From: Aequitasia blattaphilus
GTDB taxonomy: Bacteria; Bacillota; Clostridia; Lachnospirales; Lachnospiraceae
NCBI RefSeq assembly: GCF_024721305.1
Contig: NZ_JAMXOD010000004.1
Span: 155,291-219,290 of the forward strand
Direction of reading: 5' to 3'
Length of the DNA: 64,000 nucleotides
The translations under genes were made by a program, and so were the position numbers. Every line of letters begins with the position of its first letter. Position 1 is the first letter of the stretch. This document shows positions 1-64,000 of this stretch, one piece after another. The notes below the pieces were generated by a model. It searched no databases. It was not told where the DNA came from and was given only the letters and a program-made list of their open reading frames with translations.

Positions 1-1
1 T

Positions 2-2974
2 GAATTAGAAATGCAGGTCGGACCTTTAGCGAAGCAATCTGAAAAAGCAAAAAAGTACTTAGAAAAAAAAGCCGAGCTAAAATCTTATGATATCAATCTG
101 TTTTTGGTGGAAAGCCAACGTATAAAAGGGCAGTTAAAAGAGCAAGAGGCTCTTTTAGCAAATGCAAAATCAGAACTTTTAGAAAATACCAAAAAGTATG
201 ACCAAATGAAAATAGAATATCGAGAAATTGAAAATGCCCTGGAAAAAATTGAGCAGGAAGTTGAACAATTCTCCAGTAAGAGAAATGAAACCCTTCTCTT
301 AAAGCAAGAACTGGAAAATAAAATTGCTCTCTATAATGAACAGATTCGAAGTGCCAAGCAAAGCGATGAACACTTTGAAAGCAGACAGAAGACTTTGTTG
401 GATGACATTCAGACAAAAGAAGAAGTGCTGGCGAATTACAAAAAGGAAGAAGAGGAGCTGCTCTTAACACTTGCAAAAAAGAAAGAAGAAAGAGACCTCC
501 AAAAAAATTCATTGGTTGATGCTCAAACTCAAATTGCAACCTTAAGTAATGAAGTGGAAACAAAAAAGGCAGATATCATCGACCTGTTAAACACAAGAGC
601 GTCTACGAAGGGTAAAATACAAAAGTACCGAACCATGCTGGAACAGCTGGAGGCCAAAAGTAAGGAACTAAAAACCCGTATTATTGATGAAAAAAACGAA
701 GAAAAAAGCGTTGAAAACGCTGTGAAAGAGCATGAGTCTGAGTTGAAAAATATTTCCGGAATTATTCTGGAGAAAAAAGCAGACATTGACAGTAGAGAAG
801 CTGGAATAAAAGAGCAAGAAACTCTTTTAAAGGAAAAAAATGATTCTTTTGCTTTAGGACAAAAAACATTTCACCGAGAGCATTCCCGACTTGAATCTTT
901 GAAGAATATTACGGAAAGATACGATGGATACGGCAATAGTATCCGAAAGGTCATGGAACGAAAAAAGGAAGAAATCGGTCTTGTAGGTGTTGTAGCTGAT
1001 ATCATCCAGGTAGATAAGGACTACGAGATTGCAATCGAGACGGCACTAGGAGGAAGCATTCAAAACATCGTTACGGAAGATGAGAGTACCGCCAAAAGAA
1101 TGATAAATTATCTCAAGAAAAACAAATTCGGCCGTGCTACGTTTCTACCTCTTACCTCCATTCGTACTTATAAATCATTTTACAATCAAGATGCTTTAAA
1201 TGAGTCAGGGGTAGTTGGACTCGCCAGCAGCCTGGCAAAAACACAGGACAAATATCAGGACCTATGTGAATTCCTGTTGGGTAGAACCTTAGTCGTTGAT
1301 CACATTGATTCTGGCGTAAAAATCGCAAAAAAATACAAGCAATCTCTGCGGATTGTTACGTTAGAAGGAGAGCTTATCAATCCCGGTGGGAGTATGACTG
1401 GAGGTGCTTTTAAAAATACCAGCAACCTTCTTAGTCGAAAAAGAGAGATTGAAGAATTTGAAAAATCCGTTAAGCTTTTGAAGCAAGAAATGGATGCCTT
1501 GGAAGGTGAAATTTCTCAGATCAAAGAACAAAGAGCCAAACTTTACAAGGAAATTGATGAAATAAATGCAAATTTGAAGGAAGAATTTGTACGGCAAAAC
1601 ACCGCCAAAATGAATTTAGATGCCTCTATTGCAAGACAGAAATCATTGGAATTTAAACTTGAAAACAACCTTGCAAATCTGGAGGATACCAACCGTCAAA
1701 TTGATGAGATTAAAGAAAACCAGGAATCGATTCAAGTGGAATTGGATACCTCTGAGAATCTGGAGCAAAATTTACAAAAAGAAATCGAGGAACGCCAAAA
1801 TTCTTTGCGTACTTTAAATGATGAGGAAAAAAAGGCCCTAACCCTTTCCGAAAAAGGGCAACTGGATCTTGCCGCAATGGAGCAAAAACATTCTTATACA
1901 CAAGAAAATATTGAGCGTGTATTGGGAGAAATTGCGAAGGACAATGAGGCTTTGAAAGAACTTGCTCAAAGCAAAGGAGACTCAAAAAAAGAAGTTGAAG
2001 AAAAGGAAGCCCAAATTGAAGCACTTTTAAAGAACATTGAGGATTCAAAAGAAATCGTCATTGAAATCGATGGTGAAATTGAAAAACAAAAAAAGCTGCG
2101 TGAAGAGCTCAATAGTAAAAACTCAACATTTCTTGAGAACCGAGATGAAGTCTCTGCTCATATGAGTGAGCTGGAAAAAGAAATTTTCCGTCTAGAAAGC
2201 CGTGAAGAAAATCTGAACCAATCGAAAGATAAACTGATTGGATATATGTGGGAAGAATATGAACTCACTCTTAACGGAGCAATGGAATTAAAAGATGAAA
2301 CTCTTACTGATCTTGGGAAAATGCGTAAACGAATCGGAGAGCTCAAGAGTGAAATACGGAGCCTTGGAGATGTTAATGTTAATGCAATCGAAGATTATAA
2401 GCAGGTTCAAAGCCGTTATGAATTTTTAAAGACACAGCATGATGACTTAATTGAAGCCGAAAAAACATTAATGCAAATCATTGAAGAATTAGATCAAGCA
2501 ATGAGGAAACAATTCAACGATCAATTCGGCCGCATTTGTGAAGAGTTTAATAAGGTGTTTAAGGAGTTGTTCGGTGGTGGAAAAGGGACTTTAGAGCTAA
2601 CGGAAGGTGAAGACATTCTTGAGGCTGGCATTAAAATCATTGCGCAACCACCTGGAAAAAAACTGCAAAACATGATGCAGTTGTCTGGTGGAGAAAAAGC
2701 ATTGACAGCTATATCATTACTCTTTGCCATTCAAAACTTAAAGCCTTCACCATTTTGTCTCTTAGACGAAATTGAGGCGGCATTAGATGATAGTAATGTC
2801 GGCCGTTTCGCCAATTATCTCCATAAGCTGACGAAAAACACCCAGTTTATTGTCATTACCCACAGACGTGGTACCATGACTGCTGCAGATAGACTCTACG
2901 GTATTACCATGCAGGAAAAAGGAATATCAACCTTAGTATCTGTTAGCTTACTGGAAAACGAATTGAGTAAATAA
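2..2974 (+). CDS. smc: Chromosome partition protein SMC (5' end outside window)
   Basis: SMC ATPase, which forms a DNA-organising ring with ScpA and ScpB for chromosome compaction and segregation. The reading frame is open from base 2, so about the first 170-200 residues (Walker A head half) lie outside the window. The visible 990 residues hold the first long coiled coil, a hinge (roughly residues 325-460, with VGVVADIIQVDKDYEIAIE and PGGSMTGGAF), the returning coiled coil, and the C-terminal head with signature LSGGEKALTAISLLF and Walker B CLLDEIEAALDD. The first ATG (base 11) is internal, since the residues before it also fit the family. ftsY follows 14 bases downstream, the common Firmicute smc-ftsY arrangement. 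Confidence 0.97.
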   Translation, partial: ELEMQVGPLAKQSEKAKKYLEKKAELKSYDINLFLVESQRIKGQLKEQEALLANAKSELLENTKKYDQMKIEYREIENALEKIEQEVEQFSSKRNETLLLKQELENKIALYNEQIRSAKQSDEHFESRQKTLLDDIQTKEEVLANYKKEEEELLLTLAKKKEERDLQKNSLVDAQTQIATLSNEVETKKADIIDLLNTRASTKGKIQKYRTMLEQLEAKSKELKTRIIDEKNEEKSVENAVKEHESELKNISGIILEKKADIDSREAGIKEQETLLKEKNDSFALGQKTFHREHSRLESLKNITERYDGYGNSIRKVMERKKEEIGLVGVVADIIQVDKDYEIAIETALGGSIQNIVTEDESTAKRMINYLKKNKFGRATFLPLTSIRTYKSFYNQDALNESGVVGLASSLAKTQDKYQDLCEFLLGRTLVVDHIDSGVKIAKKYKQSLRIVTLEGELINPGGSMTGGAFKNTSNLLSRKREIEEFEKSVKLLKQEMDALEGEISQIKEQRAKLYKEIDEINANLKEEFVRQNTAKMNLDASIARQKSLEFKLENNLANLEDTNRQIDEIKENQESIQVELDTSENLEQNLQKEIEERQNSLRTLNDEEKKALTLSEKGQLDLAAMEQKHSYTQENIERVLGEIAKDNEALKELAQSKGDSKKEVEEKEAQIEALLKNIEDSKEIVIEIDGEIEKQKKLREELNSKNSTFLENRDEVSAHMSELEKEIFRLESREENLNQSKDKLIGYMWEEYELTLNGAMELKDETLTDLGKMRKRIGELKSEIRSLGDVNVNAIEDYKQVQSRYEFLKTQHDDLIEAEKTLMQIIEELDQAMRKQFNDQFGRICEEFNKVFKELFGGGKGTLELTEGEDILEAGIKIIAQPPGKKLQNMMQLSGGEKALTAISLLFAIQNLKPSPFCLLDEIEAALDDSNVGRFANYLHKLTKNTQFIVITHRRGTMTAADRLYGITMQEKGISTLVSVSLLENELSK

Positions 2975-2988
2975 GGAAAGGATTGTAA

Positions 2989-3924
2989 ATGGAAAACGAA
3001 AATAAAAAGGAAGGTTTTTTTTCAAAACTAGTATCTGGACTTACGAAAACAAGAGATAATATTATTTCAGGTATTGACAGTGTTTTTAACGGATTCTCAA
3101 ATATCGATGAAGAATTTTATGAAGAACTGGAAGAAATCCTTATTATGGGAGACTTAGGAGTTGAAACCACGGAAAATATCTTAGACGAGTTAAAGGCCAA
3201 GGTAAAAGAAAATCATATTAAGGAGCCAAAGGATTGTAAGGAATTACTTTTAGAAAGTATTAAAAATCAAATGTCTTTATCGGAAGATGCGTATGATTTT
3301 GAGGATAAAAGAACTGTCATTTTAGTGATCGGTGTAAATGGAGTAGGAAAAACAACAACCATTGGAAAGCTCTCCAGTCAATTTAAAGAAAAAGGGAAAA
3401 AGGTTATTTTAGCAGCGGCAGATACTTTTCGTGCTGCAGCGACAGAACAGTTAAAAGAATGGGCAAATCGCGCCGGTGTTGATATTATAAGCGGTAGTGA
3501 GGGCGCCGATCCCGGCTCAATAGTGTTTGATGCTGTTGCAGCAGCAAAAGCGCGAAATGCAGACATTTTAATCTGTGACACGGCTGGACGACTCCATAAC
3601 AAAAAGAACCTAATGGATGAATTAGGGAAATTAAATAAAATTATTAATCGGGAATTTGAAGGTGTTAATCGGGAAACCTTTGTCGTTTTAGATGCAACCA
3701 CAGGACAAAATGCTCTTATGCAGGCTAAGGAATTTAACGAAGTTGCAGATGTTACAGGAGTCATTTTAACAAAAATGGATGGAACTGCAAAAGGCGGCAT
3801 TGCGATTGCCATAGAGTCAGAACTTGAGATACCTGTTAAATATATCGGGGTAGGAGAAGGAATCAATGATTTGCAAAGATTTGATCCCGAAACCTTCGTC
3901 TCAGCTTTATTTGCTGAATCATAA
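2989..3924 (+). CDS. ftsY: Signal recognition particle receptor FtsY
   Basis: SRP receptor GTPase that docks ribosome-SRP complexes at the membrane for co-translational insertion of membrane proteins. The 311 residues show a short helical N domain, then the G domain with GVNGVGKTTTIGKL (P-loop, about residue 110), DTFRAAATEQLKEW, DTAGR and TKMDGTAKGG. The long acidic A domain of the E. coli protein is absent, as is usual in Firmicutes. It begins 14 bases after smc with GGAAAGG upstream, so the two are probably one transcript. Confidence 0.97.
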   Translation: MENENKKEGFFSKLVSGLTKTRDNIISGIDSVFNGFSNIDEEFYEELEEILIMGDLGVETTENILDELKAKVKENHIKEPKDCKELLLESIKNQMSLSEDAYDFEDKRTVILVIGVNGVGKTTTIGKLSSQFKEKGKKVILAAADTFRAAATEQLKEWANRAGVDIISGSEGADPGSIVFDAVAAAKARNADILICDTAGRLHNKKNLMDELGKLNKIINREFEGVNRETFVVLDATTGQNALMQAKEFNEVADVTGVILTKMDGTAKGGIAIAIESELEIPVKYIGVGEGINDLQRFDPETFVSALFAES

Positions 3925-3944
3925 AAGGAAAAGGAGGAAAAAAT

Positions 3945-5159
3945 ATGTTAACACTAAAAAGTTTTGAACGTGCCAGTGAACTTGTCAAAAAAGTCACAAG
4001 CCCAACAAAACTCGTACCAAGTGAATATCTTTCCGCACAAACCGGTGCAAAGATATATTTAAAGCCAGAGAATATGCAATATACAGGCTCTTACAAAGTG
4101 AGAGGTGCATATTATAAAATTAGTCAATTATCTGATGAGGAGAGAAAAAAGGGATTAATTACGGCTTCTGCCGGAAACCATGCTCAGGGAGTTGCCTACG
4201 CAGCGCAAAAATATGGCTGTAAAGCCGTTATTGTAATGCCCATGGTTACGCCACTGATTAAAGTAAATCGTACCAAAAGCTATGGAGCAGAAGTGATACT
4301 TCATGGAGATGTCTATGATGATGCTTGTTCCTATGCTTATGAATTAGCAAAAGAAAAGGGCTATACCTTTGTACATCCCTTTGATGACTTAGCCGTTGCA
4401 ACGGGGCAGGGTAGTATTGCTATGGAAATTGTAAAAGAACTTCCAACAGTGGATTATATTATCGTTCCAATAGGAGGTGGTGGGCTTTCTACTGGTGTGG
4501 CAACTCTCGCAAAAATGCTTAATCCAAGTATTAAAGTCATTGGTGTAGAGCCGGCAAATGCCGCTAGTATGTCTGCCGCTTTTGAAGAAGGCGAACCAGT
4601 TACTTTAGGAAGTGCCGACACCATTGCTGATGGTACGGCTGTAAAGAGAATTGGAGAGAAAATTTTCCCTTATGCAAAGAAAAACATTGATAAAATTATT
4701 ACGGTGGAAGATGATGATTTGATTGCAGCCTTTTTAGATATGGTTGAAAATCATAAAATGATTGTTGAAAACTCAGGACTACTGTCTGTTGCAGCATTGA
4801 AACAACTTAATTTGAAAGACAAGAAAGTTGTTTGTGTTTTAAGTGGCGGAAATATGGATGTTATTACCATGTCCTCCATTGTTCAGCACGGGCTTATTAA
4901 AAGAGATCGCATTTTCTCTGTATCGGTATTACTATCTGATAAGCCGGGAGAATTAGTGAAAGTTGCGTCTATTATTGCTGAGGTACAAGGGAATGTTATA
5001 AAGCTTGACCACAATCAGTTTGTAAGCACCAACCGAAATGCAGCGGTAGAACTTCGTATCACAATGGAGTCTTTCGGAACTGAGCATAAAGAACAGATAT
5101 TAAAGGCTTTAGAAGACGCAGGATATAGACCACGATTAATTGGAGCAAAATTATACTAG
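3945..5159 (+). CDS. ilvA: Threonine ammonia-lyase (PLP) with C-terminal ACT domain
   Basis: Deaminates threonine to 2-oxobutyrate and ammonia, feeding isoleucine synthesis or propionate-type fermentation. The 404 residues hold the PLP lysine in [11 protein letters not shown], the loop [15 protein letters not shown], the glycine-rich phosphate clamp [10 protein letters not shown] and the ending CVLSGGNMD. About 75 C-terminal residues form a single ACT-like domain ([20 protein letters not shown]). One ACT domain and this length match the TIGR01127 type often called catabolic (TdcB-like), so the anabolic or catabolic role is open. A strong AAGGAGG precedes the ATG. Confidence 0.93.
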
Positions 5160-5181
5160 ACTTAACTTAAAGGAGACTCAA

Positions 5182-6378
5182 ATGGAAAAAATTAAAATGA
5201 CAACCCCAATAGTAGAGATGGATGGAGATGAAATGACAAGAATTCTATGGAAAATGATTAAAGATCATCTTCTTACTCCATACATTGAGCTTAACACAGA
5301 ATATTACGATTTAGGCTTAGAGCACCGTAATGAAACGAATGATCAGGTAACTGTTGATTCGGCTAATGCAACAAAAAAACATAAAGTAGCAGTTAAATGC
5401 GCAACAATCACTCCAAATGCAGCCAGAATGGACGAATATACCTTGAAAGAAATGTGGAAAAGTCCAAACGGAACAATACGTGCAATCTTAGATGGTACCG
5501 TTTTCCGTGCTCCTATCGTTGTAAAAGGAATTGAACCTTGTGTTAAAAATTGGAAAAAACCAATCACAATCGCAAGACATGCTTATGGTGATGTATATAA
5601 AGGTGTGGAAATGAAAATTCCCGAAGCAGGAAAAGTGGAGCTCGTTTATACGAAAGAAAACGGCGAAGTAGAAAAGGAATGCATTCACAACTTTACTGGC
5701 TCAGGTATTGTACAAGGAATGCATAATGTTAATGAATCCATCGAAAGCTTTGCAAAAAGTTGTTTTAACTATGCTTTAGACGTAAAGCAGGATCTTTGGT
5801 TCGCAACAAAAGATACCATTTCAAAAAAATACGATCATACTTTTAAAGACATTTTCCAGGAAATTTTTGAGAAAGATTTTAAAACGAAATTCGAAGAAGC
5901 TGGAATCCAGTATTTTTACACTTTGATTGACGACGCGGTAGCAAGAGTTATGAAGTCAGAAGGCGGTTATATTTGGGCATGCAAAAACTACGATGGTGAT
6001 GTTATGAGTGATATGATAAGCTCCGCATTCGGTTCCCTTGCTATGATGACTTCTGTTTTGGTGTCTCCTGAAGGCTACTACGAATATGAAGCAGCTCATG
6101 GAACGGTACAAAGACATTACTACAAACATCTGAAGGGAGAGGAAACCTCCACCAACTCTGTAGCTACTATTTTCGCTTGGACAGGTGCACTTCGAAAAAG
6201 AGGAGAACTTGATAACAACACTGAATTGATGGCATTTGCTGACAAACTGGATCACGCAACTCTTAAGACGATAGAAGATGGTAAAATGACAAAAGATTTA
6301 GCTCTTATCACAACATTTGAAAATCCCGTTGTACTAAACAGCGAAGATTTCATTAAAGAAGTTGCAAAAAATCTATAA
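5182..6378 (+). CDS. icd: NADP-dependent isocitrate dehydrogenase (eukaryotic-type)
   Basis: Oxidatively decarboxylates isocitrate to 2-oxoglutarate with NADP, probably supplying glutamate in an anaerobe with an incomplete citric acid cycle. The 398 residues begin [18 protein letters not shown], and the AAAGGAG just upstream selects this ATG over an in-frame ATG at 5140. Family motifs are [38 protein letters not shown] and [14 protein letters not shown]. It is the homodimeric type shared with eukaryotes, not the E. coli Icd type. It follows the threonine lyase by 22 bases and ends in a strong terminator. Confidence 0.95.
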
Positions 6379-6385
6379 AAATCAA

Positions 6386-6416
6386 GACCAGCTCACATGA
6401 GCTGGTCCCATTTTTT
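6386..6416. terminator. Bidirectional terminator between icd and the ABC-F gene
   Basis: Perfect 10-base arms GACCAGCTCA/TGAGCTGGTC (6386-6395 and 6398-6407), then a T tract at 6411-6416. On the minus strand the same hairpin is followed by TTGATTTTTATAG. The hairpin also contains the last codons and the TGA stop of the convergent ABC-F gene. Confidence 0.9.
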
Positions 6417-8291
6417 ATAGGCATCTTCTAAAGTTTTTTCTAAAGCTTCTTTTTCTGTAGCGAGCTCCTGACATTTCACACTATTTGTATAAATTTCTTC
6501 CTGACACAAGAGTCCATCAATTTCCTCCACCCTTGCCTCTGCCTCTAATATTTCGTTTTCAATCTTTTTACGATCATTCTCTCTTTTTAATTCACGTGCT
6601 TTTTCTTCTTTTTGTTCCTGCCATGAAAGCTTTCCCTTATTATCATCAGCGCTTTCTGTATTCTCCAATTCAATCAAGGACTCTCTCTCCAGATGCTTTT
6701 CCAGATAATAATCATAATTTCCAATATAATTTTCAAACCCATGATTTTTTAATTCTAAAATTCTTGTTGCTGTCTGATTAATAAAGTAACGGTCATGAGA
6801 TACATATAACACAGTACCTTCAAAGCTTTGTAATGCTTCTTCCAGGATTTCTTTTGAATCAACATCTAAATGGTTTGTAGGCTCATCCAATATGAGAAGA
6901 TTTGCTTTTGAAAGCATTAATTTAGCCAAAGAGACCCGTCCCTTTTCTCCACCACTAAGAGATGAAATCAGCTTTTGCACATCATCACCAAAGAATAGAA
7001 ATCCTGCCAGAAGGTTACGGATTGCGGTATTGCTTAAATCAGGATAAGCATCTGATATTTCCTCGAACACTGTATTCTTTTCGTTTAGTATATGATGTTC
7101 CTGATCATAATAGGCAATATCCACACTTGCTCCTATGGAAAGTGTTCCGGCATCTTGACTCACCATTCCATTTATAATCTTTAAAAGAGTGGTTTTTCCG
7201 GTTCCATTATTTCCGATAATGGCCACCTTTTCCCTTCTTTTAATCTCAAAGCTCAAATTAGAAAAAAGAAGCTGATGACCAAAAGACTTGCTTAAGCCTT
7301 CACATTTTAAAACATCATTTCCACTGCGGCTACCGGGGGAGAATTCGAGTCCCATCCTGGAATTAACCTCTTGGGGTTTTTCAATCCGTTCAATTTTATC
7401 TAACATCTTTTCACGGCTTTCAGCACGTTTAATGGATTTTTCCCGATTAAAAGATTTTAGTTTTTCAATCACTTTCTTCTGATGATTGATTTCATCTTGC
7501 TGTTTTAAATAGGCTTTCATTTTTCCATGCCGTATTTCTTTTCGCTTTTTGGCATAGTCTTCATAATTGCCCTTATAAACATTCAACACTCCCATATCTA
7601 TTTCAAGAACCTTTGTGACTACTTTATTCAAAAAATAGCGGTCATGGGATACAATAATGACGCCGCCTTTATAGTTTAGCAAATACGTTTCCAGCCAGGA
7701 TACAGAGCTTAAATCCAAATGGTTGGTAGGCTCGTCTAAAAGAAGTAAGTCTGGCTTCGTCAAAAGCAGTTTTCCCAGAGCTACCCTGGTTTTTTCCCCG
7801 CCGGACAGAGTGTTAACACTTTTTGAAAAGTCTTCTTCCAAAAAGCCAAGGCCTTTTATTACACCAGCTATTTCACTTTCTACTGCGTAGCCATTTTGGT
7901 ATTCGAATTCAGCCATAAGGCTATGATACAAAGCCATGGTTTTCTCTAGCTCCTCACCCTTTTGTACACTTAATATCCCTTCCAAATCACGGATGCGTTC
8001 TTCTAAGGCAATGAGCTCCCTTTTTGCTGTTTTTACCTCTTCATAAATGCTGCGATGAGAATCAATATTTTGGTGCTGTGGAAGATAACCAATCGTCTTA
8101 TTTTTGGCAATAGAAAAAGAACCAGAGTCCGCCTTGATTTCTCCAATTAAAATCTTTAGGAGCGTAGACTTTCCTGCACCATTTACACCAACCACTGCAA
8201 CCTTCTCATAATCCTCAATATTAAAAGAAGCTTCTTTTAAGATACTGTCTTCTAAAAAAGCTTTTGAAATTTTATTTGTTTGCAATAACAT
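6393..8291 (-). CDS. ABC-F family ATPase
   Basis: Soluble twin-ATPase protein of the ribosome-associated ABC-F group (Uup/YfmR/YdiF-like). Members act on stalled ribosomes or protect them from antibiotics. The 632 residues have domain 1 with GVNGAGKST, LSGGEKTRVALGKLLL and LLLLDEPTNHLD, a charged linker around residues 245-325, domain 2 with GNNGTGKTT, LSGGEKGRVSLAKLML and LLILDEPTNHLD, and a C-terminal charged coiled coil. No membrane segments. It is transcribed alone from its own promoter. Motifs alone do not separate housekeeping from resistance subtypes; the short untranslated leader argues against a drug-sensing attenuator. Confidence 0.92.
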   Translation of the reverse strand: MLLQTNKISKAFLEDSILKEASFNIEDYEKVAVVGVNGAGKSTLLKILIGEIKADSGSFSIAKNKTIGYLPQHQNIDSHRSIYEEVKTAKRELIALEERIRDLEGILSVQKGEELEKTMALYHSLMAEFEYQNGYAVESEIAGVIKGLGFLEEDFSKSVNTLSGGEKTRVALGKLLLTKPDLLLLDEPTNHLDLSSVSWLETYLLNYKGGVIIVSHDRYFLNKVVTKVLEIDMGVLNVYKGNYEDYAKKRKEIRHGKMKAYLKQQDEINHQKKVIEKLKSFNREKSIKRAESREKMLDKIERIEKPQEVNSRMGLEFSPGSRSGNDVLKCEGLSKSFGHQLLFSNLSFEIKRREKVAIIGNNGTGKTTLLKIINGMVSQDAGTLSIGASVDIAYYDQEHHILNEKNTVFEEISDAYPDLSNTAIRNLLAGFLFFGDDVQKLISSLSGGEKGRVSLAKLMLSKANLLILDEPTNHLDVDSKEILEEALQSFEGTVLYVSHDRYFINQTATRILELKNHGFENYIGNYDYYLEKHLERESLIELENTESADDNKGKLSWQEQKEEKARELKRENDRKKIENEILEAEARVEEIDGLLCQEEIYTNSVKCQELATEKEALEKTLEDAYKKWDQLM

Positions 8292-8318
8292 AATTTATCC
8301 TCCATATCTTCACGACTA

Positions 8319-8346
8319 ATTATATCGGATATAGTATAAAAAACAA
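8319..8346 (-). promoter_or_regulatory. Promoter for the ABC-F gene
   Basis: On the minus strand TTGTTT (8341-8346), a 16-base spacer and TATAAT (8319-8324), about 28 bases before the ATG. It is back to back with the rex promoter. Confidence 0.65.
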
Positions 8347-8355
8347 CCAAAAAGT

Positions 8356-8384
8356 TTGACTTATCTACTATATTTTAATATAAT
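8356..8384 (+). promoter_or_regulatory. Promoter for rex
   Basis: TTGACT (8356-8361), a 17-base spacer and TATAAT (8379-8384), a near-consensus housekeeping promoter. Transcription would start about 25 bases before the GTG start of rex. I see no Rex-like palindrome here, so autoregulation is not suggested. Confidence 0.8.
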
Positions 8385-8415
8385 AGCTTGTAGAAACAAG
8401 ACAGGAGGGGAATCT

Positions 8416-9063
8416 GTGGAAAAAAAAGAAATATCTCAGGCGGTAATCACTCGATTGCCAAGGTATTATAGATATTTAGGTGAGCTGTTAGAAAATAGTA
8501 TCGAAAGAATATCATCAAACGAACTGAGTAAACGAATGCAGGTAACTGCTTCACAAATCCGACAGGATTTAAATAATTTTGGTGGCTTTGGTCAACAAGG
8601 CTATGGATATAACGTAAAATACTTACATACTGAAATCGGTAAAATTCTTGGATTGGATGATAAACACAATCTCATTATTATAGGAGCAGGTAATTTGGGG
8701 CAAGCACTTGCAAACTATACTTCATTTGAACGAATTGGTTTTGTAATAAAAGGTCTTTTCGATATTAATCCCAAACTTAACGGAATAACAGTGAGAGGTA
8801 TTCCTGTAAAGAGGATGGATGAAATGCAGAATTTTATCAAAGAACATTCTATCGATATGGCAATTTTAACAATTCCAAAAGAGCGTGCTATAGAAGTAGC
8901 TACGATGTTAGTGGATTTCGGAATAAAGGGTATTTGGAATTTTGCTCATACTGATTTAAACGTTCCAGACGATGTTGTTGTTGAAAATGTACATTTATCT
9001 GAAAGTTTAATGCGCTTATCTTATAATTTGAAGCAAGAAGAAAACAAAAATAACGTAAAATAA
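8416..9063 (+). CDS. rex: Redox-sensing transcriptional repressor Rex
   Basis: DNA-binding repressor that reads the NADH/NAD ratio and controls fermentation and hydrogen/electron-transfer genes. The 215 residues show an N-terminal winged helix (ITRLPRYYRYLGELLE, then SSNELSKRMQVTASQIRQDL) and a Rossmann domain with IIGAGNLGQALANY around residue 95. The GTG at 8416, preceded by ACAGGAGGGG, is chosen because the helix starts just after it. An upstream in-frame TTG lies inside the promoter and cannot be the start. Rex-like operators occur before the alcohol dehydrogenase and nfnAB in this same window. Confidence 0.97.
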   Translation: MEKKEISQAVITRLPRYYRYLGELLENSIERISSNELSKRMQVTASQIRQDLNNFGGFGQQGYGYNVKYLHTEIGKILGLDDKHNLIIIGAGNLGQALANYTSFERIGFVIKGLFDINPKLNGITVRGIPVKRMDEMQNFIKEHSIDMAILTIPKERAIEVATMLVDFGIKGIWNFAHTDLNVPDDVVVENVHLSESLMRLSYNLKQEENKNNVK

Positions 9064-9132
9064 TCTGAAGTGGACGTGTATAGATGAGTGAGAACTATCT
9101 TGCACGTTCTTTTGCCATGTGAAGGAGACACA

Positions 9133-10638
9133 ATGATTTATTTGCCGACTGGCTCACAGATGAGTGAGGCAGATCTCTATACGATTGAAAAAGAAAACAT
9201 TCCCTCACGAACCCTGATGGAACGAGCAGCCTCTTCCTGTGTAGATGTGTTAATAGAAGAGGAGTTAGATCTTTCATCCACACTCATTGTTTGTGGTGTG
9301 GGAAATAACGGCGGAGATGGTCTTGCAATTGCACGGCTTTTATCTGAACAAGGCTTATCCGTTGCGGTTTGGCTTGTTGGGGATACCACCCGTATGAGCT
9401 TTGAAGCAAAAGAACAGCTTTCACAGCTTCAAAACACAAAAGTAATCATTGACTCACAATATCCAAAAGGATTTTATTCTTTGATTATAGATGCAATTTT
9501 TGGTGTTGGACTAAAACGTGAAATTCAAGGAAGCTATAAGGAATGTATTTCCTTTCTAAACCAACAGAAAGTAACGAAGGTAGCCGTGGATATTCCAAGC
9601 GGTATTTCTTCCGCAAATGGTCAAGTTTTAGGTGTTGCACTGCAAGTAGATTTAACAATTGCGATACAATGTCAAAAGCTTGGCATGGCACTTTATCCAG
9701 GCAATGAGTATTGTGGGCGGATTATCACAAAAAAAATCGGAATTAGTACCTTACCTTTTGAAAAGGAGAAAAAGACTGTTTTATGCTTTCATAATGATGA
9801 TTATTACAATCTTCTTCCAGAAAGACCCGCTCATGCAAACAAAGGGACTTTTGGAAAAGTGTTGGTAATTGGCGGTTCAAAAGGTATGGCTGGCGCGGCC
9901 TATTTGAATGCTTTTTCGGCTTACAAAATGGGAGCCGGACTGGTACGCTTTTATACGCCGGAGACGAACAGATCCATTCTACAAACTCTTCTATGTGAAG
10001 GGATTATGACAACCTATGAATCTTTTCATGAAAAGGAATGTATCGAGCTTCTGTCCTGGGCTGATGTGGTCCTTATTGGATCAGGACTGGGACTTTCCGA
10101 AACTGCAAAAGAAATACTGTTTTGTGTATTAGAGAACCATGAAAAGAAGCTGGTCATAGATGGAGATGCATTAACGCTTATCAGTCAATGTTCAAATTGG
10201 CGGGAACGGGTAAAGGCCAAAGAAATCATCTTGACACCTCATATGAAAGAAATGAGCCGGCTTCTTCATTGTGATGTTTCAACCATTCAAGAAAACCGAA
10301 CAGAAGTATTAACTTCATATGTTAACAAGAATCAACTTTGCTGTGTTCTGAAAGATGAACGAACACTTGTTGGAGCAAGTAATCAGAATCCTGTTTTAAA
10401 CACAAGTGGAAATAATGCCATGGCAAAGGCAGGTTCAGGTGATGTATTGACGGGAATAATCGGTGGTTTGCTCAGTCACGGACTCAATGCTTATGAGAGT
10501 GGAGTACTCGGCGTCTATCTTCACGGGCTTTGTGGAGATATTGGACGGGAACATAAGGGTGAATTTGGTTTAATGGCAAGTGACCTGGCCGTATATTTAA
10601 AGGATGCAATCAACTATGTTAAAGAGGTGAGAAAATGA
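9133..10638 (+). CDS. nnr: Bifunctional NAD(P)H-hydrate epimerase / ADP-dependent dehydratase
   Basis: Repairs hydrated NADH and NADPH: the N-terminal YjeF_N half epimerises NAD(P)HX and the C-terminal ribokinase-like half dehydrates it with ADP. In 501 residues the N half shows CGVGNNGGDGLAIARLL and the C half KVLVIGGSKGMAGAAYLNAF, MAKAGSGDVLTGIIGGLL and ILTPHMKEM. The ATG at 9133 has GAAGGAG eight bases before it and is preferred to an earlier GTG at 9088. It overlaps alr by four bases (ATGA), so translation is coupled. Confidence 0.94.
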   Translation: MIYLPTGSQMSEADLYTIEKENIPSRTLMERAASSCVDVLIEEELDLSSTLIVCGVGNNGGDGLAIARLLSEQGLSVAVWLVGDTTRMSFEAKEQLSQLQNTKVIIDSQYPKGFYSLIIDAIFGVGLKREIQGSYKECISFLNQQKVTKVAVDIPSGISSANGQVLGVALQVDLTIAIQCQKLGMALYPGNEYCGRIITKKIGISTLPFEKEKKTVLCFHNDDYYNLLPERPAHANKGTFGKVLVIGGSKGMAGAAYLNAFSAYKMGAGLVRFYTPETNRSILQTLLCEGIMTTYESFHEKECIELLSWADVVLIGSGLGLSETAKEILFCVLENHEKKLVIDGDALTLISQCSNWRERVKAKEIILTPHMKEMSRLLHCDVSTIQENRTEVLTSYVNKNQLCCVLKDERTLVGASNQNPVLNTSGNNAMAKAGSGDVLTGIIGGLLSHGLNAYESGVLGVYLHGLCGDIGREHKGEFGLMASDLAVYLKDAINYVKEVRK

Positions 10639-11798
10639 AAGAGTACAGAAGAGTCATAGCCCAGGTAGATTTAGATGCAATTGAATGGAACTTTGAAAAA
10701 CTTTATGGAAACGTAGAGAACAAAACGAAGATGATGGCCGTTATAAAAAGTGATGGTTATGGACATGGAGCTTTTGAAGTTGCACAAACCTTAGAAGCAA
10801 AGGATTGTCTGTGGGGATTCGCTGTTGCTACACTTGATGAGGCTGTAAGCCTTAGAAAACAGGGGATTCAAAAAAATATTATGGTTTTGGGATGTGTATT
10901 CCCTGAACAATTTAATGACCTTGTAAAATATGATATTCAGATGACAATTTATACAAAAGAACTGGGTGAGCTGGCTGCAAAGTTTGCTCTCGAAAATGAG
11001 GCAGCAATCAATGCTCATATAAAAGTAGACAGTGGTATGGGACGAATTGGCTTTCCGTGTAACGAAGCAGGTGTCGCTGACATAAAAACAGTATGTCAGC
11101 TAGATGGACTTCGAATCTTGGGATTATTTACACATTTTGCAAAGGCTGATGAAACAGATAAAACTTTTACAGATAAACAGCTTCAAAATTTTAATGGAAT
11201 GATTCGCAGCCTTGGAGAAAAAGGCATTGAATTCCCCTATTATCACGCCTCAAATAGTGCAGGTATTATTGATGTTAAGGAAGGAAATTATGATTTGGTA
11301 CGGGCAGGCATCGCTACCTATGGTCTTTATCCTTCTGAAGATGTAAAAAAAGAACAAGTGATTCTAAAACCCGCACTTACACTAAAAAGTCATGTGATTT
11401 TCACCAAATGGGTAGAAGCCGGAACACCTATTAGTTATGGCGGAACCCATATCACCCAAAGGAAAACCCATGTTGCCACGATTCCAGTTGGCTATGGTGA
11501 TGGTTATCCCAGAAGCCTTTCAAACAAAGGGCATGTGTTGATTAAAGGGAAAAAAGCCCCTATCCTTGGACGCGTCTGTATGGATCAATTCATGGTAGAT
11601 ATAACAGCAATCGATGGTGTGGAAATGTTTGACGAAGTGACCTTGGTGGGAAAAGACCAAAATGAGTGTATTACCGTGGAAACCTTAGGAGATTTAAGCG
11701 GACGCTTTAACTATGAGTTTGTCTGCTGTCTGGGAAAACGAATACCAAGAGAGTATTTAAGACACGGTGAAATAATAAATCAAAAGGATTATTTTTAG
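10635..11798 (+). CDS. alr: Alanine racemase
   Basis: PLP enzyme making D-alanine for peptidoglycan. The 387 residues carry the PLP lysine in MAVIKSDGYGHGA (about residue 39), VDSGMGRIGF, the second-domain tyrosine segment PISYGGTHIT and GRVCMDQFMVDIT. Coupled to the NAD(P)HX repair gene by an ATGA overlap. The pairing nnr-alr is common in Firmicutes. Confidence 0.96.
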   Translation: MKEYRRVIAQVDLDAIEWNFEKLYGNVENKTKMMAVIKSDGYGHGAFEVAQTLEAKDCLWGFAVATLDEAVSLRKQGIQKNIMVLGCVFPEQFNDLVKYDIQMTIYTKELGELAAKFALENEAAINAHIKVDSGMGRIGFPCNEAGVADIKTVCQLDGLRILGLFTHFAKADETDKTFTDKQLQNFNGMIRSLGEKGIEFPYYHASNSAGIIDVKEGNYDLVRAGIATYGLYPSEDVKKEQVILKPALTLKSHVIFTKWVEAGTPISYGGTHITQRKTHVATIPVGYGDGYPRSLSNKGHVLIKGKKAPILGRVCMDQFMVDITAIDGVEMFDEVTLVGKDQNECITVETLGDLSGRFNYEFVCCLGKRIPREYLRHGEIINQKDYF

Positions 11799-11819
11799 AC
11801 AAAAGAAGGAGAAACAAAA

Positions 11820-12614
11820 ATGGAAGAAGGCAGTATATTTCAGCGAATGAAGAATATTTTTTCAGAAGAAGAGGAAATGGATGAAATATTAACCCAGGAA
11901 GCGAAAGGTTTAATCAAGAATATATTTCGTTATATGTCAAAAGATGCAAAAGATATTATGACACATCGAAAAAATATAGTTGCAATTGATGAAGACACCC
12001 CTTTATCTGAAGGACTTCGCTTTATGTTAGATGAAAATTATTCTCGATTTCCTGTTTATAGAGAAAGTATTGATGAAATCGTAGGAATAATTCACCTGAG
12101 AGAAGGAATGAAATGTTATCTCAATCCCGAAAAAAAAGAGCTTCCTTTAAAAGATCTTGGCGAATGCCTAAGAGATGTTTCCTTTATTCCTGAAACAAAA
12201 AGCATCGATTCAATATTCAAAGAAATGCAAAACGAAAAGAATCATATTGCCATTGTTTTAGATGAGTATGGACAAACCTCTGGCCTCGTTGCCATGGAAG
12301 ACATTCTGGAAGAAATCGTTGGAAATATTTTAGACGAGCACGATGATGAAGAAGAGACCGTTGCAAAACAACTGGATGGAAGTCTGATTGTGGATGGATT
12401 AATGGATTTAGAAGAAGTGGAAGAAATTCTTCCCCTTCACTTCGAGAAAGAAGAATATGGAACTCTTAATGGTTTTATTATCGATCTTTTAGATCGTATT
12501 CCCACAGAGGGAGAAGAGTGTGAAGTTTTCTATCAAGGATATCGATTTAAGGTCTTATCAATTGAAAACAATACAATTGATCGTGTGAAGATTGAAAAAG
12601 CGATGGAAGAGTGA
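11820..12614 (+). CDS. CorC/HlyC-type protein with tandem CBS domains, no membrane domain
   Basis: The 264 residues contain a CBS pair (KDIMTHRKNIVAIDED to IAIVLDEYGQTSGLVAMED) and the C-terminal CorC_HlyC domain (DGSLIVDGLMDLEEVEEIL). The family is linked to magnesium/cobalt handling, and CBS pairs usually bind adenine nucleotides. The N-terminal DUF21 membrane domain of the larger relatives is missing, so this is a soluble stand-alone form like E. coli CorC. Precise role unknown. RBS AAGAAGGAG; 21 bases after alr. Confidence 0.85.
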   Translation: MEEGSIFQRMKNIFSEEEEMDEILTQEAKGLIKNIFRYMSKDAKDIMTHRKNIVAIDEDTPLSEGLRFMLDENYSRFPVYRESIDEIVGIIHLREGMKCYLNPEKKELPLKDLGECLRDVSFIPETKSIDSIFKEMQNEKNHIAIVLDEYGQTSGLVAMEDILEEIVGNILDEHDDEEETVAKQLDGSLIVDGLMDLEEVEEILPLHFEKEEYGTLNGFIIDLLDRIPTEGEECEVFYQGYRFKVLSIENNTIDRVKIEKAMEE

Positions 12615-12653
12615 TAAAATAGATTGTATTTTTAATTGAAAAGGAGAAACGCA

Positions 12654-13379
12654 ATGTCAGGACATTCAAAATTTGCAAACATTAAACATAAAAAAGAAAA
12701 AAATGATGCAGCAAAAGGAAAGATTTTCACAAAAATAGGTAAAGAATTAGCTGTTGCTGTTAAAGAAGGAGGCAGCACTGATCCCACTAACAACAGCCGG
12801 CTTCGAGACGTAATCGCAAAAGCAAAAGCGAATAATATGCCCAACGATACGATTGAACGTAATATCAACAGAGGGAATATGGATAGTTCAAACTATGAGC
12901 ACATTACCTACGAAGGATATGGTCCCAATGGAACAGCAATTATTGTTGAAACCTTAACGGATAATAAAAACCGGACAGCTTCCAATGTTAAGAATGCATT
13001 TACAAAAGGAAGTGGGAATGTGGGTACTCCAGGTTGTGTCTCTTTTATGTTTGATCAGAAAGGTCAAATTGTAATCGATAAAGAAGCTTATGAGACAGAC
13101 AGTGACGAGCTTATGATGCTTTCATTAGATGCTGGTGCTGAGGACTTCCTGGAAGAAGAAGACAGTTATGAAATTCTGACTACTCCAGAGGATTTCAGCC
13201 GGGTACGTTTGAATTTAGAAGAAAATAAAATTCCGATGGTTCATGCAGAAATCACAATGATTCCTCAAACCTATGTATCCTTAACAGCAGATGATGATAT
13301 AAAAAATATAAACAAGACCCTGGAGCTTTTGGAAGAAGATGATGATGTCCAAAATGTCTATCATAACTGGGAGGAATAA
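12654..13379 (+). CDS. yebC: YebC/PmpR family protein (TACO1-like)
   Basis: YebC/TACO1 family, described as a regulator of transcription or translation; recent work on the family points to help with difficult proline stretches. The 241 residues start [20 protein letters not shown], the family's usual beginning, with AAAAGGAG before the ATG. This start is chosen over an in-frame ATG at 12636. Other motifs are [19 protein letters not shown] and [19 protein letters not shown]. The function here is by family only. Confidence 0.95.
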
Positions 13380-13388
13380 GGAGAAATC

Positions 13389-14153
13389 ATGGAAATTATA
13401 AAAACCACACTGAAAGAATTCTTTGATGAGAATTTGGGAGAAATCGGAAACTTCAAAAAGAAAAGTTATGATGATGCATTTAAAGGCATGATGGAGAAAT
13501 ACAGACCGAAGCTTATAGCATTTAATTCTTATTTTGAAGAGCTTCCAGAAGAAGAACGAGAAGCCGCTATTGAAGAAATTTCCTTAGTGATTCCTGAGTA
13601 TGCTTATGAAAAAATAAATCGTGAAACGAAACGAAAAAAAGATTCTTTGGCAATTGATTACAATATGACGATGGCAGTCTATGTGATTCCTGGTATATTC
13701 CAGTTGGAAAATCCATATTGGAATCAAGTAGCGAAAAAAACGGTGGAGGAGTGGAATAAGAAAGAGGTAACCTCTCTTAACTTAAGCGAGTCTCGATATG
13801 AAACCATAACTTCTGGTTTCAAAAAGAAGCTTTGCTTTATTACAACAGCTGTTTGCGATAGTATGAACAAACCAGATGATTGCTATGAACTTTCTACCTT
13901 ACGCCAGTACCGGGATTCCTATCTTATGAATTTCGAAGAAGGAAAAGCTCTCGTAGAAGAATATTACGATATTGCTCCCATATTGGTTTATATAATGAAC
14001 ATGCAGACAAACAGCAGCTTGATTTATGAAAAAATATATCAAGATTATCTTTTAAAGTGTCTAAAGGAAATCGAGGAAAACAAATTCTCGGACTGCGAAG
14101 ACACCTATAAGACTATGGTTCTGGATTTGAAATCAAGATACCTTCCATCATAA
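13389..14153 (+). CDS. CFI-box protein of unknown function
   Basis: I do not recognise the whole 254-residue protein. The central segment around residue 149, KKLCFITTAVC followed by LSTLRQYRDSYL and an acidic helix, matches the CFI-box motif (Cys-Phe-Ile, then an Arg-rich helix) found at the C-termini of many unrelated bacterial proteins. Here about 70 residues follow the box. The rest is charged and helical with no signal peptide or clear membrane segment. It sits between yebC (9 bases) and the sulfhydrylase gene (16 bases), all with good ribosome sites, so it is co-transcribed with housekeeping genes. Confidence 0.75.
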   Translation: MEIIKTTLKEFFDENLGEIGNFKKKSYDDAFKGMMEKYRPKLIAFNSYFEELPEEEREAAIEEISLVIPEYAYEKINRETKRKKDSLAIDYNMTMAVYVIPGIFQLENPYWNQVAKKTVEEWNKKEVTSLNLSESRYETITSGFKKKLCFITTAVCDSMNKPDDCYELSTLRQYRDSYLMNFEEGKALVEEYYDIAPILVYIMNMQTNSSLIYEKIYQDYLLKCLKEIEENKFSDCEDTYKTMVLDLKSRYLPS

Positions 14154-14169
14154 AGCTAGGAGATAAAGA

Positions 14170-15450
14170 ATGAACAATTACAAAATCGAAACAAAATGTA
14201 TCCAATCCGGTTATCAGCCTAAAAATGGAGAGCCAAGAGTTCTGCCAATTTATCAAAGTACCACTTTTAAGTATGATTCCAGTGAACAAATGGGAAGACT
14301 TTTTGATCTGGAGGAAGCAGGATATTTTTATACTCGTTTACAGAATCCTACAAATGATTGTGTTGCTGCAAAAATTTGTGATTTAGAAGGAGGAGCAGCT
14401 GCAATGCTTACTTCCTCTGGACAGGCAGCAAACTTTTATGCGATTTTGAACATTGCAAAGGAAGGGGATCACATCCTCTGCGCCTCTGCACTTTATGGAG
14501 GAACTTATAATCTTTTTGCTCATACAATTAAACAGATGGGAATTGATGCTACCTTTATAGATCCTGATTGCAGTGAAGAAGAACTCAACGCTGCCTTCAA
14601 AGAAAACACAAAGGCTGTATTTGGTGAAACCATCGCAAATCCAGCTCTTGTCATTTTGGATTTGGAGAAATTTGCAAAAGCAGCACATAACCACGGTGTT
14701 CCTTTTGTTGTAGATAATACCTTTGCAACACCTATTCACTGCAGACCTTTTGAATGGGGGGCGGATATTGTAACCCATTCTACAACGAAATACATGGATG
14801 GTCACGCCACAAGTGTGGGCGGAGCTATTGTGGATAGTGGTAATTTTGATTGGGATGCTTACAGCGAGAAGTTTCCCGGACTTACCACTCCTGATGAAAC
14901 GTATCATGGGGTAATCTATACGAAGCAATTTGGAAAAGGAGCTTATATCACTAAGGCAACGACACACCTTATGAGAGACCTTGGTTCAATACCTTCCCCT
15001 CAGAATGCTTTTCTTTTAAATATTGGATTAGAGACCTTACATCTTCGGGTAGAAAGACATTGTGAAAATGCCCAAAAGGTTGCTGAGTTTTTAGAGAACC
15101 ATCCAAAAGTAGCCTGGGTTAATTATCCGGGATTAAAGAACGATCCTTACCATGCCCTTGCAAACAAATATACTCCAAAGGGAACGTGTGGTGTTCTAAC
15201 CTTTGGAATAAAAGGAACAAAAGAGGATACGGTAAAAGTAATGGATCAACTGAAACTTGTTGGGATTGCTACACACGTTGCAGATGCAAGAAGTTGTGTG
15301 CTTCATCCAGCGAGCCATACCCACAGACAGATGTCTGAGGAAGAATTAAAAGCTGCCGGTGTAAAACCGGATTTAGTACGTTTTAGTGTAGGAATCGAGA
15401 ATGCAGAGGATATTATTGCAGATATCGATCAGGCATTAAATGCAATATAA
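14170..15450 (+). CDS. O-acetylhomoserine sulfhydrylase-type PLP enzyme
   Basis: Cys/Met-metabolism PLP enzyme of the MetY type, expected to make homocysteine from O-acetylhomoserine and sulfide. The 426 residues show the opening IETKCIQSGYQPKNGEPR, LPIYQSTTFKYDS, YTRLQNPTNDCVAAKI, MLTSSGQAANFYAI and the PLP lysine in THSTTKYMDGHATS. Its length of about 425 favours MetY over the shorter cystathionine or methionine gamma-lyases, but substrate choice cannot be read with certainty. No S-box or T-box leader precedes it, and it runs on from the gene before. Confidence 0.88.
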   Translation: MNNYKIETKCIQSGYQPKNGEPRVLPIYQSTTFKYDSSEQMGRLFDLEEAGYFYTRLQNPTNDCVAAKICDLEGGAAAMLTSSGQAANFYAILNIAKEGDHILCASALYGGTYNLFAHTIKQMGIDATFIDPDCSEEELNAAFKENTKAVFGETIANPALVILDLEKFAKAAHNHGVPFVVDNTFATPIHCRPFEWGADIVTHSTTKYMDGHATSVGGAIVDSGNFDWDAYSEKFPGLTTPDETYHGVIYTKQFGKGAYITKATTHLMRDLGSIPSPQNAFLLNIGLETLHLRVERHCENAQKVAEFLENHPKVAWVNYPGLKNDPYHALANKYTPKGTCGVLTFGIKGTKEDTVKVMDQLKLVGIATHVADARSCVLHPASHTHRQMSEEELKAAGVKPDLVRFSVGIENAEDIIADIDQALNAI

Positions 15451-15471
15451 GGGAAGTAGGAGAGTATAACA

Positions 15472-17718
15472 ATGGCTGCTAGGTCGGGAAAAAAAAGGGG
15501 AACTAAAAAAAAGACAACTACAAACCCAAATGATAATTCTGTTTCAAAGGAAATTTTCATTTGGGTCACTCTTGCTGTCAGTATTCTTTTGATGTTAAGT
15601 GTGTTCGGGGTTGGAGGATTTATTGGAAAAGGAATCGGAAATATCATGGATATCTTGTTTGGATACATGTCCTATATATTCCCCTTTTTCCTTTTCCTTT
15701 GGACCGCCTTCCTAATTTCAAATATGGAAGACAAGAGAGTTTATCTGAAACTAACGGTATCAGCTGTACTCTTTGTCTTTGTATGTACCTTCTGTGCCCT
15801 TATTTTCGATGAGGGCGGTGTTATTGGTGCTTTTTTACAGAGATTGTTAGTTCCGGCTTTTGGTAAGGCTGGTACTTACGTTATTTTAATTATATCTATT
15901 TTGATTGGAATTGTGTTGCTAAGCGGAAAATCACTTTTAAAGCCCCTAAAGCAAAACAGCCAAAAAGCTTATACCAGAGCCAAAACAAAAGTCACTGCAC
16001 CTCGAAAGCCAAAAGAACCCAAGGCAGCAAACTTAAAAAGGGTTGGTACAAAAGCTCAGGGCGTTTCTTTTGATACAACGTTAAAAACAGAACAGCAAAC
16101 CACTCCACCAATTATAGAACTGGAAGTCCCAGAGGAAGAGCCTGTTAAGGTTGAAGAACCTAAGAAAAAAGTAAAAAAGGCAAAGACCGTTCGAAAACCT
16201 CTGATTGATAAACCGGAAGAAATTGTTCTTCCTGATGTGAAGCTTCCTACCGTTGCACCAAATTCAGATTATCATTTTCCATCCACTGATTTATTAAAAA
16301 AGGCTCGTCCTTCTACTGGGGAGTCTGATAATCATTTACAAGAGACAGCCAATAAACTGGAACAAATTTTACAAAATTTCGGTGTAAATGTTACCGTAAC
16401 AGATGTAAGTAGTGGACCATCCGTTACCCGCTATGAACTGCAGCCAGAAATGGGTGTTAAGGTAAGCAAAATTGTTGGTCTGGCTGATGACATTAAGCTT
16501 AACCTGGCAGCTCCTGATATACGAATTGAAGCTCCTATACCGGGGAAAGCTGCTGTAGGAATCGAAGTAGCAAATAAAACAACTTCCATGGTAAGTCTCC
16601 GTGAATTGATTGAGTCCAAGGAATTTTCGGCATCCTCTTCAAAAATTGCTTTTGGTGTAGGAAAAGATATTGGCGGAAAAATTATTATTGCTGATATTGC
16701 CAAAATGCCCCATGTATTAATTGCAGGTGCCACCGGATCTGGTAAATCGGTCTGTATTAACACATTGATTATGAGTATTCTATTTCGTGCAAGTCCGGAC
16801 GAAGTCAAGTTTTTAATGATTGATCCAAAGGTTGTTGAGCTCAGTGTTTATAACGGAATCCCTCATCTTCTTCATGATGTGGTTACAGACCCTAAAAAAG
16901 CAGCCAATACTCTTAACTGGGCTGTTGTGGAAATGCAAAGAAGGTATCAGGAATTTGCAAAACATCAAGTACGGGATATGAAGGGATACAATAAACTTGC
17001 TGAATCCGATGAAGAACTTAAGAAAATGTATCAGCTCGTAATTATTGTAGATGAGCTTGCCGACCTAATGATGGTGGCTTCCAATGAAGTAGAAGAGGCT
17101 ATTATACGTTTGGCACAACTGGCAAGAGCCGCAGGAATTCATCTGGTTATTGCAACTCAACGTCCATCTGTTAATGTAATTACTGGATTGATTAAAGCAA
17201 ACATGCCTTCCCGAATTGCCCTTTCTGTTACTTCTGGTGTAGACTCAAGAACGATTATTGATATGAATGGAGCAGAAAAACTGTTGGGGAATGGTGATAT
17301 GCTTTTCTATCCCCAAGGCTATCAAAAACCCGTACGTGTACAGGGGGCTTATGTTTCTGACAAAGAAGTACAGCAAGTTGTTGAGTACTTAAAAAATCAG
17401 AGTGAAGAAGTGGTTTATGATACGGAAATTCAAGAGGCTATTAATACCTCTGCAATTGCCAGTGCATCCATTCCTTCCTCTTCGGAAGAAGAAGGAAATG
17501 ATGCTTACTTTAAAGAAGCCGGTCTTCTGATTATCGAAAAAGAAAAAGCATCCATCGGGATGCTTCAACGAAACTTTAAAATAGGATTTAATCGGGCCGC
17601 TCGAATTATGGACCAGCTTCACTCTGCCGGTGTTGTGGGTGGGGAAGAAGGCACAAAGCCCAGAAAAATTCTAATGAATGCAGAAGAGTTCAATCAGTAT
17701 ATGGAAGAGCAACAATAA
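15472..17718 (+). CDS. DNA translocase FtsK/SpoIIIE
   Basis: Membrane-anchored hexameric ATPase that pumps chromosome DNA through the division or sporulation septum. In 748 residues: a basic N-terminus, about four membrane helices (residues 20-150), a Lys/Pro/Glu-rich linker (150-265), the motor domain with GATGSGKSVCINTLIMS (around 420) and Walker B VIIVDELADLMMV, and a C-terminal winged-helix gamma domain (DAYFKEAGLLIIEKEKASIG) that reads orienting DNA sequences. ATG preceded by TAGGAGAG. SpoIIIE versus FtsK naming cannot be settled from sequence alone. Confidence 0.95.
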   Translation: MAARSGKKRGTKKKTTTNPNDNSVSKEIFIWVTLAVSILLMLSVFGVGGFIGKGIGNIMDILFGYMSYIFPFFLFLWTAFLISNMEDKRVYLKLTVSAVLFVFVCTFCALIFDEGGVIGAFLQRLLVPAFGKAGTYVILIISILIGIVLLSGKSLLKPLKQNSQKAYTRAKTKVTAPRKPKEPKAANLKRVGTKAQGVSFDTTLKTEQQTTPPIIELEVPEEEPVKVEEPKKKVKKAKTVRKPLIDKPEEIVLPDVKLPTVAPNSDYHFPSTDLLKKARPSTGESDNHLQETANKLEQILQNFGVNVTVTDVSSGPSVTRYELQPEMGVKVSKIVGLADDIKLNLAAPDIRIEAPIPGKAAVGIEVANKTTSMVSLRELIESKEFSASSSKIAFGVGKDIGGKIIIADIAKMPHVLIAGATGSGKSVCINTLIMSILFRASPDEVKFLMIDPKVVELSVYNGIPHLLHDVVTDPKKAANTLNWAVVEMQRRYQEFAKHQVRDMKGYNKLAESDEELKKMYQLVIIVDELADLMMVASNEVEEAIIRLAQLARAAGIHLVIATQRPSVNVITGLIKANMPSRIALSVTSGVDSRTIIDMNGAEKLLGNGDMLFYPQGYQKPVRVQGAYVSDKEVQQVVEYLKNQSEEVVYDTEIQEAINTSAIASASIPSSSEEEGNDAYFKEAGLLIIEKEKASIGMLQRNFKIGFNRAARIMDQLHSAGVVGGEEGTKPRKILMNAEEFNQYMEEQQ

Positions 17719-17733
17719 GGAGGGTAATATAGA

Positions 17734-19404
17734 ATGAAAACAGATATTCAAATAGCACAGGAAGCCACTTTAGTCGATATTCGTGAAGTCGCAAAAAGTA
17801 TTGGCATTCACGAAGATGACTTAGAACTTTATGGAAAAACCAAGGCAAAAATCACCGATTCTGCCTTGGAAAAAATTGCAGATAAAGAAAAAGGAAAGCT
17901 TGTTTTAGTAACAGCGATTAATCCAACTCCCGCAGGGGAAGGAAAGACAACCACAACGGTTGGTTTAGGAGATGCCCTGACTCAGCTTGGAAAGAAAAGC
18001 ATCATTGCTCTTCGCGAACCTTCTCTTGGCCCATGCTTTGGTATTAAAGGTGGCGCTGCTGGTGGCGGGTATGCTCAAGTCGTTCCAATGGAAGATTTGA
18101 ACCTTCACTTCACCGGAGATTTTCATGCAATCACAACTGCTAACAATCTTTTAAGTGCTCTTCTTGACAACCATATTCAACAAGGAAATGAGTTAAATAT
18201 TGATCCAAGACAAGTGGTTTGGAAACGCTGCCTCGATATGAATGACAGGGTTCTGCGCAATACCGTTGTAGGCCTTGGAAACAAAATGGATGGGATGGTA
18301 AGAGAAGATCATTTTGTTATTACTGTTGCATCTGAGATAATGGCAATTCTTTGTCTTGCCAAAGACATTGAAGATTTAAAAAACCGTCTTGGTCGTATTG
18401 TGGTAGCATATAATTTTAAAGGCGAACCAGTAACAGCCGGCGAATTAAACGCAACTGGATCTATGGCCGCTTTGTTAAAAGATGCTTTAAAACCAAATTT
18501 AATACAAACCTTAGAACATACTCCAGCCATCGTCCACGGTGGACCTTTTGCAAATATTGCTCACGGATGCAATAGTGTAAAGGCAACTAAAACTGCACAA
18601 AAACTTGCAGATATTGCTATCACAGAAGCAGGCTTTGGTGCTGATTTGGGTGCAGAGAAGTTTTTCGATATCAAATGTCAAATGGCCGATTTGAAACCTG
18701 ATGCAGTCGTACTAGTAGCGACAATACGTGCATTAAAATATAATGGCGGAGTGGCAAAATCTGAATTGAATACAGAAAATCTAGAAGCTCTAAAATGTGG
18801 TATAAAAAATCTTGAAAAGCATATTGAAAACATCAAAAAATACAATGTGCCTGTAATTGTTACACTGAATGCATTCGTAAGTGATACGGAGGCCGAAAAT
18901 GAATTTGTTAAGAATTTTTGCGAAAGTAAAGGCTGCGAATTTGCATTATCAAAAGTATGGGAGTCCGGCGGTCAGGGTGGAATTGAACTGGCAACCAAGG
19001 TATTAGATGTTCTGGAGAGAGAGGAAGGAAATTTCACACCTCTTTATCCCTTCAATCTTCCTCTGGAAGAAAAAGTCGAGAAAATTGCCACAGAAATTTA
19101 CGGTGCCGCAAAGGTAGAATATGAGCCCCTTGCCCTAAGACAACTTAAAAAAATAAAGGAGATGGGATTTGATACTCTTCCAATCTGTATGGCAAAGAAT
19201 CAATATTCCTTATCGGATGACCCAACAAAACTTGGAAGACCAGAAAATTTCACTCTTCATATAAGAGAAGTTTATGTGAGTGCAGGTGCAGGCTTCGTTG
19301 TTGCATTAACCGGAAGTATCATGACAATGCCAGGACTTCCAAAGGTTCCTGCCGCAAACCATATTGATGTTTCCAATGATGGAACAATCACAGGTTTATT
19401 TTAA
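17734..19404 (+). CDS. fhs: Formate--tetrahydrofolate ligase
   Basis: ATP-dependent formation of 10-formyl-THF from formate, a step of one-carbon metabolism and of the methyl branch of the Wood-Ljungdahl pathway. The full-length 556-residue protein has [18 protein letters not shown] (nucleotide binding, about residue 67), [38 protein letters not shown] and the ending [30 protein letters not shown], 15 bases after the translocase. No other acetogenesis genes are in the window, so this does not by itself indicate acetogenic growth. Confidence 0.97.
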
Positions 19405-19428
19405 ATATTTTATGGAGGCCAAGCTATC

Positions 19429-20589
19429 ATGAAGTGTCGATATTGTGAGCAAGAAATAAAAAACGGCGCTCTTTCGTGCCCCTACTGTGGTAAAGAAGTT
19501 CGTATTGTTCCTGATTATAATCCGATTGAGGATGAATTGGAAAATGGATTAAAGGACATGCTAAATGGAAATAGTCCATCTACCAGGCTAGAAAGCGACC
19601 GGGATATTACGGGCGCTCGCCTAAGAAGAGCACAAACGAATCATAGAAGGCAAAGAGAAGAGGAGCGTCTGCGCAAGAAAAAAAAGAAACGAAAAATGAT
19701 ACTAATAACAGTTTTACTTCTAATCTTTGTAGTAGGTATAACAACTTTTTTCGTATATAAAAATTCATATGCAGGGATTGTAAGTGCTGGAAATCGTGCT
19801 TTAGACGCAGGTTCCTATGAAACCGCATCTTCTTATTTTGAAAAAGGGATTCGCATAAATCCAGACAAAGCACCGGCTTATTCAGGTATGGGTAAGGTCT
19901 ATTCAAAAACAGATGATTTAGAAGCAGGAGAAGAAATGTTTCTAAATGCCGTAGAAGGCAGAGAAGACAATGTAGACTTGTATCGTGCTTTTATCAATTT
20001 TTATATTGAAAATGATTGGCCCGATAATATTCCATATCTTCTTCAAGATGCCGAAGATAATGTTCGGGGGAAACTGTCCCAGTATATTGTAAATCCTCCT
20101 GAATTTAGTCTGTCAGATGAAACCGTATTTGACGAAGTACAACAAGTGGAAATAACAACGGATGAGGATCATATGTATTATAGTACCGATGGATCCAAGG
20201 CAGGTCTGGCCAGTACGCCATACGTTGAGGCGATTCAACTAAATGACGAAGGGGAAACCGTTGTTTCAGCAATTGCAGTAAACAGTGATGGTATTCCCAG
20301 CCTGCCCACTACGAAAACTTATACCATTCAGTTTCCGAACATGGATGCCCCCAGTGTGTCTCCTTCAACAGGGCAGTATGATACTGCTTCACAGATTGAA
20401 ATAAAAGTACCGGAAGGATATACTGCTTATTATACAACAGACACCAGTGAACCCACATTGGAATCAACCCTTTACGAAGGACCTATTGATATGCCTGAAG
20501 GTTCAACCATCTTTAAAGCCGTACTCGCTGACGGAAAAGGAAGATTAAGTGCAATTACCACCAGAAACTATATTCTTAATTTTGAGTGA
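19429..20589 (+). CDS. Membrane-anchored zinc-ribbon/TPR protein with chitobiase-like C-terminal repeats
   Basis: 386 residues of modular design. It opens with a zinc ribbon (MKCRYCEQEIKNG and SCPYCGK), then a basic linker, one membrane segment near residues 87-110 (MILITVLLLIFVVGITTFF), two or three TPR-like helices outside (AGNRALDAGSYETASSYFEK), and two beta-rich modules resembling CHB_HEX_C_1 (MYYSTDGSKAGLASTPY; AYYTTDTSEPTLESTLYEG). Topology suggests a cytoplasmic zinc ribbon and an external sensing or binding part. No function assigned. It ends the long run of genes; no clear terminator follows before the next promoter. Confidence 0.8.
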   Translation: MKCRYCEQEIKNGALSCPYCGKEVRIVPDYNPIEDELENGLKDMLNGNSPSTRLESDRDITGARLRRAQTNHRRQREEERLRKKKKKRKMILITVLLLIFVVGITTFFVYKNSYAGIVSAGNRALDAGSYETASSYFEKGIRINPDKAPAYSGMGKVYSKTDDLEAGEEMFLNAVEGREDNVDLYRAFINFYIENDWPDNIPYLLQDAEDNVRGKLSQYIVNPPEFSLSDETVFDEVQQVEITTDEDHMYYSTDGSKAGLASTPYVEAIQLNDEGETVVSAIAVNSDGIPSLPTTKTYTIQFPNMDAPSVSPSTGQYDTASQIEIKVPEGYTAYYTTDTSEPTLESTLYEGPIDMPEGSTIFKAVLADGKGRLSAITTRNYILNFE

Positions 20590-20615
20590 AATAAATATAA
20601 AAAAACAAATCTCTA

Positions 20616-20644
20616 TTGCGTTAAATTATTAACAGGAGTATACT
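20616..20644 (+). promoter_or_regulatory. Promoter with embedded Rex-like operator, upstream of the alcohol dehydrogenase
   Basis: TTGCGT (20616-20621), a 17-base spacer and TATACT (20639-20644). The spacer holds a perfect palindrome GTTAA-ATTA-TTAAC (20620-20633), matching the core of the Rex consensus TTGTTAA-N4-TTAACAA; on the 18-base site 11 of 14 specified positions agree. A repressor bound there would block polymerase. Rex itself is encoded at 8416-9063. Confidence 0.75.
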
Positions 20645-20686
20645 ATGGTTAACTCGAAAAAATTTTAACGAAGGAGAGGTATTATC

Positions 20687-21868
20687 ATGAGTAGATTTAC
20701 ATTGCCACGAGACATTTATTATGGTGCAGGAACACTGGAAGAGTTAAAGAACTTAAAAGGTAAAAAAGCGATTCTGGTAGTTGGCGGAGGCTCAATGAAG
20801 AAGCAGGGATTTCTCAAACGAGCAGAAGACTACTTAAAAGAGGCTGGCATGGAAGTGTTGTTATTTGAGGGTGTTGAACCAGATCCATCGGTAGAAACAG
20901 TTCAAAAAGGTGCACAGGCAATGAGAGAGTTCGAACCGGACTGGATTGTCTCTATGGGTGGCGGATCACCTATTGATGCTGCAAAAGCAATGTGGGCATT
21001 TTACGAGTACCCAGATACTACTTTTGAAGAGTTGATTATCCCATTTAATTTTCCAGAGTTGCGGACAAAAGCAAAATTTGCTGCTATTCCCTCTACCTCA
21101 GGTACTGCAACAGAAGTAACTGCTTTCTCTGTTATTACAGACTACGATAAAGGAATCAAATATCCTCTTGCTGATTTTAATATAACACCGGATGTTGCAA
21201 TTGTTGACCCGGATTTAGTTTCTGCACTTCCTTTAAACCAAGTTGCCTATACCGGTATGGATGCATTGACTCATGCAATTGAGGCTTACGTTTCAACCCT
21301 TCATGGACCTTTTACAGATCCTCTTGCAATGCAGGCTATTGAAATGGTTTTCAGTTATTTATTAGACTCTTATAACAAAGATATGAAAGCAAGAGAAGAA
21401 ATGCACTATGCTCAGTGCCTTGCAGGAATGGCTTTTTCCAACGCACTTCTTGGAATTGTTCATTCTATGGCTCATAAGACAGGAGCTGCTTTTGCCACAG
21501 GACACATTCCACACGGCTGTGCAAATGCATTATATCTTCCTTATGTAATTAAGTATAATGCAAAAGAGAAAGAAGCAGCAGAACGTTATGCTTATATTGC
21601 AAAAAGAGTCGGGCTTACAGGAAATACCACGACAGAATATATTGATGCTCTTTGCAATAAAATTGATGCTTATAATGTAGCAATGGGTATTCCAAAAACA
21701 TTAAAAGAATTTGGTATTGATGAAAAAGAATTCCAGGAAAAAATCTCCAACATATCAGCCCTTGCCATTGAGGATGCATGCACAGGTTCAAATCCACGTG
21801 CCATAGATGCTGCTTCAATGGAGAAATTATTTAACTGTATTTATTACGGAACAAAGGTTGATTTTTAA
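20687..21868 (+). CDS. Iron-containing alcohol dehydrogenase
   Basis: NAD(P)H-dependent alcohol/aldehyde oxidoreductase of the type III group, probably reducing aldehydes to alcohols to dispose of electrons in fermentation. The 393 residues show the nucleotide motif SMGGGSPIDAAKAMW, TSGTATEVTAF, and metal ligands in DALTHAIEAY, VHSMAHKTGAAF and GHIPHGCANA. RBS GAAGGAGAGG. Single gene between a promoter with a Rex-like operator and a strong terminator. Substrate (ethanol, butanol or other) is not readable. Confidence 0.94.
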   Translation: MSRFTLPRDIYYGAGTLEELKNLKGKKAILVVGGGSMKKQGFLKRAEDYLKEAGMEVLLFEGVEPDPSVETVQKGAQAMREFEPDWIVSMGGGSPIDAAKAMWAFYEYPDTTFEELIIPFNFPELRTKAKFAAIPSTSGTATEVTAFSVITDYDKGIKYPLADFNITPDVAIVDPDLVSALPLNQVAYTGMDALTHAIEAYVSTLHGPFTDPLAMQAIEMVFSYLLDSYNKDMKAREEMHYAQCLAGMAFSNALLGIVHSMAHKTGAAFATGHIPHGCANALYLPYVIKYNAKEKEAAERYAYIAKRVGLTGNTTTEYIDALCNKIDAYNVAMGIPKTLKEFGIDEKEFQEKISNISALAIEDACTGSNPRAIDAASMEKLFNCIYYGTKVDF

Positions 21869-21883
21869 TCATTTTTCAAAAAA

Positions 21884-21937
21884 AAGTGAGTATCTATTGA
21901 AGCAAAGTTTTTGTTTCGAGGATACTCACTTATTTTT
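21884..21937 (+). terminator. Terminator after the alcohol dehydrogenase
   Basis: Eleven-base arms AAGTGAGTATC (21884-21894) and GATACTCACTT (21921-21931) around a 26-base loop, followed by TATTTTT. Confidence 0.88.
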
Positions 21938-21945
21938 CGCGTAAT

Positions 21946-21977
21946 TTGTTGATATTTTCACATAAATCCAGTATGAT
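21946..21977 (+). promoter_or_regulatory. nfnAB promoter with Rex-like site over the -35
   Basis: TTGATA (21949-21954), a 17-base spacer and TATGAT (21972-21977). An 18-base sequence at 21946-21963 has half-sites TTGTTGA and TTCACAT, resembling Rex half-sites TTGTTAA/TTGTGAA and TTAACAA/TTCACAA, and covers the -35. Weaker than the site before the alcohol dehydrogenase. Confidence 0.6.
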
Positions 21978-22011
21978 GTATAAAGAATATTTGAATTTAG
22001 GAGGAGAAAGG

Positions 22012-22905
22012 ATGTACAAGATAGTCAAAGCCGAAAAATTGGCCGACCTGATTTATCTGATGGACGTAGAAGCACCCCGTGTAGCTAGGCACTGTCAACC
22101 GGGTCAATTTGTGATTGTTAAAATTGATGAAAAAGGGGAACGTATTCCCTTAACTATTTGTGACTATGACAGAGAAGCAGGGACTGTTACAATTGTTTTG
22201 CAAACAGTAGGAGCTTCAACTGAAAGAATGGCGTCATTAAAAGAAGGAGATTACTTCAGAGATTTCGTTGGACCTCTTGGTGTTGCATCAGAGTTTGTCC
22301 ACGAAGATTTAGAAGAGTTGAAAAAGAAGAAAATACTCTTTGTAGGTGGTGGTGTTGGGGCCGCGCCTGTTTACCCTCAGGTAAAGTGGTTAAAAGAACA
22401 AGGTGTTGATGTTGATGTTGATGTTATCATCGGTTCCAAGACAAAGGATATGCTGATCTTGCAGGATGAGATGAAAGCCGTTGCAGGAAACTATTATCCA
22501 TGTACAGATGACGGTTCTTATGGTCATAGTGGAATGGTTACGACAAAAATAGAAGCTTTAGTAAATGAAGGCAAAAAGTATGATGTATGTGTGGCAATTG
22601 GTCCGATGATCATGATGAAATTCGTCTGTCTCCTTACAAAAAAACTTGAAATCCCTACCATCGTTAGTATGAATCCAATTATGGTTGATGGAACCGGGAT
22701 GTGTGGAGCTTGTCGGTTACACGTAGGTGACGAAGTGAAATTTGCCTGTGTAGACGGACCTGAGTTCGATGGACATTTAGTGGATTTTGATGAATCAATG
22801 CAAAGACAGGCACTCTACAAAACACAGGAAGGCCGTGCAATGCTTAAGCTAAAAGAAGGCGATACCCACCATGGTGGATGTGGAAATTGTGGAGGTGATG
22901 AATAA
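22012..22905 (+). CDS. nfnA: NfnA, small subunit of NADH-dependent reduced ferredoxin:NADP oxidoreductase
   Basis: FAD and [2Fe-2S] subunit of the electron-bifurcating transhydrogenase that couples NADH and reduced ferredoxin oxidation to NADPH formation. The 297 residues show FAD binding RIPLTICDYD, FVGGGVGAAPVYPQVKWL and the iron-sulfur cysteines in GTGMCGACRLHVGDEVKFAC. The ATG at 22012 follows GGAGGAGAAAGG; an earlier in-frame ATG overlaps the promoter. An in-frame GTTGAT repeat (22404-22421) encodes VDVDVD. nfnB starts on the last base of the nfnA stop codon. A dihydroorotate dehydrogenase electron-transfer subunit (PyrK-like) is the near relative, but the NfnB partner settles it. Confidence 0.93.
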   Translation: MYKIVKAEKLADLIYLMDVEAPRVARHCQPGQFVIVKIDEKGERIPLTICDYDREAGTVTIVLQTVGASTERMASLKEGDYFRDFVGPLGVASEFVHEDLEELKKKKILFVGGGVGAAPVYPQVKWLKEQGVDVDVDVIIGSKTKDMLILQDEMKAVAGNYYPCTDDGSYGHSGMVTTKIEALVNEGKKYDVCVAIGPMIMMKFVCLLTKKLEIPTIVSMNPIMVDGTGMCGACRLHVGDEVKFACVDGPEFDGHLVDFDESMQRQALYKTQEGRAMLKLKEGDTHHGGCGNCGGDE

Positions 22906-24293
22906 TGGCTGATATATTAAAGAGCACGCCTGTGCGTGAGCAGGATCCTGCTGAAAGAGCAAGAAACTTTGAAGAAGTATGTTATGGATATAATCAAGAA
23001 GAAGCTATGGACGAAGCAACCAGATGCCTAAACTGTAAGAATGCAAGATGTATTCAAGGGTGCCCGGTGTCGATTAATATTCCTGGTTTTGTTATGAAGG
23101 TAAAAGATGGTGACATCAAAGGTGCCTATGATGTAATTAGTGAATCATCTGCTTTGCCTGCAGTATGTGGACGTGTTTGTCCTCAGGAGTCACAGTGTGA
23201 AGCGAAATGTGTTCGTGGTATAAAGGGAGATGCTGTATCCATCGGTAAATTAGAAAGATTTGTTGCCGATTATGCATTGAAAAACAACATTAACCCTAAG
23301 ACACCTGAAAATAAAAACGGACATAAGGTTGCTGTAATCGGATCTGGTCCTGCTGGATTAACTTGTGCCGGCGATCTTGCAAAGATGGGCTATGAAGTTA
23401 CTGTTTTTGAAGCTTTACATGAGCTTGGTGGAGTTTTGGTTTACGGCATTCCTGAGTTCCGTTTACCAAAGCAAAAAGTAGTACAAAAAGAAATCGACAA
23501 GGTAAAAAGTCTTGGCGTAAAATTTGAAACAAATGTTGTAATCGGAAAATCTACTACCATCGATCAACTTATGGAAGAAGAAGGATTTGAAGCTGTATTT
23601 ATTGGTTCCGGAGCAGGTCTTCCTATGTTTATGGGAATTCCAGGCGAAACAGCAAATGGTGTATTTTCTGCAAATGAGTATTTAACAAGAAGTAACTTGA
23701 TGAAGGCATTTGATGATTCTTATGATACTCCAATATCTGCTGGAAAAAAAGTGGCAGTAGTTGGTGGTGGAAACGTTGCAATGGATGCTGCCAGAACCGC
23801 CCTTCGCCTAGGCGCAGAGGTTCATGTAGTGTACCGTCGTAGTGAAGAAGAACTTCCTGCCAGAGTAGAAGAAGTTCACCATGCAAAAGAAGAGGGTATT
23901 ATCTTTGATTTATTGACTAATCCAACTGAGATTCTTGTTGATGACAAAGGCTGGGTAAAGGGAATGAGCTGTATTCGTATGGAACTTGGCGAACCAGATG
24001 CTTCTGGAAGAAGAAGACCTGTAGAAATCCCTGGATCAGAATTCGAAATCGAATTAGACACAGTGATTATGTCTCTTGGTACTTCACCAAACCCATTAAT
24101 CGCTTCCACTACAACAGGACTTGAAACAAACCGCAGAAAATGTATCGTTGCAGATGAAGAAAATGGTGCAACATCTAAAGCTCTTGTGTACGCAGGCGGA
24201 GATGCTGTTACAGGTGCCGCAACTGTTATTCTTGCTATGGGAGCTGGAAGAGCAGGGGCAAAGGGTATTGATGAGGCTCTTTCAGGCAAATAA
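22905..24293 (+). CDS. nfnB: NfnB, large subunit of NADH-dependent reduced ferredoxin:NADP oxidoreductase
   Basis: Large subunit of NfnAB, with the bifurcating FAD and two [4Fe-4S] clusters; homologous to the small subunit of glutamate synthase (GltD-like, often annotated gltA). The 462 residues carry N-terminal cluster cysteines (CLNCKNARCIQGCPVSINIP and CGRVCPQESQCEAKC), FAD motif VAVIGSGPAGLTCAGDLAKM and NADP motif KVAVVGGGNVAMDAARTALR. Adjacent nfnA and the absence of a glutamate synthase large subunit support the Nfn assignment. Translation is coupled by a one-base overlap (TAATG). Confidence 0.93.
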   Translation: MADILKSTPVREQDPAERARNFEEVCYGYNQEEAMDEATRCLNCKNARCIQGCPVSINIPGFVMKVKDGDIKGAYDVISESSALPAVCGRVCPQESQCEAKCVRGIKGDAVSIGKLERFVADYALKNNINPKTPENKNGHKVAVIGSGPAGLTCAGDLAKMGYEVTVFEALHELGGVLVYGIPEFRLPKQKVVQKEIDKVKSLGVKFETNVVIGKSTTIDQLMEEEGFEAVFIGSGAGLPMFMGIPGETANGVFSANEYLTRSNLMKAFDDSYDTPISAGKKVAVVGGGNVAMDAARTALRLGAEVHVVYRRSEEELPARVEEVHHAKEEGIIFDLLTNPTEILVDDKGWVKGMSCIRMELGEPDASGRRRPVEIPGSEFEIELDTVIMSLGTSPNPLIASTTTGLETNRRKCIVADEENGATSKALVYAGGDAVTGAATVILAMGAGRAGAKGIDEALSGK

Positions 24294-24298
24294 GACGA

Positions 24299-24778
24299 AT
24301 GAAAATAACCCTTATAACCGTCGGAAAAATAAAAGAAAAATATTGGAAAGATGGGATAGCTGAATATTCAAAAAGACTTCAAAAATACTGTAAACTGGAG
24401 GTTCTTGAGGTTCCGGATGAAAAAACTCCTGATCAGGCAAGTGAGGCTGTTGAAAATAAGATTCGGGAAAAAGAGGGTGAGCGTATTCTTCGATTGATTC
24501 GAGAGGATTCTTACGTGATTGCTCTTGCAATCGAAGGATATAAACTGTCTTCTGAGGAATTATCTAAGAAAATCAATTCTCTTGGAATTAGTGGATGCAG
24601 CCATATATGCTTTGTAATTGGTGGATCAATAGGGCTTAGCGAGACGGTCTTAAAACGGGCGGACTATTCTCTTAGTTTTTCAGATATGACATTTCCTCAC
24701 CAGATGATGAGGGTCATACTTTTGGAACAGATTTATCGTAGCTATCGTATCATTCATAATCAACCGTACCATAAATAA
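24299..24778 (+). CDS. rlmH: 23S rRNA (pseudouridine1915-N3)-methyltransferase RlmH
   Basis: SPOUT-class methyltransferase that methylates pseudouridine 1915 in helix 69 of 23S rRNA on assembled ribosomes. Full length at 159 residues: MKITLITVGKIKEKYW at the start, the SAM-binding knot CFVIGGSIGLSETVLKRADY, and the ending MTFPHQMMRVILLEQIYRS with IHNQPYHK. It starts five bases after nfnB with no clear ribosome site, so coupled translation is likely. A terminator follows. Confidence 0.96.
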   Translation: MKITLITVGKIKEKYWKDGIAEYSKRLQKYCKLEVLEVPDEKTPDQASEAVENKIREKEGERILRLIREDSYVIALAIEGYKLSSEELSKKINSLGISGCSHICFVIGGSIGLSETVLKRADYSLSFSDMTFPHQMMRVILLEQIYRSYRIIHNQPYHK

Positions 24779-24785
24779 ATAGAAG

Positions 24786-24823
24786 AGGAGGCGTTGTAGT
24801 AAGTTCTACAATACCTCCTTTTC
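24786..24823. terminator. Terminator after rlmH
   Basis: Arms 24786-24799 and 24806-24819 (AGGAGG/CCTCCT outside, TTGTAG/CTACAA inside, one G-T pair and one C-A mismatch), six-base loop, then TTTTC. T-rich sequence also follows on the minus strand, so it may work both ways. Confidence 0.75.
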
Positions 24824-24826
24824 TAT

Positions 24827-24984
24827 TATGATACCTACGGATTGTTTCCCACTTCGTGCTCTCACAATCCTAAAAACATTCGGAATCCGCCCGATCGGGC
24901 TACTTCCTCATGTTTTTGCGACTTTCAAGGTCATGCTTCTGCATACGCGTATGCAAGCATGACTTTGAAAGTCTTGGTATCATA
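24827..24984. repeat. Four-way-junction palindromic element (candidate structured RNA or small mobile palindrome)
   Basis: A 158-base unit that folds into a closed cloverleaf. Outer stem: TATGATACC (24827-24835) with GGTATCATA (24976-24984). Arm 1: GGATTGT (24839-24845) with ACAATCC (24864-24870). Arm 2: AAAAACAT/ATGTTTTT (24872-24879/24910-24917), then GGAA/TTCC, then GCCC-GATC-GGGC, separated by small symmetric loops. Arm 3: GACTTTCA/TGAAAGTC (24920-24927/24966-24973), TCATGCTT/AAGCATGA, and tip GCATAC/GTATGC. The arms are separated by only 1-3 bases. It is visibly more GC-rich than its surroundings and overlaps the stop codon of the reverse-strand regulator. No family recognised. Confidence 0.7.
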
Positions 24985-27484
24985 TGATGTGATTTTGTAC
25001 CGCAATGTAGATTGCGTCGGCTCTATTTTTAGCACCTAGTTTAATGTAAATGTTATTAATAAATTTTTTTACTCCATTAAGAGAAATGCCTAGTTGTTCT
25101 GCAATTTCGTTTCTTGTAAACCCTTGGGATAGGAGATTTAAAACAACGCGTTCTCTTTTTGTCAGGGCGAAGGTGTTGCTTCCAATTTTTCTTTTAGCGC
25201 TTTTATATGCACTTCGAATATATTGTCGGCTGTCTTCATGTCTTTTTGCTTGAACTTCTAATTCTTTTACCCACTCCAAGTCAATGTCTAAATCTGTTCT
25301 TTGTTTAACGTAATAAAGAGTGGGAACAATTTGATTCCCAAATTCTACTATAGGCATCACAATTTTATTTTCATATACGTAATTATAGGTCTTGAGAAAA
25401 TGTTCTACCGCTTTTTCTTTTTCCTGTTCCTGCATAAAATAAATTGCACTGATGACATGGTAATATATTTTCAAAATAAAGAGGCCTCTTTGCCCGAAGA
25501 GTGGCTCAAGGTGGAAGAGCATAGAGGCACTTTTTGTATAGTTGCTTATATGCATATTATAAAGTGCACTAAAGAAATAATTCCGCCCATTGCGAATTGG
25601 ATACTCTTTATACGATTCAAATTCTCCTTCTTTAATCCAATCAGCCACCTTATTCTCATCATCAACTTGAAAGTAAATTCCAGCATTTAAGAGTTCTTTC
25701 AATTTTGAGAGTGACAAATTTTGGTCTCCGGATACATACGTATTTAATAAATTCGTTTCCTGTACAACACCCTCGTAGTTTTTCTCACACAGCGCAATAA
25801 GAGCTAAAATATAGTGAGCTTGCATCGTAATATCGAACTGCTTCGTTAAAACAGATTTACTTATTGCAAGTCTTGCTGCCACTTTGCATTTATTAAATTC
25901 CTTTGTGTAATAATAGGCCTCTGCTTCAAATAGATGTTCGAAACCATAATTACAATTCACACGTATTTTATCTCTTAGTTTGACAAAAGTATGAATATAA
26001 TCAATCATTTCCTCCACATTTTTACTTCCATCACTTGGAAGATAGAAAACTGGATTTTCATCAAAATTTGCAAGGGTTCGATTGCCAATCAAAATATTCT
26101 CTTCCCATTCATTAAGAGCACAATTTATGTATTCCATAGCCATTGTGTTATTCTTAATCAAGCTGATATCAGCCAGCATACAGTATATTTCCACAACTAG
26201 CTTCTTGCAAGGATTCTTTTTCTTTTCTACGGTTTTCAGCAAAGCTAAAAACATTCCTTTAGCATAATCTATTTGTCCACAGGTTACATATGTTTGCGCC
26301 AGATAAAAATCAATCCATAAATTATCCTCCAATAATTCCTGAGGAGTGGAACCGTAAAAACTTTGTAAGTCTTTAGATAATGTATAAGAAGAACGGTCGA
26401 GTGATACAAGAGGTAATGTTTTTAAAAAGCCCTCGTGGTTTTCAACTTTCATAAACATTTCCATTGCCTCTTCATATTTTTTGCATTTAAAATACCATTC
26501 AGCAGCAGCATTTAAGATGTTTCTTCTGTCTTCCTCACTTAAAACAATCAATTTCCCCTTTAGAAAGGTGTGATAGACTTTATGAAACGTAAAAACCTCT
26601 GTGTTGAAGTTAAAATCTACCAGTATATTCAATGAAATTTCCGAAAGAGTCTCTTCTGACGGATTTGGAAGAATCTGCTTCATTAGTCCTAATGAAAAGG
26701 AAGAAAAGAGGGAGCATTTAATCAAGGCAATCTGTATCTCCTGACTATAGTTTCCATAATAATGGTTTTCAAACAGTTCAAATAAGATCATATACGTTTT
26801 ATTTTCATCCATTGTTTCGCAAAGCATATCCAAAAAAATCGGCCAGCCATCTGTTTTTTTGAGAACCTCATCTAAAAATCTCCCATCAAGTACATAGTTA
26901 TTTATTTCCATATATTTTTTTGCATCTTCATAATCAAAAGCCAAATCATTTGCTGTTATTCTTGTATAAGATCCCGGATTTTTATAATCATCATAAAATG
27001 GATTTTTGTAGGAAGAGAGCCGCTCACAGCTGAGTAATATATGATGGGGAATAAATGCCTTCTCAAAGGTGTCAAGTTTAATACAGCGGTTGATAAATTG
27101 AAGGATATCTCTATTGGTTAAGATTTCATAATTGTCATAGATCACTGTAATTTCGATTTGCTCCTTGCTACAGGAACGCAAAAGGTGATAAAATTGAGTG
27201 AAATCTTCTATATTCACCGGCATGGATATGTTTTTCAAAACAGACGCAACTCCTGGAAAACTACCAATCAGAGCACGAGAAAAAGTATTCCAGAAAAAAT
27301 CGATATCATTTTCTAATTCTGTTATATTTATCCATATGCATGGAGTAGATAGTCGCGATATATACTCTCGAACCACAGTAGTTTTGCCGTATCCCGGAGG
27401 AGCCACAACTGTAATCAATGGACTCTGCAGTCCAGTCGTTAATAATGCTTCAACCTTTTCTTTAATTAAAATATGTTCTGCCAT
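24980..27484 (-). CDS. MalT-like LuxR-family transcriptional regulator (large ATPase type)
   Basis: Signal-dependent transcription activator of the LAL/STAND group. The 834 residues begin with an NTPase (Walker A VVAPPGYGKTTVVREYISRL near residue 24, Walker B-like VIYDNYEIL), continue with a long TPR-like helical region as probable ligand sensor (about 330-760), and end with a LuxR helix-turn-helix (LTKRERVVLNLLSQGFTRNE, then IAEQLGISLNGVKKFINNIY). The ligand and targets are unknown. It stands alone on the reverse strand between rlmH and phoH, with its stop codon inside the four-way-junction element. RBS AGAGGTG. Confidence 0.9.
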   Translation of the reverse strand: MAEHILIKEKVEALLTTGLQSPLITVVAPPGYGKTTVVREYISRLSTPCIWINITELENDIDFFWNTFSRALIGSFPGVASVLKNISMPVNIEDFTQFYHLLRSCSKEQIEITVIYDNYEILTNRDILQFINRCIKLDTFEKAFIPHHILLSCERLSSYKNPFYDDYKNPGSYTRITANDLAFDYEDAKKYMEINNYVLDGRFLDEVLKKTDGWPIFLDMLCETMDENKTYMILFELFENHYYGNYSQEIQIALIKCSLFSSFSLGLMKQILPNPSEETLSEISLNILVDFNFNTEVFTFHKVYHTFLKGKLIVLSEEDRRNILNAAAEWYFKCKKYEEAMEMFMKVENHEGFLKTLPLVSLDRSSYTLSKDLQSFYGSTPQELLEDNLWIDFYLAQTYVTCGQIDYAKGMFLALLKTVEKKKNPCKKLVVEIYCMLADISLIKNNTMAMEYINCALNEWEENILIGNRTLANFDENPVFYLPSDGSKNVEEMIDYIHTFVKLRDKIRVNCNYGFEHLFEAEAYYYTKEFNKCKVAARLAISKSVLTKQFDITMQAHYILALIALCEKNYEGVVQETNLLNTYVSGDQNLSLSKLKELLNAGIYFQVDDENKVADWIKEGEFESYKEYPIRNGRNYFFSALYNMHISNYTKSASMLFHLEPLFGQRGLFILKIYYHVISAIYFMQEQEKEKAVEHFLKTYNYVYENKIVMPIVEFGNQIVPTLYYVKQRTDLDIDLEWVKELEVQAKRHEDSRQYIRSAYKSAKRKIGSNTFALTKRERVVLNLLSQGFTRNEIAEQLGISLNGVKKFINNIYIKLGAKNRADAIYIAVQNHII

Positions 27485-27837
27485 ACAATCACCTCTAGAC
27501 TTATAATATCATGATTAAAAAGACATTTGGTACCCAAAAGGGTAGTGTTTTTTAGAATTTTTTCTTCAAAAGGTTAGTACATGCACTTTCATACCATGAT
27601 AAATTATACCTGTACAAAGGAATGGATTTCACTCCATAAATGGCTGTTTCATTGTGTATGTCGTTTGTTGTAAGCACACTAAATAACTTCGTTTATTGCC
27701 TTATCCCCAATAAAGCAAATATTAGTATTATATGATTCAGCCATTACCTGTACACTCATAATAAAATAAACGTGGAAATTTCTCCTAAAGATGGTAAAAT
27801 GTATATGTTATACATACCACTTTAAGGAGATTTTTTT
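27485..27837. promoter_or_regulatory. Divergent intergenic region between the LuxR-type regulator and phoH
   Basis: 353 bases without a gene. Near the regulator end is a small hairpin TACCC-AAAA-GGGTA (27531-27544) followed on the plus strand by TTTTTT. At the phoH end are its promoter and a palindrome. I find no RNA gene, no open frame with a ribosome site and no clear promoter for the regulator in the A/T-rich middle. Confidence 0.5.
27773..27815 (+). promoter_or_regulatory. phoH promoter with palindrome at the expected start site
   Basis: Weak -35 TGGAAA (27773-27778), a 16-base spacer and TAAAAT (27795-27800). Overlapping the -10 and running past +1 is the 17-base palindrome ATGTATA-TGT-TATACAT (27799-27815), a plausible operator. 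AAGGAGA then precedes the ATG. Confidence 0.5.
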
Positions 27838-28830
27838 ATGAATACAATGGAAGCAGTAATAGAAATACCTTCAGAATATGAAAGTAATGTTTTTGGAATA
27901 CAGGATTTATATGCAAAAAAAATCGAAAGAACACTTCATGTTACATTAATATCCAGAGACAACCATGTGAAACTTATGGGAAACCCGCCTCAAGTTGAGG
28001 GGGCAAAAAAAGTATTACAAGCTCTGGTTGATCTTGCAAAACGCGGGAATGACATTACGGAACAGAATGTCGATTATGCATTGTCTCTTGTTTTAGAAAA
28101 TAGTAATGCCGATTTGGTTGAAATTGATAAAGATGTTGTGAACCATACCCTTCAGGGAAGACCCATTAAACCGAAAACATTTGGTCAAAAAAAATACATC
28201 GATTCCATACGAAAAAACATGATTACTTTTGGAATCGGACCTGCCGGAACCGGTAAAACTTACCTTGCTATGGCTATGGCTATTGCAGCATTTAAAACAA
28301 ATGAGGTAAGTCGGATTATATTAACCAGACCTGCTATTGAAGCCGGTGAAAAGCTAGGATTTCTTCCTGGTGATTTACAAAGTAAAATCGATCCCTATTT
28401 ACGCCCATTATATGATGCACTCTATCAGATTATGGGGGCAGAGAGCTTTATTAAGAACTCGGAAAAGGGTCTAATAGAAGTAGCTCCCTTAGCTTATATG
28501 AGAGGAAGAACTCTGGACAACGCATTTATTATTTTAGACGAGGCACAAAATACCACCCCAGCGCAGATGAAGATGTTTTTAACCCGTATTGGGTTTGGCT
28601 CAAAAGTTGTTGTCACTGGTGATGCAACCCAGAAAGATTTACCGAAAGGACAAGCTTCCGGACTAGATGTAGCCGTAAATATTGTTGGTAAAATTGATGA
28701 CATTGGTATCTGTCAATTAAGCAGTAAAGATGTCGTAAGACATCCCTTGGTGCAGAAAATCGTAAAAGCTTATGAAGATTTCGAAAAGAAAGAAAAGGGA
28801 AGAGGACAGAGGAAGAGGAAACGACTATGA
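27838..28830 (+). CDS. phoH: PhoH-like ATPase
   Basis: Cytoplasmic P-loop ATPase of the PhoH family, thought to act in RNA metabolism with YbeY. The 330 residues show an N-terminal KH-like region (TLHVTLISRDNHVKLMGNP), Walker A GIGPAGTGKTYLAMAMAIAA (about residue 135), ILTRPAIEAGEKLGFLPGDL, and Walker B-type IILDEAQNTTPAQMKMFLTR. It overlaps ybeY by four bases (ATGA), the standard partner. Confidence 0.95.
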   Translation: MNTMEAVIEIPSEYESNVFGIQDLYAKKIERTLHVTLISRDNHVKLMGNPPQVEGAKKVLQALVDLAKRGNDITEQNVDYALSLVLENSNADLVEIDKDVVNHTLQGRPIKPKTFGQKKYIDSIRKNMITFGIGPAGTGKTYLAMAMAIAAFKTNEVSRIILTRPAIEAGEKLGFLPGDLQSKIDPYLRPLYDALYQIMGAESFIKNSEKGLIEVAPLAYMRGRTLDNAFIILDEAQNTTPAQMKMFLTRIGFGSKVVVTGDATQKDLPKGQASGLDVAVNIVGKIDDIGICQLSSKDVVRHPLVQKIVKAYEDFEKKEKGRGQRKRKRL

Positions 28831-29315
28831 CACTATACTACGATGAGACCGGGGACACGAAGCTCCCTTTTGAATCTTTATCAATTGCTGAAACCGTTAT
28901 ACAAGGAACATTACGTTATCTGGAGTCTCCATATGATGCCGAGGTAAATCTATTATTAACCATGAATAATGAAATACGTGAAATCAATCAGGAACATAGA
29001 AATATAGATAAGGCAACTGATGTTTTGTCTTTTCCTGCAATTGATTTTGAAGTTCCAGGTGATTTCTCGGATGTCTCAACCTTTGATTTAAACCCTGAAA
29101 CCAAAGAATTAATTCTGGGTGACATCGTAATATCAAAAGAAAAAGTTCTGTCACAAGGGGATGAATATGGTCACAGCCCCCTGCGAGAATACGCTTTTCT
29201 AATCGTTCATTCTGTGTTACACTTAGTTGGATATGACCATATGGAAGAAGATGAAAAAGAAACAATGGAACGGATTCAAAAAGCCATTATGGAATATTTG
29301 AAAATTAGTAGATAG
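28827..29315 (+). CDS. ybeY: Endoribonuclease YbeY
   Basis: Metal-dependent RNase involved in 16S rRNA 3'-end maturation and ribosome quality control. The 162 residues carry the zinc motif HSVLHLVGYDH and the conserved segment NIDKATDVLSFPAIDFE. Coupled to phoH by ATGA overlap. Confidence 0.95.
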   Translation: MTLYYDETGDTKLPFESLSIAETVIQGTLRYLESPYDAEVNLLLTMNNEIREINQEHRNIDKATDVLSFPAIDFEVPGDFSDVSTFDLNPETKELILGDIVISKEKVLSQGDEYGHSPLREYAFLIVHSVLHLVGYDHMEEDEKETMERIQKAIMEYLKISR

Positions 29316-29326
29316 TGGAGTGAAGA

Positions 29327-30982
29327 ATGAGCAATACAAATAAGTCAAAAGGAAACAACTTTTTATTACAAGGTTCTATTTTAGCAATCGCAGGAATCAT
29401 CACAAAAATCATTGGACTTGTTTACCGGGTTCCATTAAATAATATTATCGGACCAGAGGGGATGGGATATTACTCCGTTGCATACGGAATCTATGTCGTC
29501 GCTCTAACGCTCACATCTTACAGTCTGCCATTGGCTGTTTCAAAGCTTGTGTCAGCACGTGTAGCAAAAAGACAGTATAAAAATGCATACAAGGTATTCT
29601 TAGGAGCACTTTTCTTTGCTTTAGTCGTGGGCGGGCTCACGACTCTGTTTTTGTTTTTTGGCGCAGGATTTCTTTCGTCTTACGTTATGAATATGGCCAT
29701 GGCCGCTTATTCCCTTCGTGTTTTAGCACCCTGCATCGTGATTGTTGCATTGCTTGGTGTAATACGTGGTTTTTTTCAAGGAATGGGCTCTATGGTTCCA
29801 ACGGCAATCTCCCAAGTCATTGAACAAATTGTAAATGCAGTTGTCAGTATTTCCGGAGCTTATCTGCTATTTAAAGCAGGAACAGCCCTTGGTAAAGAAC
29901 AAAATAACCCTTCCCTTGCTTATGCATATGGAGCCACTGGTGGTACACTTGGAACAGTAATGGGTGCTTTCTTTGCCCTTGTTTTTATGGCTCTAATTTT
30001 CTTTAGCTACAAAAAATACTACAAAAGGAAAATGCAAAAGGACGTAACGAAAAAGACAGAATCTTACAAAAGTCTTTTTATTGCATTAATACTAACCATA
30101 ACCCCTGTTATTTTAAGTTCGGCAATCAATAGTATCAGCGATATTTTAGATGTTGCCATCTACAACGGTGTGATGGCCGCTCAAGGTGTACCAAAACGGG
30201 AATTTGCTAAAATCCTAGGTGAATTCAGTGGAAAATACGTAACAATAACTCTTGTTCCTTTGTCGGTTTCCATGGCAGTATCTTCCTCCTTTATTCCCAG
30301 CCTTGTAGCTGCAATGCAGGAAGGAAAGAAAAAGCCTGTTTTTCAGAAAATCGATGCTAGCATACGCTTTAATATGATGATTGCAATTCCAAGTGCCGTA
30401 GGTCTCTTTGTCCTGGCACGTCCTATACTAGATTTACTTTTTACTTCGGATAATACCTTGGCGGGCAGTATGCTTCATCTAGGTGCAGTCAGTGTGATTT
30501 TTTTCTGTCTGGGAAATATTACAACCTCTATCTTAATTGGACTAGACGAGATGCTGCTGCCAGTGAAAAACTCAGTAATTGCCCTTATTATTTATATTGC
30601 CAGTTTATGTCTTATGCTAATCGTATTTAAATGGGGAATCTATTCGGTTATTTGGGGACGTATTATTTTTTCTTTGGCATTAAGCATCTTTAATAGTCGT
30701 TCTATTAAGCATTGTATCGGGTACGTACAAGAGCTTAAAAGAGCAGTTATTATTCCAGGTATTGCATCACTTATTATGGGAGTTGTTACATTCCTCATAC
30801 ATTTAGTGATCGAATTATTTATCCCTGGTAAGCTGGCAACTCTGATTGCTTGCCTGGTTGCCGTAAGTACCTATAGCATTTCACTGGTATTACTTGGTGG
30901 AATCACTCAAGAAGAAATGAATGCAATGCCTAAGGGACGCACCTTAGTGAAAATCGCAAAAAAATTACATCTATATAGATAG
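29327..30982 (+). CDS. MATE/MVF-superfamily polysaccharide exporter (SpoVB/MurJ-like)
   Basis: Multi-spanning membrane protein of the MOP superfamily that flips lipid-linked cell-wall or polysaccharide intermediates. The 551 residues carry about 14 hydrophobic segments with the family opening NNFLLQGSILAIAGIITKII and NNIIGPEGMGYYSVAYGIY. Closest by appearance to SpoVB/YtgP-type lipid II flippases of Firmicutes; MurJ activity versus a sporulation role is not distinguishable here. It follows ybeY by 11 bases with a weak ribosome site. Confidence 0.88.
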   Translation: MSNTNKSKGNNFLLQGSILAIAGIITKIIGLVYRVPLNNIIGPEGMGYYSVAYGIYVVALTLTSYSLPLAVSKLVSARVAKRQYKNAYKVFLGALFFALVVGGLTTLFLFFGAGFLSSYVMNMAMAAYSLRVLAPCIVIVALLGVIRGFFQGMGSMVPTAISQVIEQIVNAVVSISGAYLLFKAGTALGKEQNNPSLAYAYGATGGTLGTVMGAFFALVFMALIFFSYKKYYKRKMQKDVTKKTESYKSLFIALILTITPVILSSAINSISDILDVAIYNGVMAAQGVPKREFAKILGEFSGKYVTITLVPLSVSMAVSSSFIPSLVAAMQEGKKKPVFQKIDASIRFNMMIAIPSAVGLFVLARPILDLLFTSDNTLAGSMLHLGAVSVIFFCLGNITTSILIGLDEMLLPVKNSVIALIIYIASLCLMLIVFKWGIYSVIWGRIIFSLALSIFNSRSIKHCIGYVQELKRAVIIPGIASLIMGVVTFLIHLVIELFIPGKLATLIACLVAVSTYSISLVLLGGITQEEMNAMPKGRTLVKIAKKLHLYR

Positions 30983-31002
30983 TATAAAAAAAAGAGGATT
31001 CT

Positions 31003-31224
31003 ATGGACGAAAAAAAAATCAAACGCATTAATGAATTATATAAAAAATCAAAAGAAGGTAAACTCTCGGTAGAGGAACAAAAGGAACAGCAAATTTTACG
31101 GAAAGAATATATTGAAAGTGTGAAAGGGAATCTGAAAAATCATCTTCATAATATATCCATTAAAGAAAAGGACGGGAGTATCACACATCTTGGAGAAAAG
31201 TATGGAGACAAAAAGGGAAATTAG
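31003..31224 (+). CDS. DUF896 (YnzC-type) small protein
   Basis: 73-residue cytoplasmic protein of DUF896: KIKRINELYKKSKEGKLSVE, the helical hairpin EEQKEQQILRKEYIESVKGN and the tail NISIKEKDGSITHLGEKYGD. Bacillus YnzC is SOS-linked, but the biochemical role is unknown. RBS AAGAGGA; its end overlaps the start of the next gene. Confidence 0.9.
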   Translation: MDEKKIKRINELYKKSKEGKLSVEEQKEQQILRKEYIESVKGNLKNHLHNISIKEKDGSITHLGEKYGDKKGN

Positions 31225-31747
31225 AGCGCTCTTATTGAAAAAACGCGGGGAGCTCTCCAAGGACTTTATGTTACAAAGCAGTGCAGAGATTACAGCAAAA
31301 ATTCTTACTTTAAAAGAATTTATCAATACGAATAATATTTATCTTTACTGTGATATGCGTAACGAAGTTCTTACAACAAATTTAATACAAATTTCCATGA
31401 AACAAAATAAAACAGTATGGCTTCCTAAAACCTATGGTAAGACCATGAAGTTTCACCGTTTTACAGGATTTGATGATTTAACTATCGGAAATTTTCAAGT
31501 ACGTGAGCCAAATAATCGGGATGTTCCCAGGGAAGAAAATGGATTCGTTTTAGTCCCAGGTTTAGCCTTTGACCTGAAAAAGCACCGTTTAGGTTATGGA
31601 ATGGGTTATTATGACCAGTATTTAAAGGAACATAATACGCTTACAAAAGCTGGAATTGCATATGATTTCCAGCTTCTTGCCACGCTCCCAAAAGAGTCTT
31701 ATGATGTTCCTATGGATTACATTGTAACAGATAGGAGATTAATATGA
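31202..31747 (+). CDS. 5-formyltetrahydrofolate cyclo-ligase
   Basis: Converts 5-formyl-THF to 5,10-methenyl-THF with ATP, returning stored folate to the one-carbon pool also served by Fhs. The 181 residues contain TKREIRALLLKKRGELS at the start, FVLVPGLAFDLKKHRLGYG and GMGYYDQYLKEH. The ATG at 31202 has GGAG seven bases before it, whereas the ATG at 31190 has none. The gene overlaps DUF896 by 23 bases and DUF4250 by four. Confidence 0.92.
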   Translation: METKREIRALLLKKRGELSKDFMLQSSAEITAKILTLKEFINTNNIYLYCDMRNEVLTTNLIQISMKQNKTVWLPKTYGKTMKFHRFTGFDDLTIGNFQVREPNNRDVPREENGFVLVPGLAFDLKKHRLGYGMGYYDQYLKEHNTLTKAGIAYDFQLLATLPKESYDVPMDYIVTDRRLI

Positions 31748-31926
31748 TAATGAAACTACCTACAGACCCTGTTATTTTGTTAAGTGTTATCAATACAAAA
31801 TTACGGGATTTTTATTCCACTTTAGATGATTTGTGTGAAGATATGTCGATTGAAAAGACGGAATTGGAGAATACCTTAAACAGTATAGATTACCAATACG
31901 ATAAGAAAAGAAATCAGTTTGTTTAG
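31744..31926 (+). CDS. DUF4250 small protein
   Basis: 60 residues matching DUF4250, a Clostridia-enriched family: LPTDPVILLSVINTKLRDFY, then LDDLCEDMSIEKTELENTL and the ending YDKKRNQFV. The middle looks like a helix-turn-helix. TAGGAGA lies before the ATG, which overlaps the previous stop (ATGA). Function unknown. Confidence 0.85.
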   Translation: MIMKLPTDPVILLSVINTKLRDFYSTLDDLCEDMSIEKTELENTLNSIDYQYDKKRNQFV

Positions 31927-31944
31927 GAAGGAAAAAATAAAGCG

Positions 31945-33402
31945 ATGTCATACAATAAAGAACTACATGACAAAATTGAAAATATTGACTTAAATAGCGA
32001 AGCACCAATAGAAGAGCCACAAAGACAGTATTATTACATAAAAAAAGCAAAGAGCTATATTACAGCCTTATCCCAGAAGCTGGGACGCCCTTTGACTCAT
32101 AAGGTTGTAAATTTCGGTTGTCAGATGAATGCTCGAGATGCCGAAAAGCTCGAGGGAATCTTAGAAGAAATTGGATACGTAAAAGGAGAAGATGAAGATT
32201 CAGACTTTGTTATCTTTAATACCTGTACCGTAAGAGAAAATGCCAACACAAAAGTGTACGGCCGCTTAGGACGATTAAAACCATTGAAGAAGAAAAATTC
32301 AAATATGATGATTGGTCTGTGTGGCTGCATGATGCAGGAAGAAAACGTAGTTGAAAAACTACGTCAAAGCTATTCCTATGTAGATCTTATTTTTGGCACC
32401 CACAATGTATATAAACTGGCTGAGTTAATTGTGAACCGCCTGGAATCAAAGAGCTCCGTCATTGATATATGGGAGGATACCAATAATATTGTGGAGGATC
32501 TGCCTTCAGAACGAAAATACTCTTTTAAATCCGGTGTCAATATTATGTTTGGATGTAATAATTTCTGTAGTTACTGCATTGTTCCCTACGTAAGAGGACG
32601 GGAGAGAAGCAGAAAAAGCAAAGACATTATAAAAGAAATCCAAGCATTAGTTGCAGACGGCGTGGTAGAGGTCATGCTTCTGGGACAAAATGTAAACTCC
32701 TATGGTAAGAACTTAGAAGAGCCTATGAGCTTTGCACAGCTTTTACAGGAAATCGAGAAAATTGATGGCTTAAAACGCATTCGGTTTATGACTTCTCATC
32801 CAAAGGACTTGTCCGATGAACTCATTGCTGTAATGAAGAACTCAAAAAAGATTTGCAAACATCTTCACCTTCCAGTGCAAGCAGGGAGCAATCAGATTTT
32901 AAAGAAAATGAATCGAAAATATACGAAGGAAGGTTATCTTGAGCTGGTATCAAAGCTAAAAGCTGCCATCCCTGATTTGTCATTAACAACAGACATTATT
33001 GTAGGATTCCCTGAGGAAACCGAAGAAGATTTCGAAGAGACTATGGATATCGTAAAAAAAGTGCGCTACGACTCAGCGTTTACCTTTATTTACTCAAAAA
33101 GAACGGGAACACCGGCTGCAGCTCTCCCGGATCAAGTGTCCCAAGATGTAGTCAAAAATCGATTTGACCGTTTATTAAAAGAAGTACAGAAAATATCTGC
33201 GGAAGTCACGAAAATTCATGAAGGAAAAGTGATGGAGGTTTTAGTGGAAGACGTAAACCAACAAGACCCCACCCTCATGACCGGAAGGCTTAGTAATAAT
33301 CTATTGGTTCACTTTAAAGGAAATCAAGACTTAATCGGTGAACTGATTAATGTGAAACTTACAGAATGCAAAGGCTTTTATTATGCTGGAGAAATAGTGT
33401 AA
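31945..33402 (+). CDS. miaB: tRNA-2-methylthio-N6-dimethylallyladenosine synthase MiaB
   Basis: Radical SAM methylthiotransferase acting on i6A37 of tRNAs reading UNN codons; its substrate is made by MiaA, also in this cluster. The 485 residues include an N-terminal extension (about 50), the UPF0004 domain with cluster cysteines (NFGCQMNARDAEK, NTCTVRENA, GLCGCMMQEE), radical SAM CNNFCSYCIVPYVRGRERSR and a C-terminal TRAM domain (VMEVLVEDVN). RBS AAGGAAGG. Confidence 0.96.
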   Translation: MSYNKELHDKIENIDLNSEAPIEEPQRQYYYIKKAKSYITALSQKLGRPLTHKVVNFGCQMNARDAEKLEGILEEIGYVKGEDEDSDFVIFNTCTVRENANTKVYGRLGRLKPLKKKNSNMMIGLCGCMMQEENVVEKLRQSYSYVDLIFGTHNVYKLAELIVNRLESKSSVIDIWEDTNNIVEDLPSERKYSFKSGVNIMFGCNNFCSYCIVPYVRGRERSRKSKDIIKEIQALVADGVVEVMLLGQNVNSYGKNLEEPMSFAQLLQEIEKIDGLKRIRFMTSHPKDLSDELIAVMKNSKKICKHLHLPVQAGSNQILKKMNRKYTKEGYLELVSKLKAAIPDLSLTTDIIVGFPEETEEDFEETMDIVKKVRYDSAFTFIYSKRTGTPAAALPDQVSQDVVKNRFDRLLKEVQKISAEVTKIHEGKVMEVLVEDVNQQDPTLMTGRLSNNLLVHFKGNQDLIGELINVKLTECKGFYYAGEIV

Positions 33403-33413
33403 AGGAGATTATT

Positions 33414-36074
33414 TTGGCTGAATTAACCCCAATGATGCAGCAATATATGAACACAAAAAAAGAAAACCCGGACTGTATCTTATTTTATCGACTGGGAGAC
33501 TTTTATGAAATGTTTTTCGAGGATGCTTTAACTGCCTCAAAGGAATTAGAAATCACACTGACCGGAAAAAGTTGCGGACTGGAAGAAAGGGCTCCTATGT
33601 GTGGAGTTCCTTATCATTCTGTAGATGGCTACTTAAACCGGCTTGTATCCAAAGGCTATAAAGTTGCAATCTGCGAACAAGTAGAAGACCCCAAGACAAC
33701 AAAAGGTCTTGTCAGACGAGAAGTCGTACGAATTGTAACTCCAGGAACCAATCTGGATACAAAGGTGTTGGATGAAACAAAAAATAATTACCTTATGTGT
33801 ATTGTTTACATGACGGAGCGCTTTGGAATTGCCATATCCGATGTAACAACAGGAGAGTTCCTGGTAACAGAATTGGATAATCCCGAAAAAGTATTAGATG
33901 AAATTTTAAAATATGCGCCTGCTGAAATCATATGTAACGATTCCTTCTACATGAGCGGATTGGATATTGATGACCTGAAAAGCAGAATTCAGCTCTCCAT
34001 TGCCACCTTGGATACCTGGTATTTTGATGAAGATATTTGTAAAAAGGTCTTGTTAGAGCATTTTCATGCAAGCAGCACAACAGCTCTTGGTTTAGAAGAT
34101 TTAGATTGCGGTCTTATCGCCTCAGGAAGCCTCTTTTCTTATCTTCGGGAAACACAAAAGAATTCTCTTTCTCATATTTCAGAGCTTCGAATCTATTCAT
34201 CTGGTCGTCATATGATCTTAGATAACGTGGCAAGACGAAATCTGGAGCTGACAGAAACCATAAGAGAAAAACAAAAAAGAGGCAGCCTTTTATGGGTTTT
34301 GGACAAAACCAAAACTGCCATGGGAGCAAGAGCTCTTCGCAAACAAATCGAACAGCCTCTTCTTGAAAAATCTAAGATTAACGAACGATTACTAGCCGTT
34401 GAGGAACTTAAAAATCAAGTTTTCGAACGAGAAGAAATTCGTGAATATTTAAACCCTGTTTATGACTTAGAGCGTCTTCTTAGTAAGGTAACCTATCAGT
34501 CTGCAAATCCCAGGGATTTAATTGCATTCTTAAGCTCCCTTCGTATGCTTCCTCATATCAAAACTGTTATGGACGAGTTTACAAGTCCTCTTTTGAAGAC
34601 ACTCCATGATACCTTAGATCCTCTGGAGGACTTATATACCTTGATTTATGACGCGATACAAGAGGATCCCCCTCTTGCTATGAAAGAAGGAAATATAATT
34701 AAGGAGGGATACCACAGCGAGGTCGACACCTTAAGAAGTGCCAAAACAAAAGGGAAAGAATGGCTGGTTGAACTGGAAAATAAAGAGCGGGAAAAAACAG
34801 GAATTAAAAATTTGCGTATAAAGTACAATAAGGTTTTCGGATATTATCTTGAAGTAACCAATTCCTTTAAAGATATGGTTCCAGATTACTATACTCGAAA
34901 GCAAACTCTTGCAAATGCTGAGCGTTATATTATTCCCGAGCTGAAAGAATTAGAAGATACCATTCTAAACGCCGAGGACAAACTCTACGCATTAGAATAT
35001 GAACTCTTTGCCGGGATACGGCAAACCATTTCTGATGAAGTCCGTCGTATTCAAAAGACGGCAGGAATTATCGCAACACTTGACGTGCTTGCATCCCTGG
35101 CTTACGTGGCTGAAAAAAACAACTATGTAAAACCCTCTTTAAATGAAAGAGGTATCATAGATATAAAAGAAGGACGACACCCTGTCGTAGAAAAAATGAT
35201 TCCAAGTGGTTCCTTTGTGACGAATGATACCTTCTTAAACGATAAAAAGGATCGGATTTCTGTTATTACCGGACCAAATATGGCAGGTAAATCAACTTAT
35301 ATGAGACAAACTGCTCTTATTGTATTAATGGCTCAGATTGGTTCCTTTGTGCCTGCTGCAAAAGCAAATATTGGCTTAGTAGACCGTATTTTCACCCGGG
35401 TAGGAGCTTCTGATGATTTGGCTTCCGGGCAAAGTACTTTTATGATTGAAATGAACGAGGTTGCAAATATTCTCAGAAATGCAACTGGGAAAAGTTTATT
35501 GATTCTTGATGAAATTGGACGGGGAACCAGTACCTTTGATGGTTTAAGTATAGCCTGGGCTGTAATTGAACACATCAGTGATTCAAAACTTCTCGGTGCA
35601 AAAACATTGTTTGCAACCCATTACCATGAATTAACAGAACTAGAAGGAAAAATCGAAAATGTAAACAATTACTGTATCGCCGTAAAAGAAAAAGGCGATG
35701 ATATTGTTTTTCTCCGGAAAATTGTAAAAGGTGGAGCTGATAAAAGTTATGGAATCCAGGTAGCAAAACTGGCCGGTGTTCCAACCACTGTAATCGAACG
35801 GGCAAAAGTCATTGTGGAAGAATTGGATCATGCAGATATTACAAATAAAATAAAAGACATTGAAATATCCGGGAAAAAGAGAACCCAGAAAAAAGTATAT
35901 TATGATGAGGTGGATCTTGCTCAAATGTCACTTTTTGACACCATAAAAGATGATGATGTTTTAAAAGAAATCGAAGAACTGGAAATATCAAACTTAACAC
36001 CTCTCGAAGCCCTAAACACACTTTTTCAATTACAAAACAAGTTAAAGAACAGGTGGGATTATGAATCAAATTAA
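33414..36074 (+). CDS. mutS: DNA mismatch repair protein MutS (TTG start)
   Basis: Mismatch recognition ATPase. The 886 residues hold the mismatch-binding Phe-x-Glu in RLGDFYEMFFEDA near the N-terminus, connector, lever and clamp, and the ATPase with GPNMAGKSTYMRQTA, DDLASGQSTFMIEM and LLILDEIGRGTSTFDG. I place the start at the TTG at 33414: AAAGGAG lies six bases before it and the protein then reads LAELTPMMQQYMNTKK, the family start. An earlier in-frame ATG lies inside miaB. mutL overlaps its end by 14 bases. Confidence 0.96.
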   Translation: MAELTPMMQQYMNTKKENPDCILFYRLGDFYEMFFEDALTASKELEITLTGKSCGLEERAPMCGVPYHSVDGYLNRLVSKGYKVAICEQVEDPKTTKGLVRREVVRIVTPGTNLDTKVLDETKNNYLMCIVYMTERFGIAISDVTTGEFLVTELDNPEKVLDEILKYAPAEIICNDSFYMSGLDIDDLKSRIQLSIATLDTWYFDEDICKKVLLEHFHASSTTALGLEDLDCGLIASGSLFSYLRETQKNSLSHISELRIYSSGRHMILDNVARRNLELTETIREKQKRGSLLWVLDKTKTAMGARALRKQIEQPLLEKSKINERLLAVEELKNQVFEREEIREYLNPVYDLERLLSKVTYQSANPRDLIAFLSSLRMLPHIKTVMDEFTSPLLKTLHDTLDPLEDLYTLIYDAIQEDPPLAMKEGNIIKEGYHSEVDTLRSAKTKGKEWLVELENKEREKTGIKNLRIKYNKVFGYYLEVTNSFKDMVPDYYTRKQTLANAERYIIPELKELEDTILNAEDKLYALEYELFAGIRQTISDEVRRIQKTAGIIATLDVLASLAYVAEKNNYVKPSLNERGIIDIKEGRHPVVEKMIPSGSFVTNDTFLNDKKDRISVITGPNMAGKSTYMRQTALIVLMAQIGSFVPAAKANIGLVDRIFTRVGASDDLASGQSTFMIEMNEVANILRNATGKSLLILDEIGRGTSTFDGLSIAWAVIEHISDSKLLGAKTLFATHYHELTELEGKIENVNNYCIAVKEKGDDIVFLRKIVKGGADKSYGIQVAKLAGVPTTVIERAKVIVEELDHADITNKIKDIEISGKKRTQKKVYYDEVDLAQMSLFDTIKDDDVLKEIEELEISNLTPLEALNTLFQLQNKLKNRWDYESN

Positions 36075-37908
36075 CGTTTTGGATCAACTTACAATTGATA
36101 AAATAGCCGCCGGTGAAGTAGTAGAACGACCTGCGTCTATTGTAAAAGAATTATTGGAAAATGCCATCGATGCAAATGCCAGCTCCATTATTGTAGAAAT
36201 CAATGATGGTGGTATTTCCTATATTCGTATAGCGGATAACGGAGAAGGTATTTCACGTGAGGATGTGCGAAAAGCTTTTTTGCGCCATTCCACCAGTAAA
36301 ATCAGAACGGAAGCTGATTTGAACTCCATTTCTTCACTAGGCTTTCGTGGTGAAGCACTCTCCAGTATTTCAGCAGTATCCCAGGTAGAGATGGTGAGCA
36401 AACCAAAGACACAGGATTTCGCAATTCGCTATCAGATTCACGGCGGAGTAGAAGTGGATTTTTCTGAAACAGGTGCGCCCAACGGCACTACCTTCGAGAT
36501 TCGTCAAATATTTTATAATACACCTGCCAGAAGGAAATTTTTAAAAACAGCAATGACAGAAGCCGGTCATATTTCTGAGGTTATTTCAAGACTTGCCTTG
36601 TCCCATCCTGAGGTTTCTTTTCATTTTCTGAACAATAATCAGACAAAGCTTCATACTGCCGGAAACGGAAATCTAAAGGATACGATCTACCATATGTATG
36701 GCCGGGAAATTGCCACTAATTTGCTCCCGGTATCCTTTGATAATGGCCGGATTTCCATATCCGGATTTGCCGGGAAGCCAGAAATCACAAAAGGGAACCG
36801 CAGCTATGAGACATTTTTCTTAAATGGAAGATATATCAAAAACCATATCATTTCAAAAGCAATTGAAGATGCATACAAAGACTTTACAATGCTCCATCGT
36901 TTCCCTTTTGTTGTTTTGAATATTGAAGTGAATAAAGAGGCAGTCGATGTCAATGTCCATCCCACAAAGATGGAAGTGCGCTTTTCCAACTCCAGCGAGA
37001 TTTACGATGGCATCTATGAGGGCATTAGCACTGCTTTACATGAAAAGGAACTGATTCCTGTTGTGGAGCCTTCTGTAAAGCCTATGATAGAAAAAGTACC
37101 AGCCTATTCTACACCGGTTACCTCACAACCCAATATTGTGAAAGAGGAAAAGCCATCTCCAAACTTGAATTACTATCTGGAAGAAATGAAAAAGCGTGTT
37201 TCTGCTTATCATGAAAAACCAAAAGAGGAGACTCCTTCTGTAGTGCCAGCAGTGTCACCAAAAGACACCCCAAGTGCTCCAGTTCAGCTCGATCTTTTTG
37301 AAGAAAAATTATTGAAACGAGATGTTAAAACAACCTATCGTTTGATTGGCCAAGCATTTGAAACCTATTGGATGATTGAAAAAGATGAAAAGCTATATAT
37401 CATCGATCAACATGCTGCCCACGAACGAGTATTGTATGAAAAAATCATGATGCAGCTTAAGGAAAAGGATCATACTTCTCAAATGATTCAGCCCCCTATT
37501 ATTTTGCAGCTCTCGATGAAAGAAGCAGACCTTCTGCGAAAGAACTTGGAGGCCTTTGAAAGAATTGGATATGAAATTGAAGATTTTGGTCAGGATGCTT
37601 TTACTGTAAGAGGCGTTCCTGGTAACCTTTACAGTATTGCAAAAAAAGATTTGTTAATGGAAATGATTGACTCCCTATCTGATGATTTTAATCAAAAATT
37701 GACACCAGATATATTGGATGAAAAAATCGCATCCATGTCTTGTAAAGCTGCTGTAAAAGGAAATGTGCTTCTGTCTAAAAACGAGGTTGATCAGTTAATC
37801 AGCGAGCTTCTTGAATTGGACAACCCTTATCACTGCCCACATGGACGTCCAACAATTGTGTCTATGACAAAAAGAGACATCGAAAAAATGTTTAAAAGGA
37901 TTATTTAA
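36061..37908 (+). CDS. mutL: DNA mismatch repair protein MutL
   Basis: GHKL ATPase and endonuclease of mismatch repair. The 615 residues show IDKIAAGEVVERPASIVKEL, IADNGEGI, STSKI and GFRGEALSSIS; a Pro/Glu linker around 340-420; and a C-terminal domain with the endonuclease motif DQHAAHERVLYE plus CPHGRPT. The active-site motif means it nicks the strand itself, as expected in bacteria lacking MutH. Overlaps mutS, starts at ATG after AGGTGG. Confidence 0.96.
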   Translation: MNQINVLDQLTIDKIAAGEVVERPASIVKELLENAIDANASSIIVEINDGGISYIRIADNGEGISREDVRKAFLRHSTSKIRTEADLNSISSLGFRGEALSSISAVSQVEMVSKPKTQDFAIRYQIHGGVEVDFSETGAPNGTTFEIRQIFYNTPARRKFLKTAMTEAGHISEVISRLALSHPEVSFHFLNNNQTKLHTAGNGNLKDTIYHMYGREIATNLLPVSFDNGRISISGFAGKPEITKGNRSYETFFLNGRYIKNHIISKAIEDAYKDFTMLHRFPFVVLNIEVNKEAVDVNVHPTKMEVRFSNSSEIYDGIYEGISTALHEKELIPVVEPSVKPMIEKVPAYSTPVTSQPNIVKEEKPSPNLNYYLEEMKKRVSAYHEKPKEETPSVVPAVSPKDTPSAPVQLDLFEEKLLKRDVKTTYRLIGQAFETYWMIEKDEKLYIIDQHAAHERVLYEKIMMQLKEKDHTSQMIQPPIILQLSMKEADLLRKNLEAFERIGYEIEDFGQDAFTVRGVPGNLYSIAKKDLLMEMIDSLSDDFNQKLTPDILDEKIASMSCKAAVKGNVLLSKNEVDQLISELLELDNPYHCPHGRPTIVSMTKRDIEKMFKRII

Positions 37909-37909
37909 A

Positions 37910-38842
37910 ATGAAAAAACCCTTAATTATAATATCTGGACCAACTGCAGTTGGAAAAACAGAACTTTCAGTTGCATTGGCAAAAAAAATAAACGGTGAAA
38001 TCATCTCTGCTGATTCCATGCAAGTTTATCAGGAAATGAATATTGGTTCTGCCAAAATCACCTCGGAGGAAATGGAAGGCATTCCCCATCATTTGATTGA
38101 TGTTTTAAATCCGAGAGAAGATTTTAATGTGGTGACATTCAAAAAAATGGCACTCGAAGCAATGGATAAGATTTACCAAAAAGGAAAAATCCCTATTCTT
38201 GTAGGCGGTACAGGATTTTATATTCAGGCATTGCTCTATGATACGGAATTCGCAGAAAACAAAGAAGACAAATCTTACCGTAATTATTTAGAAAACATTG
38301 CAAAAGAGGAGGGTAAAGAAGTTCTTTTTGACATGTTAAAAAAAGTGGATGAAAAAAGTACGAAAATTATTCATCCTAATAATGTAAAACGAGTCATTCG
38401 TGCTCTGGAATTTTTCAACGAAACAGGTTCTCCTATTTCGGAGCATAATAAGCGTGAAAAAGAAAAAGAATCTCCCTATCAATATTATTACTTTGTTTTA
38501 AATATGGAACGGGCAATTCTTTATGATCGGATTGACAAACGGGTGGATATTATGATAGAAGAGGGTCTTGTTGAAGAAGTTACCCACTTGAAAGAATTAG
38601 GATTAACTAAAAACATGGTCTCTATGCAAGGCCTGGGATATAAAGAAATCTTAGCCTTTTTAGAAGGTGAGATCACACTGGAAGAGGCAATCTATTTAAT
38701 TAAAAGAGACACAAGACATTTTGCAAAAAGACAGCTCACATGGCACAATGGGAAAAAAGATGTGATCTGGATTGAGAAGAATGAAGATTCTCTGGCAACA
38801 ATCTTGTCTTGTTTAAAAGGAGATATGAATATTTATGTATAG
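37910..38842 (+). CDS. miaA: tRNA dimethylallyltransferase MiaA
   Basis: Transfers dimethylallyl to A37 of tRNAs, making the substrate of MiaB. The 310 residues carry the P-loop ISGPTAVGKTELSVALA, ISADSMQVYQEMNIGSAK, LVGGTGFYIQALLYD and SMQGLGYKEI. It starts one base after mutL and overlaps the next gene by eight bases. Confidence 0.96.
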   Translation: MKKPLIIISGPTAVGKTELSVALAKKINGEIISADSMQVYQEMNIGSAKITSEEMEGIPHHLIDVLNPREDFNVVTFKKMALEAMDKIYQKGKIPILVGGTGFYIQALLYDTEFAENKEDKSYRNYLENIAKEEGKEVLFDMLKKVDEKSTKIIHPNNVKRVIRALEFFNETGSPISEHNKREKEKESPYQYYYFVLNMERAILYDRIDKRVDIMIEEGLVEEVTHLKELGLTKNMVSMQGLGYKEILAFLEGEITLEEAIYLIKRDTRHFAKRQLTWHNGKKDVIWIEKNEDSLATILSCLKGDMNIYV

Positions 38843-40100
38843 AGAACTTGGAATCAGCGAACTTGTAGAAACATTTGGGACGAAAATAGAAGAGAAGCTC
38901 ACAAATCGCTTTCAAAAAATTGATGATGTTGCAGAATACAATCAACTTAAGGTAATCAAAGCAATGCAAGACAATAAAGTAAACGTTTCTTGCTTTCAAT
39001 CTGCAAGTGGATATGGCTATGATGATGTGGGACGGGACACATTAGAAAAGGTATATGCAAGCATTTTCCATACAGAGGATGCCTTGGTACGTCCTATGAT
39101 TGCTTGTGGAACTCACGCTCTTAATATCGCGTTATCTGCAAATTTAAGACCGGGAGACGAACTATTTTCACCGGTGGGAAAACCTTACGATACCCTTGAA
39201 GGTGTGATTGGCATCCGAAAAGAAGAAGGTTCTCTAGCTGAGTACGGTATTACCTATCGGCAGGTGGATTTACTGGAAAGTGGAGATTTTGATTACGAAA
39301 ACATCAAAAAATCCATTCACGAAAAAACAAAAATGATTACCATTCAACGGTCAAAAGGATACCAGACAAGGCCTACTCTTAGCGTCCAAAAAATCGGCGA
39401 GCTTATTTCATTTATCCGAACAATAAAATCAGATGTCATTATCATGGTTGATAACTGTTACGGTGAATTTGTCGAAAATATTGAGCCTTCTGATGTTGGT
39501 GCAGATTTAGTGGTTGGTTCTCTGATTAAGAATCCCGGTGGTGGTTTGGCACCGATTGGCGGATATATTGCCGGAAAAGAAAAGTACGTAAGAGCTTGTG
39601 CATATCGGTTAAGTGCCCCAGGACTAGGAAAAGAAGTAGGCGCTTCCCTTTCTGTTATGCAATCCTTTTATCAAGGATTGTTTTTAGCTCCTACCGTAGT
39701 CGCATCTGCTCTAAAAGGAGCAATCTATGCAGCAAATATTTATGAGGCTCTTGGCTTTTCGGTTTATCCAAATGGAAGAGAAGACCGCTTTGATATTATT
39801 CAAGCTGTTACTCTTAATAGCCCGGAAAGAGTAATCGCCTTTTGTAAAGGAATCCAAGCTGCTGCCCCGGTGGACTCTTACGTTTCTCCAGAACCCTGGC
39901 CAATGCCTGGTTATGACAGCGATGTTATTATGGCTGCTGGAGCCTTTGTGCAAGGTTCTTCCATTGAATTAAGTGCTGACGGTCCTATAAAACCGCCTTA
40001 CAACGTCTATTTTCAAGGTGGCCTTACTTGGCCACATGCAAAATTTGGTATTTTAATGTCCTTAGAATATCTCCACAGAGGAGGGCTTGTTTCTATATGA
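38835..40100 (+). CDS. YnbB-type PLP enzyme (methionine gamma-lyase family / aluminium resistance)
   Basis: Fold-type I PLP enzyme of the family named aluminium resistance protein or methionine gamma-lyase-like, next to miaA or hfq in many Firmicutes. The 421 residues include FQSASGYGYDDVGRDTLEKV, MIACGTHALNIALSANLRPG, ITIQRSKGYQTRP, MVDNCYGEFVE and the PLP-lysine segment GSLIKNPGGGLAPIGGYIAG. The true substrate is not established; the aluminium name is historical. Overlaps miaA and the following flavoprotein (ATGA). Confidence 0.88.
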   Translation: MYRELGISELVETFGTKIEEKLTNRFQKIDDVAEYNQLKVIKAMQDNKVNVSCFQSASGYGYDDVGRDTLEKVYASIFHTEDALVRPMIACGTHALNIALSANLRPGDELFSPVGKPYDTLEGVIGIRKEEGSLAEYGITYRQVDLLESGDFDYENIKKSIHEKTKMITIQRSKGYQTRPTLSVQKIGELISFIRTIKSDVIIMVDNCYGEFVENIEPSDVGADLVVGSLIKNPGGGLAPIGGYIAGKEKYVRACAYRLSAPGLGKEVGASLSVMQSFYQGLFLAPTVVASALKGAIYAANIYEALGFSVYPNGREDRFDIIQAVTLNSPERVIAFCKGIQAAAPVDSYVSPEPWPMPGYDSDVIMAAGAFVQGSSIELSADGPIKPPYNVYFQGGLTWPHAKFGILMSLEYLHRGGLVSI

Positions 40101-41311
40101 AAATAGGAATTATAGGTGGCGGCGCATCTGGAATGATGGCTGCCATTTCCGCAAAAAGAAAAAATCCCCAATATGAAGTTCATATTTTTGAACGCAATGA
40201 GATACTTGGGCGTAAAATAAACGCCACAGGCAATGGACGGTGCAACTTTACAAATCTCTGTTTTGATAAAAATTTTTATTTTGGCGAGGAGAGGGATAGA
40301 ATCCTTTCCATATTAGAAGCTTTCTCTCCAAATGATACCCTTGATTTTTTCAATGATCTAGGTGTTCTTTATCATTTAAAAGATACCTATGCGTATCCCA
40401 GAAGCGAACAAGCTGCAACCGTGGTAGATGCCTTTACCCAGGAACTTAACCATCTTGGCGTTGTACTTCATTGTAACGCGGCTGTCACTGCAGTGGACAG
40501 AACTAAGCAGGGATACTGTCTTCGAACGGAACAACAAAATTTTTTCTTCGATAAAATAATCATTGCATCAGGCAGCAAAGCAAATCCTAAGTTAAGTGGT
40601 TACGGTGATGGATACTTGTTTGGAAAAAAACTTGGTCTTCAAATTGTCCCCGTTCTTCCCGCTCTTGTACAGCTTGTAGTTGCCAACAATCCATTAAAAA
40701 CGGCTGCAAAAACGCGCTGTTATGCAAGAGTTACTTCCGTGATTGACCAGCAAGAAGGTGATTCCCACAAAGGAGAGCTTCAAATTACTGATTACGGTAT
40801 CTCTGGCATCTTAGTGTTTCAAATCAGCAGACATATTTCAAAAGCCTTATGGGAAAAGAAGAGGGCTTCTGTACTTCTTGATTTTATGCCCGAGTACACC
40901 AAAGAAGAAGTCCTTCGTCTATTAACAAAATACTTTTATCACTCACGGACTACTTCCTGTGAAAATGTAATGGCAGGTTTTTTCCATCGAAAGGTTGGTA
41001 AGGTTTTGTTAAAGCAAAGTGGTATAGATGGTAACAAAAAGAACACAACCATCTCCAAAAAGGACTTGGAAGTTCTTTTGAAAAATATCAAAGAAATGAA
41101 ATTAACAATCACAGACACAAAAGGCTTTGACAGCGCACAAATTTGTCAGGGTGGAATTTCTCTCAAAGAAATCAACCCTCAAACTATGGAATCTTATCAG
41201 TATCCTGGGCTTTATATCACAGGAGAGGTTTTAGACGCCGACGGGATTTGTGGAGGATATAACCTCCAGTGGGCTTGGGCAACAGGAAATCTTGCAGGGA
41301 GAAATGTATGA
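40097..41311 (+). CDS. HI0933/BaiN-family flavoprotein
   Basis: FAD-dependent NAD(P)-linked oxidoreductase of the HI0933 (YhiN, BaiN, aminoacetone oxidase) family. The 404 residues open with MKIGIIGGGASGMMAAISAK, then LGRKINATGNGRCNFTN and YPRSEQAATVVDAF, and end GEVLDADGICGGYNLQWAWA. The ATG at 40097 overlaps the previous stop (ATGA). Substrate unknown: the bile-acid annotation used for some relatives should not be carried over without evidence. Confidence 0.9.
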   Translation: MKIGIIGGGASGMMAAISAKRKNPQYEVHIFERNEILGRKINATGNGRCNFTNLCFDKNFYFGEERDRILSILEAFSPNDTLDFFNDLGVLYHLKDTYAYPRSEQAATVVDAFTQELNHLGVVLHCNAAVTAVDRTKQGYCLRTEQQNFFFDKIIIASGSKANPKLSGYGDGYLFGKKLGLQIVPVLPALVQLVVANNPLKTAAKTRCYARVTSVIDQQEGDSHKGELQITDYGISGILVFQISRHISKALWEKKRASVLLDFMPEYTKEEVLRLLTKYFYHSRTTSCENVMAGFFHRKVGKVLLKQSGIDGNKKNTTISKKDLEVLLKNIKEMKLTITDTKGFDSAQICQGGISLKEINPQTMESYQYPGLYITGEVLDADGICGGYNLQWAWATGNLAGRNV

Positions 41312-42924
41312 TTCGAATTAGTCAATTAAAGCTTCCCGTTACCTACAGTGACGAGGAACTGAAGCAAAAAATACTGAAAACATTAAAAATAAAAGAAGAT
41401 TTTCTTCTTTCCTTTGAAATTCGTAAACGCTCAATGGATGCAAGAAAGAAACCGAATATCTTTTATGTATATACCATTGATGTCCTCTTAAAAAACGAAA
41501 AAAAATCATCCTACTTTCACGGACCAAATGTTACTTCTGTCAGTAAGGAGGTTCCTTTTTCTGTAGAAATAGAAGGAGAGAGACCTCTTTGTCATCCTCC
41601 TGTTGTAATTGGGAGCGGACCGGCAGGTTTGTTTTCTGCCCACCTCCTTGCAAGTTTGGGCTATCAGCCAATTTTAATCGAGCAAGGGGATGACGTAGAT
41701 AAGAGAGCTGCTATCGTAGATTACTTCTGGGAAACTGGTGAACTAGACCCTTTTACGAATGTACAATTTGGAGAAGGTGGTGCAGGAACATTTTCCGACG
41801 GAAAACTGAACACTCTTATTAAGGATAAGGATAAAAGAGGCCGATATGTATTGGAACTTTTTGTACGTCACGGTGCTCCGAAAGACATTCTTTATGACCA
41901 CAAGCCACATATTGGCACCGATCTTCTTCGTGAAGTTGTAAAAGGAATCCGGGAGGAGATAATATCTCTTGGTGGTACGGTTCTTTTCAACCAAAAATTT
42001 GAAGGCATTATCAAAAACTCCAGCAATTGTCTCGAGGAGATTCTTGTAAAGAATCTCAAAGAAAATAAGACCTATTCAATAAAAACCTCTATCTGTGTCC
42101 TGGCTATTGGCCATAGTGCCAGAGATACCTTTTATCAACTCTTCAATGAAGGGGTTTGTATGGAGCCGAAGTCTTTTGCTCTGGGGGTTCGTGTTCTCCA
42201 TAAGCAATCTTTAATCAACCGCTCCCAGTATGGAATCGAAATGGCAGATAAACTTCCTGCTGCCCCTTACAAAGTCACGGCTAATCTGCCCAATAGAAGA
42301 GGAGTCTATTCTTTTTGTATGTGTCCAGGTGGCTATGTTGTAAATGCCTCATCAGAAGAAGGACGTCTGGCAATCAATGGTATGAGCTATCATGATCGTG
42401 GAGGAGATTATGCAAACGCAGCAATTATTGTAACGGTTTCACCGAAGGACTATGCTTCCGAGCATCCCTTAGCTGGCATTGAATTTCAACGGACTTTAGA
42501 AGAAAAGGCCTACAGGATGGGAACAGGCTGTGTCCTATTGCAAACCTTTGGAGATTATCAAAAAAACAAACCTTCCCAAACCGGTCCCTCTCTTTGTGGT
42601 GCTGTAAAAGGCCAAATCAAATGGGGGAATGTCAGAGGCATTTTCCCTCTAGAATTAGGGGATGCTATTGAAGAAGGTATTTTGGCTTTTGATCAAAAAA
42701 TCAAAGGTTACGCTTCACCTGATACACTTCTTGCCGGAATCGAGAGCCGGACCTCTTCTCCAGTACGTATACAACGGGATGAAAAGGGCCAGAGTAATGT
42801 CCGGGGACTTTACCCATGTGGAGAAGGTGCAGGCTATGCAGGGGGCATTACCTCTGCCGCTATGGACGGTCTCAAGATTGCACAATTCATTGCAAAGGAT
42901 TTTAAGATATGCTATGATACCTAG
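41308..42924 (+). CDS. FAD-dependent dehydrogenase of the COG2509 type
   Basis: Second flavoprotein in tandem, 538 residues. A short N-terminal domain (MIRISQLKLPVTYSDEELKQ) precedes the FAD motif PPVVIGSGPAGLFSAHLLAS (about residue 95), NVQFGEGGAGTFSDGKL and an ending with CGEGAGYAGGITSAAMDGLK. This uncharacterised class is widespread in anaerobes. The ATG at 41308 is coupled to the previous gene (ATGA) and preferred to an earlier frame start at 41269. Its adjacency to the HI0933 gene suggests related redox roles, but this is inference. Confidence 0.88.
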   Translation: MIRISQLKLPVTYSDEELKQKILKTLKIKEDFLLSFEIRKRSMDARKKPNIFYVYTIDVLLKNEKKSSYFHGPNVTSVSKEVPFSVEIEGERPLCHPPVVIGSGPAGLFSAHLLASLGYQPILIEQGDDVDKRAAIVDYFWETGELDPFTNVQFGEGGAGTFSDGKLNTLIKDKDKRGRYVLELFVRHGAPKDILYDHKPHIGTDLLREVVKGIREEIISLGGTVLFNQKFEGIIKNSSNCLEEILVKNLKENKTYSIKTSICVLAIGHSARDTFYQLFNEGVCMEPKSFALGVRVLHKQSLINRSQYGIEMADKLPAAPYKVTANLPNRRGVYSFCMCPGGYVVNASSEEGRLAINGMSYHDRGGDYANAAIIVTVSPKDYASEHPLAGIEFQRTLEEKAYRMGTGCVLLQTFGDYQKNKPSQTGPSLCGAVKGQIKWGNVRGIFPLELGDAIEEGILAFDQKIKGYASPDTLLAGIESRTSSPVRIQRDEKGQSNVRGLYPCGEGAGYAGGITSAAMDGLKIAQFIAKDFKICYDT

Positions 42925-42948
42925 GATAGTACGAGTCTGTAATTAATA

Positions 42949-43638
42949 ATGAAACAATCAAATATAAAAGGAATTCATGAGTCTGAACGTCCCTATGAAA
43001 AATGTCTAAAACACGGTGTCAGCGCCCTGACAGATGCAGAACTTCTAGCTGTTCTTTTAAGAAGTGGAACCAGCGGAATCAATGTTTTAGATTTGGCACG
43101 ATCCCTTCTCTATCAAGGTTCTGGAGATGGTATTTTATCGATTCACCACTATAACTATGAAACCTTGATTCAAAAAAAAGGCATCGGTCACGTGAAAGCA
43201 GTTCAGATATTGTGTCTTTCCGAGTTTACAAGAAGGCTCTCGCAAGCGAAAGCGAAAGAGCCTTTATGTTTTACCAATCCTTCCACCATTGCAAGCTATT
43301 ATATGGAAGAATTACGACACAAAAAGCAAGAACAAGTAAAACTCTTGATGTTAAATACAAAAGCAGGACTTATTGGGGAGAGAGATATTTTTAAGGGGAC
43401 AGTCAATGCAAGTATGATAACACCAAGAGAATTATTTATTGAGGCTTTAAAATCTCAGGCAGTTTCCATTATCCTGATTCACAATCACCCCAGTGGAGAT
43501 CCAACTCCCAGCAGCGAGGATATTGTGATTACCAAGCGGATAGAACAGTGTGGAAAACTAATTGGAATTGATCTTTTAGATCACATTATAATTGGTGACA
43601 AATGCTATGTTAGTCTCAGGCAAAAAAACTTGCTGTAA
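42949..43638 (+). CDS. radC: RadC family protein (JAMM/MPN+ domain)
   Basis: RadC-like protein, 229 residues, with N-terminal helix-hairpin-helix (KKGIGHVKAVQIL) and a C-terminal JAMM metal site in ILIHNHPSGDPTPSSEDI. Historically linked to DNA repair, though direct function is unproven. It sits just ahead of mreBCD as in Bacillus and many Firmicutes. No good ribosome site before the ATG. Confidence 0.93.
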   Translation: MKQSNIKGIHESERPYEKCLKHGVSALTDAELLAVLLRSGTSGINVLDLARSLLYQGSGDGILSIHHYNYETLIQKKGIGHVKAVQILCLSEFTRRLSQAKAKEPLCFTNPSTIASYYMEELRHKKQEQVKLLMLNTKAGLIGERDIFKGTVNASMITPRELFIEALKSQAVSIILIHNHPSGDPTPSSEDIVITKRIEQCGKLIGIDLLDHIIIGDKCYVSLRQKNLL

Positions 43639-43657
43639 CAGAGAAAGGGGAGCAACT

Positions 43658-44680
43658 GTGGTGCGAAATGTATACGGACTTGATTTAGGGTCCAGTGAAA
43701 TAAAGATTTACGACAAAAGACAGGATAAAATTTGGTCAGAAAAGACGGTTTTAGCCCTCTCTAATAGAACGGATATTCTCGCTTTTGGCAACGACGCCTT
43801 TGAAATGTACGAAAAAACTCCCGGTAATATCGAGGTTGTCTTTCCCATGAAAGAGGGTGTTATCTCAAAATTTGACAATATGCAGAATTTACTTTCTTTG
43901 CTTTTGAGAAAAGACAAGAACTTTTCAAGAGGGTCTGCCTACGTAGTTGCAGTTCCTACTGATGTAACTGAAGTTGAGAAGAAGGCCTTCTTTGATTTAG
44001 TAATTCATTCGAATGCAAAAGCCAAAGAGGTAAATATTGTTGAAAGGTCTATTGCCGATGCGATAGGTCTTAATATTGATGTAGAAAACACAAACGGTGT
44101 TATGATTGCCAACTTCGGTGGTGAGACTACGGAGATTTCTGTATTAGCCGGTGGCGGTATGGTTCTGAATAAATTGGTTAAAATCGGTGGTTATCATTAT
44201 GATCAAGCCATTGTAAACCTGGTACGACGCAGTCAGGACTTTTTAATTGGAATGAGAACTGCTGAGGTGCTTCGCAAAGAATTTTCTGTATTTAGTGATG
44301 ATACTTTATCCGGTAAGGTGGTCTCAGGAAGAGATTTGATTACCGGTGTTCCTATGCAGAAAAACATCGGAATCAATGTGGTACGAGCTTCTATAAAAGA
44401 TCCTCTAAATGAATGCGTGCGCGCTATGTTCTCCCTTTTGGATCGAACGCCCCCTGAAGTACGTAAGGCTATTTATGAAAATGGACTTTATATTACAGGT
44501 GGTATTGCCAATATGAAAGGCCTTGAGCATTATATCGAACGCTCTATTAATATCAAAACAAAAGTGGCTGCAAAACCAAGTGTTACCGCGATCCGTGGTT
44601 TGAACAAAATTGTCATGTCAAAAGAATTAAAGAAAATGGCTTATTCGATGTTAAACGAAAGCTACAGGTGGATGAGATAA
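43658..44680 (+). CDS. mreB: MreB-like actin homologue (divergent nucleotide site)
   Basis: Actin-fold protein at the head of the mreBCD-PBP2-rodA elongation cluster, expected to organise side-wall synthesis. The 340 residues show phosphate motif 1 as VYGLDLGSSEIKIYDK. The usual VDIGGGTTE of phosphate motif 2 reads IANFGGETTEISVLAGGG, with Asp replaced by Asn and a Gly by Glu. The C-terminal adenosine motif is LYITGGIANMKG. The GTG at 43658, with AAAGGGGAG before it, is the likely start; the GTG at 43661 is equally possible. Position and length support MreB, but hydrolysis may be altered. Confidence 0.88.
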   Translation: MVRNVYGLDLGSSEIKIYDKRQDKIWSEKTVLALSNRTDILAFGNDAFEMYEKTPGNIEVVFPMKEGVISKFDNMQNLLSLLLRKDKNFSRGSAYVVAVPTDVTEVEKKAFFDLVIHSNAKAKEVNIVERSIADAIGLNIDVENTNGVMIANFGGETTEISVLAGGGMVLNKLVKIGGYHYDQAIVNLVRRSQDFLIGMRTAEVLRKEFSVFSDDTLSGKVVSGRDLITGVPMQKNIGINVVRASIKDPLNECVRAMFSLLDRTPPEVRKAIYENGLYITGGIANMKGLEHYIERSINIKTKVAAKPSVTAIRGLNKIVMSKELKKMAYSMLNESYRWMR

Positions 44681-44681
44681 T

Positions 44682-45542
44682 ATGAAAATCAGAAATTTAA
44701 ATTCGATAAAAAGTAAACATTGGTTGCTTATTCTCCTGGCAGTAGGAGTGCTTTTGGTCGGAATTGATTCCCTGACAGATGGAAAAACTCCGATTCGCTA
44801 TTTAACAAGCTACACCATTGTTCCTCTGCAAAAAGGAATTAGCAACGTAGGTGCCTGGATGAATGATTTTTCAGACAGTTACAAAACACTGGCTGAGATG
44901 AAGGAACAAAATAAGGAATTGGAAAATCGTGTAAATGAGCTTACGACAGAGAATATTCGTTTGAATCAAAATCAATTCGAATTAGAAAGACTTCGAGATC
45001 TCTACAAATTAGACGAAGATTATTCGGATTATGAAAAAGTGGGTGCACGAGTGATTGCAAACAACGGAAGTAATTGGTTTAGTGATTTTCTTATTGATAA
45101 AGGCAGCAAAGACGGCATTAAGAAAAATGCCACTGTATTAGCCGGTGCCGGTCTTGTTGGGATTGTTACGGAAGTCAATAGCCATACTGCCATTGTGCGC
45201 TCCATTATCGATGATGCCAGCAATGTAAGTGGAATGATTTTATCTACGTCAGATACTTGTGTGGTCCGAGGTGATTTAACGGAACTTTCCAATGGAAAAA
45301 TCCCCTTCGAAAAACTGGCCAACAATGATAATGTGGTAGAGGTAGGAGAGCAGATTGTAACTTCTCACATCAGCCCTTCTTTTTTACAGGGTATCTTAAT
45401 CGGATATGTGAGTGAAGTCAATGTTGATGCCAACAAACTAACCCGATCTGGATATATTACACCAGCGGTGGATTTTTCAAAACTGCAAGAGGTCTTAGTC
45501 ATTACAACTACAAAGGAAGAACTCACTCAGAGTAAGGAGTAG
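44682..45542 (+). CDS. mreC: Rod shape-determining protein MreC
   Basis: Bitopic scaffold of the elongasome, 286 residues: a short cytoplasmic basic N-terminus, one membrane helix (HWLLILLAVGVLLVGIDSL), a coiled coil around residues 65-105 and the beta-barrel domain with GARVIANNGSNWFSDFLIDK and AGAGLVGIVTEVNSHTA. Starts one base after mreB. Confidence 0.95.
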   Translation: MKIRNLNSIKSKHWLLILLAVGVLLVGIDSLTDGKTPIRYLTSYTIVPLQKGISNVGAWMNDFSDSYKTLAEMKEQNKELENRVNELTTENIRLNQNQFELERLRDLYKLDEDYSDYEKVGARVIANNGSNWFSDFLIDKGSKDGIKKNATVLAGAGLVGIVTEVNSHTAIVRSIIDDASNVSGMILSTSDTCVVRGDLTELSNGKIPFEKLANNDNVVEVGEQIVTSHISPSFLQGILIGYVSEVNVDANKLTRSGYITPAVDFSKLQEVLVITTTKEELTQSKE

Positions 45543-45545
45543 GCT

Positions 45546-46064
45546 ATGAAAAGAAAAATAATTACAGGCATTATTATTGTCCTCTGCTTTCTCTTACAGA
45601 CAACGGTATTTGATGCTCTTTCATTTTCCCATATAAAGCCCAATTTACTCATAATCGTTACTGCATCTTTTGGATTTATGCGAGGGAAAAAATCCGGTAT
45701 GTTTGTAGGTTTTATCTGTGGCTTATTAAGTGATATGGCCTTTGGTAATATTTTAGGCTTTGATGGAATTATTTTCACTCTTATTGGATATGGAAATGGA
45801 TTTTTCCATCGTATCTTTTTTGACGATGATATAAAGCTTCCCCTTGCCCTCATTGGCATCAGTGATTTCCTGTATGGAGTCGTGGTGTATTTAACAGCCT
45901 TTCTGCTGCAGGGAGATTTCCGTTTTCCTTATTATCTTCTCCATGTCATTTTACCCGAGCTTGTATATACAATAGTAATTACCTTGGTACTGTATCAAAT
46001 CATTCTTTATATTAACAAAAAACTAACAAAAGAAGAACAAAGGAGTGCAAGCAAATTTGTCTAA
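45546..46064 (+). CDS. mreD: Rod shape-determining protein MreD
   Basis: Integral membrane partner of MreC, 172 residues with about five hydrophobic segments and family features such as IKPNLLIIVTASFGFMRGKK and GFICGLLSDMAFG. Three bases after mreC; its end overlaps the probable start of the PBP2 gene by eight bases. Confidence 0.93.
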   Translation: MKRKIITGIIIVLCFLLQTTVFDALSFSHIKPNLLIIVTASFGFMRGKKSGMFVGFICGLLSDMAFGNILGFDGIIFTLIGYGNGFFHRIFFDDDIKLPLALIGISDFLYGVVVYLTAFLLQGDFRFPYYLLHVILPELVYTIVITLVLYQIILYINKKLTKEEQRSASKFV

Positions 46065-48987
46065 TTTATGGAATAAAATTCGGAATGGACTCTCGTTTCT
46101 TACTCAAACGAGAGTCTATATGATAATAATTATAATATGCATACTGTTTTCTATTCTCCTTGGCCGCATTTTTAATTTGCAAATCATAAATGGCCAAGGG
46201 TATTCTGATGATTATAAACTACAAATATTGAAGACCAAAAGAGTCCAGGGTACGCGAGGAAACATTTATGACCGTAATGGAAAACTGCTGGCTTATAGTG
46301 AATTATCCTACTCTGTTACCATTGAAGACAATGGCGAAAGCAGTAACGAAGAAATTAATAAAGTCATTACTTCTGTTATTCAGATTGTGGAACGTAATGG
46401 CGATTCCATGGTGAATGATTTTGGGATTTTTCTGGATCAAGACAATGTCTATCAATTCGTTGCCCAGGATGAAACCCAAAGACTTCGTTTTATAGCGGAT
46501 ATTTATGGTTTGACTACGATCGATAAGCTTACCACAGAACAACAAAACAGCACTGCCGAAGAAATGATGGACTATCTATGTACTGATAAGTCCTATGGCT
46601 ATGGAATTAATACGAAAAAGCTGGAAAAGACAGAAGTTCTAAAGCTTGTCACCATACGTTACGCCATTGCTTTGCACAGCTTTGAAAAATATATTGAAAT
46701 TACAATGGCGGAGGATGTGTCCGACGAGACTGTGGCAGATATCATGGAAAACTTAAGCTCCCTTCAAGGCATCGATATCAAAGAAGACTCATTAAGACGC
46801 TATACCGACAGTGAAACAATGGCCTTTCTGATTGGATATACAGGACACATTTCAACGGATGAATATAATTCTTTAAGCAAAGAAGAGAAAAAGAACTATT
46901 CTCTAACAGATATTGTAGGGAAATCTGGACTGGAACAGAAAATGGATTCCTACTTACAGGGAGAAAAAGTAGAAAATAAAATCTACGTTAATAACGTTGG
47001 GAAGGTGATTGATGCCGAATCCGAAAAAGAACCGAAGGCTGGTAATGATTTATACCTTTCCATTGATGCAGATTTACAAAGAGTGGCTTATCACGTACTT
47101 GAACAGGAGTTGGCAGGAATTATTGTATCAAAGCTTACGAATGTGCTGGATTTTGACCGTTCTAATTTAGAAAGCAGTAAAGATATTCCCATCCCCATTG
47201 GTGATGTGTATAATGCATTAATTGCAAATGAAGTTTTAAACATTCGCCACTTTACTTCTGACGACGCCGGCGTGAAAGAAAAAGAAGTTCAAGGAATTTT
47301 CGATGTAAAAAAGGCCCAAGTTCTGGAGACTGTTTCCGGAATCTTGAATGACCCAAGTTCTGGAACGTATAACGAACAGTCCAAGGAGATTCAGGGCTAT
47401 CTAAGCTATATTGTCAACAACATGCTTACATCTGCTGATCAGGTTATACAGGCAAAAAGTATTGATACAGAAGACGAGACCTATCTGGCTTGGCTGGATG
47501 GAAGTATAAACATTCATACCTATTTGAATTATTTGATTTCCAAAAACTGGATTGATTCGTCAAAATTAAATGTCAGTCAAGATCAAACAGCGAAATATTC
47601 CGACTCCACGGAGCTTTATGAAGGCATGAGTAACTATATACGTACGGAACTAAATACAGATCATGGTTTCGATAAACTGGTTTACGAGTCGTTAATTCGT
47701 TCTGGCGAAGTATCCGGTTCACAATTGGCTTTGATTCTGTATGAACAAGGTGTACTTCCTGCTGACGAAGGAACTGTAGAGGCTCTTAATAATGGAAGTC
47801 TGACTTCCAATGATTTTTTTGTTGCTAAGATTACAAACCTGGAGTTAACTCCTGGTCAATTGGCCTTAGAGCCTTGTACCGGCTCATTTGTTATGACTGA
47901 TACAAATACGGGCAAGGTGTTAGCTTGTGTCTCCTATCCAGGCTACGATAACAACCGCCTTGCGAATACAATGGATTCCACTTATTACAACAAGCTGGTA
48001 AATGATAAGGCAAAGCCTTTCTATAACAACGCAACACAGGAAGCAACGGCTCCCGGTTCTACCTACAAGCCTATCGCAGCCATTGCAGGGCTGTCAGAGG
48101 GTGTTGTAACGACGGATACCATTGTAGCTTGTGATGGTGTTTATAAAAAAGTTGAGCCCAATATCCGTTGTTGGATTTATCCCGGTTCTCACGGAAATCA
48201 AGACATTACTTCTGCCTTGGCAAATTCCTGTAATGAATTTTTCAACGAAATTGGTTATCGCCTCAGTCTAAAAGGAAATGGCCTCAGTATCAATGATGGC
48301 ACCGAGAATGCGACAGGAGATGAAACTGAGACTTATTACTCCAGCACACTGGGAACGAATAAATTAGAAACCTACGCAAATAAATTTGGTCTGGGAGAAC
48401 CTTCCGGTATCGAAATATCAGAAACAGAACCCCATGTATCCACCGAAATGAGTGTCCCTTCCGCCATTGGTCAGGGCACAAATAACTTTACAACTAGTCA
48501 GCTTGCCAAATATACAACAACCCTTGCAAACGGAGGCGTGTTATACGATTTGTCTGTTTTGAATAAGGTAGTAGATCAAAAAGGAGAGATTGTGGAAAGC
48601 TTTGATGCCGTTGAAAAAAACCGTGTTACCGATATTGCATCTGAATCTTGGGGTGTTGTTCAAAATGGTATGAGAAGAGTCGTAACAGAAGGACTCAGCA
48701 CTGTTTTTAGTCCTCTGGAAGCCAATGGTATTGCAGTGTCCGGTAAATCTGGTACTGCTCAGCAAAGTGACGAACATGCAGACCACGCACTCTTTATTGG
48801 ATTTGCTCCCAGCGATACTCCACAGATTGCATTTGCCACAAGAATTGCAAATGGTTATACTTCAACCTATACCGCAGAAGTTGCCAGCGATATCTTACGT
48901 TACTATTATCAGATTGCATCAGAAGAAGAAATTCTGACAAAATCAGCAAAAGACCTCTCGACGACCAGCACGGCCCAGCGAGACTAA
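46057..48987 (+). CDS. mrdA: Penicillin-binding protein 2 (elongasome transpeptidase), enlarged
   Basis: Monofunctional class B transpeptidase for side-wall peptidoglycan, partner of RodA. The 976 residues include one N-terminal membrane helix (YMIIIIICILFSILLGRIF), a dimerisation domain, a large extra region of about 250-300 residues between GNDLYLSIDADLQRVAYHVL and the catalytic domain, and active-site motifs STYK (near 668), SCN (near 723) and KSGTA (near 896). Typical PBP2 is 600-700 residues. Start taken as TTG at 46057 after AAAGGAG; an in-frame GTG at 46045 overlaps that site. Two strong hairpins lie in the first 50 codons. Confidence 0.93.
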   Translation: MSNLWNKIRNGLSFLTQTRVYMIIIIICILFSILLGRIFNLQIINGQGYSDDYKLQILKTKRVQGTRGNIYDRNGKLLAYSELSYSVTIEDNGESSNEEINKVITSVIQIVERNGDSMVNDFGIFLDQDNVYQFVAQDETQRLRFIADIYGLTTIDKLTTEQQNSTAEEMMDYLCTDKSYGYGINTKKLEKTEVLKLVTIRYAIALHSFEKYIEITMAEDVSDETVADIMENLSSLQGIDIKEDSLRRYTDSETMAFLIGYTGHISTDEYNSLSKEEKKNYSLTDIVGKSGLEQKMDSYLQGEKVENKIYVNNVGKVIDAESEKEPKAGNDLYLSIDADLQRVAYHVLEQELAGIIVSKLTNVLDFDRSNLESSKDIPIPIGDVYNALIANEVLNIRHFTSDDAGVKEKEVQGIFDVKKAQVLETVSGILNDPSSGTYNEQSKEIQGYLSYIVNNMLTSADQVIQAKSIDTEDETYLAWLDGSINIHTYLNYLISKNWIDSSKLNVSQDQTAKYSDSTELYEGMSNYIRTELNTDHGFDKLVYESLIRSGEVSGSQLALILYEQGVLPADEGTVEALNNGSLTSNDFFVAKITNLELTPGQLALEPCTGSFVMTDTNTGKVLACVSYPGYDNNRLANTMDSTYYNKLVNDKAKPFYNNATQEATAPGSTYKPIAAIAGLSEGVVTTDTIVACDGVYKKVEPNIRCWIYPGSHGNQDITSALANSCNEFFNEIGYRLSLKGNGLSINDGTENATGDETETYYSSTLGTNKLETYANKFGLGEPSGIEISETEPHVSTEMSVPSAIGQGTNNFTTSQLAKYTTTLANGGVLYDLSVLNKVVDQKGEIVESFDAVEKNRVTDIASESWGVVQNGMRRVVTEGLSTVFSPLEANGIAVSGKSGTAQQSDEHADHALFIGFAPSDTPQIAFATRIANGYTSTYTAEVASDILRYYYQIASEEEILTKSAKDLSTTSTAQRD
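46088..46199 (+). other. Two strong hairpins inside the 5' coding region of PBP2
   Basis: Hairpin A: perfect 11-base arms GACTCTCGTTT (46088-46098) and AAACGAGAGTC (46106-46116), seven-base loop. Hairpin B: perfect 8-base arms CCTTGGCC (46158-46165) and GGCCAAGG (46192-46199) enclosing the small palindrome ATTTGCAAAT. Neither has a T tract, so termination is unlikely; control of translation or mRNA stability is possible. Confidence 0.6.
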
Positions 48988-49007
48988 AAAGTGAGGAGAT
49001 TTTTCCA

Positions 49008-50153
49008 TTGAAATCGGATAAACTAAAACGAATATATAAAATGATATTTAAGTCCTATCATTTACGAGATTACAAATTCCTGCTTATTATCAGCATCTTA
49101 ATACTGTCTACGATTGGAATTTTAGCAGTAGGCAGCGCAAGACCTGATTTGCGAAACCGCCAAATTATGGGGGTGGCAATGGGTCTTGTCATTATGGTTG
49201 TTGTCTCCTTAATTGATTACAAATGGATTTTAAGCTTCTATTGGATTACTTATGCATTTACAATATTATCTCTTGTTTCTGTACTTATTTTTGGTGTGGA
49301 AAGAGGAGGGGCTACTCGATGGATTGACATAGGCTTTGTCCAATTTCAGCCTTCCGAACTATCGAAAGTTTTACTCATTTTGTTTTTTTCTCAATTTGTT
49401 ATGAAGCATAAGGACAACTTAAATTCAAAATGGACTTTATTTAAATATGCTGTTTTATGTGGAATTCCTTTGTTCTTAGTCGTAGTCGAACCTAGTTTAA
49501 GTAGTACTATAACCATTTCCCTGATTTTAATTACAGTGATTTTGGCCGGTGGCTTAAGTTTCAAGCTAATTGGTGGAGTTCTTTTAGTGTTAGCCCCCCT
49601 TGCCATTATCTTTTTAAGCATTGTTGTTCAACCAGATCAAAAACTATTAAAAGACTATCAACGTGGAAGAATAATGGCCTTTATCCAGCCGGAGAAATAT
49701 GAGTCCACCCTGGCTCACCAACAAAATAATTCTGTCATGGCAATTGGAAGCGGTCAATTACAAGGAAAAGGTTTAAATAATAACACAACAACCTCTGTTA
49801 AAAACGGGAATTTCATCTCAGAACCACAGACAGATTTCATTTTTGCAATTATTGGAGAAGAATTAGGTTTTATAGGTTGTTCCCTTGTTATTGCACTAAT
49901 CTTGTTTATTGTGATACAATGTATGTTGATAGGGATAAAAGCCTCAAATTTTGCAGGATATTTAGTCTGCTGTGGAGTAGGGGGCTGGATTGGCATTCAA
50001 AGTTTTATAAACATCGGGGTTGCAACAAAGCTATTGCCTAATACCGGTGTACCACTTCCTTTTGTGAGTTATGGTTTGACATCCCTGGTATGCTTATTTC
50101 TAGCAATCGGAGTGGTCTTAAATATTGGTTTGCAACAAAAAAAATATAAGTAA
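49008..50153 (+). CDS. rodA: Peptidoglycan glycosyltransferase RodA (SEDS family, TTG start)
   Basis: Multi-spanning SEDS polymerase that builds glycan strands with PBP2. The 381 residues include GSARPDLRNRQIMGV, GVERGGATRWIDIGFVQFQP, the catalytic-Asp segment EPQTDFIFAIIGEELGFIG and the ending GVPLPFVSYGLTSLVCLF. The usual PDLGT motif reads EPSLSST. Start TTG at 49008 with GAGGAGA before it. Confidence 0.94.
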   Translation: MKSDKLKRIYKMIFKSYHLRDYKFLLIISILILSTIGILAVGSARPDLRNRQIMGVAMGLVIMVVVSLIDYKWILSFYWITYAFTILSLVSVLIFGVERGGATRWIDIGFVQFQPSELSKVLLILFFSQFVMKHKDNLNSKWTLFKYAVLCGIPLFLVVVEPSLSSTITISLILITVILAGGLSFKLIGGVLLVLAPLAIIFLSIVVQPDQKLLKDYQRGRIMAFIQPEKYESTLAHQQNNSVMAIGSGQLQGKGLNNNTTTSVKNGNFISEPQTDFIFAIIGEELGFIGCSLVIALILFIVIQCMLIGIKASNFAGYLVCCGVGGWIGIQSFINIGVATKLLPNTGVPLPFVSYGLTSLVCLFLAIGVVLNIGLQQKKYK

Positions 50154-50166
50154 GAGAGGTTTACCC

Positions 50167-50562
50167 ATGAATATAGGTTTAATTGCACACGACTCAAAAA
50201 AATCACTGATGCAAAATTTATGCATTGCGTATCGTGGTATCTTAAGTAAACACACTTTATATGCAACAGAAACAACTGGACGCTTAATCGAAGAGGTTAC
50301 AAATTTAAATATCCATAAGTATTTAGCAGGTCCTTTAGGGGGAAAACAGCAAATGGGTTCTCAGATTGCTCAAAATGAAATTGATGCTCTGATTTTTTTA
50401 CGTGAACCGACCAACCCAAAACCTCATGAACCCGAAGTAAATGATGTCATTCGCCTATGTGATGTTTATAACATCCCAATGGCTACAAATTTAGCTACTG
50501 CAGAAATTGTAATTTTAGCTCTGGATAGAGGAGATTTGGACTGGCGTGAAATGTATAAATAA
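50167..50562 (+). CDS. Methylglyoxal synthase homologue lacking the catalytic aspartate
   Basis: 131 residues clearly homologous to MgsA, which turns dihydroxyacetone phosphate into methylglyoxal. Conserved: IGLIAHDSKK with the first active-site His, and the second His in NPKPHEPEVND. Altered: the E. coli Asp71 base in GGDQQ is Lys60 here (GPLGGKQQMGS), and the phosphate loop TGTTG reads TETTG. It therefore probably lacks normal MgsA activity and may bind a phosphate metabolite instead. It lies between rodA and a D,D-carboxypeptidase, an odd context for a glycolytic bypass. The ATG at 50167 follows AAGAGAGG. Confidence 0.85.
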   Translation: MNIGLIAHDSKKSLMQNLCIAYRGILSKHTLYATETTGRLIEEVTNLNIHKYLAGPLGGKQQMGSQIAQNEIDALIFLREPTNPKPHEPEVNDVIRLCDVYNIPMATNLATAEIVILALDRGDLDWREMYK

Positions 50563-51517
50563 AAAAATGAATCTATTGGTGCTTTTGTGCACTCTTATCT
50601 TTTTGTTGACAGGGTGTATAAGAACTCCAGAAGAGGTAGTTGTAGACTATGAATTATCTACCTATGATAAAAGCTTGTTTTTAGCAGAACTTAACTTTCA
50701 GGATTTGTGCGTAACGTTAGGTGATGTAAATGAAACAGGCTTTCCCAATGTTAATACCATTTATGGTGGCGGACTTTTTGATGTAACAAATCAAAAAGTT
50801 TTGTTTGGTCAGTCTATTTTTCAGCAAATGTATCCGGCAAGTCTGACAAAAGTCATGACAGCATTAGTTGCCAGCCAATACGGAAATCTTGATGATTTCG
50901 TGACGGTATCACCGAACGCTGTAAATGTATCACCTGACTCCTCTCTATGCTATTTAGCCTCAGGAGATGTTTTAACGTTACGGGACTTAATTAATGGATT
51001 GATGCTGCAATCTGGAAATGATGCGGCTGTAGCCATAGCAGAACATATTGCGGGAAGCGAAACAGCTTTCGTAGAATTAATGAATAAAAAAGCCCAGGAA
51101 CTTATGGCCACTGGAACCCATTATATAAATTCCCATGGGCTTCATGATGAAAATCATTATACAACTCCTTATGATATGTATTTGATTTTCAATGCTTATC
51201 TTAAAAATGCTGAATTAGCAGAAATTGCTGGAAAAAGTACTTATTCACTTTCCATAACACAGGCCGATCAAAGCCAGCGGGAAGTAACATGGACTACCAC
51301 AAGCCTATACAAAAAGGGAGAAATACCTTTTCCCTCTAATTATCAAATATTAGGCAACAAAACCGGAACAACATTAGAAGCTGGAAATTGTCTTTTAACT
51401 TTTGCCCAAAATAGTATCAATAACGGACAGTATATTGTTATAACCTTAGGTGCTGAAGCCAAAAATATCGGTTATGAAACTACAACGGGACTTTTAGAAA
51501 GTGTTGATTATGAATAA
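50546..51517 (+). CDS. dacF: D-alanyl-D-alanine carboxypeptidase (lipoprotein)
   Basis: Serine-type low-molecular-weight PBP (S11) that trims D-Ala from peptidoglycan stems. The 323 residues start with a lipoprotein signal (LLCTLIFLLTGC, lipobox LTGC), then SLTK as SxxK, SGN as SxN and KTG in LGNKTGTTLEAG. GTG at 50546 is chosen because AGAGGAG lies upstream; ATG at 50567 would shorten the signal peptide by seven residues. It overlaps the MgsA homologue by 17 bases. Symbol follows DacF-like sporulation/vegetative forms and is tentative. Confidence 0.9.
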   Translation: MKCINKKMNLLVLLCTLIFLLTGCIRTPEEVVVDYELSTYDKSLFLAELNFQDLCVTLGDVNETGFPNVNTIYGGGLFDVTNQKVLFGQSIFQQMYPASLTKVMTALVASQYGNLDDFVTVSPNAVNVSPDSSLCYLASGDVLTLRDLINGLMLQSGNDAAVAIAEHIAGSETAFVELMNKKAQELMATGTHYINSHGLHDENHYTTPYDMYLIFNAYLKNAELAEIAGKSTYSLSITQADQSQREVTWTTTSLYKKGEIPFPSNYQILGNKTGTTLEAGNCLLTFAQNSINNGQYIVITLGAEAKNIGYETTTGLLESVDYE

Positions 51518-52457
51518 TGCAAGAATATTCTATCCATACTCTGAATACTTAAAAGAAAAATATCTGGAGAAAGTTTACAAGCTTCCTGTAAACCTGCCTG
51601 TTAGTTGTCCCAACAAAGAAAATGGAAATGGCGGTTGCATATTCTGTTCTGATTTAGGCACTGGTTTTGAAGCAATGGAAGCCAATATTTCCATTCAAGA
51701 GCAGTTGGAAAGAACAAAAGCACATATTCACAAAAAATACAAAGCCAATAAGTATATTGCATATTTTCAAAATTATACGAATACTTATATGCCCCTTATG
51801 GATTTTCAGAAATCTGTAGATGAAGCCTTACAAGTAAGTGATATTGTAGAAATATCTATTTCTACACGGCCGGATTGTATTTCTTTAGAATATCTTGATA
51901 TCCTGGCAGAATTATCTGAGAAGTACAGTAAAAACGTAACCATTGAATTGGGACTACAGACTGTAAATTACCATACCTTAGATAAAATTAACCGTGGTCA
52001 TTCACTGGCTGAATTTATAGATGCTGTGTTACAAATCAAGAAATATAGCTTCGCTATTTGTACTCATATTATCCTGAATTTACCTTGGGATAATATACGA
52101 GACAGTGTGGAAACAGCCAAAATTCTCTCTGCTCTTGGAGTGGATATTGTAAAAGTTCATTCCCTGTATCTTGCTCGGGAAACCAAGCTTGCAGCAATGT
52201 TCGAAGCTAAGGAATTCACTTTGTGTTCAAAAGAAGACTATTTCAAAGGGTTGGAGGTTTTTTTAAATCATTTGAATCCAAATATAGCCATAGAACGTCT
52301 TTTTAGCCGTATTCCAAAAGAAGAATCCTGTTTTTCTAACTGGGGTACCAGCTGGTGGAAATTAAAGGACGAATTTTTACTGTATATGACGAACCAAGGT
52401 TCTTTTCAAGGAAAAGACTTTAACTATTTAGGGGGAGACAAAGTAAGGAATTTATAA
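51510..52457 (+). CDS. TIGR01212 (YhcC-type) radical SAM protein
   Basis: 315 residues with the atypical radical SAM cysteine set SCPNKENGNGGCIFCS (spacing C-x9-C-x2-C) and DIVEISISTRPDCIS. YhcC/TIGR01212 members have no settled function. The ATG at 51510 overlaps the carboxypeptidase end by eight bases; ribosome site is weak (AGAAAG), so coupling is likely. Confidence 0.88.
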   Translation: MNNARIFYPYSEYLKEKYLEKVYKLPVNLPVSCPNKENGNGGCIFCSDLGTGFEAMEANISIQEQLERTKAHIHKKYKANKYIAYFQNYTNTYMPLMDFQKSVDEALQVSDIVEISISTRPDCISLEYLDILAELSEKYSKNVTIELGLQTVNYHTLDKINRGHSLAEFIDAVLQIKKYSFAICTHIILNLPWDNIRDSVETAKILSALGVDIVKVHSLYLARETKLAAMFEAKEFTLCSKEDYFKGLEVFLNHLNPNIAIERLFSRIPKEESCFSNWGTSWWKLKDEFLLYMTNQGSFQGKDFNYLGGDKVRNL

Positions 52458-52458
52458 C

Positions 52459-53832
52459 ATGGAAAATAATATCAAACATATAAATGCATATAAAAGAAAA
52501 ACTGGATTTAATGTAGGCATTGTGATTTTTGGAATCACATTTATCTATATTTTCTTTAATATCCTTATTTTCTTAACCAATAAGCACGTAACAATCTACG
52601 AAGTGAGAGAGGGTAGTGTTTATCGCGATACTTCCTATACTGGCTTTATACATCGTAGTGAGGTCATTGTGAATACTGATCGAGAAGGTTATGTTAATTA
52701 TTTTGCCTCGGAGGGAAGCAAGGTAGGTGTGCGCACAAGAGTGTATGCCTCTTCAAACGAAAAATTAGACTTTACAAACACTTCTGATGAGGAGGGCAGT
52801 CTCTCTGAGGATGAAAAAACTCAGCTTTACGGAAAAGTCGGGTCTTTTGCATCCTCTTACAACTCGGTACATTTTGATGATGTATATCTTTTAAAGGATA
52901 CAATTGCTTCTGCAATTGACAATAAGTCCAATCAAAGCCGGGGGCTTCTCTTAGATCAAATGCTCCAAAACGGGGCTGAAGGCTTAGATGTTTATAATAG
53001 TGCTGTAGATGGAGTTATAAGCTATAGTATTGATGGTTATGAGAATATAGATTTAAATAGTCTCACCGAAGATATTATGGAAAAGAAAAACTATAAGAAA
53101 AACGTCTTCAAGAACAACGAAAAGCTAAGTGCTAACCAACCGGTTTATAAAATACTGAACAGTGACTATTGGGAGATTTATATTCCTTTAAGTGAGGAAG
53201 AGGCAAAAGAGTATAGTGAGAAGAAGACCATGAAAATAACCTTCGTAAAAGACGGAACCTCAGCAACTGCCAGCTTTTCAACTGCAACGGTTGAAGATGC
53301 ATACTACGGCATATTAAGTTTCGACAAAGGAATGACTCGTTATTTTAATGAGCGTTACTTAGATATTGAGCTGGTTTTAGAAGATGTGACAGGTCTCAAA
53401 ATACCCAAGACGTCTGTAGTAGAAAAGGAGTTCTACGTTGTACCAAAAGATTTTATTACGCAAGGTGGTAATTCAAAAAGTGATGGCGTATTAGTGGACA
53501 CTCAGAATGGTAATCCGGAATTTGTTTCCGTAAAAATTTATGGTGAAAATCAGGAAGATGGCACAGTTTATCTTGATATGAACAGCTTCTCGAAAACCCA
53601 TTCCACCTTAATTAAAACCGATTCCGATGAAACCTATAAGCTTCGAAAAACAACGACTATGAAGGGTGTCTATAATATTAACAAAGGGTATTCGGTTTTT
53701 AATAAAATTGATATTTTAACAGAAAGTGACGATTACTATATTGTAAAAAGTGGCAGCAATTACGGACTTAGTAATTATGATCATATTGCCCTTGACGGAA
53801 AAACCACAAAAGAAAACGATGTTGTATTCTAA
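52459..53832 (+). CDS. HlyD-like membrane-anchored adaptor protein
   Basis: 457 residues: cytoplasmic basic N-terminus, a membrane segment (about 19-40, VGIVIFGITFIYIFFNILIF), then a half lipoyl/barrel-sandwich segment (VIVNTDREGYVNYFASEGSK) and a long beta-rich extracytoplasmic region. It resembles HlyD/membrane-fusion adaptors, but no efflux ATPase or permease is adjacent. Instead it lies immediately before yggS-sepF, suggesting an envelope or division role (inference). Confidence 0.75.
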   Translation: MENNIKHINAYKRKTGFNVGIVIFGITFIYIFFNILIFLTNKHVTIYEVREGSVYRDTSYTGFIHRSEVIVNTDREGYVNYFASEGSKVGVRTRVYASSNEKLDFTNTSDEEGSLSEDEKTQLYGKVGSFASSYNSVHFDDVYLLKDTIASAIDNKSNQSRGLLLDQMLQNGAEGLDVYNSAVDGVISYSIDGYENIDLNSLTEDIMEKKNYKKNVFKNNEKLSANQPVYKILNSDYWEIYIPLSEEEAKEYSEKKTMKITFVKDGTSATASFSTATVEDAYYGILSFDKGMTRYFNERYLDIELVLEDVTGLKIPKTSVVEKEFYVVPKDFITQGGNSKSDGVLVDTQNGNPEFVSVKIYGENQEDGTVYLDMNSFSKTHSTLIKTDSDETYKLRKTTTMKGVYNINKGYSVFNKIDILTESDDYYIVKSGSNYGLSNYDHIALDGKTTKENDVVF

Positions 53833-53856
53833 ATTTGGGAAAGGAATGAATGATAA

Positions 53857-54567
53857 ATGATTAAAACACTCTATCAAATGGTTCAGAGGAATATCTCTGC
53901 CGCTTGTAAAAATTCCGGACGCAGCACAGAGGATGTCACTTTAATTGCTGTTAGTAAGACGAAACCCATCCCGAAACTGGAAGAAGCTTATCAGCTTGGA
54001 ATCCGAGATTTTGGTGAGAACAAGGTACAAGAGCTTGTTGAAAAATACGAAGCCTTGCCCAAAGACATTCGCTGGCATATGATTGGACATCTTCAACGTA
54101 ATAAAGTAAAATATATTATTGATAAGGTTTCCCTTATTCATTCCGTTGACTCCATTAAGCTTGCCCGTGAAATAGAGAAAGAAGGGAAAAAGCACAATTT
54201 AAGAATGCCGGTTTTAATTGAGGTAAATGTTGCAAGAGAAGAGAGTAAATTTGGACTATATCCTGAAGAATTAGATGATTTCTTTGATGAAGTCAGACAG
54301 TTTCAGCATATCGAGATAAAAGGATTGATGACAATTGCACCATATGTTCATAATCCCGAGGAAAATAGAGGGGTATTCCAGGAGCTGCGCAAAATATCTG
54401 TTGACATCAGTATGAAAAACCTTGATAATACAGATATGAGTATACTTTCCATGGGTATGACCGGAGATTACATGGTTGCCATAGAAGAAGGGGCATCAAT
54501 GGTCAGAGTTGGAACAGGACTCTTTGGAGAACGGGAATATACTTTACACGAAGAAATAGAAGAATAA
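53857..54567 (+). CDS. YggS family PLP homeostasis protein
   Basis: PLP-binding YggS/PLPBP protein, with no known enzyme activity, that keeps free PLP balanced. The 236 residues carry the PLP lysine in LIAVSKTKP, then FGENKVQEL, WHMIGHLQRNKVKYI and SMGMTGDYMVAIEEGASMVR. Located just ahead of sepF as in many Gram-positives. RBS GGAAAGG. Confidence 0.95.
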   Translation: MIKTLYQMVQRNISAACKNSGRSTEDVTLIAVSKTKPIPKLEEAYQLGIRDFGENKVQELVEKYEALPKDIRWHMIGHLQRNKVKYIIDKVSLIHSVDSIKLAREIEKEGKKHNLRMPVLIEVNVAREESKFGLYPEELDDFFDEVRQFQHIEIKGLMTIAPYVHNPEENRGVFQELRKISVDISMKNLDNTDMSILSMGMTGDYMVAIEEGASMVRVGTGLFGEREYTLHEEIEE

Positions 54568-54592
54568 AAGAGACGATAGGAGATTAATAATT

Positions 54593-55141
54593 ATGGGAGT
54601 ACTGGATAAATTCTTAGACTTCATTAAGATGACAGATGATGATGACTACGAAGATGATTTTTATGACGAGGATGATTTTGAGGATGAAGACTTCGGAGAC
54701 AAACCTAAAAAATCATTATTCGGAAATAAAAAAAGCACAAAAAGTAAAACTAGATTCGAGGATGAAGAGGACGAATTCGTTGACAACAACAGTTCTTTAA
54801 ATTCAAACGTTACTCCAATGCGTCCCGCAAATAGCTCTCGACGTGGCAGAAATATGGAGGTTGTTGTGATTAAACCAAATTCTGTTGATGATTCCAGAGA
54901 AATTGCTGAGACATTAATAACTGGACGAACAGTAATCCTTAATCTTGAGGGTCTTGATTTGGAAATTGCACAAAGAACCATTGATTTTACATCTGGAGCT
55001 GCTTTTGCAATTGGTGGTAATCTGCAGAAAATTTCGAATTATATTTTCTTGGTAACTCCAAATAATGTGGAAATATCAGGAGATTTGCAGGATTTATTAA
55101 ATACCTCTTTTGATAATTCCTCTATGAGAACCAGATTTTAA
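54593..55141 (+). CDS. sepF: Cell division protein SepF
   Basis: FtsZ-associated division protein tethering the Z ring to the membrane. The 182 residues have an N-terminal amphipathic helix (MGVLDKFLDFIKM), a very acidic Asp/Glu linker and the SepF core (VVVIKPNSVDDSREIAETLI through FLVTPNNVEISGD). RBS ATAGGAGA. Confidence 0.95.
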   Translation: MGVLDKFLDFIKMTDDDDYEDDFYDEDDFEDEDFGDKPKKSLFGNKKSTKSKTRFEDEEDEFVDNNSSLNSNVTPMRPANSSRRGRNMEVVVIKPNSVDDSREIAETLITGRTVILNLEGLDLEIAQRTIDFTSGAAFAIGGNLQKISNYIFLVTPNNVEISGDLQDLLNTSFDNSSMRTRF

Positions 55142-55143
55142 AG

Positions 55144-55899
55144 ATGAATAAAGAAGAGCAAATGATACAGAACCGTTTGATTGAATTGTCAAACGTATCC
55201 TATCATAAAAATATTGTGATGTTTTCAGATTTTCTGAATCTAAATGAATTACATATTTTAAACAGTATCAATAAGTCTCTGTTGCCTACGCAATATAAGA
55301 CTTTTGGAGGCTATAAATTAGCAGAGCGTCAGATGGTTGCATTTCTACCTGATGCTCTTTGTTATGAGTATAATTATCCAATTAAAATCCTACGTATTTC
55401 TCCCGTAAATAAGCGCTTTGCTGAAAACCTTTCTCACAGAGATTATCTTGGTTCTCTTATGAATTTGGGAATTGAGAGAAGTAATCTTGGGGATATTATA
55501 ATGGCAGAAGAAGGGACATTTTTGTTTGTCTCTGAAAAGCTCAGTTCTTATATCACAGATGAATTAACGCGAGTACGCCATACAACAGTAATAGTACGTG
55601 AGGAAACTAAGACAGACTTTACTTATGAACCTTCTTTTGAATTAATCAAAGGAAGTGTTGCTTCTATTCGTTTAGACACTGTTCTTACCCTGGCTTTTCC
55701 TTTGTCCAGAAGTAAAATCACCTTGTTTATTCAAGAGGGACGAACCTTTGTAAATGGAAAGCTTGTTACCAACAATGGTCATCCTTTAAAAGAAGGAGAT
55801 TTAATTACCCTAAGAAAAATGGGCAGAGTCCAGTACTTGGGCATTCTGTCGGAAACAAAGAAAAAAAGACAAATGATACAAATACGAAAATATTTATAA
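55144..55899 (+). CDS. ylmH: YlmH-type RNA-binding protein with S4 domain
   Basis: 251 residues: an N-terminal YlmH-type domain and a C-terminal S4 RNA-binding domain (SRSKITLFIQEGRTFVNGKL). Family members associate with the ribosome in peptidyl-tRNA rescue and are encoded in the division cluster. It starts two bases after sepF. Confidence 0.92.
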   Translation: MNKEEQMIQNRLIELSNVSYHKNIVMFSDFLNLNELHILNSINKSLLPTQYKTFGGYKLAERQMVAFLPDALCYEYNYPIKILRISPVNKRFAENLSHRDYLGSLMNLGIERSNLGDIIMAEEGTFLFVSEKLSSYITDELTRVRHTTVIVREETKTDFTYEPSFELIKGSVASIRLDTVLTLAFPLSRSKITLFIQEGRTFVNGKLVTNNGHPLKEGDLITLRKMGRVQYLGILSETKKKRQMIQIRKYL

Positions 55900-55909
55900 A
55901 GGAGCGATT

Positions 55910-56410
55910 ATGAGAAAAAAATATTATATAGGCATTATCCTTTCACTCATTCCTTTGATTCTTCTTGATCAAGTAACGAAGCTCCTGGCTGATATCCACT
56001 TAAAGAATCAAAACGCAATTCCAATCATTAAAGATGTATTGGTTTTGGATTATGTTGAAAATAGGGGCGCTGCCTTTGGAACCTTTCAAGGTGGCTTTGT
56101 CTTCTTTGTATTTACATTTATTGTTTTAGCTGTGTTTATGTGTTTCTTTGCAATGAGAGTACCTTTAACTCAGAGAATGAAGCCTTTACGTATTTTACTT
56201 GTTTTTGTCTTAGCTGGAGCAATCGGTAACTTCATTGACCGTATCCGTCTTCGTTACGTAATTGATTTTATCTATTTTAAGTTGATTGATTTTCCAGTAT
56301 TTAACGTGGCAGATATCTATGTAACAGTATCTATGATTTTACTTATTATTTTATGTTTGTTTTATTACAAGGAGGAAGATTTTGAGCAATTACTTCACCG
56401 TAAAGGATAA
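55910..56410 (+). CDS. lspA: Lipoprotein signal peptidase LspA
   Basis: Membrane aspartyl protease cleaving prolipoprotein signal peptides, such as that of the carboxypeptidase in this window. The 166 residues have four membrane helices with NRGAAFG, one catalytic Asp in GAIGNFIDRIR and the other in FNVADIYV. RBS AAGGAG; overlaps the next gene by 29 bases. Confidence 0.96.
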   Translation: MRKKYYIGIILSLIPLILLDQVTKLLADIHLKNQNAIPIIKDVLVLDYVENRGAAFGTFQGGFVFFVFTFIVLAVFMCFFAMRVPLTQRMKPLRILLVFVLAGAIGNFIDRIRLRYVIDFIYFKLIDFPVFNVADIYVTVSMILLIILCLFYYKEEDFEQLLHRKG

Positions 56411-57287
56411 TGAGGAAGGAAGAATCGATAAATTTTTATCTGAGATGCTTCCCGATTCCTCCCGATCTTTTCTTCAGAGACTAATAAAAGAGGGCTGTGT
56501 CCTTGTAAATGGCCACAGTATTAAGCCAAATTACCGCTTGGATTCTGGTGACACAGTAGAAGTGGAGTTTCCTGCAGCAAAAGAGGTTGAGATTTTGCCT
56601 GAAAATATTCCACTATCCATTCTCTATGAAGATAAAGATGTTATTGTGATTGATAAGCCCAAAAGTATGGTTGTCCATCCAGCACCTGGCCACAGCAGCG
56701 GAACTCTAGTGAACGCTCTTTTATACCACTGTAAAGACGAGCTTTCTGGTATAAATGGAGACATTCGTCCTGGAATTGTTCATCGTATTGACATGGATAC
56801 AACAGGAGCACTCATTGTTTGTAAAAATGATTTCGCTCATAATTCTCTTTCCCAACAGTTAAAAGAGCATACGATACGGCGGGAATATGAAGCTATTGTA
56901 TTTGGAAATATAAAGGAAGATGAAGGCACGATTGATTGTCCCATTGGCCGGGATACCAATGACCGAAAGAAGATGAGTACTCATGCCCGAGTAAGCAGGA
57001 CCGCAATTACTCATTATAAGGTATTAAAAAGATTTGGGAATTATACTTATATTCGATGTATCTTAGAAACAGGACGAACCCATCAGATACGAGTTCATCT
57101 AAAAAGCATAGGACATCCACTTCTTGGAGACACCTTATATGGACCAAAAAAGAATCCTTTTCCCAAATTAATCGGTCAAACTCTCCATGCAAAAATATTG
57201 GGATTTGTTCATCCCCGTACGAAGGAATACATTGAAGTGATCAGTCCACTTCCTGAATATTTTATAAAATTGCTGGAAACTCTTTGA
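56382..57287 (+). CDS. rluD: RluD-type 23S rRNA pseudouridine synthase (TTG start)
   Basis: RluA/RluD family enzyme making pseudouridines in 23S rRNA. The 301 residues have an N-terminal S4 domain (RIDKFLSEMLPDSSRSFLQR) and the catalytic Asp in IVHRIDMDTTGALIV, plus GRTHQIRVHLKSIGHPLLGD. The TTG at 56382 follows AAGGAGG and gives the family N-terminus. The lspA-rluD pairing is standard in Firmicutes. Which of the related sites it modifies is not certain. Confidence 0.93.
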   Translation: MSNYFTVKDNEEGRIDKFLSEMLPDSSRSFLQRLIKEGCVLVNGHSIKPNYRLDSGDTVEVEFPAAKEVEILPENIPLSILYEDKDVIVIDKPKSMVVHPAPGHSSGTLVNALLYHCKDELSGINGDIRPGIVHRIDMDTTGALIVCKNDFAHNSLSQQLKEHTIRREYEAIVFGNIKEDEGTIDCPIGRDTNDRKKMSTHARVSRTAITHYKVLKRFGNYTYIRCILETGRTHQIRVHLKSIGHPLLGDTLYGPKKNPFPKLIGQTLHAKILGFVHPRTKEYIEVISPLPEYFIKLLETL

Positions 57288-57302
57288 TATTTCAGCTATA
57301 AT
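57274..57302 (+). promoter_or_regulatory. Promoter for the cytidylate-kinase-like gene
   Basis: Weak -35 TGGAAA (57274-57279), 17-base spacer, TATAAT (57297-57302), about 25 bases before the ATG. The -35 lies inside the end of the pseudouridine synthase gene. Confidence 0.5.
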
Positions 57303-57327
57303 AGTAACAAAGAAAAGGGGTGGTAGT

Positions 57328-57960
57328 ATGAAAACAATTATTACAATAGGAAGACAGTTTGGCAGTGCAGGAAGAGAAATCGGCTACAAGGTGGCTGAGG
57401 ATTTAGGGATTAAGCTCTATGATAAAGAGATGCTTGATCGCGCTGCAAAAGAAAGCGGAATTGCGGAAGAGCTATTCGAAACTCATGACGAAAAACCTAC
57501 CAGCAGCTTTTTATATTCCTTAGTGATGGATACTTATTCTTTAGGGTATTCAACTGCATATTCTGATATGCCTATTAATTATAAAATTTTCCTTGCACAG
57601 TTTGATGCAATTAAGAAAATGGCTGCAGAAGAGCCTTGTATTTTAGTTGGCCGATGTGCAGATTATGCTTTAGCCGATAATGAAAACCTTCTCAGTGTTT
57701 ATATCCATGCTTCAATTGAAGCCAGAACAAAGCGTATTGCTCGTATTTATAACCTGACCGAAGGTAAAGCAAAAGAAATGATTCATAAAACTGATAAAAA
57801 GCGAGCAAGCTATTACAACTATTATACCAATAAAAAATGGGGTGCTGCAGAAAGCTATCATGCATGTTTAAACAGCTCAGCACTTGGTATAAATGGTACC
57901 GTTGATGCAATCAAATACTTAATTGATGCAAAAGAAAATTGTAAGGATAAATCATTATAA
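57328..57960 (+). CDS. Cytidylate kinase-like family protein
   Basis: 210 residues of the cytidylate-kinase-like family (PF13189 type): IITIGRQFGSAGREIGYKVA with the nucleotide loop, KLYDKEMLDRAAKESG, ILVGRCADYAL and the lid-like DKKRASYYNYYTNKKWG. Common in Clostridia as a stand-alone gene in addition to the true CMP kinase; physiological substrate unknown. RBS AAAGGGGTGG. Terminator follows. Confidence 0.88.
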   Translation: MKTIITIGRQFGSAGREIGYKVAEDLGIKLYDKEMLDRAAKESGIAEELFETHDEKPTSSFLYSLVMDTYSLGYSTAYSDMPINYKIFLAQFDAIKKMAAEEPCILVGRCADYALADNENLLSVYIHASIEARTKRIARIYNLTEGKAKEMIHKTDKKRASYYNYYTNKKWGAAESYHACLNSSALGINGTVDAIKYLIDAKENCKDKSL

Positions 57961-57961
57961 A

Positions 57962-57999
57962 AAACAGCACATACCTTTATAGGTGTGTGCTGTTTCTTT
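57962..57999. terminator. Bidirectional terminator between two convergent genes
   Basis: Fifteen-pair hairpin (57962-57976 with 57981-57995, one T-G pair, four-base loop TTAT) followed on the plus strand by CTTT after TTT, and on the minus strand by a run of six T. Serves both the kinase-like gene and the reverse TtcA-like gene. Confidence 0.9.
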
Positions 58000-58000
58000 G

Positions 58001-58735
58001 TCATCGTGTCCGAATAACACGTTGTGGCCAGCCTTTAATATCTCCATTTAAAATAGCTGTAAACATTCTTTGTTTTGCTCCTGGATTTTCTTTATTTAAC
58101 TCTTTTACCAGGTTTTTCGCGTATTCACGTTTTGTATACCCATCAACAGGACAGCGGCTTTTTACAACTGGTAAATCATATTTATTTTTAAAACCAATTA
58201 CGTCAGACTCTTCTACAAACATAATTGGACGAATTACAGTTAAATCCATTCGATCTAAATAGGTCATGGGTGAGAATGAATAAAATCTACCCTCATATAG
58301 AAGGGATAGTAACATGGTCTCTATAATATCATCTTTATGATGAGCGTAAGCTATTTTATTACACCCCATTTCTTTAATTGCTTGGTTCAAAGCACCTTTC
58401 CGCATTTTTGCACAAAGAGAGCAAGGATTCTTTTCCTTTCGATCCTCAAAAAGAATTTTGGCAATATCTGATTTTACGATTCTATATGGAATATTCATTT
58501 CCTCACACAATTTACTGACTTCTGTAAAGTCAGTATCCTTATATCCTAAATCAACTGTGATGGCACTGAGCTCAAACTTCTTTGGATAAAAGCGTTTTAA
58601 TCCATGGAGCGCATACAGCAATGTAAGGGAATCTTTGCCTCCTGAGATGCCTACTGCAATGTGATCACCCTCCTGTATCATCTGATATTCATCAACTGCT
58701 TTTCTGGTATGACTTAATAATTCTTGTAACTTCAT
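58001..58735 (-). CDS. TtcA-like tRNA thiolation PP-loop ATPase
   Basis: ATP-pyrophosphatase (PP-loop) of the TtcA/TtuA group that thiolates tRNA (2-thiocytidine in TtcA). The 244 residues have the PP-loop VGISGGKDSLTLLYALHGL (about residue 27) and the cluster cysteines CSLCAKMRKGALN, with a further Cys in KSRCPVDGY. The tRNA position modified is not readable. AAGGAGG lies before the ATG. Single gene. Confidence 0.9.
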   Translation of the reverse strand: MKLQELLSHTRKAVDEYQMIQEGDHIAVGISGGKDSLTLLYALHGLKRFYPKKFELSAITVDLGYKDTDFTEVSKLCEEMNIPYRIVKSDIAKILFEDRKEKNPCSLCAKMRKGALNQAIKEMGCNKIAYAHHKDDIIETMLLSLLYEGRFYSFSPMTYLDRMDLTVIRPIMFVEESDVIGFKNKYDLPVVKSRCPVDGYTKREYAKNLVKELNKENPGAKQRMFTAILNGDIKGWPQRVIRTR

Positions 58736-58790
58736 AAAAACCTCCTTAAAACAAATCCTTTATCAGTATAACATTTTCTCAGCAGATTGC

Positions 58791-58819
58791 TAGACATAGA
58801 GAAGATAAAACGGTATTAT
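58791..58819 (+). promoter_or_regulatory. Promoter for the four-helix membrane protein
   Basis: TAGACA (58791-58796), 17-base spacer, TATTAT (58814-58819). A GGGGGGA ribosome site follows, before the ATG at 58852. Confidence 0.6.
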
Positions 58820-58851
58820 ATTAGTGTAAATAAAAAAATGGGGGGATTTTA

Positions 58852-59508
58852 ATGAGTGAATTAACAAACAAAAAAGATCAGGAAACTCTGGAAAAAATGC
58901 TAAAGTATATTGATCGTTTTTCTTTTTCCGAGGAAGATTTCTCATCTTTAAGGGCAAAATTAACACAAGATGCACTAATGGCACAAGAACAAGGAGTATC
59001 TCTTAAACAGTATTTAGGAAAAAGTGAGACCGAATATTGTGATCAGCTTGTAGAAGAGAAGAGAGGGTATAAAATACCGAAAGAAGAGAAAATTCTTTAT
59101 ATGATTAGTAATTTATTTTTAATTGTGGGGGCTATTGCAATGCTTTCTACCATTATCAATATCGTTTCTTTGTTTGCAATTTTGGGTGTGGATGCTATAG
59201 CAGTTTATCATACAACATTTGTAATTTTAATCTTAAAGAATGCCGTTTATATTCTGGCGGGGTATATGGGCAAAAAATATTCTGGTAATTACAAACGATT
59301 GCCTCATTGTATTTTGATGGGCGTGATTCTACTTATTTTGAACATTCTATTGCTTATTATACACTTTAGTAGTGCTTACATACTGAATTCTTCAGGAAGC
59401 CAGTATGCACTGAATACCGGTGTAAATATTTTCTGGCTTCTATTTGGAGTTGTATATTTAGTTATCGCCACACTATTATATAAAAAAGAAAAGAGCAGGA
59501 AGAATTAA
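58852..59508 (+). CDS. Four-helix membrane protein of unknown function
   Basis: 218 residues, family not recognised. A soluble helical N-terminal part of about 80 residues (SELTNKKDQETLEKMLKYID, GVSLKQYLGKSETEYCDQLV) resembles the small adaptor-like head of DUF1048/DUF1129-type membrane proteins. Four hydrophobic segments follow: about 83-115, 122-142, 150-175 and 188-210. Own promoter, strong GGGGGGA ribosome site, and it ends two bases from the convergent recombinase with no terminator between. Confidence 0.75.
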   Translation: MSELTNKKDQETLEKMLKYIDRFSFSEEDFSSLRAKLTQDALMAQEQGVSLKQYLGKSETEYCDQLVEEKRGYKIPKEEKILYMISNLFLIVGAIAMLSTIINIVSLFAILGVDAIAVYHTTFVILILKNAVYILAGYMGKKYSGNYKRLPHCILMGVILLILNILLLIIHFSSAYILNSSGSQYALNTGVNIFWLLFGVVYLVIATLLYKKEKSRKN

Positions 59509-59510
59509 CC

Positions 59511-60572
59511 CTACTCTCTAAGTTTTACAGCAGATGCAGCCCGGCGGCGCCTTTCGTCGTCAAGGGCTGCATAATGCTTTCTCGTGGTATTTATGTCTTT
59601 ATGACCTAAAACATCAGCAACCAGGTAAATATCTCCTGTTTCCTTGTATAACGCAGTTCCATAGGTGCTTCTTAGCTTATGGGGCGTTATTTTTTTATTT
59701 GGTGTTGCTTGTCTGGCATATTTCTTCACCATATTTTCAATAGCCTGGACACCCATTCTACTTTTTCTGGTTGATAAAAACAGAGCATCGTCATGGCCAG
59801 GAAGAGGAGTAGTATGCTTTCTCTGCCCATTTATATAGTTCAAAAGAGCCTTTTCAACCTCCTCACCAAAGTAGACAACCATCTGGTTTCCACCTTTTCT
59901 TGTTACGGTAATTCCATTATTTTTAAAATCAACATCTTTAATATTTAATCCAACACATTCTGAGACACGAATACCTGTTCCCAATAACAGAATTAGAATA
60001 GCCAAATCACGTTCTTTTGTTTTTTCATAATAATTAAGCGCTTGTCCCGACAATTTGGATCCAGCACTTTCTACAAAGTCCAAAAGCTCAACCACCTCAT
60101 CTGCATCCAAACGAATAATGGCTTTTTCATGTAGTTTTGGCATATCTACCAGAACAGTTGGATTTGTTTTTATCATTTCACGTTTGAAATAATAAGCGTA
60201 AAAAGAACGTAAAGAGGACATTTTCCTTGCCAGACCACGTTCCTTATTCGTCTGTAAATCTTGTTTATCGTCGGTATAAACTTTAAGATATTCCATATAT
60301 TCTTCAATATCGACAGCCTCAATACGATCTAAATCTGTATATTTAAATTGATTCAATTCATAGTTTCGATAGACTGGATTAACCTCTGTTAAGAAACGAA
60401 AGAACACCCGGATATCATATGCATAATTAATTCTTGTATTAGATGATGTGGTTGGCTCAATTGCCCGAAAGTAATCCTTTGCAAATGGTGGCAAACTAGA
60501 AAGAACCTCTCGAAGCCGTAATGTGTTTTTAATATCAATTTCTTCATGATATGTTTTGTTTTTATCTGCCAT
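59511..60572 (-). CDS. xerC: Xer-type tyrosine recombinase
   Basis: Site-specific recombinase probably resolving chromosome dimers. The 353 residues have an N-terminal SAM-like core-binding domain (SNTRINYAYDIRVFFRFL) and the catalytic residues Arg in LGTGIRVSECVGL, Lys in the hairpin RKGGNQMVVYF, His-x-x-Arg in TPHKLRSTYG, His in LGHKDINTT and the Tyr nucleophile in RKHYAAL. No excisionase, phage genes or attachment repeats lie near, so a chromosomal Xer protein is more likely than an integrase. Symbol tentative. AGGAGG before the ATG. Confidence 0.85.
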   Translation of the reverse strand: MADKNKTYHEEIDIKNTLRLREVLSSLPPFAKDYFRAIEPTTSSNTRINYAYDIRVFFRFLTEVNPVYRNYELNQFKYTDLDRIEAVDIEEYMEYLKVYTDDKQDLQTNKERGLARKMSSLRSFYAYYFKREMIKTNPTVLVDMPKLHEKAIIRLDADEVVELLDFVESAGSKLSGQALNYYEKTKERDLAILILLLGTGIRVSECVGLNIKDVDFKNNGITVTRKGGNQMVVYFGEEVEKALLNYINGQRKHTTPLPGHDDALFLSTRKSRMGVQAIENMVKKYARQATPNKKITPHKLRSTYGTALYKETGDIYLVADVLGHKDINTTRKHYAALDDERRRRAASAVKLRE

Positions 60573-60603
60573 ATATAAAACCTCCTAATCACATGGTAAT
60601 TCT

Positions 60604-60632
60604 ATTTTATCACCTTTTTATACGTATGTCTA
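60604..60632 (-). promoter_or_regulatory. Promoter for the Xer recombinase gene
   Basis: Minus strand TAGACA (60627-60632), 17-base spacer, TAAAAT (60604-60609). Confidence 0.6.
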
Positions 60633-60703
60633 TTGGTAAAATCTGTATTTGTAGTATAGATTGTATTCTGCAGATATGTCTTTCCCAATACAATACCCTT
60701 TAA

Positions 60704-60724
60704 AACCGTCATTTTAAGACGGTT
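60704..60724 (-). terminator. Hairpin/terminator at the end of the small basic protein gene
   Basis: Arms AACCGTC (60704-60710) and GACGGTT (60718-60724) with a seven-base loop, then TTTAAAG on the minus strand. The stop codon of the small gene (60714-60716) lies in the loop. The T tract is short, so efficiency is uncertain. Confidence 0.55.
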
Positions 60725-60915
60725 GATTTTGTGACATTTTACGAAGTTCATTCTCTATTCTTCTGATTTTATATCTATCCAAGATGCTTTTACTTTGCTT
60801 TCCATATAATGCAAATAATTCGTTTCTTAAGCGGTCTTTTTTTTTGCCAATACTTTTTACTTGCTTGTTTCTTTTCGTATGATTCACCCATATAATCACG
60901 TTGTAATATTCCCAT
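60714..60915 (-). CDS. Small basic protein, frame interrupted at a nine-A tract
   Basis: Family not recognised. A good start (AAAGGGGG then ATG at 60915) opens a frame reading MGILQRDYMGESYEKKQASK, which ends after 41 codons at 60790. The neighbouring frame (from GTG 60899, no ribosome site) continues as a coherent basic helix, RLRNELFALYGKQSKSILDR to RKMSQNQPS, stopping at 60714. The two frames meet at a run of nine A (60837-60845 on the plus strand as T). Removing one A joins them into about 66 residues. Either the tract is a sequencing error, a real frameshift, or a slippage site. Confidence 0.6.
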
Positions 60916-60939
60916 CAAATTGCCCCCTTTGTATTATTC

Positions 60940-61161
60940 CTAAAGTTGTGGTATTTTACCATATCTAATAGCTTGTAATATCACAATCATAAAATATAAT
61001 ACAACCGTAATAATGATTATTTTATATAAAGTACTTGTCTTCACAAACTTTTTATATAAGTTCAAAACATATTTTTTCAAACCAAAAGGAACGCCCTTTT
61101 CTTTTTTGCGTTTTTTTACTATTTTATCAAGTTCTTTATCCAACTTTGATTTCTTTTTCAT
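60940..61161 (-). CDS. Small single-span membrane protein
   Basis: 73 residues, family not recognised. A very basic N-terminal half (KKKSKLDKELDKIVKKRKKE) is followed by one membrane segment (IIIITVVLYFMIVILQAI) and a short tail. AAAGGGGGC lies before the ATG. It lies 24 bases upstream of the frameshifted small basic gene on the same strand, so the two are probably one transcript. Confidence 0.7.
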   Translation of the reverse strand: MKKKSKLDKELDKIVKKRKKEKGVPFGLKKYVLNLYKKFVKTSTLYKIIIITVVLYFMIVILQAIRYGKIPQL

Positions 61162-61195
61162 TTATAAAGCCCCCTTTGGCCATTAATATCTATTT

Positions 61196-61223
61196 AAAAA
61201 CCGCCCTATATTAAGCGGTTTTT
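61196..61223 (-). terminator. Terminator after the GGDEF gene
   Basis: Arms AAAAACCGC (61196-61204) and GCGGTTTTT (61215-61223), ending in a T run on either strand. It lies four bases past the stop of the reverse-strand GGDEF gene. Confidence 0.85.
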
Positions 61224-61226
61224 CTT

Positions 61227-62471
61227 CTATTTCATATTTTTATTTGCACGCTTGTAAAGATACATTCGTTCGTCTGCAAGTCTTAAAAGTTCTGATGCAT
61301 CACGTTTTTCATTTTTTTTAATTTTAACAATACCAAAACTTAAACTGAATGGATATTTAGATGATTTATTTCGTGTTTTACTCCCAAGCTTCTTTCGCAA
61401 ATTGATTAGCTGCGTTTCAATCAGTGTTGGATCCTTTTCATCAATTAAAAGCATAAATTCATCTCCACCCAGACGGCAAACTAATACCTCCGAATATTTG
61501 CTGGCCAAACCACTTAATAATTTAGCTGCAGTAATGATGTAATAATCTCCTTCATTATGACCAAAAGTATCATTAATATATTTCAAATTATCCAAATCAA
61601 TAAAGCAGAGGCAAAATTCTCTTCTTTCTGCGAGCCACTGCTGATATATCATCATACCGCGATGTCGATTATCCAATCGTGTAAGCTCATCAAAATAGGC
61701 ATAATTTTCCAACTGCTCTTTCTCTGCAAGCTCTTTACTTACATCAGAGAAAACAAAAGTAGTTGCTTTCTCCTCATCCCATTGGATATTGTATGTATTG
61801 ATCTCTAAATATCGTTTTCCAGTCCTGCTATTTACTATGCTTAACTGCTTATTGTGATAATTTGGATTCTCCTGTGCAAGATAATCAAGAATCAATTTTT
61901 CAACCTCTAATTCAACGATTTTATCGCTGTCCATAGCCAAAAGGGCTGACTGATTATAATGCATATACTCTTTTGTTTTATTATTGACCACAATAATCCA
62001 ATCTGGCAACCCAGCACCCATGGCTTCTAATAATTTATTATTTTGTTCCAACGCTGCAGTTTTTCTTTGGCTTTCTTCGATTTTAGCAACTAATTCTTTC
62101 TGCCGGTGATCTAACTGCTGAATCATTGTGTTAAATGCTTCTGCAAACTCACCCATAAAATTTATTTTTTGACCATAATCCCCTTTGGCCACTTGTTGAG
62201 ACTGCCACGTAATATGACGCAAGGATGCCTGAAGGGCTTTAAGAGGTGCCGCCAACTCATTCTCACGAGAAGGAGGTTCCAGACTCAAATTCCCTTTTGC
62301 CAAAGCGTTTGCAAAATCCCGTTGCTCATTTATACACTCTCCGAAATACAACAGTCCTTGCCCTAAATGTTGGAAATCCTCTCCCAATTCTGCTAAATCC
62401 AAATGGGCTTCTTTAGGGTTATACATTAAGTTCTTCAAATATTCAAAAAGAATATCTGTATCATTTACCAT
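61227..62471 (-). CDS. Soluble GGDEF diguanylate cyclase with PAS-like sensor
   Basis: Predicted cyclic-di-GMP synthase, 414 residues. The N-terminal half (about 1-140) has HAMP-like helices without a membrane anchor (VAKGDYGQKINFMGEFAEAF), then a coiled coil, a PAS-like domain (MGAGLPDWIIVVNNKTKEYM) and the C-terminal GGDEF domain with intact active site RLGGDEFMLLID. The inhibitory RxxD site before it is replaced (YSEV), suggesting no product inhibition. The ATG at 62471 follows AAGAGGT and is preferred to an earlier frame start overlapping the upstream gene. It is 26 bases downstream of the V4R gene, presumably its sensor partner. Confidence 0.9.
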   Translation of the reverse strand: MVNDTDILFEYLKNLMYNPKEAHLDLAELGEDFQHLGQGLLYFGECINEQRDFANALAKGNLSLEPPSRENELAAPLKALQASLRHITWQSQQVAKGDYGQKINFMGEFAEAFNTMIQQLDHRQKELVAKIEESQRKTAALEQNNKLLEAMGAGLPDWIIVVNNKTKEYMHYNQSALLAMDSDKIVELEVEKLILDYLAQENPNYHNKQLSIVNSRTGKRYLEINTYNIQWDEEKATTFVFSDVSKELAEKEQLENYAYFDELTRLDNRHRGMMIYQQWLAERREFCLCFIDLDNLKYINDTFGHNEGDYYIITAAKLLSGLASKYSEVLVCRLGGDEFMLLIDEKDPTLIETQLINLRKKLGSKTRNKSSKYPFSLSFGIVKIKKNEKRDASELLRLADERMYLYKRANKNMK

Positions 62472-62497
62472 TTTATTACCTCTTCTCAACCAAATAT

Positions 62498-63034
62498 TTA
62501 TTCTTGAATTGCACCGGTAAAACGGCAAACCCGATCTCCATTAGCCCAACAATCAACTTCTTTAACTTCATATTTCTTATTTGTATATGCATAAAGAATC
62601 CCCGAAATAAATCCTTCATCATAAGTACATACATTTTCATTCGATACAGGTATTCCACTACAATCTAAGTCCTCACCAACTGTTAAAATCAAATCCCCTG
62701 TTTCTTTGTCATATGCTTCCATTCTTAATATTCCAATCTTTAAATCCTCAAGCGCTTTCTGAAGGTCGGCTACAAAGGCATCAAAATCAACATTTAAATC
62801 CAATGTATTCTTTGCAAATTCAACCCCTGCTAAATGACCTGCCTTGCGAAAATAAATATTGGCCTGCTCCTCTCCTAAATCCTTCGACAAAGCATCGAGC
62901 ATCGTATATTGCATAAGGCGATAGACCAGCACTGGCATATCCTCCCCTAACTCACCTCTGCCTTCTTTGATATCACCTAAATTCTCCCAACAAAATTTAC
63001 TGTGTTTTGTACCACTCTTAAAAATATTTTCCAT
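62498..63034 (-). CDS. V4R-domain small-molecule sensor protein
   Basis: 178 residues matching the V4R (4-vinyl reductase) domain, a small-molecule-binding fold found in signalling and heme/hydrocarbon-related proteins. Features: a helical N-terminal half (LMQYTMLDALSKDLGEEQAN), FRKAGHLAGVEFAKNTL and the C-terminal Cys-containing segment CWANGDRVCRFTG typical of the family. It precedes the GGDEF gene on the same strand and shares its promoter, suggesting it supplies the input signal. Ligand unknown. RBS GGGGGAAG. Confidence 0.85.
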   Translation of the reverse strand: MENIFKSGTKHSKFCWENLGDIKEGRGELGEDMPVLVYRLMQYTMLDALSKDLGEEQANIYFRKAGHLAGVEFAKNTLDLNVDFDAFVADLQKALEDLKIGILRMEAYDKETGDLILTVGEDLDCSGIPVSNENVCTYDEGFISGILYAYTNKKYEVKEVDCWANGDRVCRFTGAIQE

Positions 63035-63072
63035 ATTTTACTTCCCCCGTTTAATTTTAATCAATCATATAT

Positions 63073-63101
63073 ATTATAGTGCAATAAAAGCGTTTTAACA
63101 A
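63073..63101 (-). promoter_or_regulatory. Promoter for the V4R-GGDEF unit
   Basis: Minus strand TTGTTA (63096-63101), 17-base spacer, TATAAT (63073-63078). The -35 overlaps the end of the terminator hairpin of the upstream small gene. Confidence 0.75.
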
Positions 63102-63146
63102 ATAAAAACTCACGATACGAAAATTATCGGGAGTTTTTATTTGTTT
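63097..63146 (-). terminator. Long terminator hairpin after the 31-residue peptide gene
   Basis: Perfect 15-base arms AACAAATAAAAACTC (63097-63111) and GAGTTTTTATTTGTT (63132-63146), continued after one mismatch by CGATA/TATCG around a seven-base loop. T-rich on both strands. Confidence 0.85.
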
Positions 63147-63184
63147 ATCTATCATATTACATAAACTTTTCGTTCAATCTCTAT

Positions 63185-63280
63185 TTATTGAAAAAAATTA
63201 CATATAATTAGTATTACCATTAAAACTATTAAAGTTATCGCAATCTTATAAAGTCCTTTTTTATCTTCTCCACTCATCAT
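63185..63280 (-). CDS. 31-residue single-span membrane peptide
   Basis: Small gene starting MMSGEDKKGLYKIAITLIVL, almost entirely one hydrophobic helix (IAITLIVLMVILIICNFF) after a charged head. Support: GGAGG four bases before the ATG at 63280, in-frame stop TAA at 63185, and a strong terminator 38 bases beyond. No homologue recognised. Such short hydrophobic peptides can be type I toxins, regulators or assembly factors; nothing here decides which. A 9-base inverted repeat TTCTTCACT/AGTGAAGAA lies in its leader (63292-63300, 63341-63349). Confidence 0.65.
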   Translation of the reverse strand: MMSGEDKKGLYKIAITLIVLMVILIICNFFQ

Positions 63281-63391
63281 TTTCCTCCGATTTCTTCACT
63301 GATTACTTTTCTGCTATTGTTTACCATTATGTGGTTATATAGTGAAGAATCCTTATAAAAAATTATGAAGATATACTTAAGAATTTGAATT
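63281..63391 (-). promoter_or_regulatory. Leader of the 31-residue peptide gene
   Basis: A/T-rich leader containing the TTCTTCACT/AGTGAAGAA inverted repeat around a 40-base loop. I find no convincing -35/-10 pair. Confidence 0.3.
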
Positions 63392-63458
63392 GGGACAATG
63401 TGATAAGCATTGTCCCAGGGTGAGTTGTATATATGATCAGTGCGAACACTGTATCATA
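63392..63458. other. Two consecutive hairpins after the LysM gene
   Basis: Hairpin 1: GGGACAATG (63392-63400) and CATTGTCCC (63408-63416), seven-base loop. Hairpin 2: TATGATCAGTG (63432-63442) and CACTGTATCATA (63447-63458) with one bulge and a four-base loop that reads TTCG on the minus strand. They begin five bases beyond the LysM stop codon. No strong T tract, so they may protect or process the 3' end as well as terminate. Confidence 0.6.
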
Positions 63459-63462
63459 GCAT

Positions 63463-63777
63463 TTATTCTCCGTAATAAGATACGGTCAAGTAATTTTCAT
63501 AATGTATTGTATCAGAATCAAGTTGATTTAATTGCTTAATCTCATTTATATAATCTCTAATATCAGCATCACCTTTATGCTTTTGAGCTAAATCCCACAA
63601 GGTATCGCCCGCCTCAATTTCTACACTCTTATAATATTTTTTCAAGGCATTTTCAGAGCCTTTTGCAGTAATTTGACTGCCATAAACTATGTTTAAAGTA
63701 CCAACTAAGGCAAGAGATATAACCACCGCCGTAAATTTCTTAATATACATTTCTCTTTTTCTCTTTTTACTTTTCAT
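63463..63777 (-). CDS. SOS-controlled LysM protein (YneA-like division inhibitor candidate)
   Basis: 104 residues: basic N-terminus, one membrane or signal helix (FTAVVISLALVGTLNIVYG) and a C-terminal LysM domain (EIEAGDTLWDLAQKHKGDAD). This is the architecture of Bacillus YneA, the SOS-induced division inhibitor next to lexA. The ATG at 63777 has GGGGGAA before it; a longer frame upstream would run through the promoter. The promoter carries LexA-box-like palindromes, which supports SOS induction. The cell-division role is by analogy. Confidence 0.85.
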   Translation of the reverse strand: MKSKKRKREMYIKKFTAVVISLALVGTLNIVYGSQITAKGSENALKKYYKSVEIEAGDTLWDLAQKHKGDADIRDYINEIKQLNQLDSDTIHYENYLTVSYYGE

Positions 63778-63803
63778 TGTAAATTCCCCCGACATCAATA
63801 TAT

Positions 63804-63875
63804 CAAACATTTGTTCTGGTATTAGAATATCAAAAGAACAAATGTTTGTCAATGCTTTTTTCGAACTTTTGTTTG
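63804..63875. promoter_or_regulatory. Three SOS (LexA) boxes in a divergent intergenic region
   Basis: Box 1 CAAACATTTGTTCT (63804-63817) and box 2 AGAACAAATGTTTG (63835-63848) are exact reverse complements and match the Firmicute consensus CGAACRNRYGTTYG at all but one position. Box 3 CGAACTTTTGTTTG (63862-63875) fits less well in the centre. Box 1 lies near the LysM start site, box 2 over its -35/spacer, box 3 over the -35 of the rightward gene. Confidence 0.88.
63824..63852 (-). promoter_or_regulatory. Promoter for the LysM gene
   Basis: Minus strand consensus TTGACA (63847-63852), 17-base spacer, TATTCT (63824-63829). SOS box 2 overlaps the spacer and the edge of the -35. Confidence 0.85.
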
Positions 63876-63901
63876 CCTATCTCATTTTTTTGTGATAGAA
63901 T
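63873..63901 (+). promoter_or_regulatory. Promoter for the rightward gene at the window end
   Basis: TTGCCT (63873-63878), 17-base spacer, TAGAAT (63896-63901). SOS box 3 overlaps the -35, implying LexA control. Confidence 0.7.
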
Positions 63902-63928
63902 AAAGAAAAAGTTTGAGAGGTGGATTTG

Positions 63929-64000
63929 ATGAGTAAAGGGAAAATCGGGTCTTTGACACCTTATTTGCATTCCACCCTCGTAAAAGCCTTAAGTGGCTTT
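63929..64000 (+). CDS. Start of an SOS-associated gene cut by the window end
   Basis: ATG at 63929 after GAGAGGTGG opens a frame for 24 codons to the edge, starting MSKGKIGSLTPYLHSTLVKA. In Firmicutes the gene divergent from yneA is usually lexA, but this N-terminus does not look like the LexA winged helix, so I leave it unnamed. Promoter and SOS box support that it is expressed and damage-induced. Confidence 0.5.
   Translation, partial: MSKGKIGSLTPYLHSTLVKALSGF

Follow-up and report, generated by a model that had tools for sequence, protein, structure and literature searches.

A probable settled copy of the Clostridiales-1 RNA element at the stop codon of a LuxR-like gene in Aequitasia blattaphilus

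Between the convergent genes rlmH and a LuxR-type regulator of Aequitasia blattaphilus, the 64,000-nucleotide stretch of DNA analyzed here (the window) carries a compact cloverleaf that includes the stop codon of the regulator. What this element is, and how it came to lie at the end of a coding sequence, are the questions that the locus raises. An initial annotation, made from the letters alone, had offered three alternatives, namely a non-coding RNA, a 3' structure on the regulator mRNA or a small mobile palindrome, and each of them is partly right: the family consists of RNAs with covariation, the copy sits at the 3' end of the regulator gene, and the relatives resemble MITEs and carry target duplications. 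The explanation that we favor, with a probability of roughly 0.68, is that the feature represents a settled Clostridiales-1 element from a MITE-like family, the core of which would be transcribed as the 3' end of the luxR-like mRNA.

Fold and family membership of the window element

Folding of both strands returned the closed four-way structure where it had been described, with a length of 158 nt (24827..24984, assigned to the minus strand) made up of a 9-bp closing helix, P1 (24827–24835 with 24976–24984), and three arms (24839–24870, 24871–24918 and 24920–24973), and this fold was unchanged in a 301-nt context. The arms are closely spaced as had been claimed, at distances of 0–3 nt rather than 1–3. 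The MFE was −70.4 kcal/mol on the plus strand (z = −11.4) and −72.0 kcal/mol on the minus strand (z = −10.6), and on each strand none of 200 dinucleotide shuffles folded as stably. Arm 1 in the RNA sense (24920..24973, minus strand; previously called arm 3 and described with about 25 bp, one 2-base bulge and one G-T pair) is a long hairpin of 24 bp with a single 2-nt bulge and one G-U pair, delimited from the fold of both strands and from the ends of the mobile relatives, in which its outer part forms part of the 5' inverted repeat (GGGTCAAAAGG). Its tip reads GCTTGC in 101 of 122 copies and GCTCGC in another 10, and the window copy has neither. Arm 2 (24871..24918, minus strand), a conserved CATGAG..AG / CGGA..CGAATG hairpin recognized from the fold, the Rfam alignment and pair counts, shows the nested stems, small symmetric loops and tip (GCCCGATCGGGC) previously attributed to it; its two symmetric internal loops are purine-rich, and many of its columns are invariant or nearly so in our own covariance model, R1. 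Arm 3 (24839..24870, minus strand) is a GGATTG..CAATCC hairpin, present in the fold and in the Rfam alignment.

The initial annotation knew of no matching family, and on this point the Rfam search overturned it: cmscan assigned 24829..24982 of the minus strand to Clostridiales-1 RNA (RF01699) across the whole model (1–166), with 114.6 bits (E 2.4e-25) against a gathering score of 48, the likeness extending to both sequence and structure. The R1 model scored the window copy (L004), one of its 30 training sequences, at 115.6 bits. Five other Rfam matches around the element, to a plasmodium snoRNA and four miRNA families, were rejected as lying under their own gathering scores, and ARAGORN found no tRNA-like element at 22000–28000. 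Clostridiales-1 was introduced by Weinberg et al. 2010 (PMC2864571) as a candidate RNA in Clostridiales and the human gut, and is marked 'y' for RNA and 'n' for cis-regulatory in the table of that paper; its Rfam type is 'Gene; sRNA'. The table entries on it in the same paper make no mention of inverted repeats, target duplications, copy number or stop-codon placement, and among the literature matches listed (titles and abstract beginnings of open-licence papers) we found none in which Clostridiales-1 was described as mobile or linked to stop codons.

Matches to RF01699 occurred in 161 of 299 genomes sampled from the host's family (Lachnospiraceae) and exceeded the cut-off in 130, with at most nine candidates scored per genome. 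In two complete genomes, the numbers of matches at E ≤ 0.001 were 93 and 31 with weak ones counted, 93 being the highest number per genome. Class-wide, 16 of 391 genomes matched, 13 of them over the cut-off; these 16 comprise 12 of the same family (own genome included), one of another family of the order and three in two more distant families. Second copies, which the initial annotation had proposed to look for, are thus numerous in other genomes, and none was found in the genome of the window, where a single RF01699 copy was detected; two extra DNA matches there were dismissed as the element's own palindromes on the opposite strand. A search of two further genomes from the genus detected no Clostridiales-1 copy. 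Among viral contigs, the core pattern was detected at one locus and the exact end at none. Similar stretches were also seen at three places in a Butyrivibrio fibrisolvens plasmid (NZ_CP146964.1) and at five places in five unannotated fecal phage-labelled records, none of them spanning 80% of the query.

Mobile relatives and the copy in the window

The Rfam model spans only part of a mobile unit of about 180–210 bp with terminal inverted repeats. Past the 3' end of the model, many copies continue with a hairpin ending in CCTTTTGACCCCAACATC, the inverse of the start GATACCAGGGTCAAAAGG. Exact direct repeats of 6–8 bp flank 30 of 46 distinct full-length copies (22 of 7 bp, 7 of 8 bp and 1 of 6 bp; identical copies dropped), about 1.7 being expected by chance when left and right flanks are paired at random. 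A short non-coding unit, inverted repeats and target duplication are therefore combined in these copies as in MITEs, and tandem as well as internally deleted copies occur in the family. At the one locus tested for filled and empty sites, the element is present at a stop codon in genome G272 (..TTA ATA TGA(TACC), then AAAAA after the second ATTAATAT) and absent from G686 and G682, two genomes of the same genus in which both flanks are as in G272 and the upstream frame stops at the same codon, with the ends ..TTA AAG TAA and ..TTA AAG TAG. Because the filled site continues with AAAAA, the old end in G272 would have been ..TTA ATA TAA. These comparisons show that a MITE-like mobile unit exists within the family.

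Several further observations concern the mobile form. The sequence preceding the tested insertion recurs with 98% identity at G272:C1:2607068–2607888, where it reaches about 25 nt into the element, and a further RF01699 copy is located about 500 bp away. Internally deleted elements of 64–91 bp that keep both inverted ends were seen in L189, L192, L204 and L205, and head-to-tail arrays with abutting or overlapping closing helices in L040, L106, L109, L170 and at G272:C1:2403040–2403674. A transposase with Clostridiales-1 ends was found neither by end patterns in nine genomes, nor by ORF clustering, nor with PF01610 in 14 genomes, and inspection of the 25 largest neighbor clusters by eye revealed no evident one. 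As a transposase source, PF01610 (ISL3) was rejected, having no match in 10 of the 14 element-rich genomes. Two end pairs were likewise discarded as transposons: one of 1525 bp in L027/L165, which contains a LacI-like gene (named by eye) and no evident transposase, and one of 2.8 kb in G300, whose enclosed ORFs are unlike transposases. Twenty regions were fetched around a subset of the end-like matches (17 from G272, two from G233 and one from G192), five of them being covered as hit lists; the 15 inspected in sequence contained single ends or copies that were deleted or partial, and no transposon. In the window's own genome, six end-like sequences, all on different contigs, were found at ≤2 mismatches, compared with one when the control was reversed.

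The window element is flanked by convergent genes and does not belong to an operon. On one side, rlmH (24299..24778, plus strand; NCBIfam RlmH, over cut-off) is directly followed by a separate hairpin (24779..24826, no strand assigned), seen by folding in context and probably the rlmH terminator; in the congener G001, a hairpin and a T-run occur at about the same distance after rlmH. This hairpin occupies the place of the 3' inverted-repeat hairpin of the mobile form, is unlike it, and may be a plain terminator or a remodelled remnant of that hairpin. On the other side lies the LuxR/MalT-like gene (24980..27484, minus strand; from the ORF list and profile hits), the mRNA of which would end with the element and the product of which matches the MalT model under the cut-off (111.5 of 537 bits, E 3.2e-32), with weak LuxR-type C-terminal matches. 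The ORF ends within the outer stem of the cloverleaf, its TGA stop codon (24980..24982, minus strand) falling inside the P1 5' strand, in agreement with the earlier observation that the element includes it.

The window copy has neither of the terminal marks of its mobile relatives, since the best 3' match to its 5' end contains 8/16 mismatches and the target-site duplication is 0 bp. The same combination, without inverted repeats or duplication and with the pairing still kept, characterizes what we call the settled form, and we regard the window copy as an instance of it. Whether the element had inserted at the stop codon or evolved with the gene end was left undecided in the initial annotation. 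The comparison with G001 favors insertion: there, the rlmH-luxR order is kept, the element is absent, and the regulator has the same C-terminus (NHII) followed by a TAA stop; in G002, no luxR follows rlmH. In the simplest reading, the stop codon of the LuxR-like gene would have been the insertion point of an ancestral element in the window lineage, its own TGA replacing the old stop and leaving the protein end unchanged, and its 3' inverted-repeat part would then have been lost. We infer this from one distant congener (G001 shows 69–74% identity in matched pieces) because the window copy is without the 3' inverted repeat and without a duplication. Among the eight most similar copies listed, two in L027 are closest to the window copy in arms 2 and 3 (82/89) and L176 has the highest overall identity (119/138); one of the L027 copies (129–312) is flanked by an exact 6-bp repeat and the other is not.

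Selection on the fold and placement at stop codons

The R1 model gave 80 and 59 matches in two locus sets, the second of which includes training sequences; L165 was left out of this search. Covariation, suggested at the outset as a check on the element, was present: the share of paired cells reached 95.0% and 97.0% in the two sets, compared with 75.3% and 77.6% after shuffling and 25–46% with slid partners, and changes on both sides were found in 34 and 37 of 39 pairs, all in alignments that were fitted to the structure and hence lean towards it. The covariation score was 0.437 and 0.436, against 0.133 and 0.147 in shuffles, and none of 500 shuffles attained the observed values. The four-way junction is accordingly backed by covariation in two alignments (A2 and A3), both structure-fitted. 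On the Rfam strand, mismatches of the G-T type outnumbered A-C by 129 to 43 in 139 copies, with ratios of 52:19 in settled (56 copies) and 35:6 in mobile copies (31 copies), which is the outcome expected if that strand folds. At the upp locus, where the element is orthologous in three Butyrivibrio loci, arms 2 and 3 are 87–89% identical, compared with 47–63% for the third codon positions of upp (38 sites) and 39–51% for arm 1. Selection of the four-way-junction core as a folded strand is well supported by these comparisons.

To describe the genomic setting, copies longer than 120 nt were retained (151, those of 120 nt or less being excluded), of which 112 had mechanically called neighbors on both sides within 800 nt and 39 were dropped. 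Copies with ≤5/16 end mismatches or a duplication of ≥6 bp were classed as mobile (45) and the others as settled (67). The upstream neighbor was sense rather than antisense in 47:20 settled and 15:30 mobile copies (Fisher P 2e-4). Where a settled copy had a sense upstream gene, the stop codon lay within −16..+7 nt of the element start in 30 of 47 cases and within −3..+2 in 20, as against none of the nine 3'-side antisense genes ending within −16..+7 nt; for mobile copies, the corresponding counts were 4/15 sense and 2/17 antisense. Between two sense genes, the stop lay ≤7 nt before or inside the element in 29/44 settled copies (7.6 expected) and 3/10 mobile copies (0.8 expected, P 0.025), the expectations being those of a rough null of uniform placement between the two genes. 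Because the mobile copies too have a stop excess, target preference contributes to the pattern. By these counts, settled copies are mostly sense to the upstream gene and frequently begin at the stop codon of that gene.

The 34 stop-abutting copies (30 settled and 4 mobile) follow genes of 32 protein clusters, and in 19 of them the stop lies entirely within paired P1. Nine upstream genes of settled stop-abutting copies were named by NCBIfam, including thymidylate synthase, PurF, RuvA, YchF and the ribosomal proteins S11 and S4. The ribosomal cluster of L082 (Butyrivibrio) contains two copies (1714–1864 and 2603–2739), the first separating rpsK from rpsD and the other following rpsD. Of the 58 settled copies with a downstream sense gene, 18 have the next sense start 18–46 nt past the element.

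Within single genomes, the stop-codon pattern was very strong in Butyrivibrio AE3009 (G300) and weak in G272. G300 has 37 matches, 31 over the cut-off, of which 30 were used and one at a contig edge was omitted; their upstream neighbors were 24 sense, 2 antisense and 4 uncalled, with 20 of the 24 sense stops abutting, and 15 of 18 sense-sense pairs abutted (4.4 expected). Of the 93 matches in G272, 49 were used, with 21 sense, 27 antisense and one uncalled upstream neighbor and 6/21 abutting. Copies that the rule calls settled had 11 sense and 13 antisense neighbors there, and, because genes in both orientations abut them (3/11 sense, 3/7 antisense), no sense effect is present in G272, where this class probably contains truncated mobile copies. 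Contact with stop codons is not strictly sense-only either, as antisense contacts at the 3' side of settled copies amounted to 2/3 in G300 and 3/7 in G272, compared with 0/9 for settled copies in the census; the two in G300 were between convergent genes, with both stops touching. Median pairwise identity marks the G300 copies as old (0.59 in arm 1 and 0.64 in arms 2 and 3, 20 copies) and those of G233 (0.97 and 0.98, nine copies) and G272 (0.98 and 0.88, seven copies) as young, two of these 16 young copies being labelled settled by the rule. The old settled copies of Butyrivibrio still match the paired family model. Because of this and of the conservation at upp, settled copies are kept by selection on the fold, at least in Butyrivibrio, with arm 1 freer in sequence.

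Candidate roles and their alternatives

Sense orientation combined with a stop codon at or within the closing helix points to an mRNA element that acts in cis and is transcribed together with the upstream gene. In such an element, a ribosome terminating in P1 would open the base of the cloverleaf and its release would close it, so that whether the upstream message is cleaved or protected at its 3' end would come to depend on its translation, as has been described for ERIC. Because it lies at the end of a transcription unit, the window copy would act solely on the upstream gene. For ERIC, a ribosome-induced change of the repeat RNA has been proposed to expose a cleavage site, orientation being crucial (De Gregorio et al. 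2005, as summarized in PMC2229807). Sense orientation beside stop codons was found in the settled relatives overall and in the window copy, and not in G272. By analogy, a ribosome-coupled mRNA element with an ERIC-like mechanism is a tentative proposal, and we infer the effector step in the same way, whether it be cleavage, protection or insulation. More speculatively, Clostridiales-1 might constitute a transposable untranslated-region module, that is, a MITE with structured-RNA cargo and a stop in its closing helix, which would land on stops without altering the protein and be kept as a translation-termination sensor uncoupling cistrons, with the arm-2 hairpin, common to a second repeat described below, as the putative binding site of a Lachnospiraceae factor.

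The likeness to ERIC, IRU and RU-1 is drawn as a parallel of mechanism: in the account of ERIC in PMC2229807, these are small mobile repeats that are co-transcribed, whose orientation matters and for which a ribosome-induced RNA change was proposed, but they are enterobacterial and 127 bp long. Correia/NEMIS, RUP and BOX are also MITE-like repeats, some with RNA-level effects, and RUP and BOX have been linked to insertion sequences through similar inverted repeats (PMC2229807, PMC3049150). Most repeats treated in PMC2229807 have TA ends, whereas Clostridiales-1 shows duplications of 7–8 bp and a covarying four-way-junction core; and pneumococcal repeats are described as over-represented between convergent genes (PMC2229807, PMC3049150), whereas settled Clostridiales-1 copies are mostly found between co-directional genes.

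Other explanations were weighed against the same data. In a purely selfish MITE, the folds would serve single-stranded-DNA transposition and the positions would reflect AT-rich targets and the purging of harmful insertions; inverted repeats, duplications, empty sites, tandem arrays and deletion derivatives all suit this account, as do the absence of sense bias in mobile copies and the abutting antisense genes of G272. We nevertheless consider it unlikely, as the settled Butyrivibrio copies are old yet match the paired model with a sense bias of 24:2, and arms 2 and 3 at upp are better conserved than third codon positions. An independent small RNA gene that acts in trans, and lies beside luxR by accident, would agree with the Rfam type and the entries of Weinberg et al. 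(PMC2864571) cited above, and with the lack of a recurrent specific neighbor gene among the clusters examined. Promoter-like sites, however, numbered 5 against 4.3 expected in shuffles, with none on the minus strand in the ≤230 nt before the element, and many settled copies begin at stops in the sense orientation, some within operons (rpsK-element-rpsD-element), which makes such a gene quite improbable.

The location between convergent genes and the very stable stems would suit a bidirectional terminator, or a barrier at the 3' ends, of the rlmH and luxR transcripts. Yet no U-tract directly follows the element, rlmH is followed by a hairpin of its own, and relatives occur between co-directional genes, including those for ribosomal proteins, where termination should be harmful; we thus give this account little credence. 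That the element is a regulator specific to this LuxR-type gene is suggested by position alone, and its absence from the sister locus in G001 and the variety of upstream protein clusters among stop-abutting copies render it highly improbable.

Should the favored explanation of a settled, MITE-derived element transcribed with the luxR-like gene be true, a family on record since 2010 as an Rfam 'sRNA' would turn out to be a mobile element carrying RNA cargo. It would provide a gut-bacterial counterpart of ERIC, each genome offering many natural replicates (filled or empty, sense or antisense, mobile or settled), in which the way that selfish repeats turn into regulatory RNA would become directly testable.

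The second dispersed repeat, which has nothing but the arm-2 hairpin (CATGAG..CGGA..CGAATG) in common with Clostridiales-1, was seen in L067, L068, L071, L072, L075, L079, L081, L084, L088, L097, L098, L105 and other loci. A pattern for this hairpin gathered 44 matches without a model hit in 40 loci, one of which, L165, is a true Clostridiales-1 copy outside the R1 search. In 18 of these loci, cmscan found no Rfam family at the places of the second repeat. The sequence continues to TCCGCTTTAC in 24 of the 44 matches. At L099:7219–7364 (minus strand), three tandem units of 57 bp each contain the arm-2 hairpin alone.
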